64,000 bases of DNA from Micromonospora sp. WMMD1082 (GTDB taxonomy: Bacteria > Actinomycetota > Actinomycetes > Mycobacteriales > Micromonosporaceae), in the NCBI RefSeq assembly GCF_029626175.1, contig NZ_JARUBM010000002.1, positions 2,559,001 to 2,623,000 of the forward strand, given 5' to 3'. Position 1 is the stretch's first letter. Every line of letters begins with the position of its first letter. Made by a program: the position numbers and the translations under genes. Under the pieces are notes generated by a model. The model made no database searches and was not told the origin of the DNA. It saw nothing but the letters and a program-made list of their open reading frames with translations. This document shows, one piece after another, positions 1 through 64,000 of the stretch.

Positions 1-3000
1 GGCTCGGCTCCCGGTGGCGGCCAGGCGGTGAGCCGGGCGCCGTCGCCGACGGCCGGGCCGGCCGCCACGAACCCCTCAGCGTGCCGGGTCCACGCCGCCT
101 CCGCCGGGGCGTCCTCCGGCCGGGTGTGGACGGTCACCGTCCGCCGGCCGTCGTCGCCGACCGCGCCGACCCCGATCCGCACCTGAACGCCCGCCTGGGC
201 GGGGAGCGTGAGCGGTTCACCCACGGTCAGCTCGTCGAGGATCGGGCAGCCCACCTCGTCCCCGGCACGCATCGCCAGCTCGACCAGGGTGGCGCCGGGA
301 ACGACGACCACCTCGCCGAGCGCGTGGTCGGCCAGCCACGGGTGGGTGGCGACGGACCACCGGCCGGTCAGCACCACGCCGTCGGAGTCCGGCAGCCGCA
401 CGGCCGCGCCGATCAGGGGATGGCCGGTCGCGCCGAGCCCGAGGCCGGGGGCGTCCAGCACGCGGGGCGCCGCGTCGGGCCAGTAGCGGCGGCGCTGGAA
501 GGCGTACGTGGGCAGGTCGAGCCGCGTCGCGCCGGGCACCAGGGCCGCCCAGTCGACGGCGCCGCCCCGGGTCCACAACTCCGCCAGCGCCGTGACGAAG
601 CCGGTCGGCTCCGGGCGGTCGGTCCGCTGGGCCGCGACCGCCACGGGTGGGGTACCGCCGGGCGGCAGGCAGGACGGCACCAGCGCGGCGAGCACGGCCG
701 CCGGGCCGACCTCGACGAACCGGGTCACCCCGGCGGCGGCGAGGGCAGCCATCCCGTCGGCGAACCGCACGGCCGCGCGGACGTGCCTCACCCAGTAGTC
801 CGGATCGGTCAGCTCCGGCCCGGCGAGCGCACCCGACACGTTGGAGACCACGGGCAGCCGGGGCGGTGCGTACGTGGCCTGCACTGCGGCGGCCCGGAAG
901 TCCGCCAGCGCCGGCTCCATCCGGGACGAGTGGAAGGCGTGGCTGACCGTGAGCCGCCGGGTCCGCCGACCCTGGGCCGCGAAGCCGGCAGCCACCTCGG
1001 CGACCGCGTCCTCGTCACCGGAGAGCACCACCGAGGACGGTCCGTTGACAGCCGCCAGGTCCACGCCGCCGTGGCCGGCGAGCGCGGCGAGCGCCTCCTC
1101 CTCGGTCGCCTCGACCGCCGCCATCGCGCCGCCGGTGGGCAGGCCGGCCATCGACCGGCCGCGCGCGGCGACCATCCGGCAGGCGTCCGCGAGGACCCAC
1201 ACCCCGGCGACGTACGCGGCGGTCAGCTCGCCGATCGAGTGGCCGGCGACCAGGTCGGGCCGGACGCCCACCGACTCCAGCAGCCGGACCAGCGCCACCT
1301 CCACCGCAAACAACCCGGCCTGCGCGTAGTCCGTGCGGTCCACCAGATCGGCCCGCTCCCACACGACCTCACGAACCCCGGGCAGGTACGGCTCGAACTC
1401 CGCGCACACCTCGTCGAAGGTCGCCGCGAACACCGGATGGGCGGCGTACAGCTCCCGACCCATCCCGAGCCGCTGCGCACCCTGACCGGTGAACAGGAAG
1501 GCCGTCTTCCCGGGGCCGGCCGGAACGCCGGACACCACCCCGGCGTCGGCCCGCCCGGCGGCGAGCGCGTCGAGAGCGGCCCTGAGCCCGGCGTGGTCGG
1601 CGCCCAGCACGACCGCGCGGTGCGGGAGCGGCTCCCGGGTGGTCGCCAGCGACAGCGCGACGTCCGCCGGGTCCGGCGCCGGCGGGTCGGCCACGAACGA
1701 CGCCAGCCGGGCGGCCTGGCCGCGCAGCCCGGCCTCGTCGCGGCCGGACAGCGGCCACGACACGACCGGTGGGGTCGCCGGCACCTCGGCGGGCCGGGGC
1801 GCGGCGGGCGGTCCCTGCTCCAGGATGACGTGCGCGTTGGTGCCCGAGATGCCGAACGAGGAGACCGCCGCCCGACGGGGCCGGTCCACCACCGGCCACG
1901 CCACCGCCTCGGTCGCCAGCCGCACCGCGCCGGCCGACCAGTCCACATGCGACGACGGCTCGTCCACGTGCAGAGTCGCCGGCACCGTACCGTGCCGCAT
2001 CGCCAACACCATCTTGATCACACCCGCGACACCCGCCGCCGCCTGCGTATGCCCCAGGTTCGACTTCACCGACCCCAACCACACCGCGGACGACCCGTCC
2101 CGGTCGCGGCCGTACGTCGCCAGCACTGCCTGCGCCTCGATCGGATCGCCCAGCGAGGTCCCCGTGCCGTGCGCCTCCACCACGTCCACGCCCTCGGAGC
2201 CGACGCCCGCCCGCGACAACGCCGCCCGGATCACCCGCTGCTGCGCCGGCCCGTTCGGCGCGGTCAGGCCGTTGCTCGCACCGTCCTGGTTCACCGCCGA
2301 GCCCCGTACCACCGCGAGGATCCGCCGTCCGTTGCGCTGCGCGTCGGACAGCCGCTCCAGGACGAGTTGACCGACGCCCTCGCTGAGGCCGGTGCCGTCC
2401 GCGCCCGCCGCGAACGCCTTGCACCGGCCGTCCGCGGCGAGGTTGCGGGCCTGGCTGAACTCGATGAACGTGTCCGGCGTCGACATCACCGACACCCCGC
2501 CGGCCAGCGCCAGCGTGCACTCGCCGGAGCGCAGCGCCTGCACCGCCAGATGCAGCGCCACCAGCGACGACGAGCACGCCGTGTCCACCGTCATCGTCGG
2601 CCCCTCGAAGCCGAAGGTGTAGGCGACCCGGCCGGAGATCGCGCCGCCGGTGTTACCGGTGCCGAGCACCCCGCCCAACTCCTCGGCGAGACCGGCGAGA
2701 CGGGTGCCGTAGTCGTTGTACATGACCCCGGCGAAGACCCCGGTGGGGCTGCCCTTGAGCGACGCGGGAGCGATGCCGGCGCTCTCCAGCGCCTCCCAGG
2801 ACGTCTCCAGCAGCAACCGCTGCTGCGGGTCCATGGCCAGCGCCTCTCGCGGCGAGATCCCGAAGAACTCCGGGTCGAAGTCGGCCGCGCCGTCGAGGAA
2901 TCCACCGTTCCGGCTGTACGACCGGCCGGGCAGGGCGGGCTCGGGATCGTAGAGGGCGTCCAGGTCCCAGCCCCGGTCGGCCGGGAACGACGTGATGCCG

Positions 3001-6000
3001 TCGTGGCCGCCGGCCAGCATCCGCCACAGGGTCTCCGGGTCGGTGACGCCACCGGGAAACCGGCACGACATGCCGACGATCGCGATCGGTTCGGCGGGGT
3101 CGCGGTCGACTGCGACCGCCGGACCGTCCGGCGCCGTCGAGCTGACGAGCTGGTCATGCAGGTACGCGGCCAGCGCGGCCGGGTTCGGGTGGTCGAAGAC
3201 CAAGGTGGCCGGCAGCCGCAGGCCCGTGGCCACGTTGAGCTGGTTGCGCAGCTCCAGCGCGGTCAGCGACTCGAACCCGAGATCCTTGAAGGCCCGATCG
3301 ACCGCGACCGTCTCGCCCGAGGCGTGACCGAGCACCGCCGCGACACGGCTGCGGACCAGCTCGGCGAGGAACCCCTCCCGCTCGGCCTCGGGCAGCTCGG
3401 CGAGGCGCTGCCGCAGCGAGCCGCGCTCACCGGCGCGGCGGACCACGGGCCGGACCAGGCCACGGAGCAGCGGCAGGACGTCGCCGTCCCCGCCGCGCAG
3501 GTCGAGCGGCACCGGCACCAGGTGGTGGTCGCCAGCGGAACGGGCCGCGTCGAGCAGCCGCAGCGCGTCGTCCGACTCCAGCTCGGCCATCCCCCAGCGG
3601 GCCAGGCGACCCGTCTGGACGCGGTCCACCCCGTCGGTCATCTCGCCGCGCTGGGCCCAGAGCCCCCAGGACAGCGACTGGCCGGGCAGGCCGGCACCGC
3701 GCCGGTACGCCGCGAGGGCGTCGAGGTAGGCGTTCGCCGCGGCGTACGCGCCCTGGCCGGGGCTTCCGAAGACGCCAGAGGCGGACGAGAACAGCAGGAA
3801 CGCGTCGAGGTCCAGGTCCCGGGTCAGCTCGTGCAGGTGCCACGCGGCGTCGGCCTTCGGGCGGAGCACGGCGGACGCACGCTCGGCGGTCAGCGAGCCC
3901 ACCACCCCGTCGTCCAGCACCCCGGCCAGGTGCACCACGGCACGCAGCGGGGTGTCGGCGGGCACCTCCGCCAGCAGCTCGGCGACGGCGTCCCGGCTGC
4001 CCAGGTCACCGGCAACCATCCGTACCGTCGCGCCGGCCGCGGTCAGCTCGGCGGCGAGTTCCGTCGCACCCGGCGCGTCCTGGCCGCGACGGCTGGCCAG
4101 CAGGAGGTGTCGCGCCCCGTGCGCCGTCACCAGGTGCCGGGCGACGAGCCCGCCGAGCAGGCCGGTGCCGCCGGTGACCAGCACGGTTCCGGCCGGGTCG
4201 AACGAGGGCGGCGGGCTGGCGGCGGGCACCCGCGCGAGGCGGGGCGCGTACACCCGGCCGCCCCGCACGGCCAGCTGCGGCTCGTCCGTGGCGCCCGCCA
4301 GCGCGGCCGGCACGGCCTGCTGGTCGTCGACGTCGACCAGGAGCAGGCGGTCCGGGTGCTCGGTCTGCGCGGAACGGACCAGTCCCCAGACCGCGGCTGC
4401 GGCCGGGTCGGGTACCTCCTCGTCACCGACGGCGACCGCGCCGGAGGTCACCACGGCCAGCCGCGCCCCGGTGTGCCGCTCGTCGGCGAGCCAGGACCGG
4501 AGCACCGGCAGGACCGCGTGGACGGCCGCGTGCACGGCACCGGCGTCGGCGCCGCCGGGGCCCACCCGGTGCACCACCCACGGCATCGCCGCCGCGTCGG
4601 TCAGGTCGGCGTGCTCGATCCAGTCCGGTGCGGTGCGCTCCGTCGTCTCCGGCAGCGCCGCCCACTCGACCCGGAACAGCGACTCGACGTAGCCCGCGCT
4701 CGCGGCGAGTTGGTCGGGCTGGAGCAGCCGAGGTGTCAGTGAATCAACGCTGGCGACCGGCCGGCCGTCGGTGTCGGTCATGCTGAGCGCCAGCGACCCC
4801 GGTCCCGCCGGGGACAGCCGCACCCGCAGGTGGCTCGCGCCCGAGGCGTGCAGTGCGACCCCCGTCCAGGCGAACGGCAGCCAGGCGCCGGCCTCCGCCG
4901 GCACGAAGGTGCCGAGACCGATGGCGTGCAGCGCCGAGTCGAGCAGGACCGGGTGCAGACCGAAGCCGTCCGTGTCGGCCGCGAGCTGCTCCGGGACGAC
5001 GATCTCGGCGAACACGTCCGGGCCGCGCCGCCAGGCGGCCCGCAGGCCCTGGAAGTTCGGGCCGTACGACAGGCCGGCCGCCGCCATGGTCTCGTACCAC
5101 CCGGGCACGTCGACGGCCTCCGCGCCGGCCGGCGGCCACTCGCCGAGCGGGCCGGCGGGCGCGGACGCGGACGCGGCGGCGGTCAGCAGGCCCTCGGCGT
5201 GCAGCGTCCACGGCAGCTCGGCCGGCGTCTCGGGCCGGGAGTGGATCCGCACCGGCCAACGGCCGGCGCCATCCTCGGCGCCGACGCGGACCTGCACGGT
5301 CACGCCCGCCCCATCCGGCACGACCAACGGCGCCCGCACGGTCAGCTCGTCGAGGAGCGGGGCGCCGACCTCCTCGCCGGCGCGCAGCGCCAGCTCGACG
5401 AGGACGGCGCTGGGCACCATGACGAGCCCGGACACGGTGTGATCGGCGAGCCACGGCTGCCCGGCGAGGGACCACCGGCCGGTCAGCGTCACCCCCTCGG
5501 CGGCCGGCGCGGACACCACGGCGCCCAGGAGCGGGTGCGCGGCCGGGGCCAGCCCGAGGCCGCTGACGTCCACGCCGGCCGTGCCGCCGGCCCAGTAGCG
5601 CCGGTGCTGGAAGGCGTACGTGGGCAGGTCGATCCGAGTCGCGCCGCTGCCGGCGAGGATCCCGGCCCAGTCCACCGGCGCTCCCGCCGTCCAGGCTTCA
5701 CCCAGGGAGAGCAGGAGCCGGTCGAGTCCGCCGTCGTCGCGGCGCAGCGAACCGACGTAGACGGCGCTGGCGCCCATCTCGTCGACGGTCTCCTCGATGC
5801 CGACCGCGAGCACCGGGTGCGGGCTCACCTCGACGAGGACGCCATGGCCGTCGGCGACCAGCTGGCGGACCGCCCGCTCCAGTTCGACGGGGTTGCGCAG
5901 GTTGCGGAACCAGTACCCGGCGTCGAGCCGCGTGGTGTCGATCGCCCGCCCGTCGAGGGTGGAGTAGAAGGTCACGGACGTGGCCCGGGGCTGGATGTCG

Positions 6001-8288
6001 GCGAGGGCCGCGAGCAGCTCGTCGCGGATCGCCTCGACCTGGACGCAGTGCGAGGCGTAGTCGACCGGGATGCGCCGGACCCGCACGCCGTCGGCCTCGC
6101 AGGCGGCGATCAGGTCGTCGAGGGCGCTCGGCTCGCCGGAGATCACCGTGGCCGACGGGCCGTTGACGGCGGCGACCGACAGCGCGCCCGCCCAGGGCGC
6201 GAGGCGCGACTCGGCCGCGGCCCGGGGCTCGGCGACGGAGGCCATCCCGCCGAGTCCGGCGAGCCGGCGGCCGATGATCTGGCTGCGCAGCGTCACCACC
6301 CGCGCCGCGTCCTCCAGGGACAGCGCGCCGGCGACGCAGGCGGCGGCGATCTCGCCCTGCGAGTGGCCGATCACTGCCGCGGGCTCGACCCCGTGGGCAC
6401 GCCACACCGCGGCCAGGGACACCATCACGGCGAACAGCAGTGGTTGCACGACGTCCACCCGCGCCACCGGCGGCGTGCCGGGCGCGCCGCGCAGCACGTC
6501 GATCACCGACCAGCCGGTGTACGGGGCCAGCGCGGCATCGCACTCCGCCATCCGGCTCGCGAACGCGGGCGCGGTGTCGAGCAGCGCGACGGCCATCCCG
6601 GTCCACTGCGAGCCCTGGCCGGGAAAGACGAAGGCGGTACGCGCACCGGGTAGCGTCACGCCCTGCACCACGCCGGCGGCGGGACGGCCGGCAGCCAGCT
6701 CCGCCAGCGCCTCGACCAGCCCCGCCCGGTCCGCGCCGACGAGCACCGCGCGGTGCGCCAACGCCGTCCGCGTCGTGGCCAGCGACCAGCTCACGTCCAC
6801 CGGTGTGGCCTCCGGCGCCCCGGCCAGGAACTCCCCCAGCCGGCCCGCCTGGGCGGCCAGCGCGGCCGAGCCGTGTGCCGACAGCACCCACGGCACCGCC
6901 ACCGACCGCCGCACCGGATCGGCCGGCACCGCCACCGGTGCCGCCGCCGGGGGTGCCTCTTCCACGATCACGTGTGCGTTGGTGCCGCTGATCCCGAACG
7001 ACGACACCCCGGCCCGGCGGGGCCGCTCGCCGCGCGGCCACTGCACCGTCTCCGTCGCCAGCCGCACCGCACCGGCCGACCAGTCCACATGCGACGACGG
7101 CTCATCCACATGCAACGTCGCCGGCACCATACCGTGCCGCATCGCCAACACCATCTTGATCACACCCGCGACACCCGCCGCCGCCTGCGTATGACCCAGG
7201 TTCGACTTCACCGAACCCAACAACAACGGACGCTCCCGACCCTGCCCATACGTCGCCAACAACGCCTGCGCCTCGATCGGATCACCCAACGTCGTACCGG
7301 TCCCGTGCGCCTCCACCACGTCGACGCCGTCGGCGCCGATGCCCGCGCGCGACAACGCCGCCCGGATGACCCGCTGCTGCGCCGGCCCGTTCGGCGCGGT
7401 CAGGCCGTTGCTCGCACCGTCCTGGTTGACCGCCGAGCCGCGCAGGACGGCCAGCACCCGCCGGCCGTGCCGGACGGCGTCGGACAACCGCTCCAGCACG
7501 ACCATGCCGACGCCCTCGCCCCAGCCGACGCCGTCGGCCGCCTCGGCGAACGACTTGCACCGCCCGTCCGGTGCCAGCCCCCGCTGCCGGCTGAACTCGA
7601 CGAACGTCTCCGGAGTGGCCATCACCGACACGCCACCGGCGAGCGCCAGCGTGCACTCGCCCGACCGTAGTGCCTGTGCCGCCAGGTGCAGCGCGACCAG
7701 CGACGACGAGCAGGCCGTGTCCACCGTCACCGCCGGCCCTTCCAGGCCGAGCACGTACGCCACGCGGCCGGAGGCGATCGCGCCGGTGCAGTTGTTGCCC
7801 TCGTAGTCGTGGTACATCATCCCGGCGAAGACGCCGGTGGCGCTGCCCTTGAGCGACGCGGGGTCGACGCCCGCGTCCTCCAGCGACTCCCAGGAGACCT
7901 CCAGCAGCAGCCGCTGCTGCGGGTCCATGGTCAGCGCCTCCCGGGGCGAGATCCCGAAGAAGTCGGCGTCGAAGTCACCGGCGCCGTGCAGGAAGCCGCC
8001 CTCACGGGTGTACGTGCGGCCCGGCCGGCCGGGTTCGGGGTCGTACAGCCCGTCGACGTCCCAACCGCGGTCGCCGGGGAACCGGGTGACGGCGTCCCTG
8101 CCGTCGCGGACGAGCTGCCACAGGTCTGCCGGCGTCCGCACCTCGCCGGGGTAACGGCAGGCCATCCCGAGAATGGCGATCGGCTCGGAGTCGCGCTCCT
8201 TGACCTCGTCCAGGCGACGGCGGGCCTCGCGCAGGTCGGCGGTGGTCCGCTTGAGGTAGTCCAGAAGCTTTTCCTCGTTGCTAGCCAT
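1..8288 (-). CDS. Modular type I polyketide synthase, two extension modules visible (3' end outside window)
   Basis: Extends a polyketide by at least two units. The ATG at 8288 opens an N-terminal docking coiled coil (residues ~1-30, starting [14 protein letters not shown]), then KS1 (DTACSSS near residue 190), AT1 with GHSQG (~640) and YASH (~744) predicting methylmalonyl-CoA, DH1 with HTVSG...P (~950) and DSALH (~1118), KR1 with GGTGLLGG (~1374) and an LDD B-type motif, and ACP1 (GFESL ~1670). KS2 (~1735-2160) follows, then AT2 with GHSIG (~2352) and HAFH (~2449) predicting malonyl-CoA, and the start of DH2 (~2652). The reading frame is open at base 1, so the remaining domains lie outside. 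DH2 reads HALGE where HxxxG is usual. The docking coil suits the C-terminal tail of the upstream PKS. Domain calls are sequence-based and firm; substrate choices follow established AT fingerprints. Confidence 0.95.
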
Positions 8289-8384
8289 CGATGTCACCCC
8301 ATGCCGGTCGAGGGCCAGGACGGGACCGTTAACCACGGCCAGATCAGCTACAGAGAACCCTCTGTGGTCGGCCGCTGCCGGCCA

Positions 8385-8414
8385 ACCCCTACGCCCGGAT
8401 CTGGGGCTCCCCTA
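8385..8414. promoter_or_regulatory. Paired CCCCTA motifs before the second PKS gene
   Basis: Two direct CCCCTA copies (8386-8391 and 8409-8414) start 23 bp apart in the 138-bp gap between the PKS genes. The same hexamer recurs in four other intergenic regions of the cluster. A binding site for a cluster regulator is inferred. Confidence 0.4.
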
Positions 8415-8426
8415 TCCGGGCGTACC

Positions 8427-11400
8427 TCACCTGTCGAGCTCGGCGTCGAGCAGCAGGAAGACGTCGTCCGCGGTCGCGCCGGCCAGGTCGTCGTCGGCGT
8501 CGGCACCCGCCTTGGACCGCCACAGCGTCTGGAGGCGGCGCAGGTCGGCGGAGACGTCCTGCCCGACGTCCAGCTCCGCCGGCTCGATCGACCGCAACGC
8601 GGCCTCCAGCAGGGCGATCTGGGTGGCGACCTCGCCCGCCGGCGACCGGCCGCGACCGCCCCCGATCTGCTCCATGAGGTGCTTGACGAGCGCCTCCGGA
8701 CTGGGGAAGTCGAAGGTCATGGTGGCCGGCAGCCGCAGCCCGGTGACGGCGTTGATCCGGTTGCGCAGCTCGACCGCGGTCAGCGAGTCGAACCCGAGTT
8801 CCTTGAAGGCCGCCGAGGGCGAGATGGCGGCCGGCGAGGGATGCGCGAGCACGGTGGCGGTCTGCACCCGGACCAGATCCAGCAGGATCTGCTCCTGCTC
8901 GGCCTCGGCCAGGTCGGCCAGGCGGCGGGCGAGGTCCGGCCCGCCGGACGCACTCCGGTCGCGGCGGGCCGGACCGGTCGCCAGGCTCCGCAGCACCGGC
9001 GGCAGGCCGTCGGCGCCGCCCCGCAGCACCGCAGCATCGAGCCGGATCGGCACCGTCAGCGGACGGCCCGACGCCACGGCCGCGTCGAAGAGCGCGAGCC
9101 CCTTCGCCGTGGGCATCGGCAACGCCCCGCTGCGCGCCATCCGGGCCAGGTCCCGCTCGCCGACCTGACTGGTCAGCTCGCTGCGGGTCTCCCACAGCCC
9201 CCAGGCCATCGACGACGCCGCGAGGCCACGCTGGCGGCGGTGGTGCGCCAGGGCATCCAGGTAGGTGTTGGCCGCGGCGTAGGCGCCCTGGCCGGGGGCG
9301 CCGAGGATGCCCGACGCCGACGAGAAGAGCGCGAACAGGCCGAGGTCCAGGCCGGCGGTCAGTTCGTGCAGGTTCGCCGCCGCGTCGGCCTTGGCGCGCA
9401 GCACGGCATCGAGCCGCTCCGGGGTCAGCGACGCGACCACGCCGTCGTCGAGCACGCCCGCGGCGTGCACCACGCCGACCAGCGGGTGCCCGGCCGGTAC
9501 GGCGCCCAGCAGCTCGGCCAGGGCCGCGCGGTCGGCGACATCACACGCCGCCACCTCGACGTGGGCGCCGAGCGCGGTCAGGTCGGCGACGACCTCCGCC
9601 GCCCCGGGGGCCGCCGCGCCGCGCCGCGAGGCCAGCAGCAGCCGGCGTACGCCGTGCTGGCGGACGAGGTGGGCCGCCACCACCGCGCCGACGGTGCCGG
9701 TGCCACCGGTGACCAGCACCGTTCCCTCCGGGTCCAGCGCCGGCCCCGTCCCGGTGCCCGCGCTGTCCCGGAGCAGTCGCGGCGTGGACAGCGCGCCCGC
9801 GCGGACGGCGACCTGAGCCTCGCCGCAGGCCACCGCGGCGGGTAGGGCGTCCAGGGCCGACGGCGTGCCGTCCAGGTCGACCAGCACGAACCGGTCCGGA
9901 TGCTCGGCCTGGGCCGAGCGCAGCAGGCCCCACACCGCCGCCGCGTCGAGGTCGTCGACGTCCTCGTCGTCGGCGGCCGCGACGGCGTTGCGGGTCAGCA
10001 CGACCAGGGGTGTGCCCGCCAACCCGTCCGAGGCCAGCCAGTCCCGCACCACCTCCAGTGCCCGGTGCACGGGTGCGTGTGGCCCGTCCGGTCCACCCGC
10101 GCAGGTCGCCACGGCGACGGCGGGCGGCGACGCGCCGCCCGCGACCGCGGCGGCGAGCGCGGGCACGTCCGCGTACCCCGTCGGGGCGCGGCCGTCGCGG
10201 TCCGGGCCGGCGATCTCGAACGGGTCGGGACCGAGCACCGCCCAGCGGTCGGCCGCCGGACCGTCGCCGCCGGACACGGCGACCCAGTCGACGCGGTACG
10301 GGGAACCGGCCGCGCTCCGGGACGCCGCGGCGAGCTGCTCGGCGGCCACCGGGCGGGTGGTCAGCGACTCGATCGAGAACACCGGCAGGCCGCTCGGGTC
10401 ACTCGCCTGGAGGGCGATCGTGTCGTCGCCGGTGCGACGGAGCCGGACCCGCAGCGCCGTGGCGCCGGTGGCGGCGACCGACACCCCGGTCCAGGCGAAC
10501 GGCATGGCGGGTCGGGTCGCACCGTCGGGGCCGGCGAACAGCACGTGCAGCGCGGCGTCGGACAGCGCCGGGTGGATGGCGTACGCGTCCGCGCCGGCCC
10601 GCGCCGGGCCGGGCAGCTCGACCTCCGCGAACAGCTCGTCGTCGCGGGCCCAGGCGGCACGCAGCCCCTGGAAGGCCGGCCCGTACCGGAGACCGACCGC
10701 CGCGATCGCGTCGTACCGGCCGTCGACCTCGATCTCCTTCGCGCCGACCGGCGGCCAGGGTGCCGGGGCGAGGTCGGGTTCGGGGGCCTCCGCCACCATC
10801 GTCCCGGTGGCGTGCTCGGTCCAGTCGTCGGCGTCCGGCGCCCGGGACCGCACGGTGAACGACCGTCGCCCCTCGTCGTCCGGCGCCGCCACGTCGACCT
10901 GCACCGATGCGCCGCCGGTGTCCGGCACCACCAGCGGCGCCGCCACGGTCAGCTCCTCCACCAGGTCGCACCCGGCCTCACCGGCGGCCGCGAGGGCCAG
11001 CTCGACGAACGCGGTGCCCGGCACCACGACGGTGTCCAGGACCGCGTGGTCGGCGAGCCACGGGTGGGAACGCGTGCTGAGCAGCCCGGTCAGCACCAGG
11101 CGGGGCGGGTCCGCGAGGTCGACCGCCGCACCGAGGAGCGGGTGCGCGACCGGCCGCAGGCCGGCCGCCGAGACGTCCGCCACGCCCACCGGCGTGAGCC
11201 AGTACCGGTGCCGCTGGAACGCGTACGTCGGCAGGTCGGCGTGCCGTGCCGCGCGGTCGGCGAACACCACGGGCCAGTCGACCGCTGCTCCGCGTACCGC
11301 CAGCTCGGCCAGGGCACCCGCGAGCGCGCGCGGCTCGGCGCGGTCCGCGCGCAGCAGCGGGATGAAGTCGGCGGTGACGGTGTCGGGCAGGCAGGCCGGT

Positions 11401-14400
11401 CCCATCGCGGAGAGCACGCCGGCCGGACCCACCTCCACGAACCGGGTGTGACCCGCCTCGGCGAGGGTGCGCACCGCGTCGGCGAACCGCACCGTGCGAC
11501 GGACCTGTCCCACCCAGTGGTCGGGGTCGGCCAGCAGCTCCGGCCCGGCGAAGCCGCCGGTCGCCGTGGTCACCAGCCGCAGGCGCGGCGGGTGGTACGT
11601 GAGCCCGGCCGCGACCGCGCGGAACTCCGCCAGCATCGGTTCCATCCGCGGCGAGTGGAAGGCGTGACTCACCGTGAGCCGCTTGACCTTGCGGCCCTGC
11701 TCCTCGAACCGGGCGGCGACCTCGGCCACGGCGGCCTCGTCGCCGGAGAGCACGACGGAGTTGGGGCCGTTGACGGCGGCGATGTCCAGCGCGTGTTCCC
11801 GGCCGGCGAGGTGCGGCCGCACCTCGTCCTCCGTCGCCTCGACGGCGACCATCGCACCACCGCCGGGCAACGCCTGCATGAGCCGGCCGCGTGCGGCGAC
11901 GAGGGCGCACGCGTCGTCGAGGTCCCACAGGCCGGCGACGTACGCGGCGGCCAGTTCCCCGATCGAGTGCCCGGCCACGACCTCGGGCCGTACGCCGACC
12001 GACTCCAGGAGCCGGAACAGCGCCACCTCCAGCGCGAACAGGCCGGCCTGCGTGTGGTCGGTACGGTCGAGCAGTACGGCCTCGGGCGAGTCCGGTGCGG
12101 CCCAGACCACACCGCGCAGCTCCGGCAGGTGTGCCCGCATCCGGTCGCACACCTCGTCGAAGGCGCGCGCGAAGACCGGGTACGCGGCATGCAGCTGCCG
12201 GCCCATGCCGGGGCGCTGCGAGCCCTGGCCGGTGAACAGGAAGGCCGTGCCGCCACCGCGGTCGACGCGGCCGACGACGGCGTCGGTCGACGACACGTCC
12301 TCGGCGACGGCGGACAGCTGGCGGATCAGCTCCTCGCGGTCCCGGCCGACGACGACCGCCAGGTGGTCGAAGCGGTCGCGCCGGGTGGCGAGCGTGTGGC
12401 CGACATCGGCGAGGCGGGTCTCCGCGTGGTCCCGCAGATGCCCGGCGAGGCGGGCGGCCTGGGCCCGGAGTGCGGGCTCGGTCCGCGCCGACAGCACGAG
12501 TGGCACCTCCCCGTCGACGCCCGTCCCGACGGCGGCGGCCGGCGCGGGTGGCTGCTCCAGCACGACGTGCGCGTTGGTGCCGCTCATGCCGAACGACGAG
12601 ACCGCGGCGCGGCGTGGGCGGTCCTCTGCGGGCCACGGCAGCGCGCGGGCGAGCAACTCGACCGCACCGGTGGACCAGTCGACCTCCGGCGTGGGCTCCT
12701 CGGCGTAGAGGGTCTGCGGCATGGTGGCGTGCCGCATGGCCATCACCATCTTGATGACACCACCGACGCCGGCCGCCCCCTGGGCGTGGCCGAAGTTGGA
12801 CTTGAGCGAGCCGAGCCGCAGTGGCCGGCCCCGGTCCCGTTCCCGACCGTACGTGGCGAGCAGCGCCTGCGCCTCGATCGGGTCGCCGAGGACGGTCGCG
12901 GTGCCGTGGCCCTCGACCACGTCGACGTCGGCCGGCGCGACCCCCGCATCCGCGAGCGCCTGCCGGATGACCCGTTGCTGGGCCGGGCCGTTGGGGGCGG
13001 TCAGGCCGTTGGAGGCGCCGTCGGAGTTGACGGCACTGCCGCGCACGACGGCCAGCACCGGGTGGCCCTTGCGGCGGGCGTCGTCGAGCCGTTCGAGCAG
13101 CAGCAGGCCCACGCCCTCCGCCCAGCCGGTGCCGTTCGCGCCGGCCGCGTACGACCGGCACCGGCCGTCCGGCGCGAGGTTGCCCTGGCGGGAGAACTCC
13201 ACGAAGGTCTCCGGTCCGGCCATCACGGTCGCGCCGCCGGCCAGCGCCAGCGTGCACTCCCCGCGCCGCAGCGACTGCACCGCCAGGTGCAGCGCCACGA
13301 GGGAGGACGAGCAGGCGGTGTCGAGGGTCAGGGCCGGGCCCTCCAGCCCGAAGGTGTACGCGATGCGGCCGGACGCGACGCTGCCCGACAGACCGGTGGC
13401 CAGGAAGCCCTCCACGGTGGCCGACTCGGCGTACGTGCCCCGACCGTACGTCTGTGCCGGTACCCCGGTGAAGACGCCGGTCGCGCTGCCGCGCAGGGTC
13501 GACGGCGGCAGTCCGGCGCGCTCGAACGCCTCCCAGGCTGTCTCCAGCAGCAGACGCTGCTGAGGGTCCATCGCCAGCGCCTCGCGGGAGCTGATGCCGA
13601 AGAAGGCGGCGTCGAAGTCGCCGGCGTCGTGCAGGAAACCGCCGACCTGCACGCTGCTGCGCCCGGTGGCCTCGGGGTCCGGGTCGGAGAGTTGGTCGAG
13701 GTCCCAGCCCCGGTCTTCCGGGAACGGCGACACGACGTTTCGCCCGGCGGCGACCACCTCCCACAGTTCCTCGGGCGAGGCGATCCCGCCGGGGTACCGG
13801 CACGCCATCGCGATGATGGCCACCGGCTCGTCGGGCGCGAGCGCGGCCGGGCCGGTCGCCGCCTCCTCCGCCGGCCCGGCCAGGCCCAGCTCGCGCGCCA
13901 GGTGGTCGGCGGCGGCGGCCGGCGTCGGGTGGTCGAACGCGAAGGTGGCGGGCAGTGCCAGCCCGGTCGCGGCCGACAGGGCGTTGCGCATCGCCACGGC
14001 GGAGACGGAGTCGAGACCGAGCAGGCGGAACGGCTCGTCCGGCTCGACGTCGGCCGGCTCGACGGCGGTCAGCGTGGCCACCTCGGCGAGCACCAGTCGC
14101 AGCAGGTGTTCCCGTCGCTCGGCGGCGGGCCCGGCGGCGATGTCGAGTCCGTCGGTCGACGGCGGTGCGGGGTCCGCCGCCGCCGCCAGTGGCGTGGCGG
14201 GCGGTGAGGCGGCGGGCGGTGACGTGGCGGTCACCCGGTCGGCCAGCCGCCCGGTCAGGAAGAGGAAGCCGTTCTCGTCGCGGCGCGCGGCGTCACCGGT
14301 GCGGAACCAGCCGTCGTGCAGGGCACCGGTGGTCGCCTCCGGCCGCTCGTGGTACCCGCCGGCCATCACGCTGGGCCCGCTGACCCACACCTCGCCCTCC

Positions 14401-15482
14401 TGGCCGGTACGGACGTCGGTGCCCGTGCCGGGGTCCACCAGGCGGACGCCGAGCCCGGGGACGGGCAGGCCGCACGCGGCGTCCGGGATGTCGTCCTCCG
14501 GCCCGCCGAGGGCGATCGGCCCGCAGGTCTCCGTCGTGGTGTACAGCTCCACCAGCGGGGCGTCGAAGGCGTCACGGAACGCTCCGCGCAGCGGACCTGC
14601 CCCGGCCGCGCCGCTCACCAGCGCGATGCGCAACGCCGGCCCGGCTGCGGGGCGGTCGCTCGCCCCGTCCAGCAGTTCCCGGTACGTCCCGGACGCCCCG
14701 ACGAGGACCGTCGTGGAGTGCTCGTCCAGAAGGTCGAGAAGCCGACCGGCCGGTGCCGGACCGGCAAGGTGGGCGGCCGCACCGACGGTGACCGTGCCGA
14801 GCACGAGGAGGTGGTGGGCCACCCCGTCGTGGACCGGCCGGGCCCACAGGATCCGGTCCTGCTCATCGAGGCCGATCAGGGGCGCGTACGCCGAGGCCAG
14901 TGGCCACAGCGCGTTGCGCGCGGAGGAGAGCACGCCCTTGGGGCGGCCGGTGCCGCCGGAGGTGTACGTGAGGAAGGAGAGGTCGTCGACCCCGGCGTCG
15001 TCGCGTGCGGGCTCGGCCGGCTCGGTGGTGGCCAGTTCCTCGTACCGCATCAGGTCCGGCGGCGCCGGCGTGCCGGGCTCGGTCACCAGCACGACGCGCG
15101 ACGGCGTCCCACCCGGCTCTCCGGCGAGCCGGGCGAGCCGGACGGTGTCGGTGACGACGACCTCCGCGCCGCTGTCGTCGAGCAGCTCCCGCAGCTGCGC
15201 CCGCGTCGCGGCGGGGTCGACCGTGACGGCGATGGCGCCGGCCCGGGCCACCGCGATGGCGGCCTCGACGGCGGTGACCCCGCCGTCCAGGTGGATCGCG
15301 ACCCGGTCGGTCGGGTACACCCCGGCGGCGGCGAGGTGGCCGGCGATCCGCCGGGTACGCGCCTCAAGCTGCGCGTACCCGACGCGCCGTCGGGAATCGG
15401 AGAACGCCACGCGGTCGCCGTACCGGCGGGCGTGCAGCGCGAGCGACTCGTGCAACGGCCGGATCAGGTCGGATCGGAACAT
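8427..15482 (-). CDS. Type I PKS with acyl-ligase/ACP loading unit and one extension module
   Basis: Starts the polyketide chain. The ATG at 15482 opens an acyl-AMP ligase-like domain (residues ~10-415) with [10 protein letters not shown] (A3-like, ~175), TTETCG (~317) and GWFRTGD. It stops just after GRLADR, the hinge, so the C-terminal subdomain with the usual A10 lysine is absent. An ACP follows (LGLDSVS ~490), then KS (TACSSS), AT with GHSIG (~1174) and HAFH (malonyl-CoA), DH with HAVLD...P (~1477) and DAALH, KR with GGTGTVG (~1927) and an LDD B-type motif, a second ACP (GFDSL ~2230) and a C-terminal docking tail. Expected chemistry is loading of an activated carboxylic acid, one malonyl extension, reduction and dehydration. 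The truncated ligase may need a partner, and the free-standing ligase at 19517-21082 is the obvious candidate. The DH has Asp at the usual Gly of HxxxGxxxxP. Confidence 0.95.
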
Positions 15483-15523
15483 GTGCCTTCCCTACTCTGG
15501 CCGGGCGCGGGTGGCCGCACCGC

Positions 15524-16726
15524 TCAGTACTTCACCGGCAGATCCGCGAGCGTGATGATGTTGGGCGAAGTCCGCCACTTCAGCTCTTCGCGCGGCACGG
15601 CGAGGCTGATGTCGGGGAACCGCGCCAGCAGCGAGCGCAGGGACAGCTGGATCTCCAGACGGCCGAGGTCCGCGCCGGTGCAGAAGTGCGGGCCGCCCCC
15701 GAAGGCGATGTGCTTGCTGACGTCGTCACGGTCGACGTCCAGGATGTCCGGGTCGGTGAAGATGTCCGGGTCACGGTTCGCGGCGGCGAGGTTGAGGTAG
15801 ACGGTGTCGCCGGACTTGATCGTGACACCGCCGATCTCCAGGTCCTCGGTGGCGAAGCGGCGGAACCCGTTGTGCACGGCGGTGCCCACCCGGATCAGCT
15901 CCTCCGCCGCCTGCGGGATCTGGTCGGGGTCCTCCTTGATCCGCTGCAGCAGCTCCGGATGGTCGAACAGCGCCAGGACGGCGTTGCTGATCGTCCCGGC
16001 GGTGGTGTCGAAGCCGGCGAACAGCACCGCGCCGACGAACGTGGAGACCTCCTGCGGGTGCAGGCCGACGCCGTCCTTGTCCTTGCCGAACATCCAGTGC
16101 GACATCAGGTCGTCCTTGGGCTCCCTGATCTTGTCGTCCTTCATCTCCATGATCATCTCGCGGACCCGCACCTGGACGTGGGCGTTCTCCTCGTCGGTGC
16201 CGCCCAGCAGCAGGTCGGACCACTCCTTCATCTCCGCGACGTACTTGTGCGGGATGCCGATGATCTCCGAGATCATGGTGGCGGGAAGCGGGACGGCGAA
16301 CTCGCGGACCAGTTCGGCCTCGCTCTTCTCCGCCATCTTGTCCAGCAGGCCGTCGATGACCTCCTGGATCCGGGGCCGCAGCCGCTCGATGTTCTTCGGC
16401 AGGAACACGTGGCTCACGAAGCGCCGCAGCCGGGTGTGCTCGGGCGGGTCCGTGTAGACGAGCCCGCCGACCCGGACACCCTCGGGCAACCGTTCGGTGA
16501 TGAACTGCGGGCCCGCGTACTTCCGGGGCCGGGCGAGCCGGCGGTCCCGCAGACCGGCGTGCACGTCCTCGTACCGCGTGACCATCCACACCGGGCTGTT
16601 GTCGACGAGGCACACCTCGATCGGCCGGCCGTCGGCGTGCAGGTCGGCATAGAGCTGGTACGGGTTGTTGAAGAACTCGCCCTCGAAGAGCTTGGGGTGG
16701 GCATGGACGGGACAGGTCTGCACCAT
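15524..16726 (-). CDS. Cytochrome P450
   Basis: Haem-thiolate monooxygenase of 400 residues, the usual bacterial length, presumably tailoring the cluster product. The I-helix has AGFDTTAGT, the K-helix ExxR is EELIR, and the haem loop is FGGGPHFCTGADLGR with the axial Cys. It lies 41 bp upstream of the loading PKS and follows the MbtH-like gene closely, so co-transcription is likely. A 3Fe-4S ferredoxin at 29556-29747 is a plausible electron donor. Substrate and position of oxidation cannot be read from the sequence. Confidence 0.95.
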   Translation of the reverse strand: MVQTCPVHAHPKLFEGEFFNNPYQLYADLHADGRPIEVCLVDNSPVWMVTRYEDVHAGLRDRRLARPRKYAGPQFITERLPEGVRVGGLVYTDPPEHTRLRRFVSHVFLPKNIERLRPRIQEVIDGLLDKMAEKSEAELVREFAVPLPATMISEIIGIPHKYVAEMKEWSDLLLGGTDEENAHVQVRVREMIMEMKDDKIREPKDDLMSHWMFGKDKDGVGLHPQEVSTFVGAVLFAGFDTTAGTISNAVLALFDHPELLQRIKEDPDQIPQAAEELIRVGTAVHNGFRRFATEDLEIGGVTIKSGDTVYLNLAAANRDPDIFTDPDILDVDRDDVSKHIAFGGGPHFCTGADLGRLEIQLSLRSLLARFPDISLAVPREELKWRTSPNIITLADLPVKY

Positions 16727-16738
16727 GTGACGCCTCGC

Positions 16739-16960
16739 TCAGGATCGGTGGGCCGCTACCGGCCCGTCTTGGTAAGGGGGCGGCGGACGCAGGTCCGCCC
16801 ACTCGCGTTCCACGTAGTCGTGACAGGTCTTCCGGTCGCTTGCCGCAACCACCACGCGCCACCCCGCCGGCACGTCCGCGAACGCGGGCCACAGCGAGTG
16901 CTGCCCGTCGTCGTTGGCGAGCACCAGGAACGTGCCGTCGGGATCGTCGAAGGGATTCAC
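16739..16960 (-). CDS. MbtH-like protein
   Basis: Small chaperone-like activator of NRPS adenylation domains, 73 residues. The family signature is clear: NPFDDPDGTF near the start, QHSLWP, then VPAGWRVV and YVEREWADLRP. The GTG start at 16960 overlaps the stop of the IPP isomerase gene (GTGA), so the two are translationally coupled. MbtH proteins normally serve NRPS adenylation domains and none lies in the window. Either NRPS modules lie beyond the left edge or the protein assists another adenylating domain of this cluster. Confidence 0.9.
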   Translation of the reverse strand: MNPFDDPDGTFLVLANDDGQHSLWPAFADVPAGWRVVVAASDRKTCHDYVEREWADLRPPPPYQDGPVAAHRS

Positions 16961-17559
16961 GAGGTACTCCGCACCGTCGCCGAGGCGGGCCGGGCCGCTG
17001 GTGGCAGCTCCGCCGAGTCGGCGATCGGCCAACCGGCGGGCCACCGGCCGAGCGCGTCGAGCTGCTCGACCTGGCGGCGGCACCACGGCGACACGTCCCG
17101 GGTGCCGCCGCGCACCCCGGCGGCGAAGGGCGCCCAGTCCACCCACGTCCACTCCTCGACCTCGGACGGGTCGGGCCGCGGATCGTCGTCGACGACGGCC
17201 CGGTACACCGGGCACCACTCGTTCTCGACCACGCCGTCGTCCATCACCGCCCGGTAGCGGAACCGGGGCAGCACCAGGTCGACGGCGGGGACGTCGAGCC
17301 CCAGCTCCTGCCGGAGCCGGCGCAGGACCGCCTCGGCCATCGGCTCGTCCGGCCCCGGGTGCCCGCAGCAGCTGTTCGTCCACACGCCGGGCCAGGTCTT
17401 CTTGGACAGCGCCCGTCGGGTCAGCAGCAACCGACCCCGCGAGTCGACCAGGTAACAGGAGAAGGCCAGGTGCAGCGGCGTGTCACGGTGGTGGACGGTC
17501 GCCTTGTCGGCGGCGCCGACCGCCCGGCCCGAGTCGTCCAACAGGATCACCGACTCCAT
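16957..17559 (-). CDS. idi: Isopentenyl-diphosphate delta-isomerase, type I
   Basis: Interconverts IPP and DMAPP. The Nudix-type fold carries both catalytic signatures: TNSCCGHP with the active-site Cys and ENEWCP with the active-site Glu, plus ELGLD of the Nudix helix. I chose the ATG at 17559 (MESVILLDD) because GGGAGG sits just upstream and it gives 200 residues, near the usual size. An in-frame ATG at 17598 would add 13 residues and cannot be excluded. Placement inside the biosynthetic operon, with a UbiA prenyltransferase at the far end of the cluster, suggests it supplies DMAPP or longer prenyl donors for an isoprenoid part of the product. Confidence 0.92.
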   Translation of the reverse strand: MESVILLDDSGRAVGAADKATVHHRDTPLHLAFSCYLVDSRGRLLLTRRALSKKTWPGVWTNSCCGHPGPDEPMAEAVLRRLRQELGLDVPAVDLVLPRFRYRAVMDDGVVENEWCPVYRAVVDDDPRPDPSEVEEWTWVDWAPFAAGVRGGTRDVSPWCRRQVEQLDALGRWPAGWPIADSAELPPAARPASATVRSTS

Positions 17560-17615
17560 CGCGACCTCCCGCGTTGTCGGCACGTGGTTGAGCGGCATGA
17601 CGACGGCTCCATCGA

Positions 17616-18425
17616 TCAGAGGATCTGGATGCGCTGGAGGTGCCGGGACGAGTCACCCCGGAAGGCGTTCCGCCCGTGCAGCAGGGCCTGGTTGTCGACG
17701 ATCACGATGTCGCCGTCCCGCCACTCGTGGTGGTAGCAGACCTCGGCATCGTGCAGCCGGTCGCGCAGGTCGGTCATGAACGCGTCGGCGTCCTGCGGCG
17801 CGACACCGTCGACGGTCAGGAAGACCGGGTTCTGGTAGACGGCCGGGTCGAGGGGCTCCCCGTACCGCATGATCGTCTCGCCGGTCTCGCTGTGCGTGGC
17901 CAGCAGTGACGCGGTCACCTGACCGCCGTAGTAGGCCAGCTTGTCGGTGCGGTAGGTGACGTCGACCGACCCCCAGTCGCGCCGCAGGTCGTCGCCGGCC
18001 CGCCGGATCACCTCGGTGGTGTCGGAGAAGACCGTCTCCCCGCCGCCACCGACGGGCGGCGCCTGCACGCACTGGAAGAGGAAGTACCGGGGCGCCTGCT
18101 TGGCGAACGCCCCGTCCCAGTGGAACGGCACGTCGCTGCGGCTGAACAGGTAGTTCTTCGGCTCGTCCATGATCACCAGATCGAGCACGGCGCCGAAGTC
18201 CCAGGTGAGGATCTCTCCCCAGCCCTCGCAGTAGCTGACCAGGTCCTCGGTGGAGAGCAGCGGGAAGCCCCGCAGCACGAGCACCTTCGCGGCGATCGTC
18301 CACTCCTCCAGCGTCGCCGGCGGGATCGCGCGCAGGTCGCCGTCGCCGTGGGGCGCGGTCACGACTTCCCCGAAGGGAGACAGTGGGGTACGGGTGACGG
18401 TGGTGGTCTTCTCGATCGCGGTCAC
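17616..18425 (-). CDS. PvcB-type Fe(II)/2-oxoglutarate dioxygenase
   Basis: Non-haem iron oxygenase of the TauD fold, 269 residues. HWDG gives the His-x-Asp metal pair and HGRNAF near the C-terminus gives the distal His and following region. The stretch around YCEGWGEILTWDFGAVLDL and the VPFHWDG block resemble PvcB of paerucumarin biosynthesis more than ScoE or taurine dioxygenase, judged from memory of those families. PvcB enzymes desaturate the amino-acid isonitrile made by PvcA. The GTG start overlaps the stop of the PvcA-type gene (GTGA), which supports a two-step pathway. The exact outcome, desaturation with or without decarboxylation, cannot be predicted. Confidence 0.88.
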   Translation of the reverse strand: MTAIEKTTTVTRTPLSPFGEVVTAPHGDGDLRAIPPATLEEWTIAAKVLVLRGFPLLSTEDLVSYCEGWGEILTWDFGAVLDLVIMDEPKNYLFSRSDVPFHWDGAFAKQAPRYFLFQCVQAPPVGGGGETVFSDTTEVIRRAGDDLRRDWGSVDVTYRTDKLAYYGGQVTASLLATHSETGETIMRYGEPLDPAVYQNPVFLTVDGVAPQDADAFMTDLRDRLHDAEVCYHHEWRDGDIVIVDNQALLHGRNAFRGDSSRHLQRIQIL

Positions 18426-19399
18426 GGGGTCTCCTCGGGCTTGGCCTGCGGGTGGACGAAGTGGCTCGGCCGGCTGTTGCGCCAGATGAGGGACGCGTTC
18501 ATCGCCTCGGCGTGACTGCGCTTCACCAGGGTGACGGTGGCGCCGTCGTCGAGGATCACGCCGTGCCAGGGGGTCAGCCAGCTGTCCCGGGTACGCACCA
18601 GGTGGAACCCGATCTTCTCGGCGTGGCTGGGTTGCGGGTGGATGGACAGTCGCAGCGCCTCCGGGAAGACCTCACCGACCAGGTCGCTCCACGCGTTGCT
18701 ACGCAGGATGACCTGGTACGCCATGTCCTTGCAGACGGTGCGCAGCCGGGTCCGGCTCATCGTGGAGTTGAGGGCTGTCTGGTCCTCGACCATGAACCGG
18801 TGCATGCCGTTGAACATGGTGCAGGCCGCCTCGTCCGTGCGTACCCTCTCGCGGATCTCCTCGACGGGCCGGGCGTGCTGGGCGATCAGCCGCCTGCGCA
18901 TCTCGTCGTACGAGACCGCGGCGCCGAAGGCGTCGTCCAGCGAGTACGTGTCGATCGACCCGCCGCCGGTCTCTCCGATCATGCGCTTGAGGTGCCGGCG
19001 GTACTGCGTGACATCGTCGTCCGGAATGCCGAGCACGTCGCTGAAGACGTGGCCGTCGGAGCAGATGGTGACGCGCGCGCCCGGCGGGTAGAAGTGCCGG
19101 ACCTGATCGCAGAACGACTCCAGGAAGTCGATCGAGAGCCGTTCGGCGAGGTCGGGCAGGGTGCCGAGCACCTTGCGGGGGTTACGGGACTTCGCGGGGA
19201 ACGCCGGGATCACGAAGTGGACCGGCTCGCGCCGTTCCACGAACGCGGCCGCTCGGGCGCGGTGGGGAGCAAAGCAGTCCGGGCACGGTTGCCGGGCGCA
19301 CGGGTCCGTGTCCGAGGCGAGCCGTCGGAACCGGAAGACCAGGCTCAGCAACTTCTCGACGGCGACCTCCACCGGTTGTGCCAGGCCGACGTGCACCAT
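18422..19399 (-). CDS. PvcA/DIT1-family isonitrile synthase
   Basis: Expected to convert the amino group of an aromatic amino acid into an isonitrile, as PvcA and IsnA do with ribulose-5-phosphate as carbon donor. The 325-residue length matches the family. Family blocks are evident: FPAKSRNPRKVLGTLPDLAE, VTICSDGHVFSDVLGIPD, and near the C-terminus LRLSIHPQPSHAEKIGFHLV and TPWHGVILDDG. The N-terminal Cys cluster (CARQPCPDCF) is also seen. It is translationally coupled to the PvcB-type gene and lies 117 bp downstream of the acyl ligase gene. Family membership is firm; the substrate is unknown, and some DIT1 homologues may do other chemistry. Confidence 0.9.
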   Translation of the reverse strand: MVHVGLAQPVEVAVEKLLSLVFRFRRLASDTDPCARQPCPDCFAPHRARAAAFVERREPVHFVIPAFPAKSRNPRKVLGTLPDLAERLSIDFLESFCDQVRHFYPPGARVTICSDGHVFSDVLGIPDDDVTQYRRHLKRMIGETGGGSIDTYSLDDAFGAAVSYDEMRRRLIAQHARPVEEIRERVRTDEAACTMFNGMHRFMVEDQTALNSTMSRTRLRTVCKDMAYQVILRSNAWSDLVGEVFPEALRLSIHPQPSHAEKIGFHLVRTRDSWLTPWHGVILDDGATVTLVKRSHAEAMNASLIWRNSRPSHFVHPQAKPEETP

Positions 19400-19516
19400 T
19401 TCGTCTCCTCAGCATGGTGCGGGATCAACGGGGTGACGGCAGCAGCAGTGTCAGCGCTGCCGTCGAGTCGAGCGGGTCACCACCGACCGGTGGTGACCGG
19501 GATGGGTCGCCGGGAG

Positions 19517-21082
19517 TCAGTTGACGAGGCGTTCATGCCCACGCCAGAACCGATCCCGGAGTTCGCGACGTAGGACCTTTCCGCTCGCGTTGCGGGGCAC
19601 CGACTCGACCATCTCGTACTGCTGCGGGGTCTTGAACGGGGCGAGCCGGCCGGACAGGAACCCGGCCAGTTCCCGGGCGTCGGCGCGTTCGCCGGGCCGG
19701 GGTACGACGAAGGCATGCACCGCCTCGCCCCAGCGCTCGTCCGGCACCCCGATCACGGCCGCCTCGGCGACCGCCGGGTGCTTGGCGAGCGCCGCCTCCA
19801 CCTCGGCCGGGTAGACGTTCTCCCCACCCACAATGATCATGTCCTTGATCCGGTCGCGGATGAACAGGTAGCCGTCCTCGTCCAGGTAGCCGGCGTCACC
19901 GGTGTGCACCCAGCCGTCGACGAGCGTCTGCGCGGTCGCCTCCGGCCTGTTCCAGTACTCCAGCATCGCGGCCGGGGTGCGCAGCAGCACCTCGCCGATC
20001 TCCCCGGCGGGCAGCCGCCGGCCACCCTCGCCGACGACCGCGACCTCGAAGCCCGGGTACGGCCGGCCGGCCGCCTGCAACCTGGTGCTGCCGATGTAGT
20101 GGTCGGCCGGGGGAAGGCACATCGCGGTGTTGCCGGTCTCGGTGAGTCCGTAGATCTGCGCGAAGTCGCAGTCGAACGTCTTGATGCACTCGGCGAGCAG
20201 CGGCTCGGAGATGGGCGAGCCACCGTAGACGACCTTGCGAACGGCGGTGAAGTCCGCGCTGCCCACGCCGGGCTCGGCCAGCACCAGGCGCAGCATCGCC
20301 GGCACCATGCCGGCGACCGTGACACCCTCGGCACGGATCAGCGCGACCGTCTCCGCCGGCGTGAACACGGGCATCACGATGTTGGTGATCCCGGCGGCCA
20401 GCCCCTGCACCACCCACCAGAGGCCACCGATGTGGAAGCCCGGCACGCAGACCAGGCTCCGGTCGCCGTCGTGCCAGTCCAGCCAGTCCAGACCGGCTCC
20501 GGCCAGCGCCTCGCGCACCGCGAAGAAGCTGCGGTGGGCGAGTACGACCCCCTTGGGCAGGCCGGTCGTGCCGCTGGTGTAGATCTGCGCGACCGCGTCG
20601 TCGGGGTCGACGCGGGTCAGCGGGTTGGTGTCCGGGTGGGGCGCGATCCACTCGACGAAACCGGCGCCCGGGGCGTCCGGCCGGTCCAGCCGGACCACCC
20701 GCAGGCCGGGTCGCTCGGCGGCGATCCGGTCGGCGGTCGCCTCGGCGTCGGCGTCGACGAAGAGCAGCGTCGCGCCGGAGTCACTCAGCACGTGCTCCAC
20801 CTCGTCGGCGGCGAGCCGCCAGTTCACCGGCACCAGCACGGCGCCGGCCTTGGCGATCCCGAGGAGCAGCTCGTAGTAGTGCTCGGAGTCCTTGCCGTAC
20901 CAGGCGATCCGGTCGCCGCGACGCAGGCCCGCGGCGCGGATGGCGTGCGCCGCCCGGTTGCTCGCCGCCTGCAGGTCGGCGTAGCTGACCGACCGGCCCG
21001 CGCACTGCACGGCGGTGACGTCGGCGCGCCGGGCGGCGTGCGCCCGGACGACATCGACGAGCGTACGCATCGGCGTGCTCAT
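19517..21082 (-). CDS. Acyl-CoA/acyl-ACP ligase (FadD-like)
   Basis: Adenylates a carboxylic acid and transfers it to CoA or a carrier protein. The 521-residue protein is complete: YTSGTTGLPKGVV (A3), YGLTETG (A5), WVHTGDAGYLDEDGY (A7), RIKDMIIVGGENVYP (A8) and PRNASGKVLRR with the catalytic Lys (A10). The ATG at 21082 overlaps the stop of the FcoT-like gene (ATGA), so the two are coupled. A FadD-FcoT pair also occurs in ScoC/ScoD-type isonitrile lipopeptide clusters and in the mycobacterial Rv0098-Rv0099 locus. It could activate the starter acid for the PKS, whose own ligase domain is truncated. Confidence 0.92.
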   Translation of the reverse strand: MSTPMRTLVDVVRAHAARRADVTAVQCAGRSVSYADLQAASNRAAHAIRAAGLRRGDRIAWYGKDSEHYYELLLGIAKAGAVLVPVNWRLAADEVEHVLSDSGATLLFVDADAEATADRIAAERPGLRVVRLDRPDAPGAGFVEWIAPHPDTNPLTRVDPDDAVAQIYTSGTTGLPKGVVLAHRSFFAVREALAGAGLDWLDWHDGDRSLVCVPGFHIGGLWWVVQGLAAGITNIVMPVFTPAETVALIRAEGVTVAGMVPAMLRLVLAEPGVGSADFTAVRKVVYGGSPISEPLLAECIKTFDCDFAQIYGLTETGNTAMCLPPADHYIGSTRLQAAGRPYPGFEVAVVGEGGRRLPAGEIGEVLLRTPAAMLEYWNRPEATAQTLVDGWVHTGDAGYLDEDGYLFIRDRIKDMIIVGGENVYPAEVEAALAKHPAVAEAAVIGVPDERWGEAVHAFVVPRPGERADARELAGFLSGRLAPFKTPQQYEMVESVPRNASGKVLRRELRDRFWRGHERLVN

Positions 21083-21633
21083 GCCGACGCGCTGACGGTC
21101 GACAGGGCCGGGCTGAACAGCACCACGTTGACGGTGCCGGTCGCCTTGCCGCCGGCCGTGTCCCAGAACCGGACCGGCATCTCGTTCAGCAGCATCGGTC
21201 GCCTGACGTTGCGCTCGGTGAACGGCCCGAACGACGTCTCGCCCTGGAACGCGTCCGAGTCGATGGCCCGCCGGAAGCGGCTCGCGAGGGCGGTGATGAG
21301 GATGTCGGGCAGCTGACGTTCGTAGTAGTCGTCCATGTTCCAGGAGGAGAACTCCGCCAGCGCCCGCTCCTTGATGCACTTCGCCGTCAGGTAGTAACCG
21401 AGCTGGTTGAAGCAGATGTTGAACTCCACCGAGTTGAAGTGCCCGGTGTCGTCGATGTAGCAGGAATTCGGGATCGCGAACTCGCCGTACGCGGTGGCCA
21501 CCCCGTCGACGACGGACATGGTCGCCGAGCGCAGGTACTTGCAGTTGTCGCGGTACGGCTTGAGCACCTCCCGCAGCAGCTCCCGGTCGTCGCCGAAGTG
21601 GAGCGCGGAGGATTTCTCCATCAGCTCTGTCAC
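21079..21633 (-). CDS. FcoT-like thioesterase (ScoD family)
   Basis: Hot-dog-fold acyl thioesterase resembling mycobacterial FcoT (Rv0098). Shared blocks include VLKPYRDNCKYL, DDTGHFNSVEFNICFNQLGY and FWDTAGGKATGTV. The GTG at 21633 is preceded by GGAGG at good spacing and gives 184 residues, close to FcoT; a longer in-frame start at 21669 is less likely. In ScoD-type pathways the homologue handles a short beta-functionalised acyl thioester before isonitrile formation. Here the ScoE-type oxidase and dedicated ACP of those pathways are missing from the window, and a PvcA/PvcB pair is present instead. Its substrate is therefore open. Confidence 0.85.
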   Translation of the reverse strand: MTELMEKSSALHFGDDRELLREVLKPYRDNCKYLRSATMSVVDGVATAYGEFAIPNSCYIDDTGHFNSVEFNICFNQLGYYLTAKCIKERALAEFSSWNMDDYYERQLPDILITALASRFRRAIDSDAFQGETSFGPFTERNVRRPMLLNEMPVRFWDTAGGKATGTVNVVLFSPALSTVSASA

Positions 21634-21756
21634 GTCGCACCTCCAGACAGGGTGGACGGCACGCCGCACCCGTAGGCCGTACGCGATCCACCTTCATCGT
21701 CACCTGTGCGGAACCCGGCCCGACGAACGGCCGGCGCGGATCCCGCTTGCCGTCGG

Positions 21757-22539
21757 TCAGGAACTGGCGCCCACCGGAACCTGGATCGCCAGGTCGTGCT
21801 TGAGGATCATGTGCTGGAGCTCCTGCAGCCCCCGGCCGGGCTCGATGCCCAGCCCTTCCACGAAGGCCGTCCGGGTGCGGCGGTAGACATCGAGCGCCTC
21901 GGCCTGCCGGCCGGATCGGTAGAGCGCGAGCATGAACTGCCGACAGAGCCGTTCCCGCATCGGCTCGCTGGCCATGAGGACCTCGAGCTGCGGGGTGATC
22001 TCCCGGTGCCGGCCCCGGCTGAGTTGGGCGTCGAAGAAGTCCTCGTACGCGGTGAGGCGCTCGTCCTCGATCGCGGCCAGCTCCGACCAGTCGGTGCCGG
22101 TCTCCACCAGGTCGGCGAGCGCACGCCCTCGCCACAGCGCGAGCGCCTCGCGCAACGCGCGGGCGCCGGCCGCGGTCGAACCGGCCGCCAGCGCGGCGCG
22201 GCCCTGCTGCACGCGGCGGCGGAACTCGAACAGATCGACGGCTTCCGGATCGACGCGCAACTGGTAGCCGGGGGCGCTGGTCACCAGGCTGGCGGGCGGC
22301 TCGTGACCCGGCTGCGCGGCCAGCATCCGACGGATCGACGATACGGCGTTCTGCACCATCTTGCGGGCGGTGGAGGGCGGCGGCCCGTCCCAGAGCGCAC
22401 GGAGGATCCGGCTGGTCGGCACGACGTGGTTGGCGTTGACGACCAGGTAGCCCAGAACCGCCCGCTGCTTCACCCCACCGAGGTCGGCGGGACCGCCATC
22501 GCAGTGAACGTCCAGAGAGCCGAGCACGAGAAACTTCAT
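21757..22539 (-). CDS. SARP-family transcriptional activator
   Basis: Pathway-specific activator of 260 residues, the usual small-SARP size. The N-terminal half is an OmpR-type winged helix (FLVLGSLDV, LGGVKQRAVLGYLV, MVQNAVSSIRRML). The C-terminal half is a BTAD helical domain (EFRRRVQQGRAAL, ALWRGRALADL, GRQAEALDVYRRTR). The ATG at 22539 has AGAGGTG upstream; a GTG nine bases earlier is an alternative. SARPs bind short direct repeats overlapping the -35 region. The upstream gap holds three CCCCTA copies spaced 33-34 bp, more likely sites for another regulator. Confidence 0.92.
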   Translation of the reverse strand: MKFLVLGSLDVHCDGGPADLGGVKQRAVLGYLVVNANHVVPTSRILRALWDGPPPSTARKMVQNAVSSIRRMLAAQPGHEPPASLVTSAPGYQLRVDPEAVDLFEFRRRVQQGRAALAAGSTAAGARALREALALWRGRALADLVETGTDWSELAAIEDERLTAYEDFFDAQLSRGRHREITPQLEVLMASEPMRERLCRQFMLALYRSGRQAEALDVYRRTRTAFVEGLGIEPGRGLQELQHMILKHDLAIQVPVGASS

Positions 22540-22596
22540 GCGGATCACCTCTCGCTTGACGTTTCGGAGCGTCGCACGGCGCTCCGGCGGCGGACA

Positions 22597-22669
22597 CCCC
22601 TACAACACCGCCGGGCGGGTGGGCCACCACCCCTACCTCGAACCGCCGTGCCCTACACCCTCGCCCCTA
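22597..22669. promoter_or_regulatory. Triple CCCCTA array upstream of the SARP gene
   Basis: CCCCTA occurs at 22597-22602, 22630-22635 and 22664-22669, that is at 33- and 34-bp intervals, about three helical turns. The third copy lies inside the 3' end of the phosphopantetheinyl transferase gene. It probably belongs to the SARP promoter region; the regulator is unproven. Confidence 0.4.
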
Positions 22670-23339
22670 CCGGCCGCCCTTCCGTCGCGGCTACCGCGAT
22701 GGCGGTCAGCACCAGGCCGTCGCGGACGGACCACCGCCCGGTGAAGCCACCGAGCCCGGCGCGCGCGAGCCCTGGTCCGCCGACGAGGAGGCGGGCGTCG
22801 AAGGTGCCCGTGCCGGGATGGAAACGCAGCTGCGCCTGGTCGAAGTCGAGCGGGCGACCGGTCAGCGGGTACCAGGTCTTGTAGACCGACTCCTTGGCGC
22901 TGAACAGCAGCCGGTCCCAGTGCACGTCCGGCCGGGTGGCCGCGAGTGCGGCCAGCGCGGTCCGCTCCTCGGGCAGAGCCACCGCCGCCAGCACACCGGC
23001 GGGCAGCGGCGCGTGTGGCTCCGCGTCCACACCGGTCGCGATGACCCGGACGCGCAACCCCACCGCGCAGGCGCGGTACCCGTCGCAGTGCGTCATGCTC
23101 CCGACCACCCCGGCCGGCCAGACGGGGGCGCCCCGCAGCCCGGGCAGGATCGGTGTCGGGTCGAAGCCGAGCCGGCCCAGGGCCTCCCGGGCGCAGGCGC
23201 GTACGGTGGCGAACTCCCGGCGGCGTCGCTCGACGGCCCGCGCCACCACGGCCCGTTCGTCGGGGAACAACTCGGTCTCCGGGACGTCGTCGAACCGTTC
23301 GGCGACGACCACGTCGGGTGGTAGCAGGTCAGCCAACAC
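22653..23339 (-). CDS. Sfp/PptT-type 4'-phosphopantetheinyl transferase
   Basis: Transfers phosphopantetheine from CoA to the ACPs of the PKS. The 228-residue protein shows GSMTHCDGYRACAV, GVDAEPHAPLP with the metal-binding Asp and Glu, and FSAKESVYKTW, the three hallmark motifs. The GTG start at 23339 lies inside the end of the metallophosphoesterase gene (11-bp overlap), so translation is coupled. The same gene order, phosphoesterase then PPTase, is found for pptH-pptT in mycobacteria. A dedicated PPTase in a PKS cluster fits carrier-protein activation. Confidence 0.93.
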   Translation of the reverse strand: MLADLLPPDVVVAERFDDVPETELFPDERAVVARAVERRRREFATVRACAREALGRLGFDPTPILPGLRGAPVWPAGVVGSMTHCDGYRACAVGLRVRVIATGVDAEPHAPLPAGVLAAVALPEERTALAALAATRPDVHWDRLLFSAKESVYKTWYPLTGRPLDFDQAQLRFHPGTGTFDARLLVGGPGLARAGLGGFTGRWSVRDGLVLTAIAVAATEGRPVGARV

Positions 23340-24207
23340 GGCTGTCGATCCCGGCGGCGAGCACGTGCCGCAGGCCGGTGGACCGCCAGCCGGGCCGCCG
23401 CCACTCGCGTGGATAGCCGAGCGAGACCTCCTCGAACCGGACCCCGTCGTGCCAGGTCACCCGGGGAATGTGCAGGTGCCCGTAGACCACGGCGGTGGCG
23501 TTGAACCGCAGGTGCCAGTCGGCCGTCCGGTCGGTGCCGCACCACATCGCGAAGTGCGGCCAGCGCAGGATGTCGGTCACCTGCCGGACCATCGGGAAGT
23601 GGTTGACCAGTATCGTCGGCAGCTCCGGGCGCTCCCGGGCGGCGAGCCGCCGCTCAGTGAGGTCGAGCCGGTGCCGGCACCACGCCTCCCGCGACGGGTA
23701 CGGATCCGGGTGCAGCATGAACTCGTCGTTGCACACGATCCCCGACTCGTACGCGTAGGCCAGCGCCCGCTCCTTCGAGGCCAGGCCGGCCGCCAGGAAA
23801 CTGTAGTCGTACAGCAGGAACAGCGGCGCAACCGTGACCGGCCCGCCGATGCCCTCGAACACCGGGTACGGGTCCTCCGGGGTCACTACGCCCAACTCCC
23901 GGCAGAGGCCGACCAGCGCCTCGTACCGGGCGACGCCGCGCAGCTGCACCGGGTCGCTGGGGTGGGTCCACAGTTCGTGGTTGCCGGGCGCCCAGACCAC
24001 GGTGTGGAAGCGGCTGCGCAGCGTCGACAGCGCCCACCGGATGTCGGCCATCAGCTCGCCGACGTCACCGGCCAGCAGGAGCCAGTCGCCCTCACCGGTG
24101 GGCCGCAGGCCCGCCACGATCCGGCGGTTCTCCGGGTGGGAGACGTGCAGGTCGCTGATTGCCAGGAGCTTCGCGGTGGACCGTTGGTCGGACACGCATC
24201 CGAGCAT
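23329..24207 (-). CDS. Metallophosphoesterase, PptH-like
   Basis: Calcineurin-like phosphoesterase of 292 residues. Metal-binding motifs appear in order: ISDLHV (DxH), AGDVGE (GDxG), GNHE, NHFP and GHLH. Because it overlaps the PPTase gene, its closest functional model is mycobacterial PptH, which removes phosphopantetheine from carrier proteins and so opposes PptT; this is inference from context and family. The ATG at 24207 is the reported start; GTG at 24195 is an alternative. A CCCCTA/TAGGGG inverted pair lies in the gap just upstream. Confidence 0.85.
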   Translation of the reverse strand: MLGCVSDQRSTAKLLAISDLHVSHPENRRIVAGLRPTGEGDWLLLAGDVGELMADIRWALSTLRSRFHTVVWAPGNHELWTHPSDPVQLRGVARYEALVGLCRELGVVTPEDPYPVFEGIGGPVTVAPLFLLYDYSFLAAGLASKERALAYAYESGIVCNDEFMLHPDPYPSREAWCRHRLDLTERRLAARERPELPTILVNHFPMVRQVTDILRWPHFAMWCGTDRTADWHLRFNATAVVYGHLHIPRVTWHDGVRFEEVSLGYPREWRRPGWRSTGLRHVLAAGIDSRVG

Positions 24208-24240
24208 ATGAGCGGGTCCGCGCTCCAGCGGCTGCCGCGA

Positions 24241-24280
24241 CCCCTATCAGGCAGCGGAAGTTCTGAACCGAGAGTAGGGG
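24241..24280. promoter_or_regulatory. CCCCTA/TAGGGG inverted pair upstream of the phosphoesterase-PPTase operon
   Basis: CCCCTA at 24241-24246 faces TAGGGG at 24275-24280, with a 34-bp centre-to-centre distance. It is in the gap between the LAL gene and the phosphoesterase gene. The shape suggests a dimeric activator site, which is inferred. Confidence 0.42.
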
Positions 24281-24323
24281 CCGATCACGGGTGGCGTCAC
24301 GGCACGCGCGACCAGCGGCCGGG

Positions 24324-27083
24324 TCATGCGGTGTTGCGCAGGTCGGTGACGCCGGAGAGGAGGCTGAAGGGAAGGTGTGACCGGCGGTCGATGCGTAACT
24401 TGCGGTACACCCGGGTGAGGTGCTGCTCGACCGTGCTGACCGTCACGAACAGCTCGCGGGCGATCTGCCGGTTGGTGTACCCCTGGGCCGCCAGGGCGGC
24501 CACCCGGCGTTCCGCGTCGCTCAGGTCGAAGATGACCGACTCGTCCGGCGTGGGCGGGGAGCCCTCGGTGTCCTTGTCCCCGCCGCCCTCGATCGCGGCC
24601 TGCGGCCAGCACTGGGTGGACAGTTCCTGCGCGCGCCGGCCGGTGATGCGGGCCTTCATGTACTCGCCCCGGGCGTGCTGGAGGTTGCTGAGATCGGTCA
24701 GCGCCTCGGCCAGTTCAAGCTGGTCGCCGGCCGTCTGGAGCACCCCTACGGCATCCCGCAGGATCGCCAGGCGCTGCCTCGGCTCACTCGTCGTGGCGAG
24801 CACCCGTAGCGAGATCCCCCGGGTCCGCCGGTTGAGCGGGCCGAGCATCCGCAGCTGCTCGGTAACCAGTTCGTGCGCCGGCAGGTCGAGGCCGAGCCGG
24901 GCCTGGGCGAGATCGGTCCGCCACGGAATGAGGCCGGGTAGGTCGATCCCCCAGCCCTGCATCAGGTCACGGCACGTCTCGAAGTCCTCGATGGCCGCCC
25001 GCTGGTTACGCATCGCCAGCTGGAAGCGTCCCCGGGCGCGCAGGTAGAACAGCCCGAACGGGGTCTGGAACATCGCGTCGGGCACCGGCGTCTTGAGATG
25101 CCGGTACGCCTCGTCGTACCGGCCGCTCCGGGTCGCGGTCAGGATCAGGACGGACAGCGGCGCCCCGATGTAGATGCCGAGCGCCTTGGGTCGGAACTGC
25201 GACAGTGACGCCTGGGCGTACTGTTCGGCTTCCGCCAGGTTCCCCTGGCGGTAGCTGATCGACGCGCGGATCGACGACAGCAGCGCACACCAGGTGGGCG
25301 CCTGGCGCTCCTTGGCCTGCCGCAGCATCACGTCGCACCAGTGGCCGGACTTCTCCAGGCAGTCGGCGAAGACCATGGCCTCCAGCGCCGCGACGATCGG
25401 CTCCCAGCAATGCTCGTCGAGCCGGGACTGCTGGAGGATCGACTCGGCGTCGGCGACCGCCTCCTCGGTGATTCCCTTGGTGAGCAGGCTGTCCAGCATC
25501 CGGGCAGCCCGTACGCGCAGCTTCCGCTCGTTCATCACGGACGTGCCGACCTGCGGCGTCCGGACGCCCTCGGCGACGGGCTCCAGCAGGCCCGGATAGA
25601 TGAACGCGAACCGGGAGCGGGTGCTGTAGAGGGCGTGGGCGATCTCCTCATCCGCGCCGGCACTCGCGCTGACCCGGTCGATCACCTCGCTCGCCTCGGC
25701 CGGCCGGCCGTACCAGGCCAGGTGGTGCACCAGGTCGAGGGCCTGGTGCGTGTCGAGTTGCTCGGCCCGCGCCTCGACGAGCAGATGGGACACGTTGCGC
25801 TCGGCCACCAGCGGATCGACCCGCCAACGGGCGCGGAGCAGGGTCGCCTGGATGTCGGACTGCTCCGACCCGTCCGGGACGGCCTGCTCGGCCAGGTGCA
25901 GACAGTCGAGGGCGAAGGCCGTGTCGTTCTCCTCCAGCGCCTGCTCGGCGGCTTGGTGCATGAGGGACGCCGGCCACCGGGTGCCGTCGTTGGACGCGGC
26001 CAGCGCGTGCCGGGCCACCCGCAGCGCGGGGGCACCGTTGCGGTAGAGCAGGGTCGCGACCCGAGCCTGCAGGTCGGCATGCTCCTGCGGGTCCATCGCG
26101 TCGAGTATCGCGGCCCGCACCCGTTCGTGCCGGAAGGTGCCGGCCGTCAGCAGGCCCGCCTCGGTCGCGGCCTCGACGGCCCAGGCGACCGCGACGGCGG
26201 TCATCGGCAGCAGCTCCGCCAGCAGGTTCGGCCGGCCGGCGCTGTCGAGGACGGCGATCGCACGGGCCACCGGCAGCAGGGTCTCGTCGCTGCGGTAGAA
26301 GCAGCGCAGCGCCGTGCGGGCAAAGGTGGGCCCGGGGACAACGGCCGTGTCCGTCTCCCGGGCGGCCCGCTGCTCGTCGATCAGCGCCTGCACCAGGGTG
26401 GGATTGCCCGCGGTCGCCTCCTGCCACAGCTCGGGACGGCAGGACGCGGGCAGGTCGGGCTCGGCCGCCATCATCGCCGCGACGCCCTGTGGCGAGAGCA
26501 GGCCCAGCAGCACCTGGCGGCACTGGGGCTGGCTGAGCAGCTCGTGCCACAGCGCCGGCCGGGTCTGCCGGACGCTCAGGGTCTCCGCGACCACGACGAG
26601 CACCCGGGCCCGATCGACCCGGCGGGCCAGGTAGACCAGCAACTGCAACGACTCCGGGTCGGCGAAGTGGGCGTCGTCGACGCAGATGACGATCGGTGTG
26701 CTGCGCGCGGCTTCCAGCAGGATGCCGGTCAGCCCGGCCAGCACCGGGGCGATCGACTGGCTGCCCAACTGGTCGTGCTCGTCGTAGGTGGGCGTCACGG
26801 CGTGGACGAGACGGTGGCCTGCCTCGGCCTCCGGCGACGGCAGGGCGATGCTGTCCAGCAGTTGCCGGACCACCCCGAGGGGGTGGCTCTGCTCGGCTCG
26901 AGAGGCGACAGCGGTCAGCACGTGCGACTCCGCCTCGCGGGCCGCCTCGATCACGTGTTGCAACAACTCGGTCTTGCCGGACCCGACCGGCCCGCTGGCG
27001 ACGAAGGTGCCGCCATACCCCGCCAGGCAGCCCGCCAGCGAGTCCTTCAGTAGCGCAATCTCAAAGTCACGCTCGACCAGCAT
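24324..27083 (-). CDS. LAL-family (large ATP-binding LuxR) regulator
   Basis: Large activator of 919 residues, normal for the family. The N-terminus has a Walker A motif GPVGSGKT and a Walker B-like stretch VICVDDAHFADPES of the AAA domain. A long helical middle follows, and a C-terminal LuxR helix-turn-helix (LSDAERRVAALAAQGYTNRQ, then VSTVEQHLTRVYRKL). The codon at 24398-24396 is TTA, giving Leu in YRKLRI inside the DNA-binding domain. In streptomycetes such codons depend on the bldA tRNA. I found no other in-frame TTA among the cluster genes I scanned. The gene sits mid-cluster with a 404-bp upstream gap, so it probably has its own promoter and controls the cluster. Confidence 0.95.
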   Translation of the reverse strand: MLVERDFEIALLKDSLAGCLAGYGGTFVASGPVGSGKTELLQHVIEAAREAESHVLTAVASRAEQSHPLGVVRQLLDSIALPSPEAEAGHRLVHAVTPTYDEHDQLGSQSIAPVLAGLTGILLEAARSTPIVICVDDAHFADPESLQLLVYLARRVDRARVLVVVAETLSVRQTRPALWHELLSQPQCRQVLLGLLSPQGVAAMMAAEPDLPASCRPELWQEATAGNPTLVQALIDEQRAARETDTAVVPGPTFARTALRCFYRSDETLLPVARAIAVLDSAGRPNLLAELLPMTAVAVAWAVEAATEAGLLTAGTFRHERVRAAILDAMDPQEHADLQARVATLLYRNGAPALRVARHALAASNDGTRWPASLMHQAAEQALEENDTAFALDCLHLAEQAVPDGSEQSDIQATLLRARWRVDPLVAERNVSHLLVEARAEQLDTHQALDLVHHLAWYGRPAEASEVIDRVSASAGADEEIAHALYSTRSRFAFIYPGLLEPVAEGVRTPQVGTSVMNERKLRVRAARMLDSLLTKGITEEAVADAESILQQSRLDEHCWEPIVAALEAMVFADCLEKSGHWCDVMLRQAKERQAPTWCALLSSIRASISYRQGNLAEAEQYAQASLSQFRPKALGIYIGAPLSVLILTATRSGRYDEAYRHLKTPVPDAMFQTPFGLFYLRARGRFQLAMRNQRAAIEDFETCRDLMQGWGIDLPGLIPWRTDLAQARLGLDLPAHELVTEQLRMLGPLNRRTRGISLRVLATTSEPRQRLAILRDAVGVLQTAGDQLELAEALTDLSNLQHARGEYMKARITGRRAQELSTQCWPQAAIEGGGDKDTEGSPPTPDESVIFDLSDAERRVAALAAQGYTNRQIARELFVTVSTVEQHLTRVYRKLRIDRRSHLPFSLLSGVTDLRNTA

Positions 27084-27487
27084 CCCCGATGTCTCCCCGC
27101 CACACTAGATGTTGGAGCCGGCGCCTGCCGACGACAACGGGGCATCCCCACCAGTCGCTTCCCGTTGACGCAGCCTACAAAGTCGGAAGCTCGCACCGCC
27201 CTTATGTCCCTCTGCACAACTATGATGATCGTCTCTTTCCGAGCCACGATTTTGCCAAATGACAATCGTACCCCGCAAGCCTTGCATGGCATGGGAAGTG
27301 CATCCGACGCCAACCTTACCCAACGCCTGATTCTTGACTCAGCAAGTAGCTGGAACGGATATAACCCATCGTTCCGATAAATTGATCGTCGCGGGCAAAT
27401 CGGGCAATATTCCGACGGCCAGGATTGAATACCGAGGCACATGAACGCCCGGCGAAGCGCCGACGTATTCAGGCCCTCCCGGCGCCG
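27084..27487. other. 404-bp intergenic region upstream of the LAL gene
   Basis: It separates the 3' end of the KAS III gene from the LAL start and is less GC-rich than its surroundings. It must hold the LAL promoter if that gene is transcribed separately. I see no CCCCTA motif, no convincing hairpin and no clear -35/-10 pair. Confidence 0.5.
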
Positions 27488-28585
27488 TTATCGCCGTCCG
27501 GCCGGCGCGATCACCCCCAGCTCCGTCCCGTCCACCGGAACGGCTGCCGCTGCCGTCGCGTCGGGGATCGGTGGGGGCAGCGCGATGACCATCGCCGCGT
27601 GGGCGAGCCCGGCACCGAAGCCGGCGAGCAACGCCAACCCGCCCGCCGCCGACGCGGCCCGCTCCGACAGCAGCAGGGCCTCGATGGCCAGCGGGATGGA
27701 CGCCGCCGAGGTGTTCCCGGACGTCTCCACGTCCCGGGCCACCACGACCGAGGGCGGCAGGCGCAACCCGGCGGCCAACCGGTCGATGATCCGCAGGTTG
27801 GCCTGGTGCGGGACGAACGCCGTGAGATCGGCGACCGTGAGCCCCGCCTCGCGTACGGCGGACGAGGCGACCGGCAGCATGCTCTGGATGACCCAACGGA
27901 ACACCTCCGGACCCGCCATCCGCATCCACGGCCAGGGCGCCGACCGGTCACGAAGGCTCAGCCAGGAGTCGGAGTGCCCGATCAGGTCCTTGCCGCCGCC
28001 GTCGGAGCCCCAGACCACCGGGCCGACCGTGTTCTCGTCGCTGGGCCCGACCAGCGCCGCACCGGCGCCGTCGGCGAAGAGGAATGCCGTCGACCGGTCG
28101 GCCGGGTCGATGATGTCGGTCATCTTCTCAGCGCCGATCACCAACACCTGCTCGGACACGCCGGACCGGACCAGCGAGGCGCCCACGGCCAGCGCGTAGC
28201 AGAAGCCCGCGCACGCCGCCGCGACGTCGAACGCGGCGGCGGACTCGGCGCCGATGAGCTTCGCGATCTCCGGCGCCGCCGCGGGCGACTGGCGCAGGTA
28301 GGACATCGACGCGACGATCACGGTGTCGACCTCATGGGGCTCGACCCCGGCGTGCGCCAGCGCCCGCCGAGCCGCCTGCACGCCCATGCTCACGACGGTC
28401 TCGTCGTCGCCCGCGAAACGCCGGCTGACGATGCCCGAGCGCTGCTGGATCCACTCGTCGCTCGACCTGATCCGCTCGCAGATCTCCTTGTTGTGGACCA
28501 CCCGGGCCGGCCGGTACCCGCCGATGCCACTCACCCGGGCACCCACCTGGCCCAACCGGCCCGCGGTCATGCGCCGCGTGCTCAT
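27488..28585 (-). CDS. Beta-ketoacyl-ACP synthase III (FabH-like)
   Basis: Thiolase-fold enzyme of 365 residues with the Cys-His-Asn triad visible: AACAGFCYAL, VPHQANLRI and SGNTSAASIP. The ATG at 28585 overlaps the stop of the thioesterase gene (ATGA). Cluster-borne FabH homologues either start short acyl chains from acyl-CoA or transfer acyl groups to an oxygen or nitrogen. With a full CHN triad, decarboxylative condensation is possible, for example to build the starter acid later activated by the ligase. The choice between these roles is open. Confidence 0.92.
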   Translation of the reverse strand: MSTRRMTAGRLGQVGARVSGIGGYRPARVVHNKEICERIRSSDEWIQQRSGIVSRRFAGDDETVVSMGVQAARRALAHAGVEPHEVDTVIVASMSYLRQSPAAAPEIAKLIGAESAAAFDVAAACAGFCYALAVGASLVRSGVSEQVLVIGAEKMTDIIDPADRSTAFLFADGAGAALVGPSDENTVGPVVWGSDGGGKDLIGHSDSWLSLRDRSAPWPWMRMAGPEVFRWVIQSMLPVASSAVREAGLTVADLTAFVPHQANLRIIDRLAAGLRLPPSVVVARDVETSGNTSAASIPLAIEALLLSERAASAAGGLALLAGFGAGLAHAAMVIALPPPIPDATAAAAVPVDGTELGVIAPAGRR

Positions 28586-29349
28586 GGCGCCGACAGTGTG
28601 TGCAGGTCCGTCTCGAGCGCGTCGGCGACGGCGCGGGCCAGCTCGGGCATCATGTGGTTGAGGTAGAAGTGGTCGCCGGAGAACGTGTGCAGCTCGAAGG
28701 GTGCCTCGGTGTACGCCGCCCATCCCTCCGCCTCGGTCCGGTCGACGCGGGGATCCTCGACGCCGAGCAGGGCGGTGATCGGCGCCGCGATCGTGCCGGC
28801 GGCGGTCCGGTACGTCTCGGCCGCCCGGTAGTCCGCGCGGATCACCGGGAGCACCAGCCGCAGCATCTCCTCATCGTCCAGCAGGCCGGCGTCCGTGCCG
28901 CTGAGGTGGCGGATCTCGGCGAGCAGCCGGTCGTCGTCGGCGAGGTACAACTGCTCGTCGCGGGTGTGCGACGGCGCGCCACGGCCCGACGCGAACAGCC
29001 GCATCGGGCGCGTCCCGGCGTTCTCCAGCAGCCGCGCCAGCTCGAAGCCGATGCTCGCGCCCATGCTGTGCCCGAACAGCGCGACCGGACGGTTGTCCGT
29101 CGCCGGCAGGACCGCGAAGATGCGGCGGGCCAGCTCGTGCACGTCGTCGATGCACGGCTCGGTGCGCCGGTCCTGCCGCCCCGGATACTGCACCGCGAAG
29201 ACGTCCACGGCAGGCGCGATAAGCCGGGAGAACGGGAAGAAGTAGCTGGCCGAGCCGCCCGCATGCGGCAGGCATATCAGGCGTACGCGGCTGGCCGGTG
29301 AGGGGTGGTAGTTCCGGAGCCATAGACCCCGGTGCTGATCGTCGCTCAT
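28582..29349 (-). CDS. Type II thioesterase
   Basis: Editing hydrolase that removes stalled or wrong acyl groups from PKS carrier proteins. The 255-residue protein has LPHAGGSASYF, GHSMGA with the nucleophilic Ser, GVEDPRV with the probable catalytic Asp region and GDHFYL with the catalytic His. The ATG at 29349 (MSDDQHRG) is the first in-frame start fitting the family. It is translationally coupled to the downstream KAS III gene. A TAGGGG/CCCCTA pair lies between it and the ferredoxin gene. Confidence 0.93.
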   Translation of the reverse strand: MSDDQHRGLWLRNYHPSPASRVRLICLPHAGGSASYFFPFSRLIAPAVDVFAVQYPGRQDRRTEPCIDDVHELARRIFAVLPATDNRPVALFGHSMGASIGFELARLLENAGTRPMRLFASGRGAPSHTRDEQLYLADDDRLLAEIRHLSGTDAGLLDDEEMLRLVLPVIRADYRAAETYRTAAGTIAAPITALLGVEDPRVDRTEAEGWAAYTEAPFELHTFSGDHFYLNHMMPELARAVADALETDLHTLSAP

Positions 29350-29436
29350 GGACGGTGCCCTTCTGTCGTCCGTCGGGACAGCATCGTCGGCGGTTCGCTC
29401 GGCGTACAAGGCGTCTACGGGCTCGCTCGGGCAGCC

Positions 29437-29494
29437 TAGGGGTTGGCTACGGGGTGCGCCCACCCCATCCGAGATGCGCCATTCATCACCCCTA
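29437..29494. promoter_or_regulatory. TAGGGG/CCCCTA pair upstream of the thioesterase-KAS III operon
   Basis: TAGGGG at 29437-29442 and CCCCTA at 29489-29494 lie in the 206-bp gap between the ferredoxin and thioesterase genes, with related TACGGGG and CACCCCA variants between them. It is probably a regulatory region for the downstream operon. Confidence 0.38.
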
Positions 29495-29555
29495 CCCGGG
29501 GCCGCCCGCACAGGGACGGCCCCGGCCCTCGATCCGGTCGGACGGGCGTCCGGCG

Positions 29556-29747
29556 TCAGCCCTCCACGCTGATGGCGTGCAGCGGGCACCCGTCGGCGGC
29601 CTCCTCGACCAGGTCGCGCAGCGATTCGTCCGGCTCGGCGACGACCGAGCCGAGCCGATGGTCCGGCGAGGCGATGAAGACCTCTGGGGCGGTGTAGAAA
29701 CACTGACCGGTGTCCTGGCACTTCGAGCTGTCGACGGCGACCCTCAT
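29556..29747 (-). CDS. 3Fe-4S ferredoxin
   Basis: Electron carrier of 63 residues of the kind that serves actinobacterial P450s. The cluster ligands are in KCQDTGQCFYTAPEVF and the C-terminal GCPLHAI, the three-Cys pattern of single 3Fe-4S ferredoxins. The ATG at 29747 has GAGGAGGG upstream. The only P450 in the window is at 15524-16726, and partnership with it is inferred from shared cluster membership. A ferredoxin reductase is not seen. Confidence 0.9.
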   Translation of the reverse strand: MRVAVDSSKCQDTGQCFYTAPEVFIASPDHRLGSVVAEPDESLRDLVEEAADGCPLHAISVEG

Positions 29748-29880
29748 CGGGGGAGTCCCTCCTCATACCGTGCTCATAGAGTGATCGAGCCTATGCAGGC
29801 CGGGTAATCGCCTGACCCACCCGGCGGAAACTGCGCCCGGGGGCTCCCCGGGCGCAGTCCGGATGGGACAGACCGGTGTT

Positions 29881-32085
29881 TCAGCGTCGGGCGGGCTCGA
29901 CCACCCTTTCCAGTGGCGCGGGCACCGCCTCGTCGGTTTCCCGAATGCCGTAACGCGCGTACAGCCCGCGCAGCGGTCGGGGTGCCCACCAGTTGGCGCG
30001 CCCGAGCAGTTGCATCGTCGCCGGCACGAGCAGTGCGCGGACCACCGTGGCGTCCACCACGATCGCGATGATCATGGCGACACCGATCAGTTTGATGAAC
30101 GTGATGCCGGACATCGAGAAGGCGCCGATCACCACGATGAGCAGCAATGCCGCGCTGGTGATGATGCGGCCGGTGCGTTGCAGCCCGAGCGCCACCGCCT
30201 GGGCATTGTCACCGGTGAGGTCGTACTGCTCCCGGACCCGCGACAGGAGGAACACCTCGTAGTCGGTGGACAGGCCGAACACGACAGCCAGCACCAGAAT
30301 CGGTTGGGACGCCTCCAACGTGCCGGTCGGGGTGAAGTTGAGCAGGCCGGACAGATTGCCGTCCTGGAAGATCCAGACCAACGCGCCGAAGGACGCGCCC
30401 AGCGACAGCACGTTCATCACGATGGCCTTGATCGGCAGCACGACCGAGCCGAAGGCGAGGAACAACAGGATGAAGGTGATGCCGCAGACGAACAGCGCCA
30501 TCCACGGCAGTCGGTCACCGATGCTCTCGAGGCGGTCGGCCAGCTCGGCGGTCTTGCCGCCCACCAGCACCTGACCACCGGGCGGCGCCGGAACGTCGCG
30601 GATGTCGGCCAGCACCTCCCGTCCCTCGGCGCCCATCGGGTCGCCGGTGAAGGTGACCGCCACCCGGGCGGTGTCGCCGGCCATGCCGGTGATCTGGGTG
30701 CCGATCACGCCGGGAACCTGGCGGACGGCCGCCATCCAGTCGTCGATGGCCGCCCGGCCGGGAGCCGAGTCGACCGGAGCCGGCACCGCGACGATCGCCT
30801 CGGCCGGTGCGGTGGCGTTGCGGGTGAAGTCGCGTTCGAGCGTCTCGGACACCAGCCGGCTCTCGGTGCCCTCCGGGAGTGCCCGGTAGTCGACACCGCC
30901 GAACTCCACCCGCAGGAACGGCAGGCCGAGGGCGACAAGAACCACGACGATGCCGGCGGCGTAGAGCACCGGGCGGCGCATCACCGCGTACGCGATCCGG
31001 TACCACGCCCCCCGCTCGGCGTGGCCGGTCGGCGCCACCGCGGGCCGCCGGCGGAGCCGGCGGAACAGGGGCCGGATCGACAGCGCGTCCACCCGGTGGC
31101 CCAGGATGCCGAGCAACGCCGGTAGCAGTGTCAGCGCGGCCACCATCGCCACCAGGACCGCCGAGGTGCCACCGAGGCCCATCGAGCGGAGGAAGACCTG
31201 CGGGAAGATCAGAAGCCCGATCAGCGCGATCGCCACGGTGAGGCCGGAGACGGCCACCGTACGGCCGGCGGTGGCCATGGTGCGTACGACGGCATCCTCC
31301 ACGGTGGCGGTCCGGCCCAACTCCTCCCGGAACCGGCTGACCATGAACAGGCCGTAGTCGATGGCCAGGCCCAGGCCGAGGATCGTGACCAGGTTGATCG
31401 AGAACACCGACACGTCGGTGAACTCGGTGATGACCCGCATCGCCGTGAACGCGCCGAGGATCGCGACGATCCCGACCGCCAACGGCAGGCTTGCCGCCGC
31501 CAGGCTGCCGAAGATGATCAGCAACAACACCAGCAGGATCGGCAGCGACAGCATCTCGGCCTTGACGATGTCCTCGCCGACCCGGTCGCCGATGTCCCGA
31601 CCGATCACCTCCAGCCCGCCGAGCTGGCTGCTCAGCCCCGGTGCCGCGAGGCTGCCCTCGATCTTCTCCAGGGCCTCCGGACGTTCCTCCTCGTCACCCC
31701 GCAGCACCAGGACGGCGTACGTCGCCCGGCGGTCCTTGCTGACCAGCTGCGGCGCGCCGCTGCTCCAGTAGGTGAGTGAACTCTGCACGACGTCACCCGG
31801 CAGCGCGGCGATCGTGTCGGTGACCGCCTGCTGATAGGCGGGGTCATCGACGGTGGTCGTCTCGCTGCGGTAGAGCACGATGACGTCGGCCTCGTCGCGG
31901 CCGAGCTTCTCCCCCGCGACCGCGGCCGCCCGCGCGCTCTCGCTGTTGGGGTCGTCGAAGGCCTCGTCGACCATGGCGCCGAAGACACCCGTGCCCCACA
32001 CGACGGCGAAGACGACGAAGAGCAGCGTCCCGACAACCACCCAGCGGCGCCGCCGGTACGTGAACCGGCCCAGACGCTCGAACAT
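29881..32085 (-). CDS. MmpL-family RND transporter
   Basis: Inner-membrane exporter of 734 residues. It has one N-terminal transmembrane helix, a large extracytoplasmic loop, a block of helices with GLAIDYGLFMVSRFREEL, a second loop and a final block with FGLSTDYEVFLLSRVREQYD. The two internally repeated halves are typical. MmpL proteins move lipids and hydrophobic natural products out of the cell, so it may export the cluster product and contribute to self-protection. It ends 134 bp before the ferredoxin gene and begins 20 bp after a small membrane protein gene. Confidence 0.93.
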   Translation of the reverse strand: MFERLGRFTYRRRRWVVVGTLLFVVFAVVWGTGVFGAMVDEAFDDPNSESARAAAVAGEKLGRDEADVIVLYRSETTTVDDPAYQQAVTDTIAALPGDVVQSSLTYWSSGAPQLVSKDRRATYAVLVLRGDEEERPEALEKIEGSLAAPGLSSQLGGLEVIGRDIGDRVGEDIVKAEMLSLPILLVLLLIIFGSLAAASLPLAVGIVAILGAFTAMRVITEFTDVSVFSINLVTILGLGLAIDYGLFMVSRFREELGRTATVEDAVVRTMATAGRTVAVSGLTVAIALIGLLIFPQVFLRSMGLGGTSAVLVAMVAALTLLPALLGILGHRVDALSIRPLFRRLRRRPAVAPTGHAERGAWYRIAYAVMRRPVLYAAGIVVVLVALGLPFLRVEFGGVDYRALPEGTESRLVSETLERDFTRNATAPAEAIVAVPAPVDSAPGRAAIDDWMAAVRQVPGVIGTQITGMAGDTARVAVTFTGDPMGAEGREVLADIRDVPAPPGGQVLVGGKTAELADRLESIGDRLPWMALFVCGITFILLFLAFGSVVLPIKAIVMNVLSLGASFGALVWIFQDGNLSGLLNFTPTGTLEASQPILVLAVVFGLSTDYEVFLLSRVREQYDLTGDNAQAVALGLQRTGRIITSAALLLIVVIGAFSMSGITFIKLIGVAMIIAIVVDATVVRALLVPATMQLLGRANWWAPRPLRGLYARYGIRETDEAVPAPLERVVEPARR

Positions 32086-32105
32086 GGACTCTTCCTCCGA
32101 TGGCG

Positions 32106-32594
32106 CTAGTGACGGTGGCCGGGCAGGTACTCGGCCCTACGCAGCAACATGGCCAGCGCCATGAGCGGCAGCATCAGGACGTGGCCGGCGATCAGCAGGG
32201 TCTCGCCGCTCATCACGCCGGCCCAGTGGAGGGGAAAGAAGGGGATGAAGGCGAGATACATCGCCGCCGACATCTGGCTGACGCTGATCCAGGAATGGCG
32301 ACGGAATCGCATCCACAGGCCCATGCCCAGGGCCATGCTGCTCGCCATGAGCAGCGAGGACACGTCGGCTCGGTCGACGAGGCCGGACCCGCCGAGCCGC
32401 TCGAAGGCGAAGGTCAGCAGCGGCGTCAGCGCCATCATGCCGACGCCCATCGCGATGAGCATCTGCACGTAGTGCCAGGCGAAGGCCCGAATCGACGCCG
32501 CCCGGGTGACCGGCGTCGCCAACGGGGCCGGCGCCGGCTCCGCGGCGCTGGTGCCGTCGGCCCGTACGTCGGCGTGGCTGTCCGCATCTGTCAT
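32106..32594 (-). CDS. Small integral membrane protein of unknown function
   Basis: Protein of 162 residues from the ATG at 32594 (MTDADSHAD). After a ~45-residue hydrophilic, Ala/Pro-rich N-terminus there are about four hydrophobic segments (around MLIAMGVGMMALTPLLTFAF, SLLMASSMALGMGLWM, SAAMYLAFIPFFPLHWAGV and LLIAGHVLMLPLMALAMLL). I do not recognise a family motif. It lies 20 bp upstream of the MmpL gene on the same strand, so an accessory role in export is possible. Confidence 0.75.
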   Translation of the reverse strand: MTDADSHADVRADGTSAAEPAPAPLATPVTRAASIRAFAWHYVQMLIAMGVGMMALTPLLTFAFERLGGSGLVDRADVSSLLMASSMALGMGLWMRFRRHSWISVSQMSAAMYLAFIPFFPLHWAGVMSGETLLIAGHVLMLPLMALAMLLRRAEYLPGHRH

Positions 32595-32846
32595 GACCCC
32601 ATCCTCGGCAAGACCTCGCTCATCGCCCACCCCGCACTTGTCACGTTTCTCGTGTGCATCCCGCACGGAGGACTCGTGCAGCCCGCCGGCCAGCCGATCA
32701 CCGGTCCGATCGACGGACTTCACCCCGGGACAGCGGCACGACGGCAGTCCGGTTGTCGGAGCCGAGGGCCCCGCCAACCGGACGCACGTCAGTCGGGAAT
32801 GGCAGCGGCGGTCACCGGTCCCCGCGGGCCGGATGCCGCAGCACGA

Positions 32847-33839
32847 TCAGTTCGCCGCCGCGAAGGCCGCCGCGATCACGGTGCCCCAGCCGGTGCTCGC
32901 CACCTGCAGCGGCACGAGCTTCGCCCGGGGCCGCAGGAACGCCAGCCCCTCCTGTAGGTCCTTGCCGCGCACACCGCGCCAGGTGCCCGAGACGTGCAGC
33001 AGCGCGAACGCGATGGCCGCGATCATCGGGATCGCGCCCCAGGTGAAGCCGCCGATGGCGATGATCGATACGCAGACCGTGGTGCCGGCGACCGCGATCA
33101 GCCCGCTCGCGACCGCCATCGCGCGCGACAGGCCGAGGGCACGGACGCAGGTGCGGATGCCGTACGCGGCGTCCTCCGGCCAGTCCTCCGCAGTGTTGAC
33201 CATGACGATGCCGACCTGGTTGAGGCCGAATCCAACAATCACGGCCAGCAGCAGCCAGGACATCTCCCCGGGGATGGACCGGACGACGATCAGCTGTGGT
33301 AGCCAGATCAGCACTGCGGCGAGGCCGGGGATCTGCCACACACCGGAACTCTTCAGGTGGACCGGCTTGATGGAGTACTGCGCCCCGATCCAGAGGGTGA
33401 ACGCGACGAGCGGCAGGAGGTCCCAGTGCCCGGTACGGAAGGCGAGGTACGTCGCCAGCGCCAGCACCCCCGCGCCGGTGATCGCGATCTGGATGCGCAT
33501 GTTCCGCAGGCCCAGCCCGTACACCGCCTGGGACAGCCAGGTCTTGTAGACGGCGTCGACGTCGCGGTCGGCGTACGCGTTGGTCATGTCGATGAAGTGC
33601 ATGATGGACAGCGCCATCACGATCACCAGCGCGAAGTGCACCGAGACGAGCCGGCTCGGGTCGTCGACCGCCAGCAGCGACGGGATCGCGTAGATCGCCA
33701 GCATGACCGGCAGAAACTCGACCCGACGGACCCGGATGGAGTAGTAGATACGACGTGTCGCGGACAGCGGCGCTGGTGTGGTGGGCGGCGGCACCGCTGT
33801 CGCGGTCGACACGCTCGCTCCCTTTTCCTCGATTGTCAT
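32847..33839 (-). CDS. UbiA-family prenyltransferase
   Basis: Integral membrane enzyme of 330 residues that attaches a prenyl chain to an acceptor, or in some family members cyclises or transfers sugars. Both Asp-rich motifs for Mg-diphosphate are intact: NAYADRDVD (NxxxDxxxD) and DWPED (DxxxD). About eight or nine hydrophobic helices follow. The ATG at 33839 has GAGGAAGAGG upstream. Together with the isomerase gene it argues for an isoprenoid part of the cluster product. A CCCCTA/TAGGGG pair about 120 bp upstream suggests it belongs to the cluster regulon. The acceptor is unknown. Confidence 0.88.
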   Translation of the reverse strand: MTIEEKGASVSTATAVPPPTTPAPLSATRRIYYSIRVRRVEFLPVMLAIYAIPSLLAVDDPSRLVSVHFALVIVMALSIMHFIDMTNAYADRDVDAVYKTWLSQAVYGLGLRNMRIQIAITGAGVLALATYLAFRTGHWDLLPLVAFTLWIGAQYSIKPVHLKSSGVWQIPGLAAVLIWLPQLIVVRSIPGEMSWLLLAVIVGFGLNQVGIVMVNTAEDWPEDAAYGIRTCVRALGLSRAMAVASGLIAVAGTTVCVSIIAIGGFTWGAIPMIAAIAFALLHVSGTWRGVRGKDLQEGLAFLRPRAKLVPLQVASTGWGTVIAAAFAAAN

Positions 33840-34170
33840 GGCCTCTTCCTCACGGTTGGTTCCGGTGCTCGTCGGGACAGGCACCTCCGAAGTGGAAGGA
33901 CGCGCCGGAGGTAGTTTTCTAGCGGGCTCGAGCCTCCCACCAGCGGTCATTGGCGGGTACCCCTAGCGCACCCCGAAGAATCTGTAGGGGGCGGGGAACT
34001 GTCAGGTAATCATCTTTTCCATTCGACAGAAGGCCGAACAGCAGCCGTTGCAGTCAGCTCGCACAACGTCCTATCGTTCCCGCACAGCGCTTATCAGGAC
34101 GCGGCGATCCCGCCCTGCTCACCGAATTCCGCGATCAACAATTGGTGAACTCCGTGCGGAGGTAGCAAAG
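33840..34170. other. 331-bp divergent region at the cluster boundary
   Basis: It separates the UbiA gene (minus) from the YbaK gene (plus). It contains the CCCCTA/TAGGGG pair at 33960-33990 and, at 34158-34162, the GGAGG ribosome site of the YbaK gene. No other gene is supported here. Confidence 0.5.
33960..33990. promoter_or_regulatory. CCCCTA/TAGGGG inverted pair upstream of the UbiA gene
   Basis: CCCCTA at 33960-33965 faces TAGGGG at 33985-33990, 25 bp centre to centre, in the divergent region between the UbiA and YbaK genes. It is the outermost copy of the motif and may mark the regulon boundary. Confidence 0.42.
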
Positions 34171-34755
34171 ATGGGACAGGATTCGCCGGATCAGCCAGGG
34201 CCTCCAGGAGTACGCGCTGTCAGCACCTACGAGCGGCTGACCGCGCTGCTGGCGGAGCACGGCGTGGCATATCGCCTCATCCCGCACGAACCACAGGGCG
34301 TCACCTCGCCCGCCAGCCGCCTGCGGGGTCACCCGCTGTCCCAGGCGGCCAAGTGCATCGTCACGCGGGTCAAGGTCGGCAAGAAGGTGAGCCGCTTTCT
34401 GCTGGCGGTCGTCCCCGGCGACCGGTTGGTGTCGTTCGAGGCGGTGCGGGAGATGTACGGCGGGACGTACGCGTCGTTCGCGACCCGGGAGACCGCCGAG
34501 GGACTCTCCGGCTGCGAGATCGGGACCATCGTCCCGTTCTCCTTCCGCGACGACCTGGATCTGATCGTGGACCCGGCGCTGCTGGCGGAGCCGGAGATCT
34601 TCTTCAATGCCGCCCGGCTGGACCTGTCGATCGCCCTGGACACGCGGGACTGGCGGCGCCTGGCGGCACCACGGGTCGCGCCCATCGCCGGGGCGGCCCT
34701 GGCCGAGGTGAACTCACCGGCGGTTGTACGCGCAATGGTCGCCCGGCCACGCTAG
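34171..34755 (+). CDS. YbaK/ProX-family aminoacyl-tRNA deacylase
   Basis: Trans-editing hydrolase of 194 residues related to YbaK, ProX and the prolyl-tRNA synthetase INS domain, which deacylate mischarged tRNA such as Cys- or Ala-tRNA(Pro). Recognisable stretches are KCIVTRVKVGKKVSRFLLAV, with an early Lys that is often functional, and GTIVPFSF. The ATG at 34171 has GGAGG eight bases upstream. It is the first gene outside the minus-strand cluster and runs towards the enolase gene, with only 4 bp between stops. It may be housekeeping; a protective role against an amino-acid-derived intermediate is speculation. Confidence 0.8.
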   Translation: MGQDSPDQPGPPGVRAVSTYERLTALLAEHGVAYRLIPHEPQGVTSPASRLRGHPLSQAAKCIVTRVKVGKKVSRFLLAVVPGDRLVSFEAVREMYGGTYASFATRETAEGLSGCEIGTIVPFSFRDDLDLIVDPALLAEPEIFFNAARLDLSIALDTRDWRRLAAPRVAPIAGAALAEVNSPAVVRAMVARPR

Positions 34756-34759
34756 CTGC

Positions 34760-36025
34760 TCACCGCTGGCGGGGGTAGCGGGCTGCGGCGCCGAGTTCCT
34801 CCTCGATGCGGATGAGTTGGTTGTACTTCGCGGTGCGCTCGGAGCGGGACAGGGAGCCGGTCTTGATCTGGCCACAGCCGACGGCGACGGCGAGGTCGGC
34901 GATGGTGGTGTCCTCGGTCTCGCCGGAGCGGTGCGACATGACCACCCGGTAGCCGGCTCGCTGAGCGGTGGCGACCGTGCTGAGGGTTTCGGTGAGCGTG
35001 CCGACCTGGTTGACCTTGACGAGGATCGCGTTGGCGTAGTCGCCGTCGATGCCGGCGCGGAGCCGGTCGGCATCGGTGCAGAAGACGTCGTCGCCGACCA
35101 GCTGGATCCGCTGGCCCGCGAGGGCCGTCAACCGCTGCCAGCCGAAGTGGTCGTCCTCGGCCATCGGGTCCTCGATCGAGGTGATCGGGAATCGGGACGT
35201 CAGGTCGAGCAGGTAGTCGATGTGCTCCGCCGGCGTACGTCGGCGTTGTTCACCGCGGTAGTCGTAGCCGCCGTCGTGGAAGAACTCCGAGCTGGCCGGG
35301 TCGAGACAGATGGTGACGTCGGTGCCCGGCTCGTAGCCGGCGTCCGCCACGGCGCGGGCCACCATCTCCAGCGCCTCGTCGGCGGTCGTGATGTTCGGCG
35401 CGAAGCCGCCCTCGTCGCCGACGGCGGTGCTGTGCCCCGCTGCGGCGAGGGACCGGCGCAGCGTGTGGAACACCTCGGCGCCCATCCGGACGGCCTCGGC
35501 GAAGGTGGCCGCCCCGATCGGGGCGATCATGAATTCCTGGAAGTCGAGAGGATTGTCGGCGTGCGCACCGCCGTTGATGATGTTCATCATCGGCACGGGT
35601 AGCAGCCGGGCGTCGACGCCGCCGACATAGCGGTACAGCGGTTGACGGTGGGCGTGCGCCGCGGCCTTCGCCGTCGCCAGGGAAACCCCGAGGATCGCGT
35701 TGGCGCCCAACCGGCTCTTGTCAGCCGTGCCGTCCAACGTGATCATCGTCTGGTCCACCAGCGCCTGGTCCTCGGCGTGCAGGCCGATCACCGCTGCGGC
35801 GATCTCCCCGTTGACCGCGGTGACGGCCCCGCTTACCCCCTTGCCGCGGAAGTGGTGCGGATCGCCGTCGCGCCGCTCCACCGCCTCGTTCGCCCCGGTC
35901 GATGCCCCCGACGGTACGGCGGCGCGGCCGGTCGAGCCGTCCGCGAGGGTCACGTCGACCTCGACCGTCGGATTTCCGCGGCTGTCGAGAACCTGCCGGC
36001 CGATCACCCGGCTGATTGCGGTCAT
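34760..36025 (-). CDS. eno: Enolase (phosphopyruvate hydratase)
   Basis: Interconverts 2-phosphoglycerate and phosphoenolpyruvate. The 421-residue protein has the family hallmarks: [40 protein letters not shown], the metal-ligand stretches [21 protein letters not shown] and VGDDVF, the active-site [10 protein letters not shown], and the signature SHRSGETED. All catalytic positions I can check are intact. The ATG at 36025 follows AGGAGGTG. No glycolytic neighbours are present, so this may be a second copy near the cluster rather than the main enolase; that cannot be settled from one window. Confidence 0.95.
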
Positions 36026-36149
36026 CGCTGCACCTCCTGCGCTCAGAATGGCTGCTCGGGAGGCTCACACTGGCAGAAAACGCTGCCGCTGCCACCGCGA
36101 TGAGGAACACCTTGACCCGTACCCGGGGGTGCGGGTTTAGGGTCGCGGG

Positions 36150-37049
36150 ATGCGGGTGGGTGAGCTGGCGCGGCGAACCGGGACGACCGTGCGGGCATTG
36201 CGCTACTACGAGTCGACCGGCTTGGTGGTGCCGCGACGGTCGAGCAACGGGTACCGCGAATACGACCCGATCTCGGTGCGCCTCGTCGCGCAGATCCGCG
36301 AACTCATGGCGCTGGGTCTCAGCGTCGAGGAGACCCGTCCGTTCGTCGAGTCGATCGCCGCTGGCACCGACGACGGCGACGTCTGCGCCGCCGCCGTCGC
36401 CACCTACCGCAGCACCATCAGCGGGCTACAGGATCGCATCGGCAAACTGACCGCCCAGCGGGACGCCCTCGACGCCCGTCTCAACGCCGCCGCCGAGCGA
36501 GTCGTGACCGGGCAACCCGCCGCCGGGGCGGTCAACCCGGCCGACCTGGTAGGCGCGCCGATGCCGCCGCTGACCGTTTACGCCACCGACGGGCGGCCGG
36601 TCGACCTCGCCGACCTCGGTGGCGGCCGTACCGTGATCTTCATCTACCCGCTCACCGGACGACCCGGCGTAGACCTGCCCCACAGCCTGCTGGAGGTCCA
36701 CGGCGCGCGCGCCGGCGCCGAGCAAGCCACCTGGCTCCTCGACCACCACGCGGAACTGCTCACCGCCGGCGCCGCCCGCGTCTACGGCCTGTCCGCCCAG
36801 TCGACCGGCTACCAACGGGAACTCGCCCACCGGCTCCGGCTGCCCTACCCACTCATCCCGGATCCGCAGCTGACCCTGGCCGCCGCGCTCGGGCTACCCA
36901 CCCTCACCAGCGCGGACATGACCCTGTACGAGCGGCTGACCCTCATCGTCGCCGAAGGGCGTATCGAGCACGTCTTCCACCCGATCCCGCAACCCGCCCC
37001 GCACGCCCGGCACGTCATGCGGTGGCTCATCCAAGGAAGACGACCCTGA
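36150..37049 (+). CDS. MerR-family regulator fused to a cysteine-less peroxiredoxin-like domain
   Basis: Protein of 299 residues. Residues 1-70 are a MerR helix-turn-helix (MRVGELARRTGTTVRALRYY) and ~80-120 the dimerising coiled coil. Residues ~130-299 have a thioredoxin/AhpC-type fold: VGAPMPPLTVYATDGRPVDL, IFIYPLTGRPGV, YGLSAQSTGYQRELAHRLRL and LTLIVAEGRIEHVF. In peroxiredoxins of this subtype the segment after TGRPGV reads GARGCTPQxCxFRD. Here it reads GARAGAEQATWLLDHH, so both expected cysteines are gone. The domain probably senses or binds rather than reduces peroxide. The only Cys in the protein is in the linker (DVCAAA). The target is unknown; the gene is divergent from enolase. Confidence 0.85.
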   Translation: MRVGELARRTGTTVRALRYYESTGLVVPRRSSNGYREYDPISVRLVAQIRELMALGLSVEETRPFVESIAAGTDDGDVCAAAVATYRSTISGLQDRIGKLTAQRDALDARLNAAAERVVTGQPAAGAVNPADLVGAPMPPLTVYATDGRPVDLADLGGGRTVIFIYPLTGRPGVDLPHSLLEVHGARAGAEQATWLLDHHAELLTAGAARVYGLSAQSTGYQRELAHRLRLPYPLIPDPQLTLAAALGLPTLTSADMTLYERLTLIVAEGRIEHVFHPIPQPAPHARHVMRWLIQGRRP

Positions 37050-37404
37050 CACCCCAGACACTCGTTCCGTCAGACAGCGGCTCGCGGTCCGGACCCCTCC
37101 AGGGCAGCACCCGGATCGGCCGCAGCACGACCGGCCGGTGGATCAGCGACCTGTAGCGCTGTCAGGTCGACCGAGATCTTCCTCATCCAGCAGCTCGCGG
37201 CGCCATGCCCGGACGGCACCCGACCAGCGCCGTGATCAGGGACCACGCCAAGCCGCGTAGACGACGCACGGCCAGCGGGCAGGCAGCCGTGCCGAACCTG
37301 ACCGCCCACCGACATTATCGGGGGGTTTTCGGGGGACAGTTCAAATCAACATAGATAAACTTGAAGCCCTGACCGGCATTGCCGCTGGTCAGGGCTTCAG
37401 TCTT
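37050..37404. other. Intergenic region left of the integrative element
   Basis: I see no gene I can support between the MerR fusion and the left attachment repeat; possible reading frames lack a good start site and family features. The only clear structure is the hairpin at 37362-37399. Confidence 0.5.
37362..37399. terminator. Perfect hairpin terminator, probably the original one of tRNA-Arg
   Basis: Arms 37362-37374 and 37387-37399 are perfect 13-bp complements. The hairpin lies 5 bp from the left attachment repeat. Before integration it would have followed the tRNA-Arg gene, whose 3' end is that repeat. Confidence 0.75.
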
Positions 37405-37447
37405 GCGCGCCCGAAGGGACTCGAACCCCTAACCTTCTGATCCGTAG
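37405..37447. repeat. Left attachment repeat (attL), fragment of tRNA-Arg
   Basis: These 43 bp are identical to 44542-44584, the 3' part of tRNA-Arg. After the shared GTAG the two sequences diverge, so this copy is only a tRNA fragment. Confidence 0.92.
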
Positions 37448-37618
37448 GGCGCTAGCGCTCTTGTCAAGCGATGTCGCTCGATGTTGTGCGTATCTCTGAC
37501 ATGCAGGTCAGGAGGTGTCGCAACTGCGGCCGTCTGCCGTCCTTGTATATCTGTTGCCAACGGCCGCGTGAGCAATCGGTGAGCAGCGCAAGTAGGCGGT
37601 CTGACCTGCGTCCCCCGC

Positions 37619-37813
37619 TCACGCTGCTTGCGCCGACTCCCACGGGTAAGGCATCGCCCTGAGCCGCTCGACGTGGGCGAGGTGGCGGCGCTGCCGCTCC
37701 GCATCGCCAGCCGCGCCAGCCTCGTCCGCCCAGCGCTGCACCTCCGCGATCCATCCTTCGTGCTCGCTGCGCAGCGCGTCGTGGAGTGCCTGAACGTGCG
37801 GATCGTCCGTCAT
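37619..37813 (-). CDS. Small hypothetical protein (64 aa) of the integrative element
   Basis: Charged, helical protein of 64 residues (MTDDPHVQALHDALRSEHE) rich in Glu, Arg and Ala, with no motif I recognise. The ATG at 37813 is preceded by AGGAGG. It lies 4 bp after the stop of another small gene on the same strand, which supports a real two-gene unit. Its place next to attL is typical of accessory cargo. Confidence 0.6.
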   Translation of the reverse strand: MTDDPHVQALHDALRSEHEGWIAEVQRWADEAGAAGDAERQRRHLAHVERLRAMPYPWESAQAA

Positions 37814-37817
37814 CGCC

Positions 37818-37988
37818 TCAACCTCCTAGCCGTTCGTCCAGCTTACCGAGTTCGTACCGGCTGTCTTCGACCTGGCGGCGGTAGAACTCCTGGTGCGCCT
37901 CGTACTGTGCGATCAGCTCTCGCGCCCGCTCGATCCGTGCAACCAGTCTCATCCGCTCGAACTCGTCCCGCTCGTTGGGCGAGGCCAT
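37818..37988 (-). CDS. Small hypothetical coiled-coil-like protein (56 aa)
   Basis: A 56-residue reading frame from ATG at 37988 (MASPNERDEFERMRLVARIE) ending at 37818. A GGGGGAG ribosome site lies upstream and the next gene follows after 4 bp. The composition, with alternating charged and hydrophobic residues, suggests a single long amphipathic helix. No family is recognised. Its 3' end supplies the AGGAGG that precedes the downstream small gene. Confidence 0.55.
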   Translation of the reverse strand: MASPNERDEFERMRLVARIERARELIAQYEAHQEFYRRQVEDSRYELGKLDERLGG

Positions 37989-38026
37989 CGACTCCCCCTG
38001 TCCCTAGTCTCGTGTGCGCCGCGACC

Positions 38027-38563
38027 CTAGCCGCTGTCACCGGCATGGCGCTGGAAGAGCGCGCCCGAGCCACGATGCGGAAGCGAGACGGTGCGGACGT
38101 GATCGAATCCTAACTGGCGATAATATTCGTGGAGCGCCGGATTTGTGCGCCACGCGTCCAAGCGAAGCCACTTCTTTCCTCGTTTCCTTGCGAGTCGAAG
38201 TGCAAAGTCAACTAGGTTTTCGCCGATGCCCCGGCCGGCGTAGTTACGGGAAACAATCATCCGATGCACGTATAGGGCGTCGCCCGGATCATCCTCATCC
38301 TGCCAGAACTCCGGGTCCGCCAACTCATCGATAATAACAGTCGCAACAATCCGAGAGTCGTCAGTGAGAACGAAGCACTCGCCTCGACCAATCGCATCTG
38401 CAATTCTCTTCTGCATTCGCTCCGGCGTCTGCCTATCGTTGCTCTCTACTGACTGCCACTGGTCAAGGCCACGCGTCGCAAGCCACCGCACAACATCGGA
38501 TTGCAACCGGGCAACAGCAGCAAAATCGGAGGCTTCCGCGACCCGCATGCGGAGAGGGGTCAC
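38027..38563 (-). CDS. GNAT-family N-acetyltransferase
   Basis: Acetyl-CoA-dependent acetyltransferase of 178 residues. The acetyl-CoA loop is NYAGRGIGENL, preceded by the beta strand LYVHRMIVS and followed by ARKRGKKWLRLDAW and LHEYYRQLGFDHV, the usual order of GNAT motifs A and B. Its ATG overlaps the stop of the GntR gene by 4 bp (38560-38563), so they form one operon. The substrate is unknown. GNAT-GntR pairs are common in actinomycete integrative elements. Confidence 0.88.
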   Translation of the reverse strand: MTPLRMRVAEASDFAAVARLQSDVVRWLATRGLDQWQSVESNDRQTPERMQKRIADAIGRGECFVLTDDSRIVATVIIDELADPEFWQDEDDPGDALYVHRMIVSRNYAGRGIGENLVDFALRLARKRGKKWLRLDAWRTNPALHEYYRQLGFDHVRTVSLPHRGSGALFQRHAGDSG

Positions 38564-39339
38564 GAGTCGGCCTGCGCTGGGCGGGTCCGCTCAAAGGCGA
38601 TGACGTGACGGTCGCCCGGCAGCACGTTAAGTACCGTGCGAACCGGCCTTCCTTCGCTCGTGAAGCCAGTGACGACGTGATACGCCACCGGCGTCCCAGG
38701 TGCGAGCGCAAGCCGCCTCGTTTCCTCTGGCGTAGGCATCCGGACGTAGAACTCGTCCAGCGCGCGAACTTGGCGGTAATCGTTTTCCGCGAGCACCTCG
38801 TTAGCGCCGCGCGCGATGTCGTCCGGGCGCATTATTTCCGTGCCCTGCACTAGATCCAGGGGAAAGTAGCTGTCGTTAGTATTGAATGGCTCACCATCCA
38901 GGTAGCGCACCCTCTTGCGGACTACGGTCAGCTCGCCGGCTTCGAGGCGCAGACGATCCTTGACCATTTCAGGTGGGTCGACTATCGACACTTCGATCGT
39001 TTGTCGCGCCTCCCGCCCTTCGGCTGAATGCTGTGCGATGAAACGGTCTGTTTCGAGGTACCTAGGCTGCGGCATAAATTCTTGCTGCGGCCGGTAGTTG
39101 ATTGGCCTTCGATCTCTGACGAAATAGCCACGAGGTCTAGCCGCAATAATCAAACCCTCAGCAACTAGTGCAGTAAGCGCCTGGCGTGCGGTGTTCCGTG
39201 CGACCTGGAACCGTTCGGTCAGCTCCGATTCGGTTGGCAGTCGCGCACCTGGCGGCATCGTGCCATCGCTGATCGCTTGGCGTAACTCCCCTGCAATCTG
39301 CTGCCACACCGGCATCTGCCCTGCCCGCTTGACGCTCAC
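38560..39339 (-). CDS. GntR-family regulator with UTRA domain (KorSA/TraR-like)
   Basis: Repressor of 259 residues. The N-terminal winged helix (WQQIAGELRQAISDGTMPPG, LPTESELTERFQVARNTARQAL) is followed by a C-terminal UTRA ligand domain (EAGELTVVRKRVRYLDGEPF through ERTRPAQADS). Proteins of this type, such as KorSA of pSAM2, repress replication, transfer or excision genes of actinomycete elements. A TAGAC-A-GTCTA palindrome lies 25 bp upstream of the start and could be its own operator. A divergent gene, the sigma-like protein, starts 183 bp away. Confidence 0.9.
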   Translation of the reverse strand: MSVKRAGQMPVWQQIAGELRQAISDGTMPPGARLPTESELTERFQVARNTARQALTALVAEGLIIAARPRGYFVRDRRPINYRPQQEFMPQPRYLETDRFIAQHSAEGREARQTIEVSIVDPPEMVKDRLRLEAGELTVVRKRVRYLDGEPFNTNDSYFPLDLVQGTEIMRPDDIARGANEVLAENDYRQVRALDEFYVRMPTPEETRRLALAPGTPVAYHVVTGFTSEGRPVRTVLNVLPGDRHVIAFERTRPAQADS

Positions 39340-39363
39340 GACAGCTCCCCTCGCAACATCGTA

Positions 39364-39374
39364 TAGACAGTCTA
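39364..39374. promoter_or_regulatory. Candidate GntR operator, TAGACAGTCTA
   Basis: A perfect 11-bp palindrome (TAGAC-A-GTCTA) just upstream of the GntR start, with a partial TGTCTAGTCA copy near 39419. Position and shape suit an autoregulatory operator. Confidence 0.5.
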
Positions 39375-39456
39375 GGCGAGGGTCTTGACAGCGGCGGCAT
39401 GGGGGGCGAGAGTAGTCATTGTCTAGTCAGTACACACGGACTGGACAGTAAGAAAA

Positions 39457-39484
39457 GCCTCGGCGGGCTGCCACCCGCCGAGGC
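39457..39484 (-). terminator. Hairpin followed by T-rich tract on the minus strand
   Basis: Arms 39457-39467 and 39474-39484 are perfect 11-bp complements. Read on the minus strand the stem is followed by TTTTCTTA, so it looks like an intrinsic terminator protecting the GntR gene from antisense transcription. On the plus strand it lies in the leader of the sigma-like gene. Confidence 0.6.
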
Positions 39485-39522
39485 CAGTGCACCTGGTCCG
39501 TCCCAGTGCGAGGGAGTCCAAG

Positions 39523-40611
39523 ATGCTGGTCAAGCGTAGCTCGATGCTGCCCGGAAACGGTCGGTCGCTGTCTGAGCTGTCGGGTATGTCCACTGCCGGG
39601 CTGGTGGAGCTGGCCCGTTCGGGTGAGCGAGAGGCGGTGGGGGAGTTGTTCCGCCGGTATGAGCGGCGGGTGTTCCTGTACGCGGTGAGCCGTTGCGACG
39701 GGGACCGGGCGGCGGCGGATGACGTGGCCGCGGAGGTGTGGGTGAAGGTGTTGACCCGGGTCGGGTCGTGGGTGCCGCAGGGCGAGGGCGGTGAGGACGA
39801 CTTCGTGCGGTGGGTGCTCGGGATGGTGCGGGGCACGGTTGGTGAGGTGCGGGCGGCGCGGTGGGCGCAGATGCCGGCGGCGGTGCCGGGCGCGGCGCTG
39901 GACGAGATGGATTGGTTGCTGGCGGACGCCTCGGGTGAGGTCGATGACCTGGATGAGTGCCCGGCGAAGACGGAGATGCTGGCGCGGCTGCGTGCCGAGG
40001 TGCAGCAGTTGTCGCCGCTGTGCCGGTCGGTGGTGCGGCTGCGGATGGACGGGGCGCCGCTGGAGGAGATCACGGCCGCGACGGGGTTGACCCGGCAGCA
40101 GGTCAATGACGCGTGGAAGCGGGCGCAGGTGCGGCTTCGGCGGCGGCTGGTCGGCCGCATCGATGTGGAGTCGTTGAGCGCCGGTGAGCTGGCGGAGCTG
40201 CTGGAGCTGGTCCGGGAGCTGCCGGAGGGCTCGCGGGAGGTCGCGGCGCTGCGGCTGTCTGGGGTGAGTGAGTCGCAGGTCGCTGAGCGGTTGGGCATGA
40301 CCCGGGTGCAGTCGCGTAACGCGTGGCGCTACGCCGAAGACCTGCTGCGCAAGCTTCAAGACGATCCGCAGGCCACCCGTGCGCCGAAGGGCGGCCGGGT
40401 GGCGGTGTGGCAGAAGGAGCGTGACCGGCTGCGGGTCGCGGCGCAGTCGCTGTCCCCGGCGGCGCGACGTGTCGCGCTGCTGCGCCTAGACGGCTTGAGC
40501 TACCCGCGTATCGCCGCGCAGCTCGGCTGCACGCGCAACACGGTCGCCTCCACCTGGAGTCGAGCGCTGGACGCCTTCACCCGGGCGGGTCACCTGCCGA
40601 TGGCTGCCTGA
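39523..40611 (+). CDS. Sigma-70-like protein with three sigma-4-type helix-turn-helix units
   Basis: Protein of 362 residues. Residues ~20-75 resemble sigma region 2 (LVELARSGEREAVGELFRRY, then DDVAAEVWVKVL). Three sigma-4-like units follow, around LSPLCRSVVRLRMDGAPLEE, LPEGSREVAALRLSGVSESQ and LSPAARRVALLRLDGLSYPR, each ending in a helix with an R/K-rich tail. Normal ECF sigma factors have one. The ATG at 39523 has AGGGAG at 39511-39516; an upstream in-frame start at 39487 lacks one. It may be a specialised sigma factor, or a DNA-binding protein built from sigma parts, for example one that binds the repeat modules immediately downstream. That last idea is inference from position. Confidence 0.8.
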   Translation: MLVKRSSMLPGNGRSLSELSGMSTAGLVELARSGEREAVGELFRRYERRVFLYAVSRCDGDRAAADDVAAEVWVKVLTRVGSWVPQGEGGEDDFVRWVLGMVRGTVGEVRAARWAQMPAAVPGAALDEMDWLLADASGEVDDLDECPAKTEMLARLRAEVQQLSPLCRSVVRLRMDGAPLEEITAATGLTRQQVNDAWKRAQVRLRRRLVGRIDVESLSAGELAELLELVRELPEGSREVAALRLSGVSESQVAERLGMTRVQSRNAWRYAEDLLRKLQDDPQATRAPKGGRVAVWQKERDRLRVAAQSLSPAARRVALLRLDGLSYPRIAAQLGCTRNTVASTWSRALDAFTRAGHLPMAA

Positions 40612-41283
40612 GCCGGGCCGCCGACCGGGTGGTCCGACAAGCGGTCACCCTGCACGGTCGCGCCCTGGCGGCGCTGGTTCGTTGACAACTCCACAGCGAG
40701 AGCACCATCCCGGGTGGCCCGACCGACGGCGGGCACGGGCCGCCCTGGTGGGCACGGCAGTACCGGGCCGCGCGGTCATGACGGAGCAAATAGGCCCGGC
40801 TGACGCCGGACTCACTTCCTCCGCAGACCCGCCGACCGTGACCTTGGTGCCCGGGTCTGCGGCCGCCCTGACCTGCTGAACCCCGGTTGCGCTGGTCACT
40901 GAGCGACCGACACGCACTGTGGGTTCAGCCGACCCGCAGACCCGCTCGGACCCGGCGGCCGTGGTCGGTGTCCGCGCTGCACACGGCCGAGATGGTGAAC
41001 CGGTCCACCAGGCAGCAGGCAACCGGGAGCGGACCCGGTGGAGGGGTGGGAGCAAGCGGGGCGAGGCGTCGCGCGTCGACCGGTCGCTGTCCACGCGACG
41101 CCTTGCAGCCGAAGCCGTCGCGGTCGTCTAGCAGTGCTGGACCCACGTCGTCCGGTCGCTACGGAGAGAGTGGGTCCAGCCACTCTTGCCGATGGTGCGT
41201 GCGGCCAGGTGGCGTCGCTACCGGCCGACCACGACGCCTCACCGGCCCAACCATTCCGCCGGCCCAACGCCCCCGGAACTCGC
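40612..41283. other. Non-coding stretch with several inverted repeats
   Basis: No gene is supported. CGCAGACCC occurs near 40820 and 40937 and as its complement near 40853. An 11-bp inverted repeat has arms 41136-41146 and 41170-41180. It may be older, decayed repeat material. Confidence 0.45.
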
Positions 41284-41532
41284 TGAACCATCTCCGCAAC
41301 TCCGCAACTCCGCACCGACCGGCCCTGACCAGCGGAAACACTCTGCGGAGATCAAGCCGAGAGAAGAACCTCCATCTCCGCATCTCCGCACGATCAAGGG
41401 CGGTTGCGGAGATGACCGCCAGTTGCGGAGATCTCCCCGACCACCGAGTACCCATCTCCGCAACTGTTTGCCCAGCTCACAGCCCTGTGTGCGGAGTTGC
41501 GGAGTTGCGGAGATGGTTCAGCCCTCTCCGCA
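41284..41532. repeat. Repeat module I-a (motif CTCCGCA), with 32-bp terminal inverted repeats
   Basis: Perfect 32-bp inverted repeats (41284-41315 and 41489-41520) enclose the module. CTCCGCA starts at 41292, 41300, 41308, 41376, 41384, 41456 and 41526; its complement starts at 41344, 41405, 41424, 41490, 41498 and 41506. Triplets have an 8-bp period. Spacing and orientation match module I-b although the motif differs. Confidence 0.9.
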
Positions 41533-41583
41533 ACAGCGCACCACGACCCGCCGACACCCGCACGGACCCGGAACCCGTCAAAC

Positions 41584-41802
41584 CATCTCGGCATCTCGGC
41601 ATCTCGGCAAAACCGCCTCTTGACCAGGGAAAACACTCTGCCGAGATCTTGCCGATAGACAAACCTCCATCTCGGCATCTCGGCACGATCATGCCGAGAT
41701 GAACCCCGTTTGCCGAGATGCCGAGATAGCTACTTGCTTCATCTCGGCAACTGTTACCGCAGGTCAGAGGCACATTTGCCGAGATGCCGAGATGCCGAGA
41801 TG
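41584..41802. repeat. Repeat module I-b (motif CTCGGCA), with 28-bp terminal inverted repeats
   Basis: Perfect 28-bp inverted repeats (41584-41611 and 41775-41802). CTCGGCA starts at 41587, 41595, 41603, 41671, 41679 and 41743; its complement at 41639, 41692, 41711, 41719, 41777, 41785 and 41793. The first six offsets (0, 8, 16, 52, 84, 92) equal those of I-a and the rest are shifted by exactly 8 bp, with one extra copy. Every copy has G where I-a has C in the fourth motif position. Confidence 0.9.
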
Positions 41803-42014
41803 ATTCCGGCCCTCCCACAAACAGCGCAGCCGGCCACCCAACCCCACCCGGCGGCCCGCTGAGAAGACCTCAGCGACATCGACGTATCCCTTCACACCAC
41901 CCCGACGCAGATCTTGGCTCTACGACCCGCACAGCGACCCGCCCTGTCGACCCTCCACCGCAGACGAACAGCCGCCGCACGACCGGCAGTGACCATCTCG
42001 GCGGGGCCGCCGCC

Positions 42015-42104
42015 GGTCGCGGACGACGCGCGACCGGTCGCGCCGACGCGACCCGACACGCGACCGGCCCGGCCAGCGTCAACACCCCACGGTCGCGGGT
42101 CGCG
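42015..42104. repeat. Repeat module II-a (motif GGTCGCG)
   Basis: Seven copies in order F-R-F-R-R-F-F, starting at 42015, 42029, 42036, 42047, 42059, 42091 and 42098. Two more reverse copies lie at 42164 and 42170. A short conserved scaffold (GGCCAGCGTCAAC) lies between the fifth and sixth copies. Confidence 0.85.
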
Positions 42105-42201
42105 CCCACCACCCCGCCGGCCCGCTCGCGCCGCCTTACCCGCCACACCCCTGGCGGGCTGCCCGCGACCGCGACCACACGACCGAACGCCGCTCGATGC
42201 C

Positions 42202-42299
42202 GGTAGCGCGGCGGGTAGCGGACCGCACCGAGGTAGCGCGAACGCTACCCACCCCGCTACCGGCCCCACCTGCACCAACACCCACCGGTAGCGGTAGCA
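42202..42299. repeat. Repeat module II-b (motif GGTAGCG)
   Basis: Seven copies (F-F-F-R-R-F-F) at 42202, 42214, 42232, 42243, 42255, 42287 and 42293. From the third copy on the offsets are 11, 23, 55 and 61 bp, matching II-a (11, 23, 55, 62). The scaffold reads TGCACCAACACCC. Confidence 0.85.
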
Positions 42300-42447
42300 C
42301 GCCACCTTTCCCAACAGCCCGTAACCGCCTCACAGCATCCCCGGCGACCCACCGCACAGCCGCTGCCAGCACAAACACGCCCGAAATGTCCGCTGACCGA
42401 TACGCGTAGAACGCCCTGAAACGTAACCACCGGTAATCGCGGCCCGA

Positions 42448-42538
42448 TGTAGCGACCCTCCCGCTACAGGTAGCACCACCGCTACACCCACCCGCTACAT
42501 ACCTGGCCAGCACCAACGCCCCGATGTAGCAGGTAGCG
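42448..42538. repeat. Repeat module II-c (motif TGTAGC/GGTAGC)
   Basis: Seven copies (F-R-F-R-R-F-F) at 42448, 42462, 42469, 42480, 42493, 42525 and 42532. Offsets 0, 14, 21, 32, 45, 77, 84 match II-a (0, 14, 21, 32, 44, 76, 83) to 1 bp. The scaffold reads GGCCAGCACCAAC. Two further CGCTAC copies at 42598-42610 precede the xis ribosome site. Confidence 0.85.
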
Positions 42539-42639
42539 CCAACCACCGCCCCACCCCCGAAAACCCGCCCCACACCACCCCCGGCACCCCGCCGGCCCGC
42601 TACCGCTACTCCCCAACCCACCCACCGGAAGGAACCACC

Positions 42640-42966
42640 GTGAGCACCGTCATCCCCTTCCCCGAACGACCCGCACCCGACCACACCACCACTCCCCGAG
42701 GGCGACCCGCCCCCGTCGTGTCCGCCGTCTACACCGTCACCGAAACCGCCGAGATCCTGCGCCTCTCCCTCGGCACCACCTACGCCCTACTCCGCTCCGG
42801 CGACATACCCGCCCTCAAACTCGGCGGCCGATGGGTCATCCCCCGAGGCCGCCTCCATCGCTGGCTCGACGACCTACCCACCGCCAGCGTCGAAGACATC
42901 GACCGCGAACTAGCCGCCATCGAACGCCGCGAGCAACGCCAGCAGCGCCGCCAAGACGGCGCGTAA
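42640..42966 (+). CDS. xis: Excisionase-type DNA-binding protein
   Basis: Protein of 108 residues with a MerR-like helix-turn-helix of the excisionase class: YTVTETAEILRLSLGTTYAL, then LRSGDIPALKLGGRWVIPRG and LHRWLDDL. Such proteins direct the integrase towards excision. The GTG at 42640 follows GGAAGGA. It lies 167 bp upstream of the integrase gene, with half module I-c in the gap, an unusual separation because xis and int often overlap. The C-terminal tail is rich in Glu, Arg and Gln. Confidence 0.9.
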   Translation: MSTVIPFPERPAPDHTTTPRGRPAPVVSAVYTVTETAEILRLSLGTTYALLRSGDIPALKLGGRWVIPRGRLHRWLDDLPTASVEDIDRELAAIERREQRQQRRQDGA

Positions 42967-42971
42967 CCCCT

Positions 42972-43078
42972 TGCCGAGATGAACCCCCATTGCCGAGATC
43001 GCGGCAACCCACCCGCCGCGATCTCGGCACACAAACCCCCAGCTCACAACCCCAACTGCCGAGATGCCGAGACGCAGA
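42972..43078. repeat. Repeat half-module I-c between xis and int (motif CTCGGCA)
   Basis: TGCCGAG at 42972, 42991, 43057 and 43065 and CTCGGCA at 43023. Offsets 0, 19, 51, 85, 93 equal those of the 3' half of module I-b counted from 41692. The flank CCGGCCCTCCCACAA after it is also shared with I-b. It ends about 55 bp before the integrase start. Confidence 0.85.
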
Positions 43079-43133
43079 GACGTTTCCGGCCCTCCCACAA
43101 CCAGCACAACCGCACCGTCGAAAGGACACCCAA

Positions 43134-44444
43134 GTGCGAGGCTCCGTCTTCAAGCGCTGCCAGTGCCGCGACGCCAACGGCAAGCGCGTCAAGAGCTGCC
43201 GCAAGCCCCACGGCTCATGGTCGTACACCGTCGATGCCGGCCACGCACCCGCGAGCGGCAAGCGTCGCCAGATCACGCGTGGCGGCTTCAAGACCAAGGG
43301 TGACGCCGAAGAGGCCCTGACGGCCGAGCTGGCGAAGCTCAACGCCGGGACGTGGACCGACGACAAGGGCACCACGGTTGGCGCATGGCTCGATCAGTGG
43401 CTGACGGAGCTGGTCGCCGCCGATCGGGCGGTCAAGACGGTCACCAACTACCGCACGCACGTGCGGGACTGCTGGAAGCCGCAGCTCGGGCACATGCTTC
43501 TGCGGGAGGTGCGGCGCGGCCACATCGAGCGTGTGCTGGCCGCCCTGGCGGCCCCGCTCGACGCTGATCGGCCGAGCGGCAACATCGGGCGGCGGATCAC
43601 CCGCCGGTCGCCTGCCACCGTCGAGAGCTACCGCAAGACCATCCGGGCCGCGCTGGCGGCAGCGCTGCGGCGCGAACTGATCGCGGTGAATCCCGCGCTC
43701 GGCCGGATCGACGCGATCCCCCGGCCAGCGACGAGCACCGACGACGAGCCGGTCATGTGGGAGCCCGAGGACACCGCGCGGTTCTTGGAGCACGTGCTAC
43801 CCGACCGGCTCTCGGCCCTGTACGAGCTGGCCGCGTACGCCGGGCTTCGCCGCGCCGAGCTGTGCGGCCTGCGCTGGTCGGACATCGACTCCGAAGACAC
43901 TCCCGGCCTGACCGTGCGGCTGACCAACATCGCCGTGACGCGCAAGGAGGTTACTCCCGAGCAGGCACGATGCCCGATCTGCGGCGCAGAGCACGTCGGC
44001 CGGCTACTGAAGCCGCCGAAGTCGCGAGCGGGCCGCCGGTGGGTACCGCTCGCCGCGCCCGCGCTGGCCGCGCTCGCTCGGCACCGGGTCGCTCAGCAGG
44101 CAGAGCGCGACCTGTTCGGCGTGGACTACGACGACCACGATCTCGTCTTCTGCCGCCCGGACGGCACGCCGCTGCGGCCCGATCGGGTCACGGTCGAGTT
44201 CGAGCAGCATGTTCGCGCGTGCGGCCTGCCGGTCATCCGGTTGCACGACACGCGGCACGGGGCGTGCTCGCTCATGCTGGCCGGTGGCGTCCCGATCGAG
44301 GTCGTGCAGATGATCCTTGGGCACGCCGGTCCCGAGGTGACCCGTCGGATCTACAAGCACATGCTGCGTAGGGAGACGGCGAAACAGGTCGAGAAGGCGT
44401 CGAAGCTTCTGACCCGTCACAGGCCCAAGCGAAAGGCTTCGTGA
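43134..44444 (+). CDS. int: Tyrosine recombinase (integrase) of the element
   Basis: Site-specific recombinase of 436 residues. The N-terminal part has an unusual CQC...C...H segment (residues ~9-24), then an AP2-like arm-binding domain and a SAM-like core-binding domain (VGAWLDQWLTELV, TVTNYRTHVRDCW). The catalytic domain shows AGLRRAELCGLRWSDID (first Arg), HDTRHGACSLMLAGG (His-x-x-Arg), ILGHAGPEVTRRIYKH (His and the Tyr nucleophile). An insertion ARCPICGAEHVGRL carries a CxxC pair. The GTG at 43134 follows AAAGGA; ATG starts in other frames upstream lack support. It lies next to attR in tRNA-Arg, the normal place for int in tRNA-targeting elements. Confidence 0.95.
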   Translation: MRGSVFKRCQCRDANGKRVKSCRKPHGSWSYTVDAGHAPASGKRRQITRGGFKTKGDAEEALTAELAKLNAGTWTDDKGTTVGAWLDQWLTELVAADRAVKTVTNYRTHVRDCWKPQLGHMLLREVRRGHIERVLAALAAPLDADRPSGNIGRRITRRSPATVESYRKTIRAALAAALRRELIAVNPALGRIDAIPRPATSTDDEPVMWEPEDTARFLEHVLPDRLSALYELAAYAGLRRAELCGLRWSDIDSEDTPGLTVRLTNIAVTRKEVTPEQARCPICGAEHVGRLLKPPKSRAGRRWVPLAAPALAALARHRVAQQAERDLFGVDYDDHDLVFCRPDGTPLRPDRVTVEFEQHVRACGLPVIRLHDTRHGACSLMLAGGVPIEVVQMILGHAGPEVTRRIYKHMLRRETAKQVEKASKLLTRHRPKRKAS

Positions 44445-44501
44445 GCAATCTGTGAGCAGTCGGAGGGTCTGACGATCCCTGCCCGGCCTTCCGGGGAGAG
44501 C

Positions 44502-44536
44502 GAAACGGCCTCCCACCGCAGGTGAAAGGCCGTTTC
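44502..44536. terminator. Hairpin terminator between int and tRNA-Arg
   Basis: Arms 44502-44511 and 44527-44536 are perfect 10-bp complements. It ends 6 bp from the attR repeat and can serve both int and the convergent tRNA-Arg, replacing the displaced host hairpin at 37362-37399. Confidence 0.7.
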
Positions 44537-44541
44537 TGTAA

Positions 44542-44584
44542 GCGCGCCCGAAGGGACTCGAACCCCTAACCTTCTGATCCGTAG
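44542..44584. repeat. Right attachment repeat (attR) within tRNA-Arg
   Basis: Identical over 43 bp to 37405-37447. It covers the 3' half of tRNA-Arg up to the anticodon loop, the usual crossover region for tRNA-targeting integrases. Confidence 0.92.
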
Positions 44585-44615
44585 TCAGATGCTCTATCCG
44601 TTGAGCTACGGGCGC
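44543..44615 (-). tRNA. tRNA-Arg(ACG)
   Basis: Acceptor GCGCCCG pairs with CGGGCGC. The anticodon loop CTACGGA gives anticodon ACG (read after adenosine deamination for CGN). The T arm has GGTTCGAGTCC. Complete and presumably functional; its 3' half was supplied by the element at integration. Confidence 0.95.
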
Positions 44616-44649
44616 TGGTGCTCGGCCAGTCTACACACCGACCTTCGCG

Positions 44650-44740
44650 CGGAGACTCCGGGATTCGAACCCGGGAGGGGCTTTAAGACCCCAACCGCAT
44701 TAGCAGTGCGGCGCCATAGACCAGACTAGGCGAAGTCTCC
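44650..44740 (-). tRNA. tRNA-Ser(GCT)
   Basis: Acceptor GGAGACT pairs with AGTCTCC. The anticodon loop CTGCTAA gives GCT (AGC/AGU codons). A long variable arm, typical of serine tRNA, follows the anticodon stem. Confidence 0.95.
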
Positions 44741-44873
44741 CAGGTGGCCCGCAGACCACCGCGCCCGAGGATACAGGTCCCGCTGGTCCGGGGGCAAAGC
44801 GACTACCGGGCACAAGCCGACGGGTGTCGTTCCCCGCTGTGCGTTGCCGTGATCAGGACTACGCTCCATCGAC

Positions 44874-46373
44874 ATGCAGGAGCAGCCGCCCAGCGAGCAG
44901 ACCCGCCGTGAGCCTGCTGAGGGAGCCCGTCGGCGCTCCCCGGAGGCGACCTTCACGCCGCCTCCGGCGCCCGCGCCAGCCCCTCAGGAGGAGCAGGCGC
45001 CCCCTCGGGAGGGGCAGGACGACTCCGCCGGGCCGCGCGCCCGGCGAGCTAAGGCCGCTCCGAGCGTGCTCTTCCAGCCGCCGCCCGTTGCGGAGCAGCC
45101 GCTGCCGCGCCAGTCCCGGCCGGCCTCGTCCGCGCCGCCGACCACCCCGCCGCCGCCCTTCGTGAGCACACCGCCGGCCGTCGAGGAGAACGCGACCGCG
45201 CCGCGCGGCAGCAGCGCGCCATCGAGCGCGGACGCCGGTGGGGCAGATGCGACTCCGACCGCCCTCCCGCCGGCGCGGCGGAAGACCGATGTCGGGGCCG
45301 ATGCCGGCACGGCGGACGCCAGGAAGGCAGCGGCACGGAAGGCGCCGGCGAAGAAGGCGGCGGCGCGTGAGCGGGTCCAGCCGGGCGACGAGCAGGCGCA
45401 GGCTTCCGAGGCCACCGCCGCGACCAGGGCGCCGGTGGCCCGGAAGGCGACCAGGAGGGCCGCACCGAGGCAGGCGACGGCCGGCGCGGCAACCGCAGCC
45501 GACGCCATCCCGGGGGACGACGAGACCACCCCGGCAACGACGACCCCGACGAAGGCAGCGCCGGTCAAGGCCGCCAAGAAGGCCGCCAAGAAAGCGGTGA
45601 AGAAGGCGGTGAAGAAGGCGGCCATAGCTGCGGTCGCGAGCGGCGCGCCCGCCGAACCCGCGCCACCAGTCGAGCGCGGCGATACCGGGCAGGGCGCGGT
45701 GGGGCGTACGCCCGAATCGGAGCTGCGGATGCTCGTCGCGCGGGTGCTCGACCACCCGGGCTTCGCTCCGGAGCTGCTGGCCCTGACCGCGGTCGAGGCG
45801 CTCGGTCCGGGCGCGGCGCAGTGGGCGCGGCGGCTGCGGGAGGTGTACCCGGAGGCGAGCGGGGACGGCCTGGCCCGGCTGGCCAGCCGGCGGTTCGTCC
45901 GCCAGGCCGGCATCGGTGGGGCGACCGCCGCGCTGGCCGGGGTGTTCGCGCCGGCGGTCGAGCTGGCGGCGGTGCTCTGGTCGCAGGCGAACCTGGTGCT
46001 GCATCTCGCGGCGGCGTACGACCGTGATCCGGCGCATCCGGATCGGGCGGCGGAGCTGCTGGTGCTGACCCAGGTGCACCCGGACCTGGCGAGTGCCGGG
46101 TCGGCGCTGGCGGCGGCCCGGGCGGCGGACGGTCCGGCGGAGCGGCCCGGGCCACGGGCGGCCGAGGCGGCCTGGCGGCTGGCCGCCCCGCTGGCCGCGC
46201 AGGCGGGTGGGTGGTGGGCGCTGCGCATGGCGGCCCGGCTGCTGCCGGGTGCCGCGGCGCTGACCGCGGCGGCCGGCGATGCGGCAGCGGCACAACGCCT
46301 GGCGGCCCGCGCCATCACGCTCTACCGCCCGGGTCAGAGCCAGTCGAACCATTCCCGGGGCAGCAGGCTGTAG
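44874..46373 (+). CDS. EcsC-like protein with histone-H1-like basic N-terminal half
   Basis: Protein of 499 residues in two parts. Residues ~1-270 are low complexity, Pro/Ala-rich and then Lys/Ala-rich, with KKAAKKAVKKAVKKAA resembling histone H1 or HupB tails. Residues ~275-480 look like an EcsC-type domain (LRMLVARVLDHPGFAPELLA, RRFVRQAGIGGATAALAGVF, ASAGSALAAAR), with hydrophobic stretches that could meet the membrane. The function is unknown. The basic tail could bind DNA, RNA or anionic lipids. The 3' end overlaps the convergent CPBP gene by 40 bp. Confidence 0.75.
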   Translation: MQEQPPSEQTRREPAEGARRRSPEATFTPPPAPAPAPQEEQAPPREGQDDSAGPRARRAKAAPSVLFQPPPVAEQPLPRQSRPASSAPPTTPPPPFVSTPPAVEENATAPRGSSAPSSADAGGADATPTALPPARRKTDVGADAGTADARKAAARKAPAKKAAARERVQPGDEQAQASEATAATRAPVARKATRRAAPRQATAGAATAADAIPGDDETTPATTTPTKAAPVKAAKKAAKKAVKKAVKKAAIAAVASGAPAEPAPPVERGDTGQGAVGRTPESELRMLVARVLDHPGFAPELLALTAVEALGPGAAQWARRLREVYPEASGDGLARLASRRFVRQAGIGGATAALAGVFAPAVELAAVLWSQANLVLHLAAAYDRDPAHPDRAAELLVLTQVHPDLASAGSALAAARAADGPAERPGPRAAEAAWRLAAPLAAQAGGWWALRMAARLLPGAAALTAAAGDAAAAQRLAARAITLYRPGQSQSNHSRGSRL

Positions 46374-47197
46374 CCGACGAAGGCGACGATGTCGAGCAGG
46401 GCGTGCGCCACGACCAGCGGCATCACCCGGCGGGTACGCAGGTAGAAGAGGCTGAACACCACCCCCATCACGGCGTTGCCGAGGAACGCGCCGAAGCCCT
46501 GGTAGAGGTGGTAGGAGGCGCGCAGCAGCGCGCTCGTCGCGATGATCGCGGTGACCCGCCACTGGAGTTGGCGCAGTCGGGTCATCAGGTAGCCGACCAC
46601 GATCACCTCCTCCAGGATGGAGTTCTGGAACGCGGCGAGGATCAGCACCGGCACGGTCCACCACAGGTCGGGCAGGGCGGCCGGCACCAGGGTGGCGTTG
46701 ATGCCGAGCTGCGCCGCCGCCCAGAACAGCGCCAGCCCGGGCAGTCCGATCAGTGCCGCCAGGCCGGCGCCCCGGGCGAGGTCGGCCCCGGGCTGCCGGG
46801 CGTCCAGGCCGAGGGTCCGCACCGGGTCGCCGGGGTCCCGCGCCAGCAGGTGTACGGCGAGCAGCACCGGCAGGAGCGCGAACACGATGCCGAGCAGCTG
46901 GTACGTCAGGTCGAGGTAGGGGCGGGTCGACGCGGAGGTGTTCAGCGCGGCGGTCTGCCGCGACAGTCCACCCTCCGCGGTCAGCTTCGCGATGATCGAC
47001 ACCGTGGCGTAGACGGCGGACTGGCCGAGGGAGAGGCCGAGCACCAGCATCGTCTCGGTGCCGAGGGTGCGACGGGACACCGGGCGGGCGAGCTCAACGG
47101 TCACCGGACCACTCTGCCCGACCGGCGGCGCTGCTGGCATGCCGGCACCACAAGAGCCGGCCTCACGATGCGATCGCACATTCTGTGCGACCTTCAT
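46334..47197 (-). CDS. CPBP-family intramembrane metalloprotease
   Basis: Multi-pass membrane protein of 287 residues with the Abi/CPBP signature: SILEEVIVVGYL (EExxxxxxY/R region), then LRASYHLYQGF with a probable metal-ligand His, and AHALLDIVAF near the C-terminus. About seven hydrophobic helices are present. The ATG at 47197 has GGAG at good spacing; ATG at 47140 is an alternative. Family members process prenylated or bacteriocin-type substrates, but most actinobacterial ones are uncharacterised. Confidence 0.85.
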   Translation of the reverse strand: MKVAQNVRSHREAGSCGAGMPAAPPVGQSGPVTVELARPVSRRTLGTETMLVLGLSLGQSAVYATVSIIAKLTAEGGLSRQTAALNTSASTRPYLDLTYQLLGIVFALLPVLLAVHLLARDPGDPVRTLGLDARQPGADLARGAGLAALIGLPGLALFWAAAQLGINATLVPAALPDLWWTVPVLILAAFQNSILEEVIVVGYLMTRLRQLQWRVTAIIATSALLRASYHLYQGFGAFLGNAVMGVVFSLFYLRTRRVMPLVVAHALLDIVAFVGYSLLPREWFDWL

Positions 47198-47257
47198 ACA
47201 CGCTCCGTGGACATTCTATGGGGGCCCGATCCGCCGTCAGAAGAAGGAGCGCCCCCG

Positions 47258-48379
47258 GTGGACAACTTCGCGCGGCTGCTGAAGGAGAGCTGGACCCTGG
47301 TCGAGGGGGACCGGGTTCGGCTGAGCGGTCACTTCTACGCCCGGCTCTTCCTCCTCGACCCCGAGCTACGCAGGCTCTTCCCGGTCCAGATGACCGGCCA
47401 GGGCGACCGGCTGCTCGAAGCGATCATCGCGGCGATCCACACGGTGGACGACCCGGAGGGCTTCGACGAGTTCCTCCGCGCGCTCGGCCGGGACCACCGC
47501 AAGTACCACGTCGAGGCGGCCCACTACGACACGATGGGCGTCGCGCTGCTGGACGCGTTGCGCAGCACCGCCGGCGGCGGCTGGAACCTGGAGTACGACC
47601 AGGCCTGGCGGGATGCGTACGCGGCGATCGCCGAGAAGATGCTCGCCGGGGCGGCCGCCGACGACGATCCGCCGTTCTGGCACGCCGAGGTGTTGACCCA
47701 CGAGCGGTACGGCCGGGACACCGCCGTCTTCACCTGCCAGGCCCTGCAGTACCCGCTGTCCTGGAAGGCGGGGCAGTACGTCAGCGTCGAGGTGCCCCGC
47801 TACCACCCCCGGGTGTGGCGGACGTACTCGGTGGCCAACGCGCCGAACGACGACAACGTGCTGGAGTTCCACGTCCGTACGCCGCCGGAGGCGGCCGGTT
47901 GGGTGTCCGGCGCGCTGGTCCGCCGGATCAAGCCGGGTGACCTGCTGCGGGTGGCCGCACCGATGGGCTCGATGACGCTGGACCGCTCCTCCGAGCGGGA
48001 CATCCTCTGCGTCGCCGGGGGCGTCGGGCTGGCGCCGATCAAGGCGCTGGTCGAGGAGCTGGCCGGCTACAACCGGGCCCGCTGGGTGCACGTCTTCTAC
48101 GGCGCCCGTACGGAGGCGGAACTCTACGGTCTCGACCGGTTGCGGGAGCTGGTCGCGGCCCACCCGTGGCTGTCGGTGACTCCCGCGTGCAGCGACGACC
48201 CCGACTTCGACGGCGAGCGGGGCGACATCTCCGACGTGGTGGCCCGGTACGGGCCGTGGACGACGCACGACTGCTTCGTCTCCGGTTCGGCGCCGATGGT
48301 CCGTTCGACGCTGCGGGTGCTCGCCGCGGACGACGTCCCGCCGCAGCAGACCCGGTACGACACGTTCGGCAACCTGTAG
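47258..48379 (+). CDS. Flavohaemoglobin-like protein (globin plus FAD/NAD reductase)
   Basis: Protein of 373 residues from GTG at 47258, with AAGGAG upstream. Residues ~1-135 are a globin domain (SWTLVEGDRVRLSGHFYARLF, GRDHRKYHVEAAHYDTMG with the likely proximal His). Residues ~150-245 form the FAD domain (RVWRTYSVAN, the RxYS motif). Residues ~250-373 form the NAD domain (VAGGVGLAPIKALVEEL, FVSGSAPMV). This is the Hmp layout, so NO dioxygenation is the expected role. The C-terminal end QTRYDTFGNL is typical of actinobacterial homologues. An upstream in-frame extension exists but lacks homology and a start site. Confidence 0.92.
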   Translation: MDNFARLLKESWTLVEGDRVRLSGHFYARLFLLDPELRRLFPVQMTGQGDRLLEAIIAAIHTVDDPEGFDEFLRALGRDHRKYHVEAAHYDTMGVALLDALRSTAGGGWNLEYDQAWRDAYAAIAEKMLAGAAADDDPPFWHAEVLTHERYGRDTAVFTCQALQYPLSWKAGQYVSVEVPRYHPRVWRTYSVANAPNDDNVLEFHVRTPPEAAGWVSGALVRRIKPGDLLRVAAPMGSMTLDRSSERDILCVAGGVGLAPIKALVEELAGYNRARWVHVFYGARTEAELYGLDRLRELVAAHPWLSVTPACSDDPDFDGERGDISDVVARYGPWTTHDCFVSGSAPMVRSTLRVLAADDVPPQQTRYDTFGNL

Positions 48380-48397
48380 AGCTTTGCTCCCCCCGAG

Positions 48398-48437
48398 CCG
48401 GGGCGCGTGCCCCTGCCCCCTGGGGCACGCGCCCCGG
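48398..48437. terminator. Strong bidirectional hairpin terminator
   Basis: Arms 48398-48413 and 48422-48437 are perfect 16-bp GC-rich complements with an 8-nt loop, placed between the convergent flavohaemoglobin and XRE-deformylase genes. Confidence 0.85.
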
Positions 48438-48462
48438 TCCCCGAGCGGGCGACCGGCCCTGG

Positions 48463-49977
48463 TCAGTAGCGCCAGGGATGGCCGGACTCGCGGTACTCCT
48501 CGATCGGCACCAGCGGCACGCCGGGTGCCATCCGGTCGACGTAGAGCAGGCCGTCCAGGTGGTCGATCTCGTGCGCCACCAGCCGGGCCATGCCGAACTC
48601 GAAGGACGTGATGATCCGCCCGCCGTCGAACTGCGCGTGCTCCACGTCCAGCCGCAGCGGTCGGGGCACCAGCCCCCGGTGGTCGAAGAAGGAGAGGCAG
48701 CCCTCGTACTGCTCGTCGGTGTGCGGTGCGGCGTCGACCACCCGGGGGTTGAGCAGCACGACGGGTTCGGCCGTGCGGTCCGGCGGGCGGACCACCGCCG
48801 CGGCGCGGCCGATGTCGAGCTGCGGGGCGGCGATTCCCACCCCCTTGGTGAACGGATGCAGCTCGTCCAGCCGGGCCAGGGCGGTGACGAGCCGGTCGAC
48901 GGTCTCCCGGGCGGCACGTTCCTCGCGCGGCAGGTCGAACGGGCGGGCCGGCTGCCGGAGCAGGTCGGCACCGCGCTGGACGATGCCGAGCCCGCGCATC
49001 CGGTCGGACGGCCGGACCCGACCGCCCTCCGGCTCGGGCTCCGGCTGCGCCCGGAACCGCCACTGCAGCCGGTACCGCGCGTTCAGCGGCGGCTCGTCGG
49101 TCGCCCAGTCGAAGATCGCCCGGTCGCCCTCGTCGCGCCGGGTCACCGCCGTGCGCAGCGGGCCCTCCTCCGCCGAGAGCGAGGTCTCCGCGCCCCAGAC
49201 CTGCGGGTCCAGCACTGCCGGCAGGTCCAGGCGTACGGCGAGGTGCCGGGTCGGTACGCGGACCGCGCGCTGGAACCACGGACCCCACTTGTCCTGCCCG
49301 ACCGTGTACGCGTACTCGATGGTGGCGCGGCGACCCGGGTAGAGCGGGAACCGGCGGTCGGCGTTCTCGAAGAGCAACCAGATCTCCTTGAACGCGTCCC
49401 GGTCGTGCTTGGCCCGCCAGTGCATGGCCTCGCGCTCGCCGGATTCCTCCCGGCACGCGCGCAGTTGCAGCTCGGCGAAGCTGAGCGGGTGTTCCCGGTG
49501 GTGGCGGTTGGATCGTCCCGGGTCGTTGGGGTAGCGGTCGACGGCGACCCGGACGAGGTAGCGGGTGACCGGTTCGATGCCCGCGTTGTACAGCTCCCGC
49601 CGGATGACGCAGCGGTAGGCGTCCTCGGTGTGGGTGAGGGTGGCGGTCTCGCGTTCCACGATCAGGCCGGTACCGGGTGGCATCCACTGGCCGGGCAGGC
49701 CGGGCTCCCGGTGGTTGCGCTCGCTGCGCGCGTGGCGCAGGTCGTCGTACTCCCGGAAGCGTTGCCAGATCGCGCCGCTGGCCTCCAGGACGGCCTCGGC
49801 GCGGCGGGCGAAGTCCTCGGTCGGTCGGTGCCGCCGCCCCTCCACGTGGCTGACGTACGACGGGTCGAAGCCCATCAGGGTGGCTAGTTGCTTCTTGGAC
49901 AGCCCCCGCTCCGTCCGGTGCCGTGCGAGTTCGGCGGCGAACGAGTCGGCAGCCCGATCGAGCGGTGAGGTCGTCAT
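48463..49977 (-). CDS. XRE-family DNA-binding domain fused to a peptide deformylase domain
   Basis: Protein of 504 residues from ATG at 49977 (MTTSPLDRA), with GAGGA upstream. Residues ~12-65 are an XRE/Cro helix-turn-helix (LARHRTERGLSKKQLATLMG, DPSYVSHVEGRRHRPTED). The middle ~250 residues are of unknown type. Residues ~340-504 are a peptide deformylase with all three family motifs intact: GVGIAAPQL (GxGxAAxQ), EGCLSF (the Cys metal ligand) and HEIDHLDG (HExxH). Deformylases normally stand alone at ~170-200 residues. Intact ligands suggest an active or metal-binding domain, so this may be a regulator that senses formylated peptides or metal state. The function is unknown. Confidence 0.9.
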   Translation of the reverse strand: MTTSPLDRAADSFAAELARHRTERGLSKKQLATLMGFDPSYVSHVEGRRHRPTEDFARRAEAVLEASGAIWQRFREYDDLRHARSERNHREPGLPGQWMPPGTGLIVERETATLTHTEDAYRCVIRRELYNAGIEPVTRYLVRVAVDRYPNDPGRSNRHHREHPLSFAELQLRACREESGEREAMHWRAKHDRDAFKEIWLLFENADRRFPLYPGRRATIEYAYTVGQDKWGPWFQRAVRVPTRHLAVRLDLPAVLDPQVWGAETSLSAEEGPLRTAVTRRDEGDRAIFDWATDEPPLNARYRLQWRFRAQPEPEPEGGRVRPSDRMRGLGIVQRGADLLRQPARPFDLPREERAARETVDRLVTALARLDELHPFTKGVGIAAPQLDIGRAAAVVRPPDRTAEPVVLLNPRVVDAAPHTDEQYEGCLSFFDHRGLVPRPLRLDVEHAQFDGGRIITSFEFGMARLVAHEIDHLDGLLYVDRMAPGVPLVPIEEYRESGHPWRY

Positions 49978-50187
49978 CAGCTTCCTCGTGGCCGGTTGCA
50001 TCAAGTTTCACGTTGAGTCGCCGGCCACACACGGAACTGGCACCTAGTTGACAGGAACCTTGACTGTTACGCGATTTCTACCGATACTGCCCGGAGTCCC
50101 CCACCCGACACCCTGAGTAATTTTCTTCCATCGGGCGGTCATTTCGCCCACTCCCACCATGGGTCCGGGTTTTCCCGTGCCAAGAAC

Positions 50188-50206
50188 TGTGGTTAGGCTA
50201 GCCTTA
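50188..50206. promoter_or_regulatory. IdeR/DmdR-type iron box
   Basis: The 19-bp site matches the iron-box consensus at about 15 of 19 positions with core GGTTAGGCTAGCC, shortly before the start of the FhuF-like gene. It predicts repression by an iron-loaded DtxR-family regulator. Confidence 0.8.
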
Positions 50207-50228
50207 CTGTGACCACAGGGGTCGTCGG

Positions 50229-51041
50229 TTGGGGGTGGATCAGGTGACGGTTGTGCTGCCCGTCAACGGCGCCGCCGCGACCGCTCCGCTGGCCCCGGTC
50301 ACCGCCACCCTGCGGGCCATGTTCGGTACCGACGTCCTGCCCGGCCTGGCGCCGGGGCTGCTGGTCAGCGACGAAACCGGCTGGGCTCCCGCGACGACGT
50401 TGACCGACGGAACCCGGCTGCCGGAGCTGCTCGACTCGGCCGTCCGCCTCTGGGGTGGCACCCCGCACGCCTCCGCCGCCGTCGCCTGGAAGGCGTATAG
50501 CTACTGGGCCGCGCTTCCGGTGGTGCTCGGTTGGGCCGCCGCCCGGCGGGTGCCGCTGCTCGACCACACCGCCGCGCTGGTCCACTTCGCGGACCGGGGC
50601 ACCCTGGTGACCCTGGGCCTACGCGAGTCGATCCCGGTCGCGGTGCTGCCCAGCGACCCGCTGGCGCTCGCCGGGCTGCCCCAGGTCCAGGTGGTGGCCG
50701 ACGAGCGGGAGCTGCTCACGGCGCTACGCGCCACGCTGCTGGACGCGCACCTGGCCCCGATGATCGCCGCCATCCAGGGCAAGGTCCGCATCGGCGCCCG
50801 TACCCTGCTCGGCTCGGTGGCCTCCGGCATCGCGCACGGCCTGCTGCGGGCCGCCGACGGATGGCCCGGCTCCGTGGTCGAGGCGATCGACACCTTGCTC
50901 GACGCGCTCGATCTGACCGACCTGGTGGAGCTGGTGCCCGGCCCGAACGGCGAGCCGACCGTGCAGCGGCGCACCTGCTGCCTGGCCTTCACCCTGCCCA
51001 CGCCGAAGGTCTGCCAGGGCTGCTGCATCCGCAGCGCCTGA
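50229..51041 (+). CDS. FhuF-like ferric iron reductase
   Basis: Protein of about 265-270 residues ending in the 2Fe-2S signature CCLAFTLPTPKVCQGCC (CC-x10-C-x2-C), the hallmark of FhuF ferric-siderophore reductases. The N-terminal part (LRAMFGTDVLP, WKAYSYWAALPVVLGWAAAR, IAHGLLRA) fits the same family. The start is uncertain: TTG 50229, GTG 50235 and GTG 50244 are in frame. The iron box just upstream predicts expression under iron limitation. No siderophore genes are adjacent. It converges on the next gene with a 6-bp gap. Confidence 0.85.
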   Translation: MGVDQVTVVLPVNGAAATAPLAPVTATLRAMFGTDVLPGLAPGLLVSDETGWAPATTLTDGTRLPELLDSAVRLWGGTPHASAAVAWKAYSYWAALPVVLGWAAARRVPLLDHTAALVHFADRGTLVTLGLRESIPVAVLPSDPLALAGLPQVQVVADERELLTALRATLLDAHLAPMIAAIQGKVRIGARTLLGSVASGIAHGLLRAADGWPGSVVEAIDTLLDALDLTDLVELVPGPNGEPTVQRRTCCLAFTLPTPKVCQGCCIRSA

Positions 51042-51047
51042 CCCCGG

Positions 51048-52871
51048 TCAGCCCGTCAGCGGCCGCACGTCCCACACCCAGACACCCCCGGCGTACGTGG
51101 GCTCGATGCCGGTCAGCCCGGTCATCCCCGTACGCAGGGCGTCGGCGCGCTCGTGCGGGCCGAGGATCACCACGCCGGCCCGCCAGTACCGCAGATCCGC
51201 CACCGCCTCGCGGCGGGTCCGCTCGGTGATCGGTGGCACCTCGCCGGTGCGGCGGATGGTGCCGAAGAAGCTGCTGGTGGCGCGCGGCGGCGCGGTGAAC
51301 AGGGCGACCCGGTCCTTGCCCAGGCGGGTGTCCGGGCCGAGGAAGTACCCACGGGCGATCGGCATCTCCAGCCGGGTCCGGGCGGACCAGCGCAGCGGTG
51401 CGGCGTAGTCGGTGTCGGGCAGCGGCAGCGTCACCACGCTGCGTCCACCGGTCAGGTAGGGGCGCCAGGCCCCGGAGGTGACGAACTCGGGGGTCGGTTC
51501 GAGGCGCTTGGTCGGCAACGGGGTGGGCAGCACCGGTACCAGCGCCATCGCCAGCACGGTCACCGTGGCGAAGCGGATCTGCGACCGCCGCTGCGGATGT
51601 CGGGCGGCCAGCTCGCGGACCCGCTCGGCGCCGTACGCCAGCAGCAGCCCGATGATCGGGGTGATGGCCAGCGCCCAGCGGGTCGGCACCACCGAGTGCA
51701 GGACCGGCAGGTCCTCCAGCAGCGCCCACGGTCCGGGGATGCCGGTACCGCGACGGTTGAAGCGGATCTCCCGGCCGAGGGAGAGCACCGCGAAGAGCAG
51801 TCCCAGCCCGGCCAGGCCGATCACCACGGCGTTGCGCCGCAGCCACCACACCAGCGCCAGCACCAGGATCACCAGCGGCCAGCCGAAGAAGGCGTTCTCC
51901 TCGGTCGGGTTCTTGGCCAGCCCGGCGGCGCTGCGCGCGTCGCCGGCCACCGACTCCCGGGCGTACGCGAAGAATGAGGCCAGGTCGGTGGAGTAGCCCC
52001 GGATCAGCCAGGACAGCCCGTGGTAGGCGCCGGGGCCGAAGAACTGCACGTACAGCGGGTACGCCAGCAGCACGGCGGAGACGACGGCGGCCACGCCGAG
52101 ACCGGCCAGGAACGGGCGGGTCCGCGCCCGCAGCGCGGGCCGACCGATCACCACCGCGACCACGACGGCCGCCAGGCCGATGGCCGTCATCAGCAGGATC
52201 TCCAGGTTCAGGAACGCCTGCCAGACGATCACCAACGCGAGCAGGAGGCCGTTGCGCAGCCACCGTCCGGCCTCGGCGAGCCGCACGGTACGCCAGATGA
52301 TCAGCGGTACGACGAACTGCGACACGATGTTCGGGTGCGCGTTGGCGTGGGAGATCATCGCCGGCGCGTACGCGCAGAAGGTGGCGCCCAGCCAGGCCGG
52401 GCCGCGCGAGCCGATGAGCACCCGGGAGAGCACGAAGTACCAGGCGGCGGCCGTCGCGATCATCCCGAGGGTGAGGAAGACCAGGAACGCGGCGCGGGTG
52501 CCGAACAACAGGGTGACCGGCGTCATCGGCAATGACACGGATAGCACCGACGTATTTGCGACCAGATTGACCGATTCCGGCACATTCATCCGGTCGGACG
52601 AGAACGGATAGGCGAATTCGGTCACCACCCGGGCGCCGTGCGCCATCATCCACTCGAACTGGGCCATATCTGTCGGGTTGTCCCGAATGCCATGGGACGG
52701 GTTCCACCACATCCGCGCGGTGACCCAGAAGCCGAGGGCGGCGAAGCTCAGCACGGCGGCCGTGTCCTTACACCGCCCCGACCTGGCCTTATCATCACGG
52801 CGCCCCGGCCCGGCCGCCGCCTCTCCCGCCCCGGCCTCGTCGACAGGTCCACCCGAATCGGGAGTAGTCAT
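51048..52871 (-). CDS. Polytopic membrane protein, glycosyltransferase-like
   Basis: Protein of 607 residues with about ten or eleven hydrophobic helices and a soluble C-terminal domain of ~180 residues (RSVVTLPLPDTDYAAPLRWS onward). The layout, an extracytoplasmic loop after TM1 with an Asp-containing stretch (IRDNPTDMAQFEWMM) and internal GPAWLGATFCAYAPAMISHA, resembles polyprenyl-phosphate-dependent GT-C glycosyltransferases. I do not recognise the exact family. It is divergent from a methyltransferase gene and may act in cell-surface glycan assembly. Confidence 0.75.
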   Translation of the reverse strand: MTTPDSGGPVDEAGAGEAAAGPGRRDDKARSGRCKDTAAVLSFAALGFWVTARMWWNPSHGIRDNPTDMAQFEWMMAHGARVVTEFAYPFSSDRMNVPESVNLVANTSVLSVSLPMTPVTLLFGTRAAFLVFLTLGMIATAAAWYFVLSRVLIGSRGPAWLGATFCAYAPAMISHANAHPNIVSQFVVPLIIWRTVRLAEAGRWLRNGLLLALVIVWQAFLNLEILLMTAIGLAAVVVAVVIGRPALRARTRPFLAGLGVAAVVSAVLLAYPLYVQFFGPGAYHGLSWLIRGYSTDLASFFAYARESVAGDARSAAGLAKNPTEENAFFGWPLVILVLALVWWLRRNAVVIGLAGLGLLFAVLSLGREIRFNRRGTGIPGPWALLEDLPVLHSVVPTRWALAITPIIGLLLAYGAERVRELAARHPQRRSQIRFATVTVLAMALVPVLPTPLPTKRLEPTPEFVTSGAWRPYLTGGRSVVTLPLPDTDYAAPLRWSARTRLEMPIARGYFLGPDTRLGKDRVALFTAPPRATSSFFGTIRRTGEVPPITERTRREAVADLRYWRAGVVILGPHERADALRTGMTGLTGIEPTYAGGVWVWDVRPLTG

Positions 52872-53083
52872 AGCAATTCATAGCGTAGTGGGCCTATGCC
52901 GCTACCGTGCAGGGTTCGGGGCACTGGCGTAGTATCGGCCGGGTTCGCTGACCACCACCGATCGTGCACCTACCCCCCGACCGTTATTCGGCCACCGCGG
53001 GCCCCGATATCCCCGCCGTCCGGGCGGATGATTCACTCAGTCGGTCCCGGCGCGGGTCGAGTCGTATCGTGAGGAATCGACGC

Positions 53084-53794
53084 ATGGCAGAAATCACTGG
53101 GGATCAGCGCGTGCAGTCCGAGGTCCTGGAGGGCCTCGCCACGGCGGTCAATCACCGGCGCTGGTTCGTCGAGCTGGCCGTGCCCTACCTGGGCGACAAC
53201 CCCATCGAGATCGGCAGCGGCCTCGGCGACTACGCCCTGGAGTGGAGCGAGAACTTTCCCCGGTTCACCGCCACGGAGGCCGACCCGGACCGCCTGGTGG
53301 CGCTCAAGGAGCGCCTCGCCGACCGGCCGTCCATCGAGGTACGCCAGATGCTGCTGCCCCACTCGGAGCGGAACGACTACAGCGCCGCGGTCTCGTACAA
53401 CGTGCTGGAGCACATCGAGGACCACGTCGGCGCGCTACGCAGCATGGGCCAGCTGGTCCGGCCCGGCGGCGCGGTGGTCATCATCGTGCCGGCGTTCCAG
53501 TTCGCGATGAGCCCGGCGGACATCGCCACCGGCCACGTACGCCGCTACACGAAGAAGACCCTGAGCGCCGCGATGACCGAGGCGGGCCTGCGGGTAGAGA
53601 AGATCCACTACGCGAACGCACTCGGGTTGATCGGCTACTTCATGGCCACCAAGGTCTTCCGGCTGATGCCGAAGGAGGGCCCGATGGTGAAGGTCTACGA
53701 CACCCTGGTCCTCCCCGCGACCAAGGCCGCCGAGCAGGTCGTCCGCCCACCCTTCGGCCAGTCCGTCTTCGCCGTCGCCCGCACCCCCGGGTGA
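53084..53794 (+). CDS. Class I SAM-dependent methyltransferase
   Basis: Protein of 236 residues from ATG at 53084 with GAGGAA upstream. Motif I is IEIGSGLGDYALEW, the acidic ribose ligand lies in FTATEADPDRL, and VSYNVLEHIEDH and LRSMGQLVRPGGAVVIIVP give motifs II and III. The closest types are UbiE/Coq5-like or lipid- and glycan-linked methyltransferases. The C-terminal part (YFMATKVFRLMPKEGPM) is hydrophobic and resembles methyltransferases that sit beside polyprenyl glycosyltransferases. The substrate is unknown. Confidence 0.88.
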   Translation: MAEITGDQRVQSEVLEGLATAVNHRRWFVELAVPYLGDNPIEIGSGLGDYALEWSENFPRFTATEADPDRLVALKERLADRPSIEVRQMLLPHSERNDYSAAVSYNVLEHIEDHVGALRSMGQLVRPGGAVVIIVPAFQFAMSPADIATGHVRRYTKKTLSAAMTEAGLRVEKIHYANALGLIGYFMATKVFRLMPKEGPMVKVYDTLVLPATKAAEQVVRPPFGQSVFAVARTPG

Positions 53795-53808
53795 CCCTTC
53801 AGAGGTCA

Positions 53809-53836
53809 GGGCCGGCATCCGGTGGGATGCCGGCCC
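53809..53836. terminator. Bidirectional hairpin terminator
   Basis: Arms 53809-53820 and 53825-53836 are perfect 12-bp complements with a 4-nt loop between the convergent methyltransferase and PEBP genes. Confidence 0.82.
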
Positions 53837-53847
53837 GAACCTCTCTG

Positions 53848-54387
53848 TCAGGGGGTGACCTGATAGGTGGGGCGGGTGGTAGCCCTCGCCAGGGTGTGGA
53901 AGGCAAGGTTGAAGCCCACATAGGCGGGCGTCGCGTCCGGGGTGACGTCGAGGCGCTCCACGTCGAGGGCATGCACCGCGAAGACGTACCGGTGCGGACG
54001 GTCACCGGGCGGTGGCGCGGCGCCACCGAAGCCGTGCTCTCCGTAGTCGTTGCGCACGGTGAACGCGCCGCGCAGATCGTCGCCGGAAGCGCCGCGCGGC
54101 AGTTCCGTCACGTCGGCCGGCAGGTTGACCAGCACCCAGTGCCAGAACCCGCTGCCGGTCGGCGCGTCGGGGTCGAAACACGTCACCACGAAGCCCTTGG
54201 TCTCCGCCGGGAAACCCGACCAGGCCAGCTGCGGTGACACGTTGTCGCCACCGGTGCTGCCGTGCGCGTGCGCCGCGTCCATCGGCTCACCGTTGCGCAC
54301 ATCTTCGCTGGTCAGCGTGAAGGAGGCGACGGTCGGCAGCAGCTCGTACGGGTCCGGAGCGATGGGTCGTTCCAGGGTCATCGACAC
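53848..54387 (-). CDS. YbhB/YbcL family (PEBP-like) protein
   Basis: Protein of 179 residues of the phosphatidylethanolamine-binding / Raf-kinase-inhibitor-like family. Family blocks are [40 protein letters not shown] and [14 protein letters not shown]. No signal peptide is seen, so it is probably cytoplasmic. The biological role of bacterial PEBP proteins is poorly known. Confidence 0.92.
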
Positions 54388-54531
54388 AGGTCCTTCCGGG
54401 GGAAGTGGTCTTCTGCGCCCCCTTCATACCCTGTAACGCGCTGTCATTCGAGAAATCCGGCCCCGCGTCCGCCGTAACCGAAAGCCGCTCACGGGGGTTG
54501 TCACCCTGCAATCATCTACCGAAGGAGTTCC

Positions 54532-54690
54532 TTGGCCGGGGTCTGGCGCGACTTCATCACCGCCATCGTCGACGCCGTGCGCCGGCGTGACGAAGGGGCG
54601 CTACGCGACGAACGCCGACGGGCGCTGGAGAAGCTCGCCGACGAGAAGATCCGCGAGGACCAACGAAAACACCCACCGGAAGACGACTGA
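54532..54690 (+). CDS. Small hypothetical protein (52 aa)
   Basis: A short frame from TTG at 54532 to TGA at 54690 with GAAGGAG at ideal spacing (54521-54527). The product has an amphipathic start (AGVWRDFITAIVDAVRRRDE) and a charged tail (EKLADEKIREDQRKHPPEDD). No family is recognised. The good ribosome site and helical composition support a real gene, but this rests on one sequence only. Confidence 0.45.
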   Translation: MAGVWRDFITAIVDAVRRRDEGALRDERRRALEKLADEKIREDQRKHPPEDD

Positions 54691-54995
54691 GACGGAAGCT
54701 GGGTCACCTCGACCGCGCCGCCTCGTCGGCTATCGTCGCCCACTCCCGCTCCCATGCCTCCACCACCGGCCCCGCCCACTCCAGCTACGGGCAGCCTCCC
54801 GGCATGCAGACCTCGCACGTGCTCTCGCGGTGCCGACCCAGGACGACGCCCGCCGCCGCTTGTCCAGCGACAACGTCAGGTTTTCGCTGGGACCCGTTTG
54901 TATCCCCGAAGGTCCCTCGACAGCGTTCGCGCTTGCTAGTGCCCCGTCATGCCACCTTGAACGGGCAATCCGGGGCCGGCTACGGCATCCGGTCC

Positions 54996-55044
54996 AGATC
55001 TTGGACAGTTCCCGTTAGCGCAGAACGGAAACTGTCCAAGATCT
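54996..55044. repeat. 21-bp inverted repeat with 7-nt loop
   Basis: Arms 54996-55016 and 55024-55044 match with one mismatch (AGATCTTGGACAGTTYCCGTT). There is no T tract, so it is not a classical terminator. It could be a recombination or transposon remnant, or a structured RNA. Confidence 0.75.
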
Positions 55045-55284
55045 CACATCCGCATCTCATCCTTCGAGAACAGGGCCCGCGTCGGGCAGGGCTTGGCCAG
55101 GGCGAGCCCAACTGCTGGTCGTCCAACGGGCAGCCGCGCATGTCCAGCCGCCCGACACCACCATGTGTCTGCGCCGGATAGCTGTCAGGCATACGCGCAG
55201 TGCCCGAGTTGCACGGTCAACGTGCAAAGACGAGGCACTAGGTCCTCCCCGCCCACGGCAAGGTTGGCCGTGTCCCTCATGGCT

Positions 55285-55318
55285 CGCCCCTGATCAGCGT
55301 TCGCGCTGGTCAGGGGCG
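55285..55318 (-). terminator. Hairpin terminator after tRNA-Ser(TGA)
   Basis: Arms 55285-55299 and 55304-55318 pair with one mismatch around a 4-nt loop, 19 bp downstream of the tRNA 3' end on the minus strand. Confidence 0.7.
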
Positions 55319-55336
55319 TCGTGCTGTCCAGGTGGG

Positions 55337-55423
55337 CGGAGGGTGTGGGATTCGAACCCACGAAGACATCGCTGCCTTACCGGTTTTCAAGACCAGCGCC
55401 ATCGGCCACTAGGCGAACCCTCC
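55337..55423 (-). tRNA. tRNA-Ser(TGA)
   Basis: Acceptor GGAGGGT pairs with ACCCTCC. The anticodon loop CTTGAAA gives TGA (UCA codons). The long variable arm is typical of tRNA-Ser. Confidence 0.95.
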
Positions 55424-55614
55424 CGGGCCGCGCGGCGCGCGGCCGTGCATAGTCTGCCACGCCCCGTGCATCGCCGACGGCCCGAGCCACCCGCCCCCGG
55501 CCGGCGCGATCCGCCCACAACGTTGATCACGAGGTTAGCAGCAGTTTTAGAGATCAAACCGCCCGCCAACTTGATGATCAACGGGTTGGGGCGGCCCGGG
55601 CACGCGGATCGGGT

Positions 55615-56604
55615 ATGACTGGGGTTATGCGTGCGATCACCGTGCTGGAGCCCGGCGGACCCGACGTGCTGACGTGGAGCGAGGTGCCGGAGCCGGAGGC
55701 GGGTCAGGGTGAGGTGGTGTTGGAGGTTCGGGCCACTGCGGTGAACCGGGCCGATCTGCTGCAACGGCAGGGGCACTATCCGCCGCCGCCGGGTGCGCCC
55801 GCGTACCTCGGGTTGGAATGTTCGGGTGTGGTGAGCGCGACCGGTCCGGGCGTGACCGGCGTCCGGGTGGGCGACCAGGTCTGCGCGCTGCTGGCCGGCG
55901 GCGGGTACGCCGAGCGGGTGGTCGTGCCCGCCGGGCAGTTGCTGCCGGTGCCGGCCGGGGTCGACCTGGTCGACGCCGCCGCCCTGCCGGAGGTGGCGTG
56001 CACGGTCTGGTCGAACGTAGTGCAGGTGGCCCGGCTGGCGGCGGGCGAGACGCTGTTGGTGCACGGCGGCGGCAGCGGGATCGGCACGTTCGCGATCCAG
56101 CTCGGTGCCGCGCTCGACGCGACCGTGGTGGCGACCGCGCGGGCGGGCAAGCATCACCGGTTGCGCGAGTTGGGGGCCGACCACCTGGTCGATTATCGGG
56201 AGCAGGACTTCGTCGAGGAGGTCCGCAGGGTCACCGACGGGCGGGGCGCGGACGTCGTCCTCGACATCATGGGCGCGTCGTACCTGGGCCGGAACGTCGC
56301 CGCGCTGGCCGCCGACGGGCGGTTGGTGGTGATCGGCATGCAGGGCGGGCGCAGGGGTGAGCTGGATCTCGGCGCGCTGCTGGCCAAGCGTGGCACGGTC
56401 GCGGCCACCGCGCTGCGCTCCCGCCCGCTGGAGCAGAAGGCCGCGATCGTGCGGGGCGTTCGGGAGCAGGTCTGGCCGCTGGTCGAGGCGGGCCGGGTGC
56501 GCCCGGTCGTCGACCGGCGGCTGCCGATCACCGAGGCGGCCGACGCGCACCGGCTGGTCGAGTCGAACGAACACGTCGGCAAGGTGCTGCTGACCGTCGG
56601 GTGA
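55615..56604 (+). CDS. NAD(P)H:quinone oxidoreductase (zinc-independent MDR family)
   Basis: Reductase of 329 residues of the quinone oxidoreductase branch. Features are VNRADLLQRQGHYPPPPGAP, typical of the PIG3/QOR branch, the NADPH loop LLVHGGGSGIGTFAIQLGAA, DVVLDIMGASYLGRNV, and the C-terminal ITEAADAHRLVESNEHVGKV. The structural-zinc cysteines of alcohol dehydrogenases are absent. An ATG at 55627 gives a start four residues shorter and is equally likely. The stop is 15 bp from the convergent SoxR-type gene. Confidence 0.92.
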   Translation: MTGVMRAITVLEPGGPDVLTWSEVPEPEAGQGEVVLEVRATAVNRADLLQRQGHYPPPPGAPAYLGLECSGVVSATGPGVTGVRVGDQVCALLAGGGYAERVVVPAGQLLPVPAGVDLVDAAALPEVACTVWSNVVQVARLAAGETLLVHGGGSGIGTFAIQLGAALDATVVATARAGKHHRLRELGADHLVDYREQDFVEEVRRVTDGRGADVVLDIMGASYLGRNVAALAADGRLVVIGMQGGRRGELDLGALLAKRGTVAATALRSRPLEQKAAIVRGVREQVWPLVEAGRVRPVVDRRLPITEAADAHRLVESNEHVGKVLLTVG

Positions 56605-56619
56605 GGCGTACCGGCGGGG

Positions 56620-57063
56620 TCAGTCCTCTCGCGGCAGGGTGAGCCGGGCGCCGGGGCCCTCGCCGGCCAGGGTGTCCCCGGGGTTGTAGAGGGTGCAGCG
56701 GCGCAGCGAGAGACAGCCGCAGCCGATGCAGCCGTCGAGGTCGTCGCGGAGCCGGCTCATCAGCCGGATCTTCTCGTCCAGCCGGGCCCGCCAGGCGGTG
56801 GAGAGCCGCGCCCAGTCGTCGGCGGTGGGCGTACGGGAGGCGGGCAGCGAGTCCAGCGCGGCCCGGATCTCCTCCAGCGAGATGCCGACCTGCTGCGCGA
56901 TCCGGACGAACGCCACCCGGCGCAGCTCACCCCGGTGGTAGCGGCGCTGGTTGCCGCTGGTCCGCTCGGCCCGGATCAGCCCCAGCCGCTCGTAGTAGCG
57001 CAGGGCGGACTGCGCCACCCCGCTGCGGGCGGCGAGTTGACCGATGGTGAGCGCTTCCTGCAT
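56620..57063 (-). CDS. soxR: SoxR-type redox-sensing MerR regulator
   Basis: Protein of 147 residues. The N-terminal MerR helix-turn-helix (LTIGQLAARSGVAQSALRYY), the coiled coil and the C-terminal [2Fe-2S] loop CIGCGCLSLRRC (CxxCxCxxxxxC) are all intact. SoxR proteins of actinomycetes respond to redox-active metabolites such as quinones. The ATG at 57063 leaves 46 bp to the divergent transketolase gene. That gap holds a 7-bp palindrome that is a probable operator. A quinone oxidoreductase gene lies convergent on the other side. Confidence 0.93.
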   Translation of the reverse strand: MQEALTIGQLAARSGVAQSALRYYERLGLIRAERTSGNQRRYHRGELRRVAFVRIAQQVGISLEEIRAALDSLPASRTPTADDWARLSTAWRARLDEKIRLMSRLRDDLDGCIGCGCLSLRRCTLYNPGDTLAGEGPGARLTLPRED

Positions 57064-57075
57064 CACGTCGCCTTG

Positions 57076-57095
57076 AGTTGAACCTCGCTTCAACT
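57076..57095. promoter_or_regulatory. Candidate SoxR operator
   Basis: AGTTGAA (57076-57082) and TTCAACT (57089-57095) form a perfect palindrome with a 6-bp centre, in the only gap between soxR and the transketolase genes. A TTGAGT at 57073 and GGCTAT at 57100 could be a -35/-10 pair with the long spacer favoured by MerR proteins. Confidence 0.65.
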
Positions 57096-57109
57096 TGCAG
57101 GCTATCCGC

Positions 57110-57850
57110 ATGACCAGACTCGCCACCACCACGACCCGCATCGCCGAGGCCGCCGCACCGCTCGACGGCCGGCCTCCGGCCGCTCCGCCGCTCGCCCCGC
57201 TGCTGGAGCGGGTCCGCGCCGGCCGGGAGTTCGGCCCCAACGTCCACTCGACCCTCGACGTGCTCTGGGTGCTCTACGACCGGATCCTGCGGATCAGCCC
57301 CGCCACCGTCGACGACCCCGACCGGGACCGGTTCCTGCTCTCCAAGGGACACGCGGTCGCCGGCTACTACGCGGTGCTCGCCGCGAAGGGCTTCGTCCCA
57401 CCCGACTGGCTGGACGACCAGGGCGGGCCGGGCAGCCGGCTCGGCGACCACCCGGACCGGACGCTGGTGCCCGGAGTGGAGATCGGCTCCGGCTCGCTCG
57501 GGCACGGCCTCGGCCTGGCCGTCGGCACCGCGCACGGGCTCCGCGCGCAGGGCCTGCTCGACCCCCGGGTGTACGTCCTGCTCGGCGACGCCGAACTGGA
57601 CGAGGGCTCGAACCACGAGGCGATCGCGTACGCCGGTGCCGCCGGCCTGGCCAACCTGACCGCGATCGTGGTGGACAACTCCTCCGCCACGCACGGTTGG
57701 CCGGGCGGACTGGCCACCCGGTTCACCGTCAACGGGTGGACCGCCGCCACGGTCGACGGGCGGGACCACGCCGCCCTGCACACCGCCCTGACCGGGCACC
57801 ACGGTCACCGGCCGCACCTCGTCGTCGCGGTCATCGAGCAGGGGAGATGA
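57110..57850 (+). CDS. Transketolase, N-terminal (thiamine diphosphate) subunit
   Basis: Protein of 246 residues covering the ThDP-binding half of transketolase: FLLSKGHAVAGYYAVLA, GVEIGSGSLGHGLGLAVG, and the ThDP motif VLLGDAELDEGSNHEAIAYA ... IVVDNSS. GDA replaces the common GDG. The ATG at 57110 (MTRLATT) is the probable start and lies almost at the predicted transcription start, so the message may be leaderless. The partner subunit follows with a 4-bp overlap. Split transketolases of this kind transfer two-carbon units, here in an unknown setting. Regulation by the divergent SoxR is likely. Confidence 0.9.
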   Translation: MTRLATTTTRIAEAAAPLDGRPPAAPPLAPLLERVRAGREFGPNVHSTLDVLWVLYDRILRISPATVDDPDRDRFLLSKGHAVAGYYAVLAAKGFVPPDWLDDQGGPGSRLGDHPDRTLVPGVEIGSGSLGHGLGLAVGTAHGLRAQGLLDPRVYVLLGDAELDEGSNHEAIAYAGAAGLANLTAIVVDNSSATHGWPGGLATRFTVNGWTAATVDGRDHAALHTALTGHHGHRPHLVVAVIEQGR

Positions 57851-58743
57851 TCATGCGGGAGAGCTTCGTCGACACCACCACCGCGCTGCTGGCCGAGGAC
57901 CCGCGTACCGCCCTGGTGCTTGCCGACATCTCCGCCGCCGCGTTCGCCCCGGCCGCCCGGCGGCACCCGGACCGGGTGCTCAACGTCGGCATCCGGGAGC
58001 AGCTGATGCTGGGGGTGGCCGGCGGGCTGGCGCTGACCGGGCTGCGGCCGATCGTGCACAGCTACGCGCCGTTCCTCGTCGAGCGGGCGTACGAGCAGAT
58101 CAAGCTCGACCTCGACCACCAGGGGGTGAGCGCGGTGCTGGTCAGCGTGGGTGCCTCGTACGACCGGGCGGCGGCGGGCCGCACCCATCTCGGCCCGGCC
58201 GACATCGCGCTGATCGACACCCTGCCCGGCTGGACGGTGCACGTTCCCGGACACGCCGCCGAGGTGCCGGCGTTGCTGCGCGGGGCGGTGGCCGCCGACG
58301 GTTCGGCGTACCTGCGGCTGTCGACGCTGAGCAACGCCGGACCGCACGGCGGCGACGGCGCGCTCGCGGTGGTACGGGACGCGGGGCCGGGCGCGGCGCT
58401 GCTGGTCGCCGTCGGCCCGGTGCTGGACGCGGCCCTCGACGCGACCTCGGGCCTACCGGTGACCGTGGCGTACACCCATCGGCCGCGCCCGTTCGACACC
58501 GCCGGCCTGCGGGCGCTCGCCGACAGCGAGGTGATCCTGGTCGAGCCCTACCTGGCGGGCACCTCGGCCCGGGTGGTCACGGCGGCGCTGGCCGACCGGC
58601 CGCACCGGCTGATGGCGCTCGGGGTGGGGCGAGATGAGCTGCGGCGCTACGGCTCGGCCGAGGACCACACCCGGTGGCACGGGCTGGACGCGACGGGGCT
58701 GCGCCGCTCGGTCACCAACTTCCTGTCACCGGCGCTGGTCTGA
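57847..58743 (+). CDS. Transketolase, C-terminal subunit
   Basis: Protein of 298 residues carrying the pyrimidine-binding and C-terminal domains: ALVLADISAAAF, RVLNVGIREQLMLGVAGGLA with the catalytic Glu of the IREQ motif, VHSYAPFLVERAYEQIKLDL, and a C-terminal domain ending in FLSPALV. The ATG at 57847 overlaps the stop of the N-terminal subunit gene (ATGA), which ensures balanced synthesis. Together the pair forms one complete split transketolase. Confidence 0.92.
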   Translation: MIMRESFVDTTTALLAEDPRTALVLADISAAAFAPAARRHPDRVLNVGIREQLMLGVAGGLALTGLRPIVHSYAPFLVERAYEQIKLDLDHQGVSAVLVSVGASYDRAAAGRTHLGPADIALIDTLPGWTVHVPGHAAEVPALLRGAVAADGSAYLRLSTLSNAGPHGGDGALAVVRDAGPGAALLVAVGPVLDAALDATSGLPVTVAYTHRPRPFDTAGLRALADSEVILVEPYLAGTSARVVTAALADRPHRLMALGVGRDELRRYGSAEDHTRWHGLDATGLRRSVTNFLSPALV

Positions 58744-58757
58744 TCGCCGCGCGGCGG

Positions 58758-59462
58758 TCAGCGCGTCGGCGCGACGCGGTGGCGTCGGGTGCGCTCGCGG
58801 CCGAGGATCCAGAGCGCCTCGACGCCGTCCCGCCAGGTGATCTTCTTGCCCTCCTCGCGCCCCCGGGCCCGGTAGCTGATCGGCACCTCGTACGGCCGGA
58901 TCCGGCGGCGCAGCAGCTTGCCGGTCACCTCCGCCTCCATGCCGAAGCCCCGGGAGCGGACGTCCAGCGAGCGGTAGAGCGCGACCGGCATCAGCTTGAA
59001 GCAGGTCTCCAGGTCACCGATGTACGAGTTGAACAGCACGTTCGCCACCATGGTGACGCCCTTGTTGCCCATCACGTACCAGAAGCTGTAGGCGCTGTGG
59101 CTGCCGAAGGTCCGGTTGCCGTAGACCACCGTCGCCCGGCCGTCCAGCACCGGTGCGAGCAGCTTGGGGATGTCCTGCGGGTCGTACTCCAGGTCGGCGT
59201 CGAGGATGACCATGTATTCGCCCTCGGCGTTGGCCACCGCCGTCCGGATGGCCGCGCCCTTGCCCGCGTTGCGCTGGTGGGTGATCACACGCAGCCGCGC
59301 GTCGTCGACCCGACCGAGGATCTCCCCGGTGCCGTCGCGGCTGCCGTCGTCGACCACCACCAGCTCGATCTCGCACGGATACTCCACCGCCAACGCCTGC
59401 TTCAGGGCATCCGCGATGCGTTCTTCCTCGTTGTAGACCGGCATGAGGATCGACAGCTTCAC
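58758..59462 (-). CDS. Family 2 glycosyltransferase (polyprenyl-phosphate mannosyltransferase-like)
   Basis: Cytoplasmic GT-A enzyme of about 234 residues: ILMPVYNEEERIADALKQAL, VVDDGSRDGTGEILGRVDD, and the metal-binding DADLEYDPQDI. It resembles dolichol/polyprenyl-phosphate mannose synthases lacking membrane helices. The GTG at 59462 has GGAG six bases upstream and is preferred over the in-frame GTG at 59474. It is divergent from a polytopic GT-C-like gene, and such pairs often supply and use a polyprenyl-phosphate sugar; that link is inferred. Confidence 0.88.
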   Translation of the reverse strand: MKLSILMPVYNEEERIADALKQALAVEYPCEIELVVVDDGSRDGTGEILGRVDDARLRVITHQRNAGKGAAIRTAVANAEGEYMVILDADLEYDPQDIPKLLAPVLDGRATVVYGNRTFGSHSAYSFWYVMGNKGVTMVANVLFNSYIGDLETCFKLMPVALYRSLDVRSRGFGMEAEVTGKLLRRRIRPYEVPISYRARGREEGKKITWRDGVEALWILGRERTRRHRVAPTR

Positions 59463-59586
59463 GGGATTCTCCACGAGGGCGGCAGTATGTCGGCCATAGC
59501 CTAGCCCGGCAGGTCAGCCCCGGGGCGGCGACCACCGACGGAGATCGAGGTCCGGGCGCCCAGGCCGATGGTGTTTACTTCCGGCC

Positions 59587-61671
59587 ATGTCGGCCGCCGG
59601 CTTCCCGCTCGTCCTGGCTCCCGTCGCCGCGCTCGCCCTGCTCACCGTGGCGTTACGGCCGCGTGCCGTGGACGTTACGGCCCCACGGCGGCTCGCCGTG
59701 ATCCGGGCGGCGCTCGCCGTGGGTGCGTTCGCGGTGCTGACCGTCGAGGTGCTGGGGGCGCTACGGCTGCTGACCGCGCCCGCGTTCGCCGTGGCCTGGC
59801 TGCTCTTCCTCGCGGTCGCGGCGCTGGCCGCCGGGTGGCGCCGCCGTCGCGAGGCCGCACGCCAGCGCCGGGACGGGACGGCGCCGTCGTCCAGTGCGGA
59901 CGCCGCGGCGGAGGGGCCGACCGGCCGCGGCTGGCGCGGTTTCTGGCGTACGGCGAGCCGGGGCGAGCGGCTGCTCGCCGGCACGGTCGGCGGGCTGCTC
60001 CTGGCCGAGCTGCTGATCGCGCTGCTGGCCGCGCCGAACAACTTCGACTCGCAGACGTACCACCTGCCGAAGGTGGAACGCTGGGTGGCCCAGGGCGACC
60101 TGGTGTTCTGGGCCACCGCGATCCACCGGCAGGTGACCATCCCGCCGGGTGCGGAGTATCTCCTCCTGCACCTGCGGTTGTTCACCGGCGGGGACGCGCT
60201 GTACAACCTGGTCCAGTGGGCCGCCGGGGTCGGCTGCCTGCTGGCGGTCTCCCGGGTGACCGCCCAGCTCGGCGGTGGCCGGCGGGCCCAACTGCTCACC
60301 GTGTTCGTGCTGGCCACCACGCCGATGGTCACTCTCCAGGCGACCAGCACCCAGACGGATCTGGTCTGCGCCGCCTGGGTGACCTGCACGGCAACCCTCG
60401 CCCTGGACGGCCTGCGTCGACGCGCCGGCGTCGGTGACCTGCTCGCTCTCGGCGCGGCGACCGGGCTCACCGCCCTGACCAAGACCAGCGGCCTGCTCGC
60501 GGTGGGCCCGCTGCTGGTGCTCTGGGGGCTGGGCCAGCTCCGCCTGGCGTACGCCGACCGGCCCGCCGCCCGCCGCCGGATCCCGCTCGCCGGGGTCGCC
60601 CGTACCGTCGGCGCGTCGGTGCTGATCCTGCTGGTGGCCGTCACGGTGGTCGGCCCGTTCCTGGGCCGGGTGTACGCCGAGTTCGGCCACCCGCTCGGGC
60701 CGGACCGGCTGCGCGAGTCGGTGCCGATGGAGCGGCACGATCCGCCGTCGGTGCTGGTGAACGCGCTCCGCATCGGACACACCGCGCTGGACACCCCGCT
60801 GGCCCCGCTCCGTCAGGTTGGCGCCGAGGCGATCGTCGGGGTGGCCCGGCTGGTCGGGGTGGACCCGCAGGACCGGGCGATCACCTTCGGGCAGGAGACC
60901 TTTCCGGTGCCGTCCTGGTACCCCGACGAGGATCGGGCGGCCTTTCCGCTGGCCGGCGCGCTGGCGCTGATCGGTGCCGTGGCGGCGCTGCGCCGACCGG
61001 CGCGGATCAGCCCGGACTCGGCGGCGGTGCTGCGCGGGTACGCCCTGGTCGTGGTGACCGCGGTGCTGCTGCACACCGCGATGATCAAGTGGCAGCCGTG
61101 GGGGAACCGCCTGGTGCTCTACGCCCTGGCCGTGTCGGTGCCGCTGGCCGGGCTCTGGCTGGACGCGTTCTTCCGCCGCTCCCGCCGCCTGCCCACCCCG
61201 AGTGGGCGGCGGTCGGTCGCCGCGGCACTCGGGGTGACGGTGCTGGCGACCTGCGCGCTGGCCGGGGTGCTGTCCGTGTCGTACGGCTTTCCGCGCCGGC
61301 TGGTCGGCACCGGATCGGTCGTCACCACGGCCGAGTGGGAGACCCGCTTCCTGCGGCGTCCACAGTGGGCGGAGGAGTACCGCTGGGCGGCCGACGCGGT
61401 CCGGGCCGTCGACGCGCGCCGGATCGGGCTCTCGCAGCGCAACGACGACTGGGAGTACCCCTGGTGGCTGCTGCTGCGCGACGCCGACGGCAGGGCCACC
61501 GAACTGCTGGCGCTCCAGTCGGTCCTGGACGATCGGCCGGCGGCCGATCCCGCGTCGCTGGACGCGATCGTCTGCGTGGGCAGCCGCCCGCTCTGCGCCG
61601 ACCTGGTGCCACCCGGCTGGCGGCTGGAGTTCCGCAGCCAGGTCGGCTACGCCCTGCCCGGGGAGCGCTGA
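59587..61671 (+). CDS. Polytopic GT-C-type glycosyltransferase (GT39/ArnT-like)
   Basis: Membrane protein of 694 residues with about twelve hydrophobic helices and a short soluble C-terminal tail. After the first helices comes an extracytoplasmic loop with NNFDSQTYHLPKVERWVAQG, the acidic and His/Tyr-rich stretch expected of polyprenyl-phosphate sugar transferases. Further signs are TTPMVTLQATSTQTDLV and LTALTKTSGLL. The family is recognised from layout rather than a diagnostic motif. Its divergent neighbour, a GT2 enzyme, could make the sugar donor. Confidence 0.8.
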   Translation: MSAAGFPLVLAPVAALALLTVALRPRAVDVTAPRRLAVIRAALAVGAFAVLTVEVLGALRLLTAPAFAVAWLLFLAVAALAAGWRRRREAARQRRDGTAPSSSADAAAEGPTGRGWRGFWRTASRGERLLAGTVGGLLLAELLIALLAAPNNFDSQTYHLPKVERWVAQGDLVFWATAIHRQVTIPPGAEYLLLHLRLFTGGDALYNLVQWAAGVGCLLAVSRVTAQLGGGRRAQLLTVFVLATTPMVTLQATSTQTDLVCAAWVTCTATLALDGLRRRAGVGDLLALGAATGLTALTKTSGLLAVGPLLVLWGLGQLRLAYADRPAARRRIPLAGVARTVGASVLILLVAVTVVGPFLGRVYAEFGHPLGPDRLRESVPMERHDPPSVLVNALRIGHTALDTPLAPLRQVGAEAIVGVARLVGVDPQDRAITFGQETFPVPSWYPDEDRAAFPLAGALALIGAVAALRRPARISPDSAAVLRGYALVVVTAVLLHTAMIKWQPWGNRLVLYALAVSVPLAGLWLDAFFRRSRRLPTPSGRRSVAAALGVTVLATCALAGVLSVSYGFPRRLVGTGSVVTTAEWETRFLRRPQWAEEYRWAADAVRAVDARRIGLSQRNDDWEYPWWLLLRDADGRATELLALQSVLDDRPAADPASLDAIVCVGSRPLCADLVPPGWRLEFRSQVGYALPGER

Positions 61672-61845
61672 CCGGCCCGGCCACCCCGCCCGTTCCCGGC
61701 CGTCCGACCGGCCATGGCCTGCCCCATTGGCCCGGTTCGGCGCTGCGCGCAAGTATTCCGAAGGGTATTCACATACCTCCATCGCACGCGTTACCGTCCG
61801 GTAACTCGATCGACGTCCCGCGATCGAACGGAAAGGAGTGCGTCG

Positions 61846-63444
61846 ATGTCTGGTACCCACACCAGGCGCGAACGGACGCATCGACGGCGCCTCGCCCAGG
61901 TCGCCGTCCTCGCCACCGCTCTCGTCCTGCCGATGCTGGCCACGGCTCCACCCGCCGCCGCGGCCGACCGTCCCGCCGTCCAGCCGCTTCCCGCCCACCT
62001 CGAAACCATCCGCGCCACCGAGGCCACCGCCCTCTACGGTGCGCCCGGCATCCGCCCGATCGAACAGCGCCGCACCGCACTGATCACCATGGGCGACAGC
62101 CAGATCTCCGGTGAGGGGGTCGGCAACTACGTGCCCGGCACCCACCAGCCGGGCAACTGGTGCGACCGCTCGTACGACCAGGCGGTGTTCCGTACCGGCA
62201 TCGCCGCCGACGAGCGGTACAACATCGCCTGTTCGGGCGCGACCCCGTGGAACCTCATCGCCGGCGGCCCGACCCAGCACAACGAGCTGAACCAGGGCGA
62301 CCATCTCGCCATCAAGGCGCGCAACACCCACATCAAGCTGATCTGGGTGGTGGCCGGTGCCAACGGCGACGGCACCATCCAGTTCGGCCCGGTGGCCACC
62401 GACTGCGCGCTGCGCCGCGTGCTCTTCCAGGGCCCCTGCTGGCCCACCTACACCGACCAGTGGACGGTACGCACCGACGGCAGCCGCCGCGCCGTCGAGG
62501 AGGCGCTCACCGACATCCGCCTGACCATGACCAACGCCGGCTACCTGAACTCCGACTACGAGCTGGTCTTCATGTCGTACGCCAGCCCGGGCAGCCCCGA
62601 CGTGGAGGACAACCCCAACTTCCCCGGTTGGTACGCGGGCGGCTGCCTGCTCTACCTCGCCGACGCCGCCTTCGCGCGGAACAAGGCGGTACCGCTGTTC
62701 GAGTCGGCGCTGCGCGCGGCGGCGGCGAACACCGGCACCCGCTACCTCGACGCCAGTCGCCTCTTCCACGGCCACGAGGTGTGTACCGACAACACCTCGG
62801 TCCGCGGGCTCTACATCGAACTCGGCATCTGGGACGAGAACGCGGCCCGCCAGTCGTTCCACCCGAACTACCGGGGGCACGGCATGTTCGCCCAGTGCAT
62901 CACCCAGTTCTACGCCTCCAGCCAGCAGCGGGCCACCTGCGTCGACCCGGCCAGCACCGGCAACGGCGTGCTCTACAACGGGCTGATGGAGTTCAAGCAG
63001 CTACGCAACGCCGCCACCGGCACCTGCGTCGACGGCAAGGGGTACGACTCACGCAACGGCACCGTGCAGCAGTCGTACCGCTGCCACGGCGGGCGTAACC
63101 AGGGCTTCTGGTACGACCCGACCCGGCAGTCGCTGCACTCCGAGCTCTCCCACGACCGCTGCCTGGACGTCTCCGGAGGCTCGCTGACCTCGGGCACGGC
63201 CGTCAACATCCACGACTGCCACGGCGGCACCAACCAGAAGTTCACGCTCTCCGGCAACCAGCTCCGGGCCGCCGGCAACACCAACCTCTGCCTGGCCTTC
63301 GACAACCCGCTGTTGGGCACGCCCCGGCTGCGGCTGGCCACCTGCTCCAGCAACTCCCGGCAGCAGTGGTCGTTCGAGTCGCGGTCGTTCGCTCAGCCCG
63401 TGGGCTACGGGCGGGACGACTTCATCGGTTCCCGGGTTTACTAG
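61846..63444 (+). CDS. Secreted SGNH hydrolase with C-terminal ricin-type lectin domain
   Basis: Exported protein of 532 residues. A signal peptide (RRRLAQVAVLATALVLPMLA, cut after AAAA near residue 40) precedes an SGNH esterase domain with TMGDSQISGEG (GDS at ~83-85), an oxyanion Gly/Asn region (VAGANGDG) and a late FHPNYRGHG with the likely catalytic His. Residues ~385-520 form a ricin-B beta-trefoil with NQGFWYD, NQKFTLSG and RQQWSFES (QxW repeats) and several Cys pairs. The ATG at 61846 follows AAGGAG. It probably acts on an acylated extracellular polysaccharide, held by the lectin domain. Confidence 0.92.
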   Translation: MSGTHTRRERTHRRRLAQVAVLATALVLPMLATAPPAAAADRPAVQPLPAHLETIRATEATALYGAPGIRPIEQRRTALITMGDSQISGEGVGNYVPGTHQPGNWCDRSYDQAVFRTGIAADERYNIACSGATPWNLIAGGPTQHNELNQGDHLAIKARNTHIKLIWVVAGANGDGTIQFGPVATDCALRRVLFQGPCWPTYTDQWTVRTDGSRRAVEEALTDIRLTMTNAGYLNSDYELVFMSYASPGSPDVEDNPNFPGWYAGGCLLYLADAAFARNKAVPLFESALRAAAANTGTRYLDASRLFHGHEVCTDNTSVRGLYIELGIWDENAARQSFHPNYRGHGMFAQCITQFYASSQQRATCVDPASTGNGVLYNGLMEFKQLRNAATGTCVDGKGYDSRNGTVQQSYRCHGGRNQGFWYDPTRQSLHSELSHDRCLDVSGGSLTSGTAVNIHDCHGGTNQKFTLSGNQLRAAGNTNLCLAFDNPLLGTPRLRLATCSSNSRQQWSFESRSFAQPVGYGRDDFIGSRVY

Positions 63445-63520
63445 TAGGAGGTAGTGGGCCCGTCGTCGCCCGCGCAGGATCACGCGGCGGCGGGCCACCC
63501 CCGGTCGTACGAGCCGGCGG

Positions 63521-63958
63521 TCAGCGGGCCACGACGGGCCGGAAGGTGGCGGGCCGGGCGGCGGCGGGCGCCTCGCCGACGGTGGCCACGATCCGGGGCT
63601 GTGCGCTGCGGACGCGGGTGCGGAAGGCGTGGTTGAGCAACGCGTCCAGCTGCCAGACCTGCTTTGCGTGCTGGGTGCGGATCAGGAAGCGCTCGCGGAT
63701 GCCGTCGATCGCGGTGGCGGCCAGCTCGACACAGTGCAGTCGAGGGTCGGGGCTCCACGTCACGTGGCTCAGCTCGCGCAGCTCGGTGTTGAGGTGCAGC
63801 CGCAGCCGGTGCAGCACCCGGGTCTGCCGGGTGATCACGAGCCGCCGGTGGGTGAGCAGGAGGAGGTACTCCCCGTTGATCGGCCGGTCGGGGCGGCTGC
63901 AACGGGTGACCAGGATGGTGGCGTCGCCGGAACCCACACAGCGACGGAACACCGGCAT
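63521..63958 (-). CDS. Hypothetical protein (PH-like?), possibly incomplete at the window edge
   Basis: Frame of 145 residues from ATG at 63958, but the same frame stays open to base 64000, so the true start may lie outside. Beta-strand-rich segments (YLLLLTHRRLVITRQTRVLH, LHLNTELRELSHVTW, RFLIRTQHAKQVWQLDALLN) resemble a PH-like or GRAM-type fold, suggested by pattern only. No catalytic motif is seen. The C-terminal tail is Ala/Pro-rich. Confidence 0.5.
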   Translation of the reverse strand: MPVFRRCVGSGDATILVTRCSRPDRPINGEYLLLLTHRRLVITRQTRVLHRLRLHLNTELRELSHVTWSPDPRLHCVELAATAIDGIRERFLIRTQHAKQVWQLDALLNHAFRTRVRSAQPRIVATVGEAPAAARPATFRPVVAR

Positions 63959-64000
63959 GTGCCGGCTGGCGGTCTGTAGCGCCAGACCGGCCTCGGAGGC

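Follow-up and report, generated by a model that had tools for sequence, protein, structure and literature searches.

AICEs are described in PMC3218068, in its treatment of these elements, as transferring by an FtsK-like Tra acting on a clt site, with replication of the primase-polymerase type in some of them. For one of them, pSAM2, PMC9513070 gives the clt as undescribed and asks whether TraB can move other elements. Among replicating plasmids, RepA of pWTY27 has been found to bind its iteron region by EMSA and footprinting; the sections of PMC3583192 on these loci place the iteron at 338-606 and define clt as the final 16 bp of tra plus the 159 bp beyond it. In the sequence record (NC_013667.2) repA runs from 621 to 2237 on the minus strand, so the iteron array lies directly 3' of repA. 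In staphylococci, mobilizable plasmids such as pWBG762 carry two to three oriT mimics of different subtypes, and a one-residue specificity switch occurs in SmpO of their helpers, which belong to the pWBG749 family (as recounted in PMC8136818).

The window analysed here (the whole stretch of 64,000 nucleotides) contains an element of about 7.2 kb integrated at tRNA-Arg(ACG) (Table 1). Comparison with related elements makes it likely that this is an integrative AICE satellite whose own rep has decayed and which carries the origins of two helpers together with the transfer sites of three. Six arrays, all in one orientation, lie between the sigma-like gene and int in the order I-a, I-b, II-a, II-b, II-c, I-c. 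The sigma-70 region-4 protein has homologues in many related small elements, and the integrase shares 85-87% identity with Planosporangium and Actinoplanes integrases whose genes lie beside this tRNA gene. No rep or tra gene was found in the element by an ORF scan or by tblastn with the rep and tra clusters of relatives, as the initial annotation had stated. Likewise, a Pfam search of the host genome gave no FtsK_SpoIIIE domain in the element among the matches listed. Of the Int, Rep and Tra whose presence defines an AICE, Rep and Tra were not found here, which places the element itself outside that class.

Table 1 Features of the integrated element, with predicted array types.
Feature	Position	Strand	Basis
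attL, 43-bp exact repeat of the tRNA-Arg(ACG) 3' part	37405..37447		
GNAT acetyltransferase, cargo	38027..38563	-	Pfam
GntR-UTRA regulator	38560..39339	-	Pfam
Protein with sigma-70 region-4 HTH units	39487..40611	+	
Frameshifted remnant, AAA_25 helicase/Rep N-terminus	40782..41017	+	E 5e-4 to 0.006
Module I-a, putative oriV-type array, 13 x CTCCGCA	41284..41532	+	
Module I-b, putative oriV-type array, 13 x CTCGGCA	41579..41806	+	
Remnant of small gene (cluster c24) that follows rep in related satellites	41852..41999	+	best E 6e-5
Module II-a, putative clt-type array, CGCGACC	42012..42176	+	
Module II-b, putative clt-type array, CGCTACC	42211..42367	+	
Module II-c, putative clt-type array, mostly CGCTACA	42445..42609	+	
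xis, HTH_17 excisionase	42640..42966	+	Pfam
Module I-c, 3' half of putative oriV-type array, 5 x CTCGGCA	42972..43071	+	
int, tyrosine integrase, GTG start 43134	43134..44444	+	Pfam
tRNA-Arg(ACG)	44542..44615	-	
attR, within tRNA-Arg(ACG)	44542..44584		

The rep remnant consists of pieces that fall within residues 6-126 of Rep and has blastn matches in L072 and L078; related satellites have an AAA_25 helicase/Rep in its place. Together with the c24 remnant it flanks I-a and I-b on either side (tblastn, modest E values of 6e-5 to 0.006), and we infer that the element's own initiator decayed and that two helper-type origins now occupy its place. When the window was aligned with the satellite L072, the matches were the start of rep (40793-40880), then II-a, then II-c with xis. 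Both II-b and II-c align to the same L072 module, which suggests that II-b was added between two older clt modules. The integrase gene matches L080/L009 at 83%. Judged by these matches the element is a mosaic, with an int like that of L080/L009 and a xis like that of L072.

For the family I arrays, a recount and an alignment bore out the initial annotation, which had assigned one motif to each module. Module I-a holds 13 exact copies of CTCCGCA and none of CTCGGCA (copies 41292-41532), and I-b holds 13 copies of CTCGGCA and none of CTCCGCA (copies 41587-41799). Offsets 0, 8, 16, 52, 84 and 92 are shared; the later ones (113, 132, 164, 198, 206 and 214 in I-a; 105, 124, 156, 190, 198 and 206 in I-b) differ by the uniform 8-bp shift described before, which the alignment resolves into a single insertion in I-a after offset 92. 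The extra copy attributed to I-b is present at +132, but I-b is not alone in having one, as I-a has its own at +234. The spacing reported for I-c, which sits between xis and int just upstream of int, was also recovered, and this half module shows that modules can decay in this element. CTCGGCA occurs 37 times in the window compared with 17 ± 4.7 in shuffles, none of 100 reaching that count. For CTCCGCA the count over the whole window, 23, does not stand out, and 9 of 100 shuffles reach it; it is the clustering of this motif, rather than its count, that is not due to chance. The triple motif was found nowhere else in the 7.44-Mb host genome.

Scaffold I was searched for in 160 genus genomes, and rep and scaffold II in 354 family genomes. 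A 519-aa protein without a Pfam match (L165:10587-12146) is present in 64 of the 354, and its closest characterised relative is pWTY27 RepA (34% identity over 97% by tblastn; 36% in a second comparison). We examined 50 of the 75 rep loci listed, the remainder being partial, duplicate or more distant matches, and took 47 into the Rep-motif analysis, leaving out three at about 50% identity that carry other motifs. All 47 homologues, at 72% identity or more, are followed by a scaffold-I array, which starts 6-39 bp past the rep stop codon in 46 and 235 bp past it in L215. Thirty-five of these arrays contain 6-15 exact copies of CTCCGCA and no CTCGGCA, and twelve contain 10-14 copies of CTCGGCA and no CTCCGCA; L168 (the same array as L216) also holds CTCCGGA variants. 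The initial annotation had named independently varying copies and unconserved spacing in related elements as signs against its reading. Neither was seen, as none of the 47 rep-linked arrays mixes CTCCGCA with CTCGGCA and other elements show the same spacing.

In alignments that mask the variable base and compare 243-251 bases, I-a is 83-86% identical and I-b 77-82% identical to the six rep-linked arrays that match best, and random pairs of rep-linked arrays have a median identity of 79%. Modules I-a and I-b are therefore homologous end to end to rep-linked arrays and about as like them as those are among themselves; the nearest origin to I-a is, narrowly, L185, from the same AICE as L154. Family I thus seems to be of the replication-iteron (oriV) type, the option among those first listed that seems right given the rep gene ahead of the array in 47 of 47 relatives, and I-a and I-b look like two oriV alleles, because other elements have complete arrays of each version, without mixing. 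For the same reason the proposal that about twelve sites switched in place is not supported, and the element most likely gained the two modules in separate events. The 160 genus genomes yielded one rep-less element with two origin alleles, which could therefore be an isolated accident. The other rep-less matches in the genus (G041, G109) have just two to three tandem copies and belong to no satellite.

Two residues of Rep track the iteron motif. All 35 CTCCGCA-class proteins have D at residue 508 and S, N or T at residue 504. In the CTCGGCA class, 11 of 12 have N at 508 and 11 of 12 have H at 504; the twelfth CTCGGCA-class Rep (L205) has a deletion at 508. The mutual information with the motif was 0.82 and 0.70 for columns 508 and 504, compared with 0.33 for the next best of 375 variable columns and a largest value of 0.44 in 300 label permutations. 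Mapped on a tree built from Rep residues 1-440, the motif label requires 11 changes, nine of them forced by well-supported branches, and it is no more clustered than in shuffles (353 of 500 shuffles as low). Nine independent pairs gave the same result for each residue, with eight in agreement, none in disagreement and one without a difference (sign test, p 0.008). In one comparison (L206 and L208) 29 aligned positions differ, residues 504 and 508 among them. The AlphaFold model of Rep is poor overall (mean pLDDT 56) and confident from about residue 421 onward; in it both residues lie in a loop between two strands after a helix, which we read as the wing of a putative winged helix. These comparisons argue strongly for co-evolution of Rep with the iteron motif, so that the initiator and its entire iteron set would switch together, with at least nine switches. 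The uniform motif on a fixed scaffold would follow from such switching as a set.

Three further arrays, at 42012-42609, lie beyond what the initial annotation described. They share a second scaffold. Module II-a has nine exact copies at scaffold positions, II-b and II-c are less uniform, and II-c stops shortly before xis. A model based on 16 arrays detected scaffold II in 73 of the 354 family genomes; in the window's genome it gave three matches, all within the element. We used 90 of 91 model matches, leaving out one on the minus strand, and took 60 further regions besides the earlier set, leaving out weaker matches, which gave 90 plus-strand modules in 74 loci. For 51 modules the start lies no more than 80 bp from the stop codon of a traB gene, whose protein is usually about 700-800 aa; at two of these loci (L170, L173) only a short piece of traB is present. 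Homologues of this TraB are often named FtsK in databases. The Pfam FtsK profile had no match in TraB, and the TraB model matches FtsK motor domains (E 4e-14, TM 0.37 by query); from secondary structure its C-terminus looks like a winged helix. BLASTP of TraB (P0003) against pWTY27 TraB aligned scraps only, so the link between the two rests on fold and position. Scaffold II looks like a clt/TRS-type transfer site. The clt/TRS option of the initial annotation therefore appears to apply to this second family, next to a family I that seems to be of the oriV type. Modules II-b and II-c are clearly closest to L169, from a distant TraB clade, and to L154, respectively, and II-a is narrowly closest to L148.

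Similarly, we compared 49 of the 51 TraB proteins with their motifs (L170 and L173 were too short). All 28 TraB with CGCGACC have D at residue 707, and 14 of 17 with CGCTACC have N or S there, the exceptions being L150 (D), L169 (Q) and L175 (E); the residue is S with the single CGCTACA, G with both CCCTACC and V with the single CGTTACC. The L171 array has six copies of CGCTACC. The two main motif classes largely coincide with clades of the tree, and for that reason many further TraB columns also tell them apart. The clt motif changes at least seven times on a tree of TraB residues 1-640, and CGCGACC yields three independent pairs, which all agree (p 0.25). With just three such pairs, covariation of residue 707 with the clt motif is suggestive. 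The co-evolution with a sequence-specific protein proposed at the outset is thus upheld strongly for Rep and suggestively for TraB.

Carriage of several modules is tied to the lack of a linked traB. Exactly one scaffold-II module is present at each of the 51 loci with linked traB; among the 23 without it, nine have one module, twelve have two and two have three, so that 14 of 23 are multi-module loci (Fisher p 1.8e-9). The loci are not fully independent (three each in G176 and G244, two in G144); some have traB on the opposite strand (L167, L176) or other surroundings (L151, L162, L163), and three of the multi-module loci (L160, L166, L172) are short contigs where traB could lie past the contig end. 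Motifs always differ within a locus. The tRNA ends are mapped for nine of the 23, which span 7.2-8.8 kb, and L084 and L086 span 12.9 and about 13.7 kb. No FtsK was seen in the tRNA-bounded satellites among the matches listed for the part of the 23 loci's genomes that was searched. In ten of the 23 loci xis is closely followed by an array of yet another type, CCGCTAG. By proximity on the contig, CTCGGCA origins pair with the clt of L165, L169 and L180, and CTCCGCA origins with the clt of L148, L138, L154, L171, L173, L168, L174 and L155. Because each origin allele pairs with several clt types, a broad-range satellite would need separate collections of origins and clt sites, and the window element, as its modules are classified here, has both.

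Some of these satellites share their genome with matching traB-linked arrays. In the examined regions a traB-linked array was present in five of nine genomes with a multi-module locus compared with 43 of 354 overall (p 0.002), and five genomes (G144, G145, G176, G227, G244) have multi-module satellites together with traB-linked arrays that share a motif. Element-rich genomes may drive this co-residence. In the host genome of the window element no Rep of the 519-aa type was found, nor any such TraB at E 1e-10 (a search that had no positive control), and all its scaffold-II arrays are in the element itself; a matching helper therefore does not seem to be resident. The genome does contain other FtsK-type genes (15 PF01580 matches).

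Several other readings of the repeats were set aside. A MITE or other dispersed repeat family outside integrative elements, which the initial annotation had considered, disagrees with the host genome, where the scaffold-I patterns and the three scaffold-II matches all lie inside the element. Integrase arm sites, also among its options, are unlikely, as the candidate arm repeats are GTGAGCA pairs (37569-37586 and 44442-44459) with another motif. The core CTGACCAGCNNAAACAC was tried as a specific origin marker. It matched in 50 of 354 genomes, with no reversed-control matches, and of 30 loci examined the core could be read in 22, the other eight being on the opposite strand; none of the 22 has more than five copies of any 7-mer, and L036 and L039 look like tRNA terminators. 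The array copies form inverted pairs, and three of five pair measures beat all 500 shuffles, the remaining two not doing so (57 of 500 as high). We rejected hairpins, single-stranded or RNA, as the explanation because L078 and II-c break pairs yet keep the motif; protein recognition explains all copies, and pairing does not. The array DNA had no match in plasmid and phage collections, and no exact triple repeats were found in viral contigs.

According to the explanation we favour, the satellite would make its own integrase and excisionase and obtain its replication initiator and TraB from a helper. Modules I-a and I-b would be complete oriV arrays, each readable by one of two specificity classes of pWTY27-RepA-like initiators, and II-a, II-b and II-c would be three clt arrays that resemble the sites of three different helper TraB classes. 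Once the satellite is excised, the Rep of a helper AICE would start its replication at whichever origin fits, and the helper's TraB would act on the fitting clt to drive the satellite into the next cell in double-stranded form. Since the element has near-complete copies of the origins and transfer sites of several conjugative elements, each in the dialect of a different helper, any such helper that enters the cell could probably replicate and transfer it. The satellite would thus work like an IME, mobilised by the conjugation system of its helper. The speculation of the initial annotation that each array mimics a different helper's site fits this comparative evidence.

The arrays could also be non-functional leftovers, fragments of several AICEs that recombination brought together at a common tRNA site. 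The half module I-c, the rep and c24 remnants adjoining the arrays and the mosaic of int and xis are all compatible with this, yet exact copies fill I-a, I-b and II-a while the neighbouring gene remnants are frameshifted, and no significant match to the C-terminal codons of rep or traB adjoins the modules. The head-to-tail order in one orientation, the scaffold-II motifs that are never repeated within a locus and the multi-clt layouts in 13 other loci further argue against leftovers, which we regard as unlikely. Iteron arrays in trans titrate Rep in iteron plasmids, and the arrays might in the same way be decoys or incompatibility sites that keep competing AICEs out of the cell by titrating their Rep and TraB. 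This would agree with the finding of no AICE of these Rep and TraB types in the genome, as exclusion predicts. Decoys would, however, need neither the full scaffold spacing nor the core, and the related multi-module satellites share their genomes with the motif-sharing traB-linked arrays; we find this reading improbable too. Far less credible than either is that the arrays are xis and int operators bound by the element's own sigma-like, GntR or Xis protein, binding that the initial annotation had put forward for examination. The positions of II-c just upstream of xis and of I-c just upstream of int would suit operators, but elsewhere the arrays follow rep or traB, it is the Rep and TraB sequences, encoded by other elements, that track the motif, and homologues of the sigma-like protein occur in elements with different motifs.

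Beyond the favoured satellite explanation, a broader view can be offered tentatively, and it may well be wrong. AICE replication and transfer specificities might be shifting lock-and-key dialects diversified by parasites. Satellites would gather one module per dialect (here two origins and three transfer sites), and initiators would repeatedly flip two wing residues and every iteron to escape or shed them. The window element would then be an extreme case in which its own rep was replaced by two helper origins.

The analysis provides a testable protein-DNA code of two Rep residues against one iteron base, a less firm one of one TraB residue against the clt motif, and candidate clt sites for AICEs. 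In the open-licence literature we found no earlier TraB-type satellite, no multi-helper site mimicry for double-stranded TraB conjugation and no multi-allele replication-origin mimicry. Like the AICEs pSAM2, SLP1, pMEA300 and pMR2, as these are characterised in PMC3218068, the window element has Int and is integrated at a tRNA gene; unlike them, it is without rep and tra and has several ori-type and clt-type alleles. It resembles the IMEs of PMC5704250 in being integrated and presumably dependent on the conjugation machinery of another element, but the IMEs in that account use relaxases and a T4SS, and none covered there moves by the double-stranded TraB route.

The plasmid pWTY27 of Streptomyces sp. 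Y27 has a RepA homologous to the initiator behind scaffold I, and its iterons directly 3' of repA contain CTGACCTGC, resembling the CTGACCAGC core here. It also shares the primase-polymerase neighbour and the DUF2637 and GntR genes, and its clt starts inside the end of the tra gene and has 7-bp repeats (PMC3583192, in its clt description; NC_013667.2). It differs in being a replicating plasmid with its own rep and tra and other iteron motifs, for which one origin and one clt are described in that account. The staphylococcal oriT mimics are, by analogy, a clear precedent for the principle. As in the pWBG762-type plasmids outlined in PMC8136818, a non-conjugative element appears to have captured two to three specificity subtypes of its helpers' transfer site, and as in the pWBG749 family a single residue of a helper protein seems to switch specificity, the helpers having switched more than once. 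The pWBG762 system, as portrayed there, involves a single-stranded relaxase/T4SS route and free plasmids, whereas the element here is integrated at a tRNA gene and presumed to use double-stranded TraB/clt transfer. Unlike the staphylococcal plasmids, it also carries two helper-type replication origins.

Arrays with motifs other than the CTCCGCA and CTCGGCA of scaffold I were found near other classes of replication gene, which include DUF3631, DnaB-DUF3987 and similar. These arrays carried CCGTCCC, CCGTACC and GCCGTAC at loci L010, L083, L123, L149 and L153, CGTTGAC at L082 and L150, GGTGACA at L136, and CGGTAAC at L084 and L086. Given this proximity, these replication-gene classes may come with their own iteron dialects. 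Within genome G136, the CTCCGCA-class replication module was present in three copies, with Rep identical up to residue 440 in two of the three; no CTCGGCA copy was seen in this genome.

Directly 3' of the excisionase gene xis, copies of CCGCTAG were arranged on an additional scaffold in L073-L076, L078, L082, L084-L086 and L132. The TraB class presumed to match this scaffold was not found. At L078, att occurs twice upstream of the element, which suggests that one tRNA-Pro site is occupied by two elements in tandem.

The core CTGACCAGCNNAAACAC, once considered as an origin marker, occurred 56 times in the 354 Micromonosporaceae genomes, compared with 0 occurrences of the reversed pattern. At least twice (L036, L039) it was located in terminator-like hairpins directly after tRNA-like sequence.

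In one clustering of 22 sequences, a protein that contains multiple sigma-70 region-4 units (cluster c2) was present in 14, counting the window; in a second clustering it corresponds to cluster c8. The paired GTGAGCA repeats of the window element are likely integrase arm sites.

Coordinates of features in the window element and related loci
Feature	Location	Position
GTGAGCA paired repeats, near both att sites	window	37569-37586; 44442-44459
Protein with sigma-70 region-4 units	window	39487-40611
CTCCGCA-class replication modules	G136 C1	2469252; 3802748; 5652653
L078 locus	G062:C1	4221000-4238000
L078 upstream att copies	relative to xis	-5701; -11432
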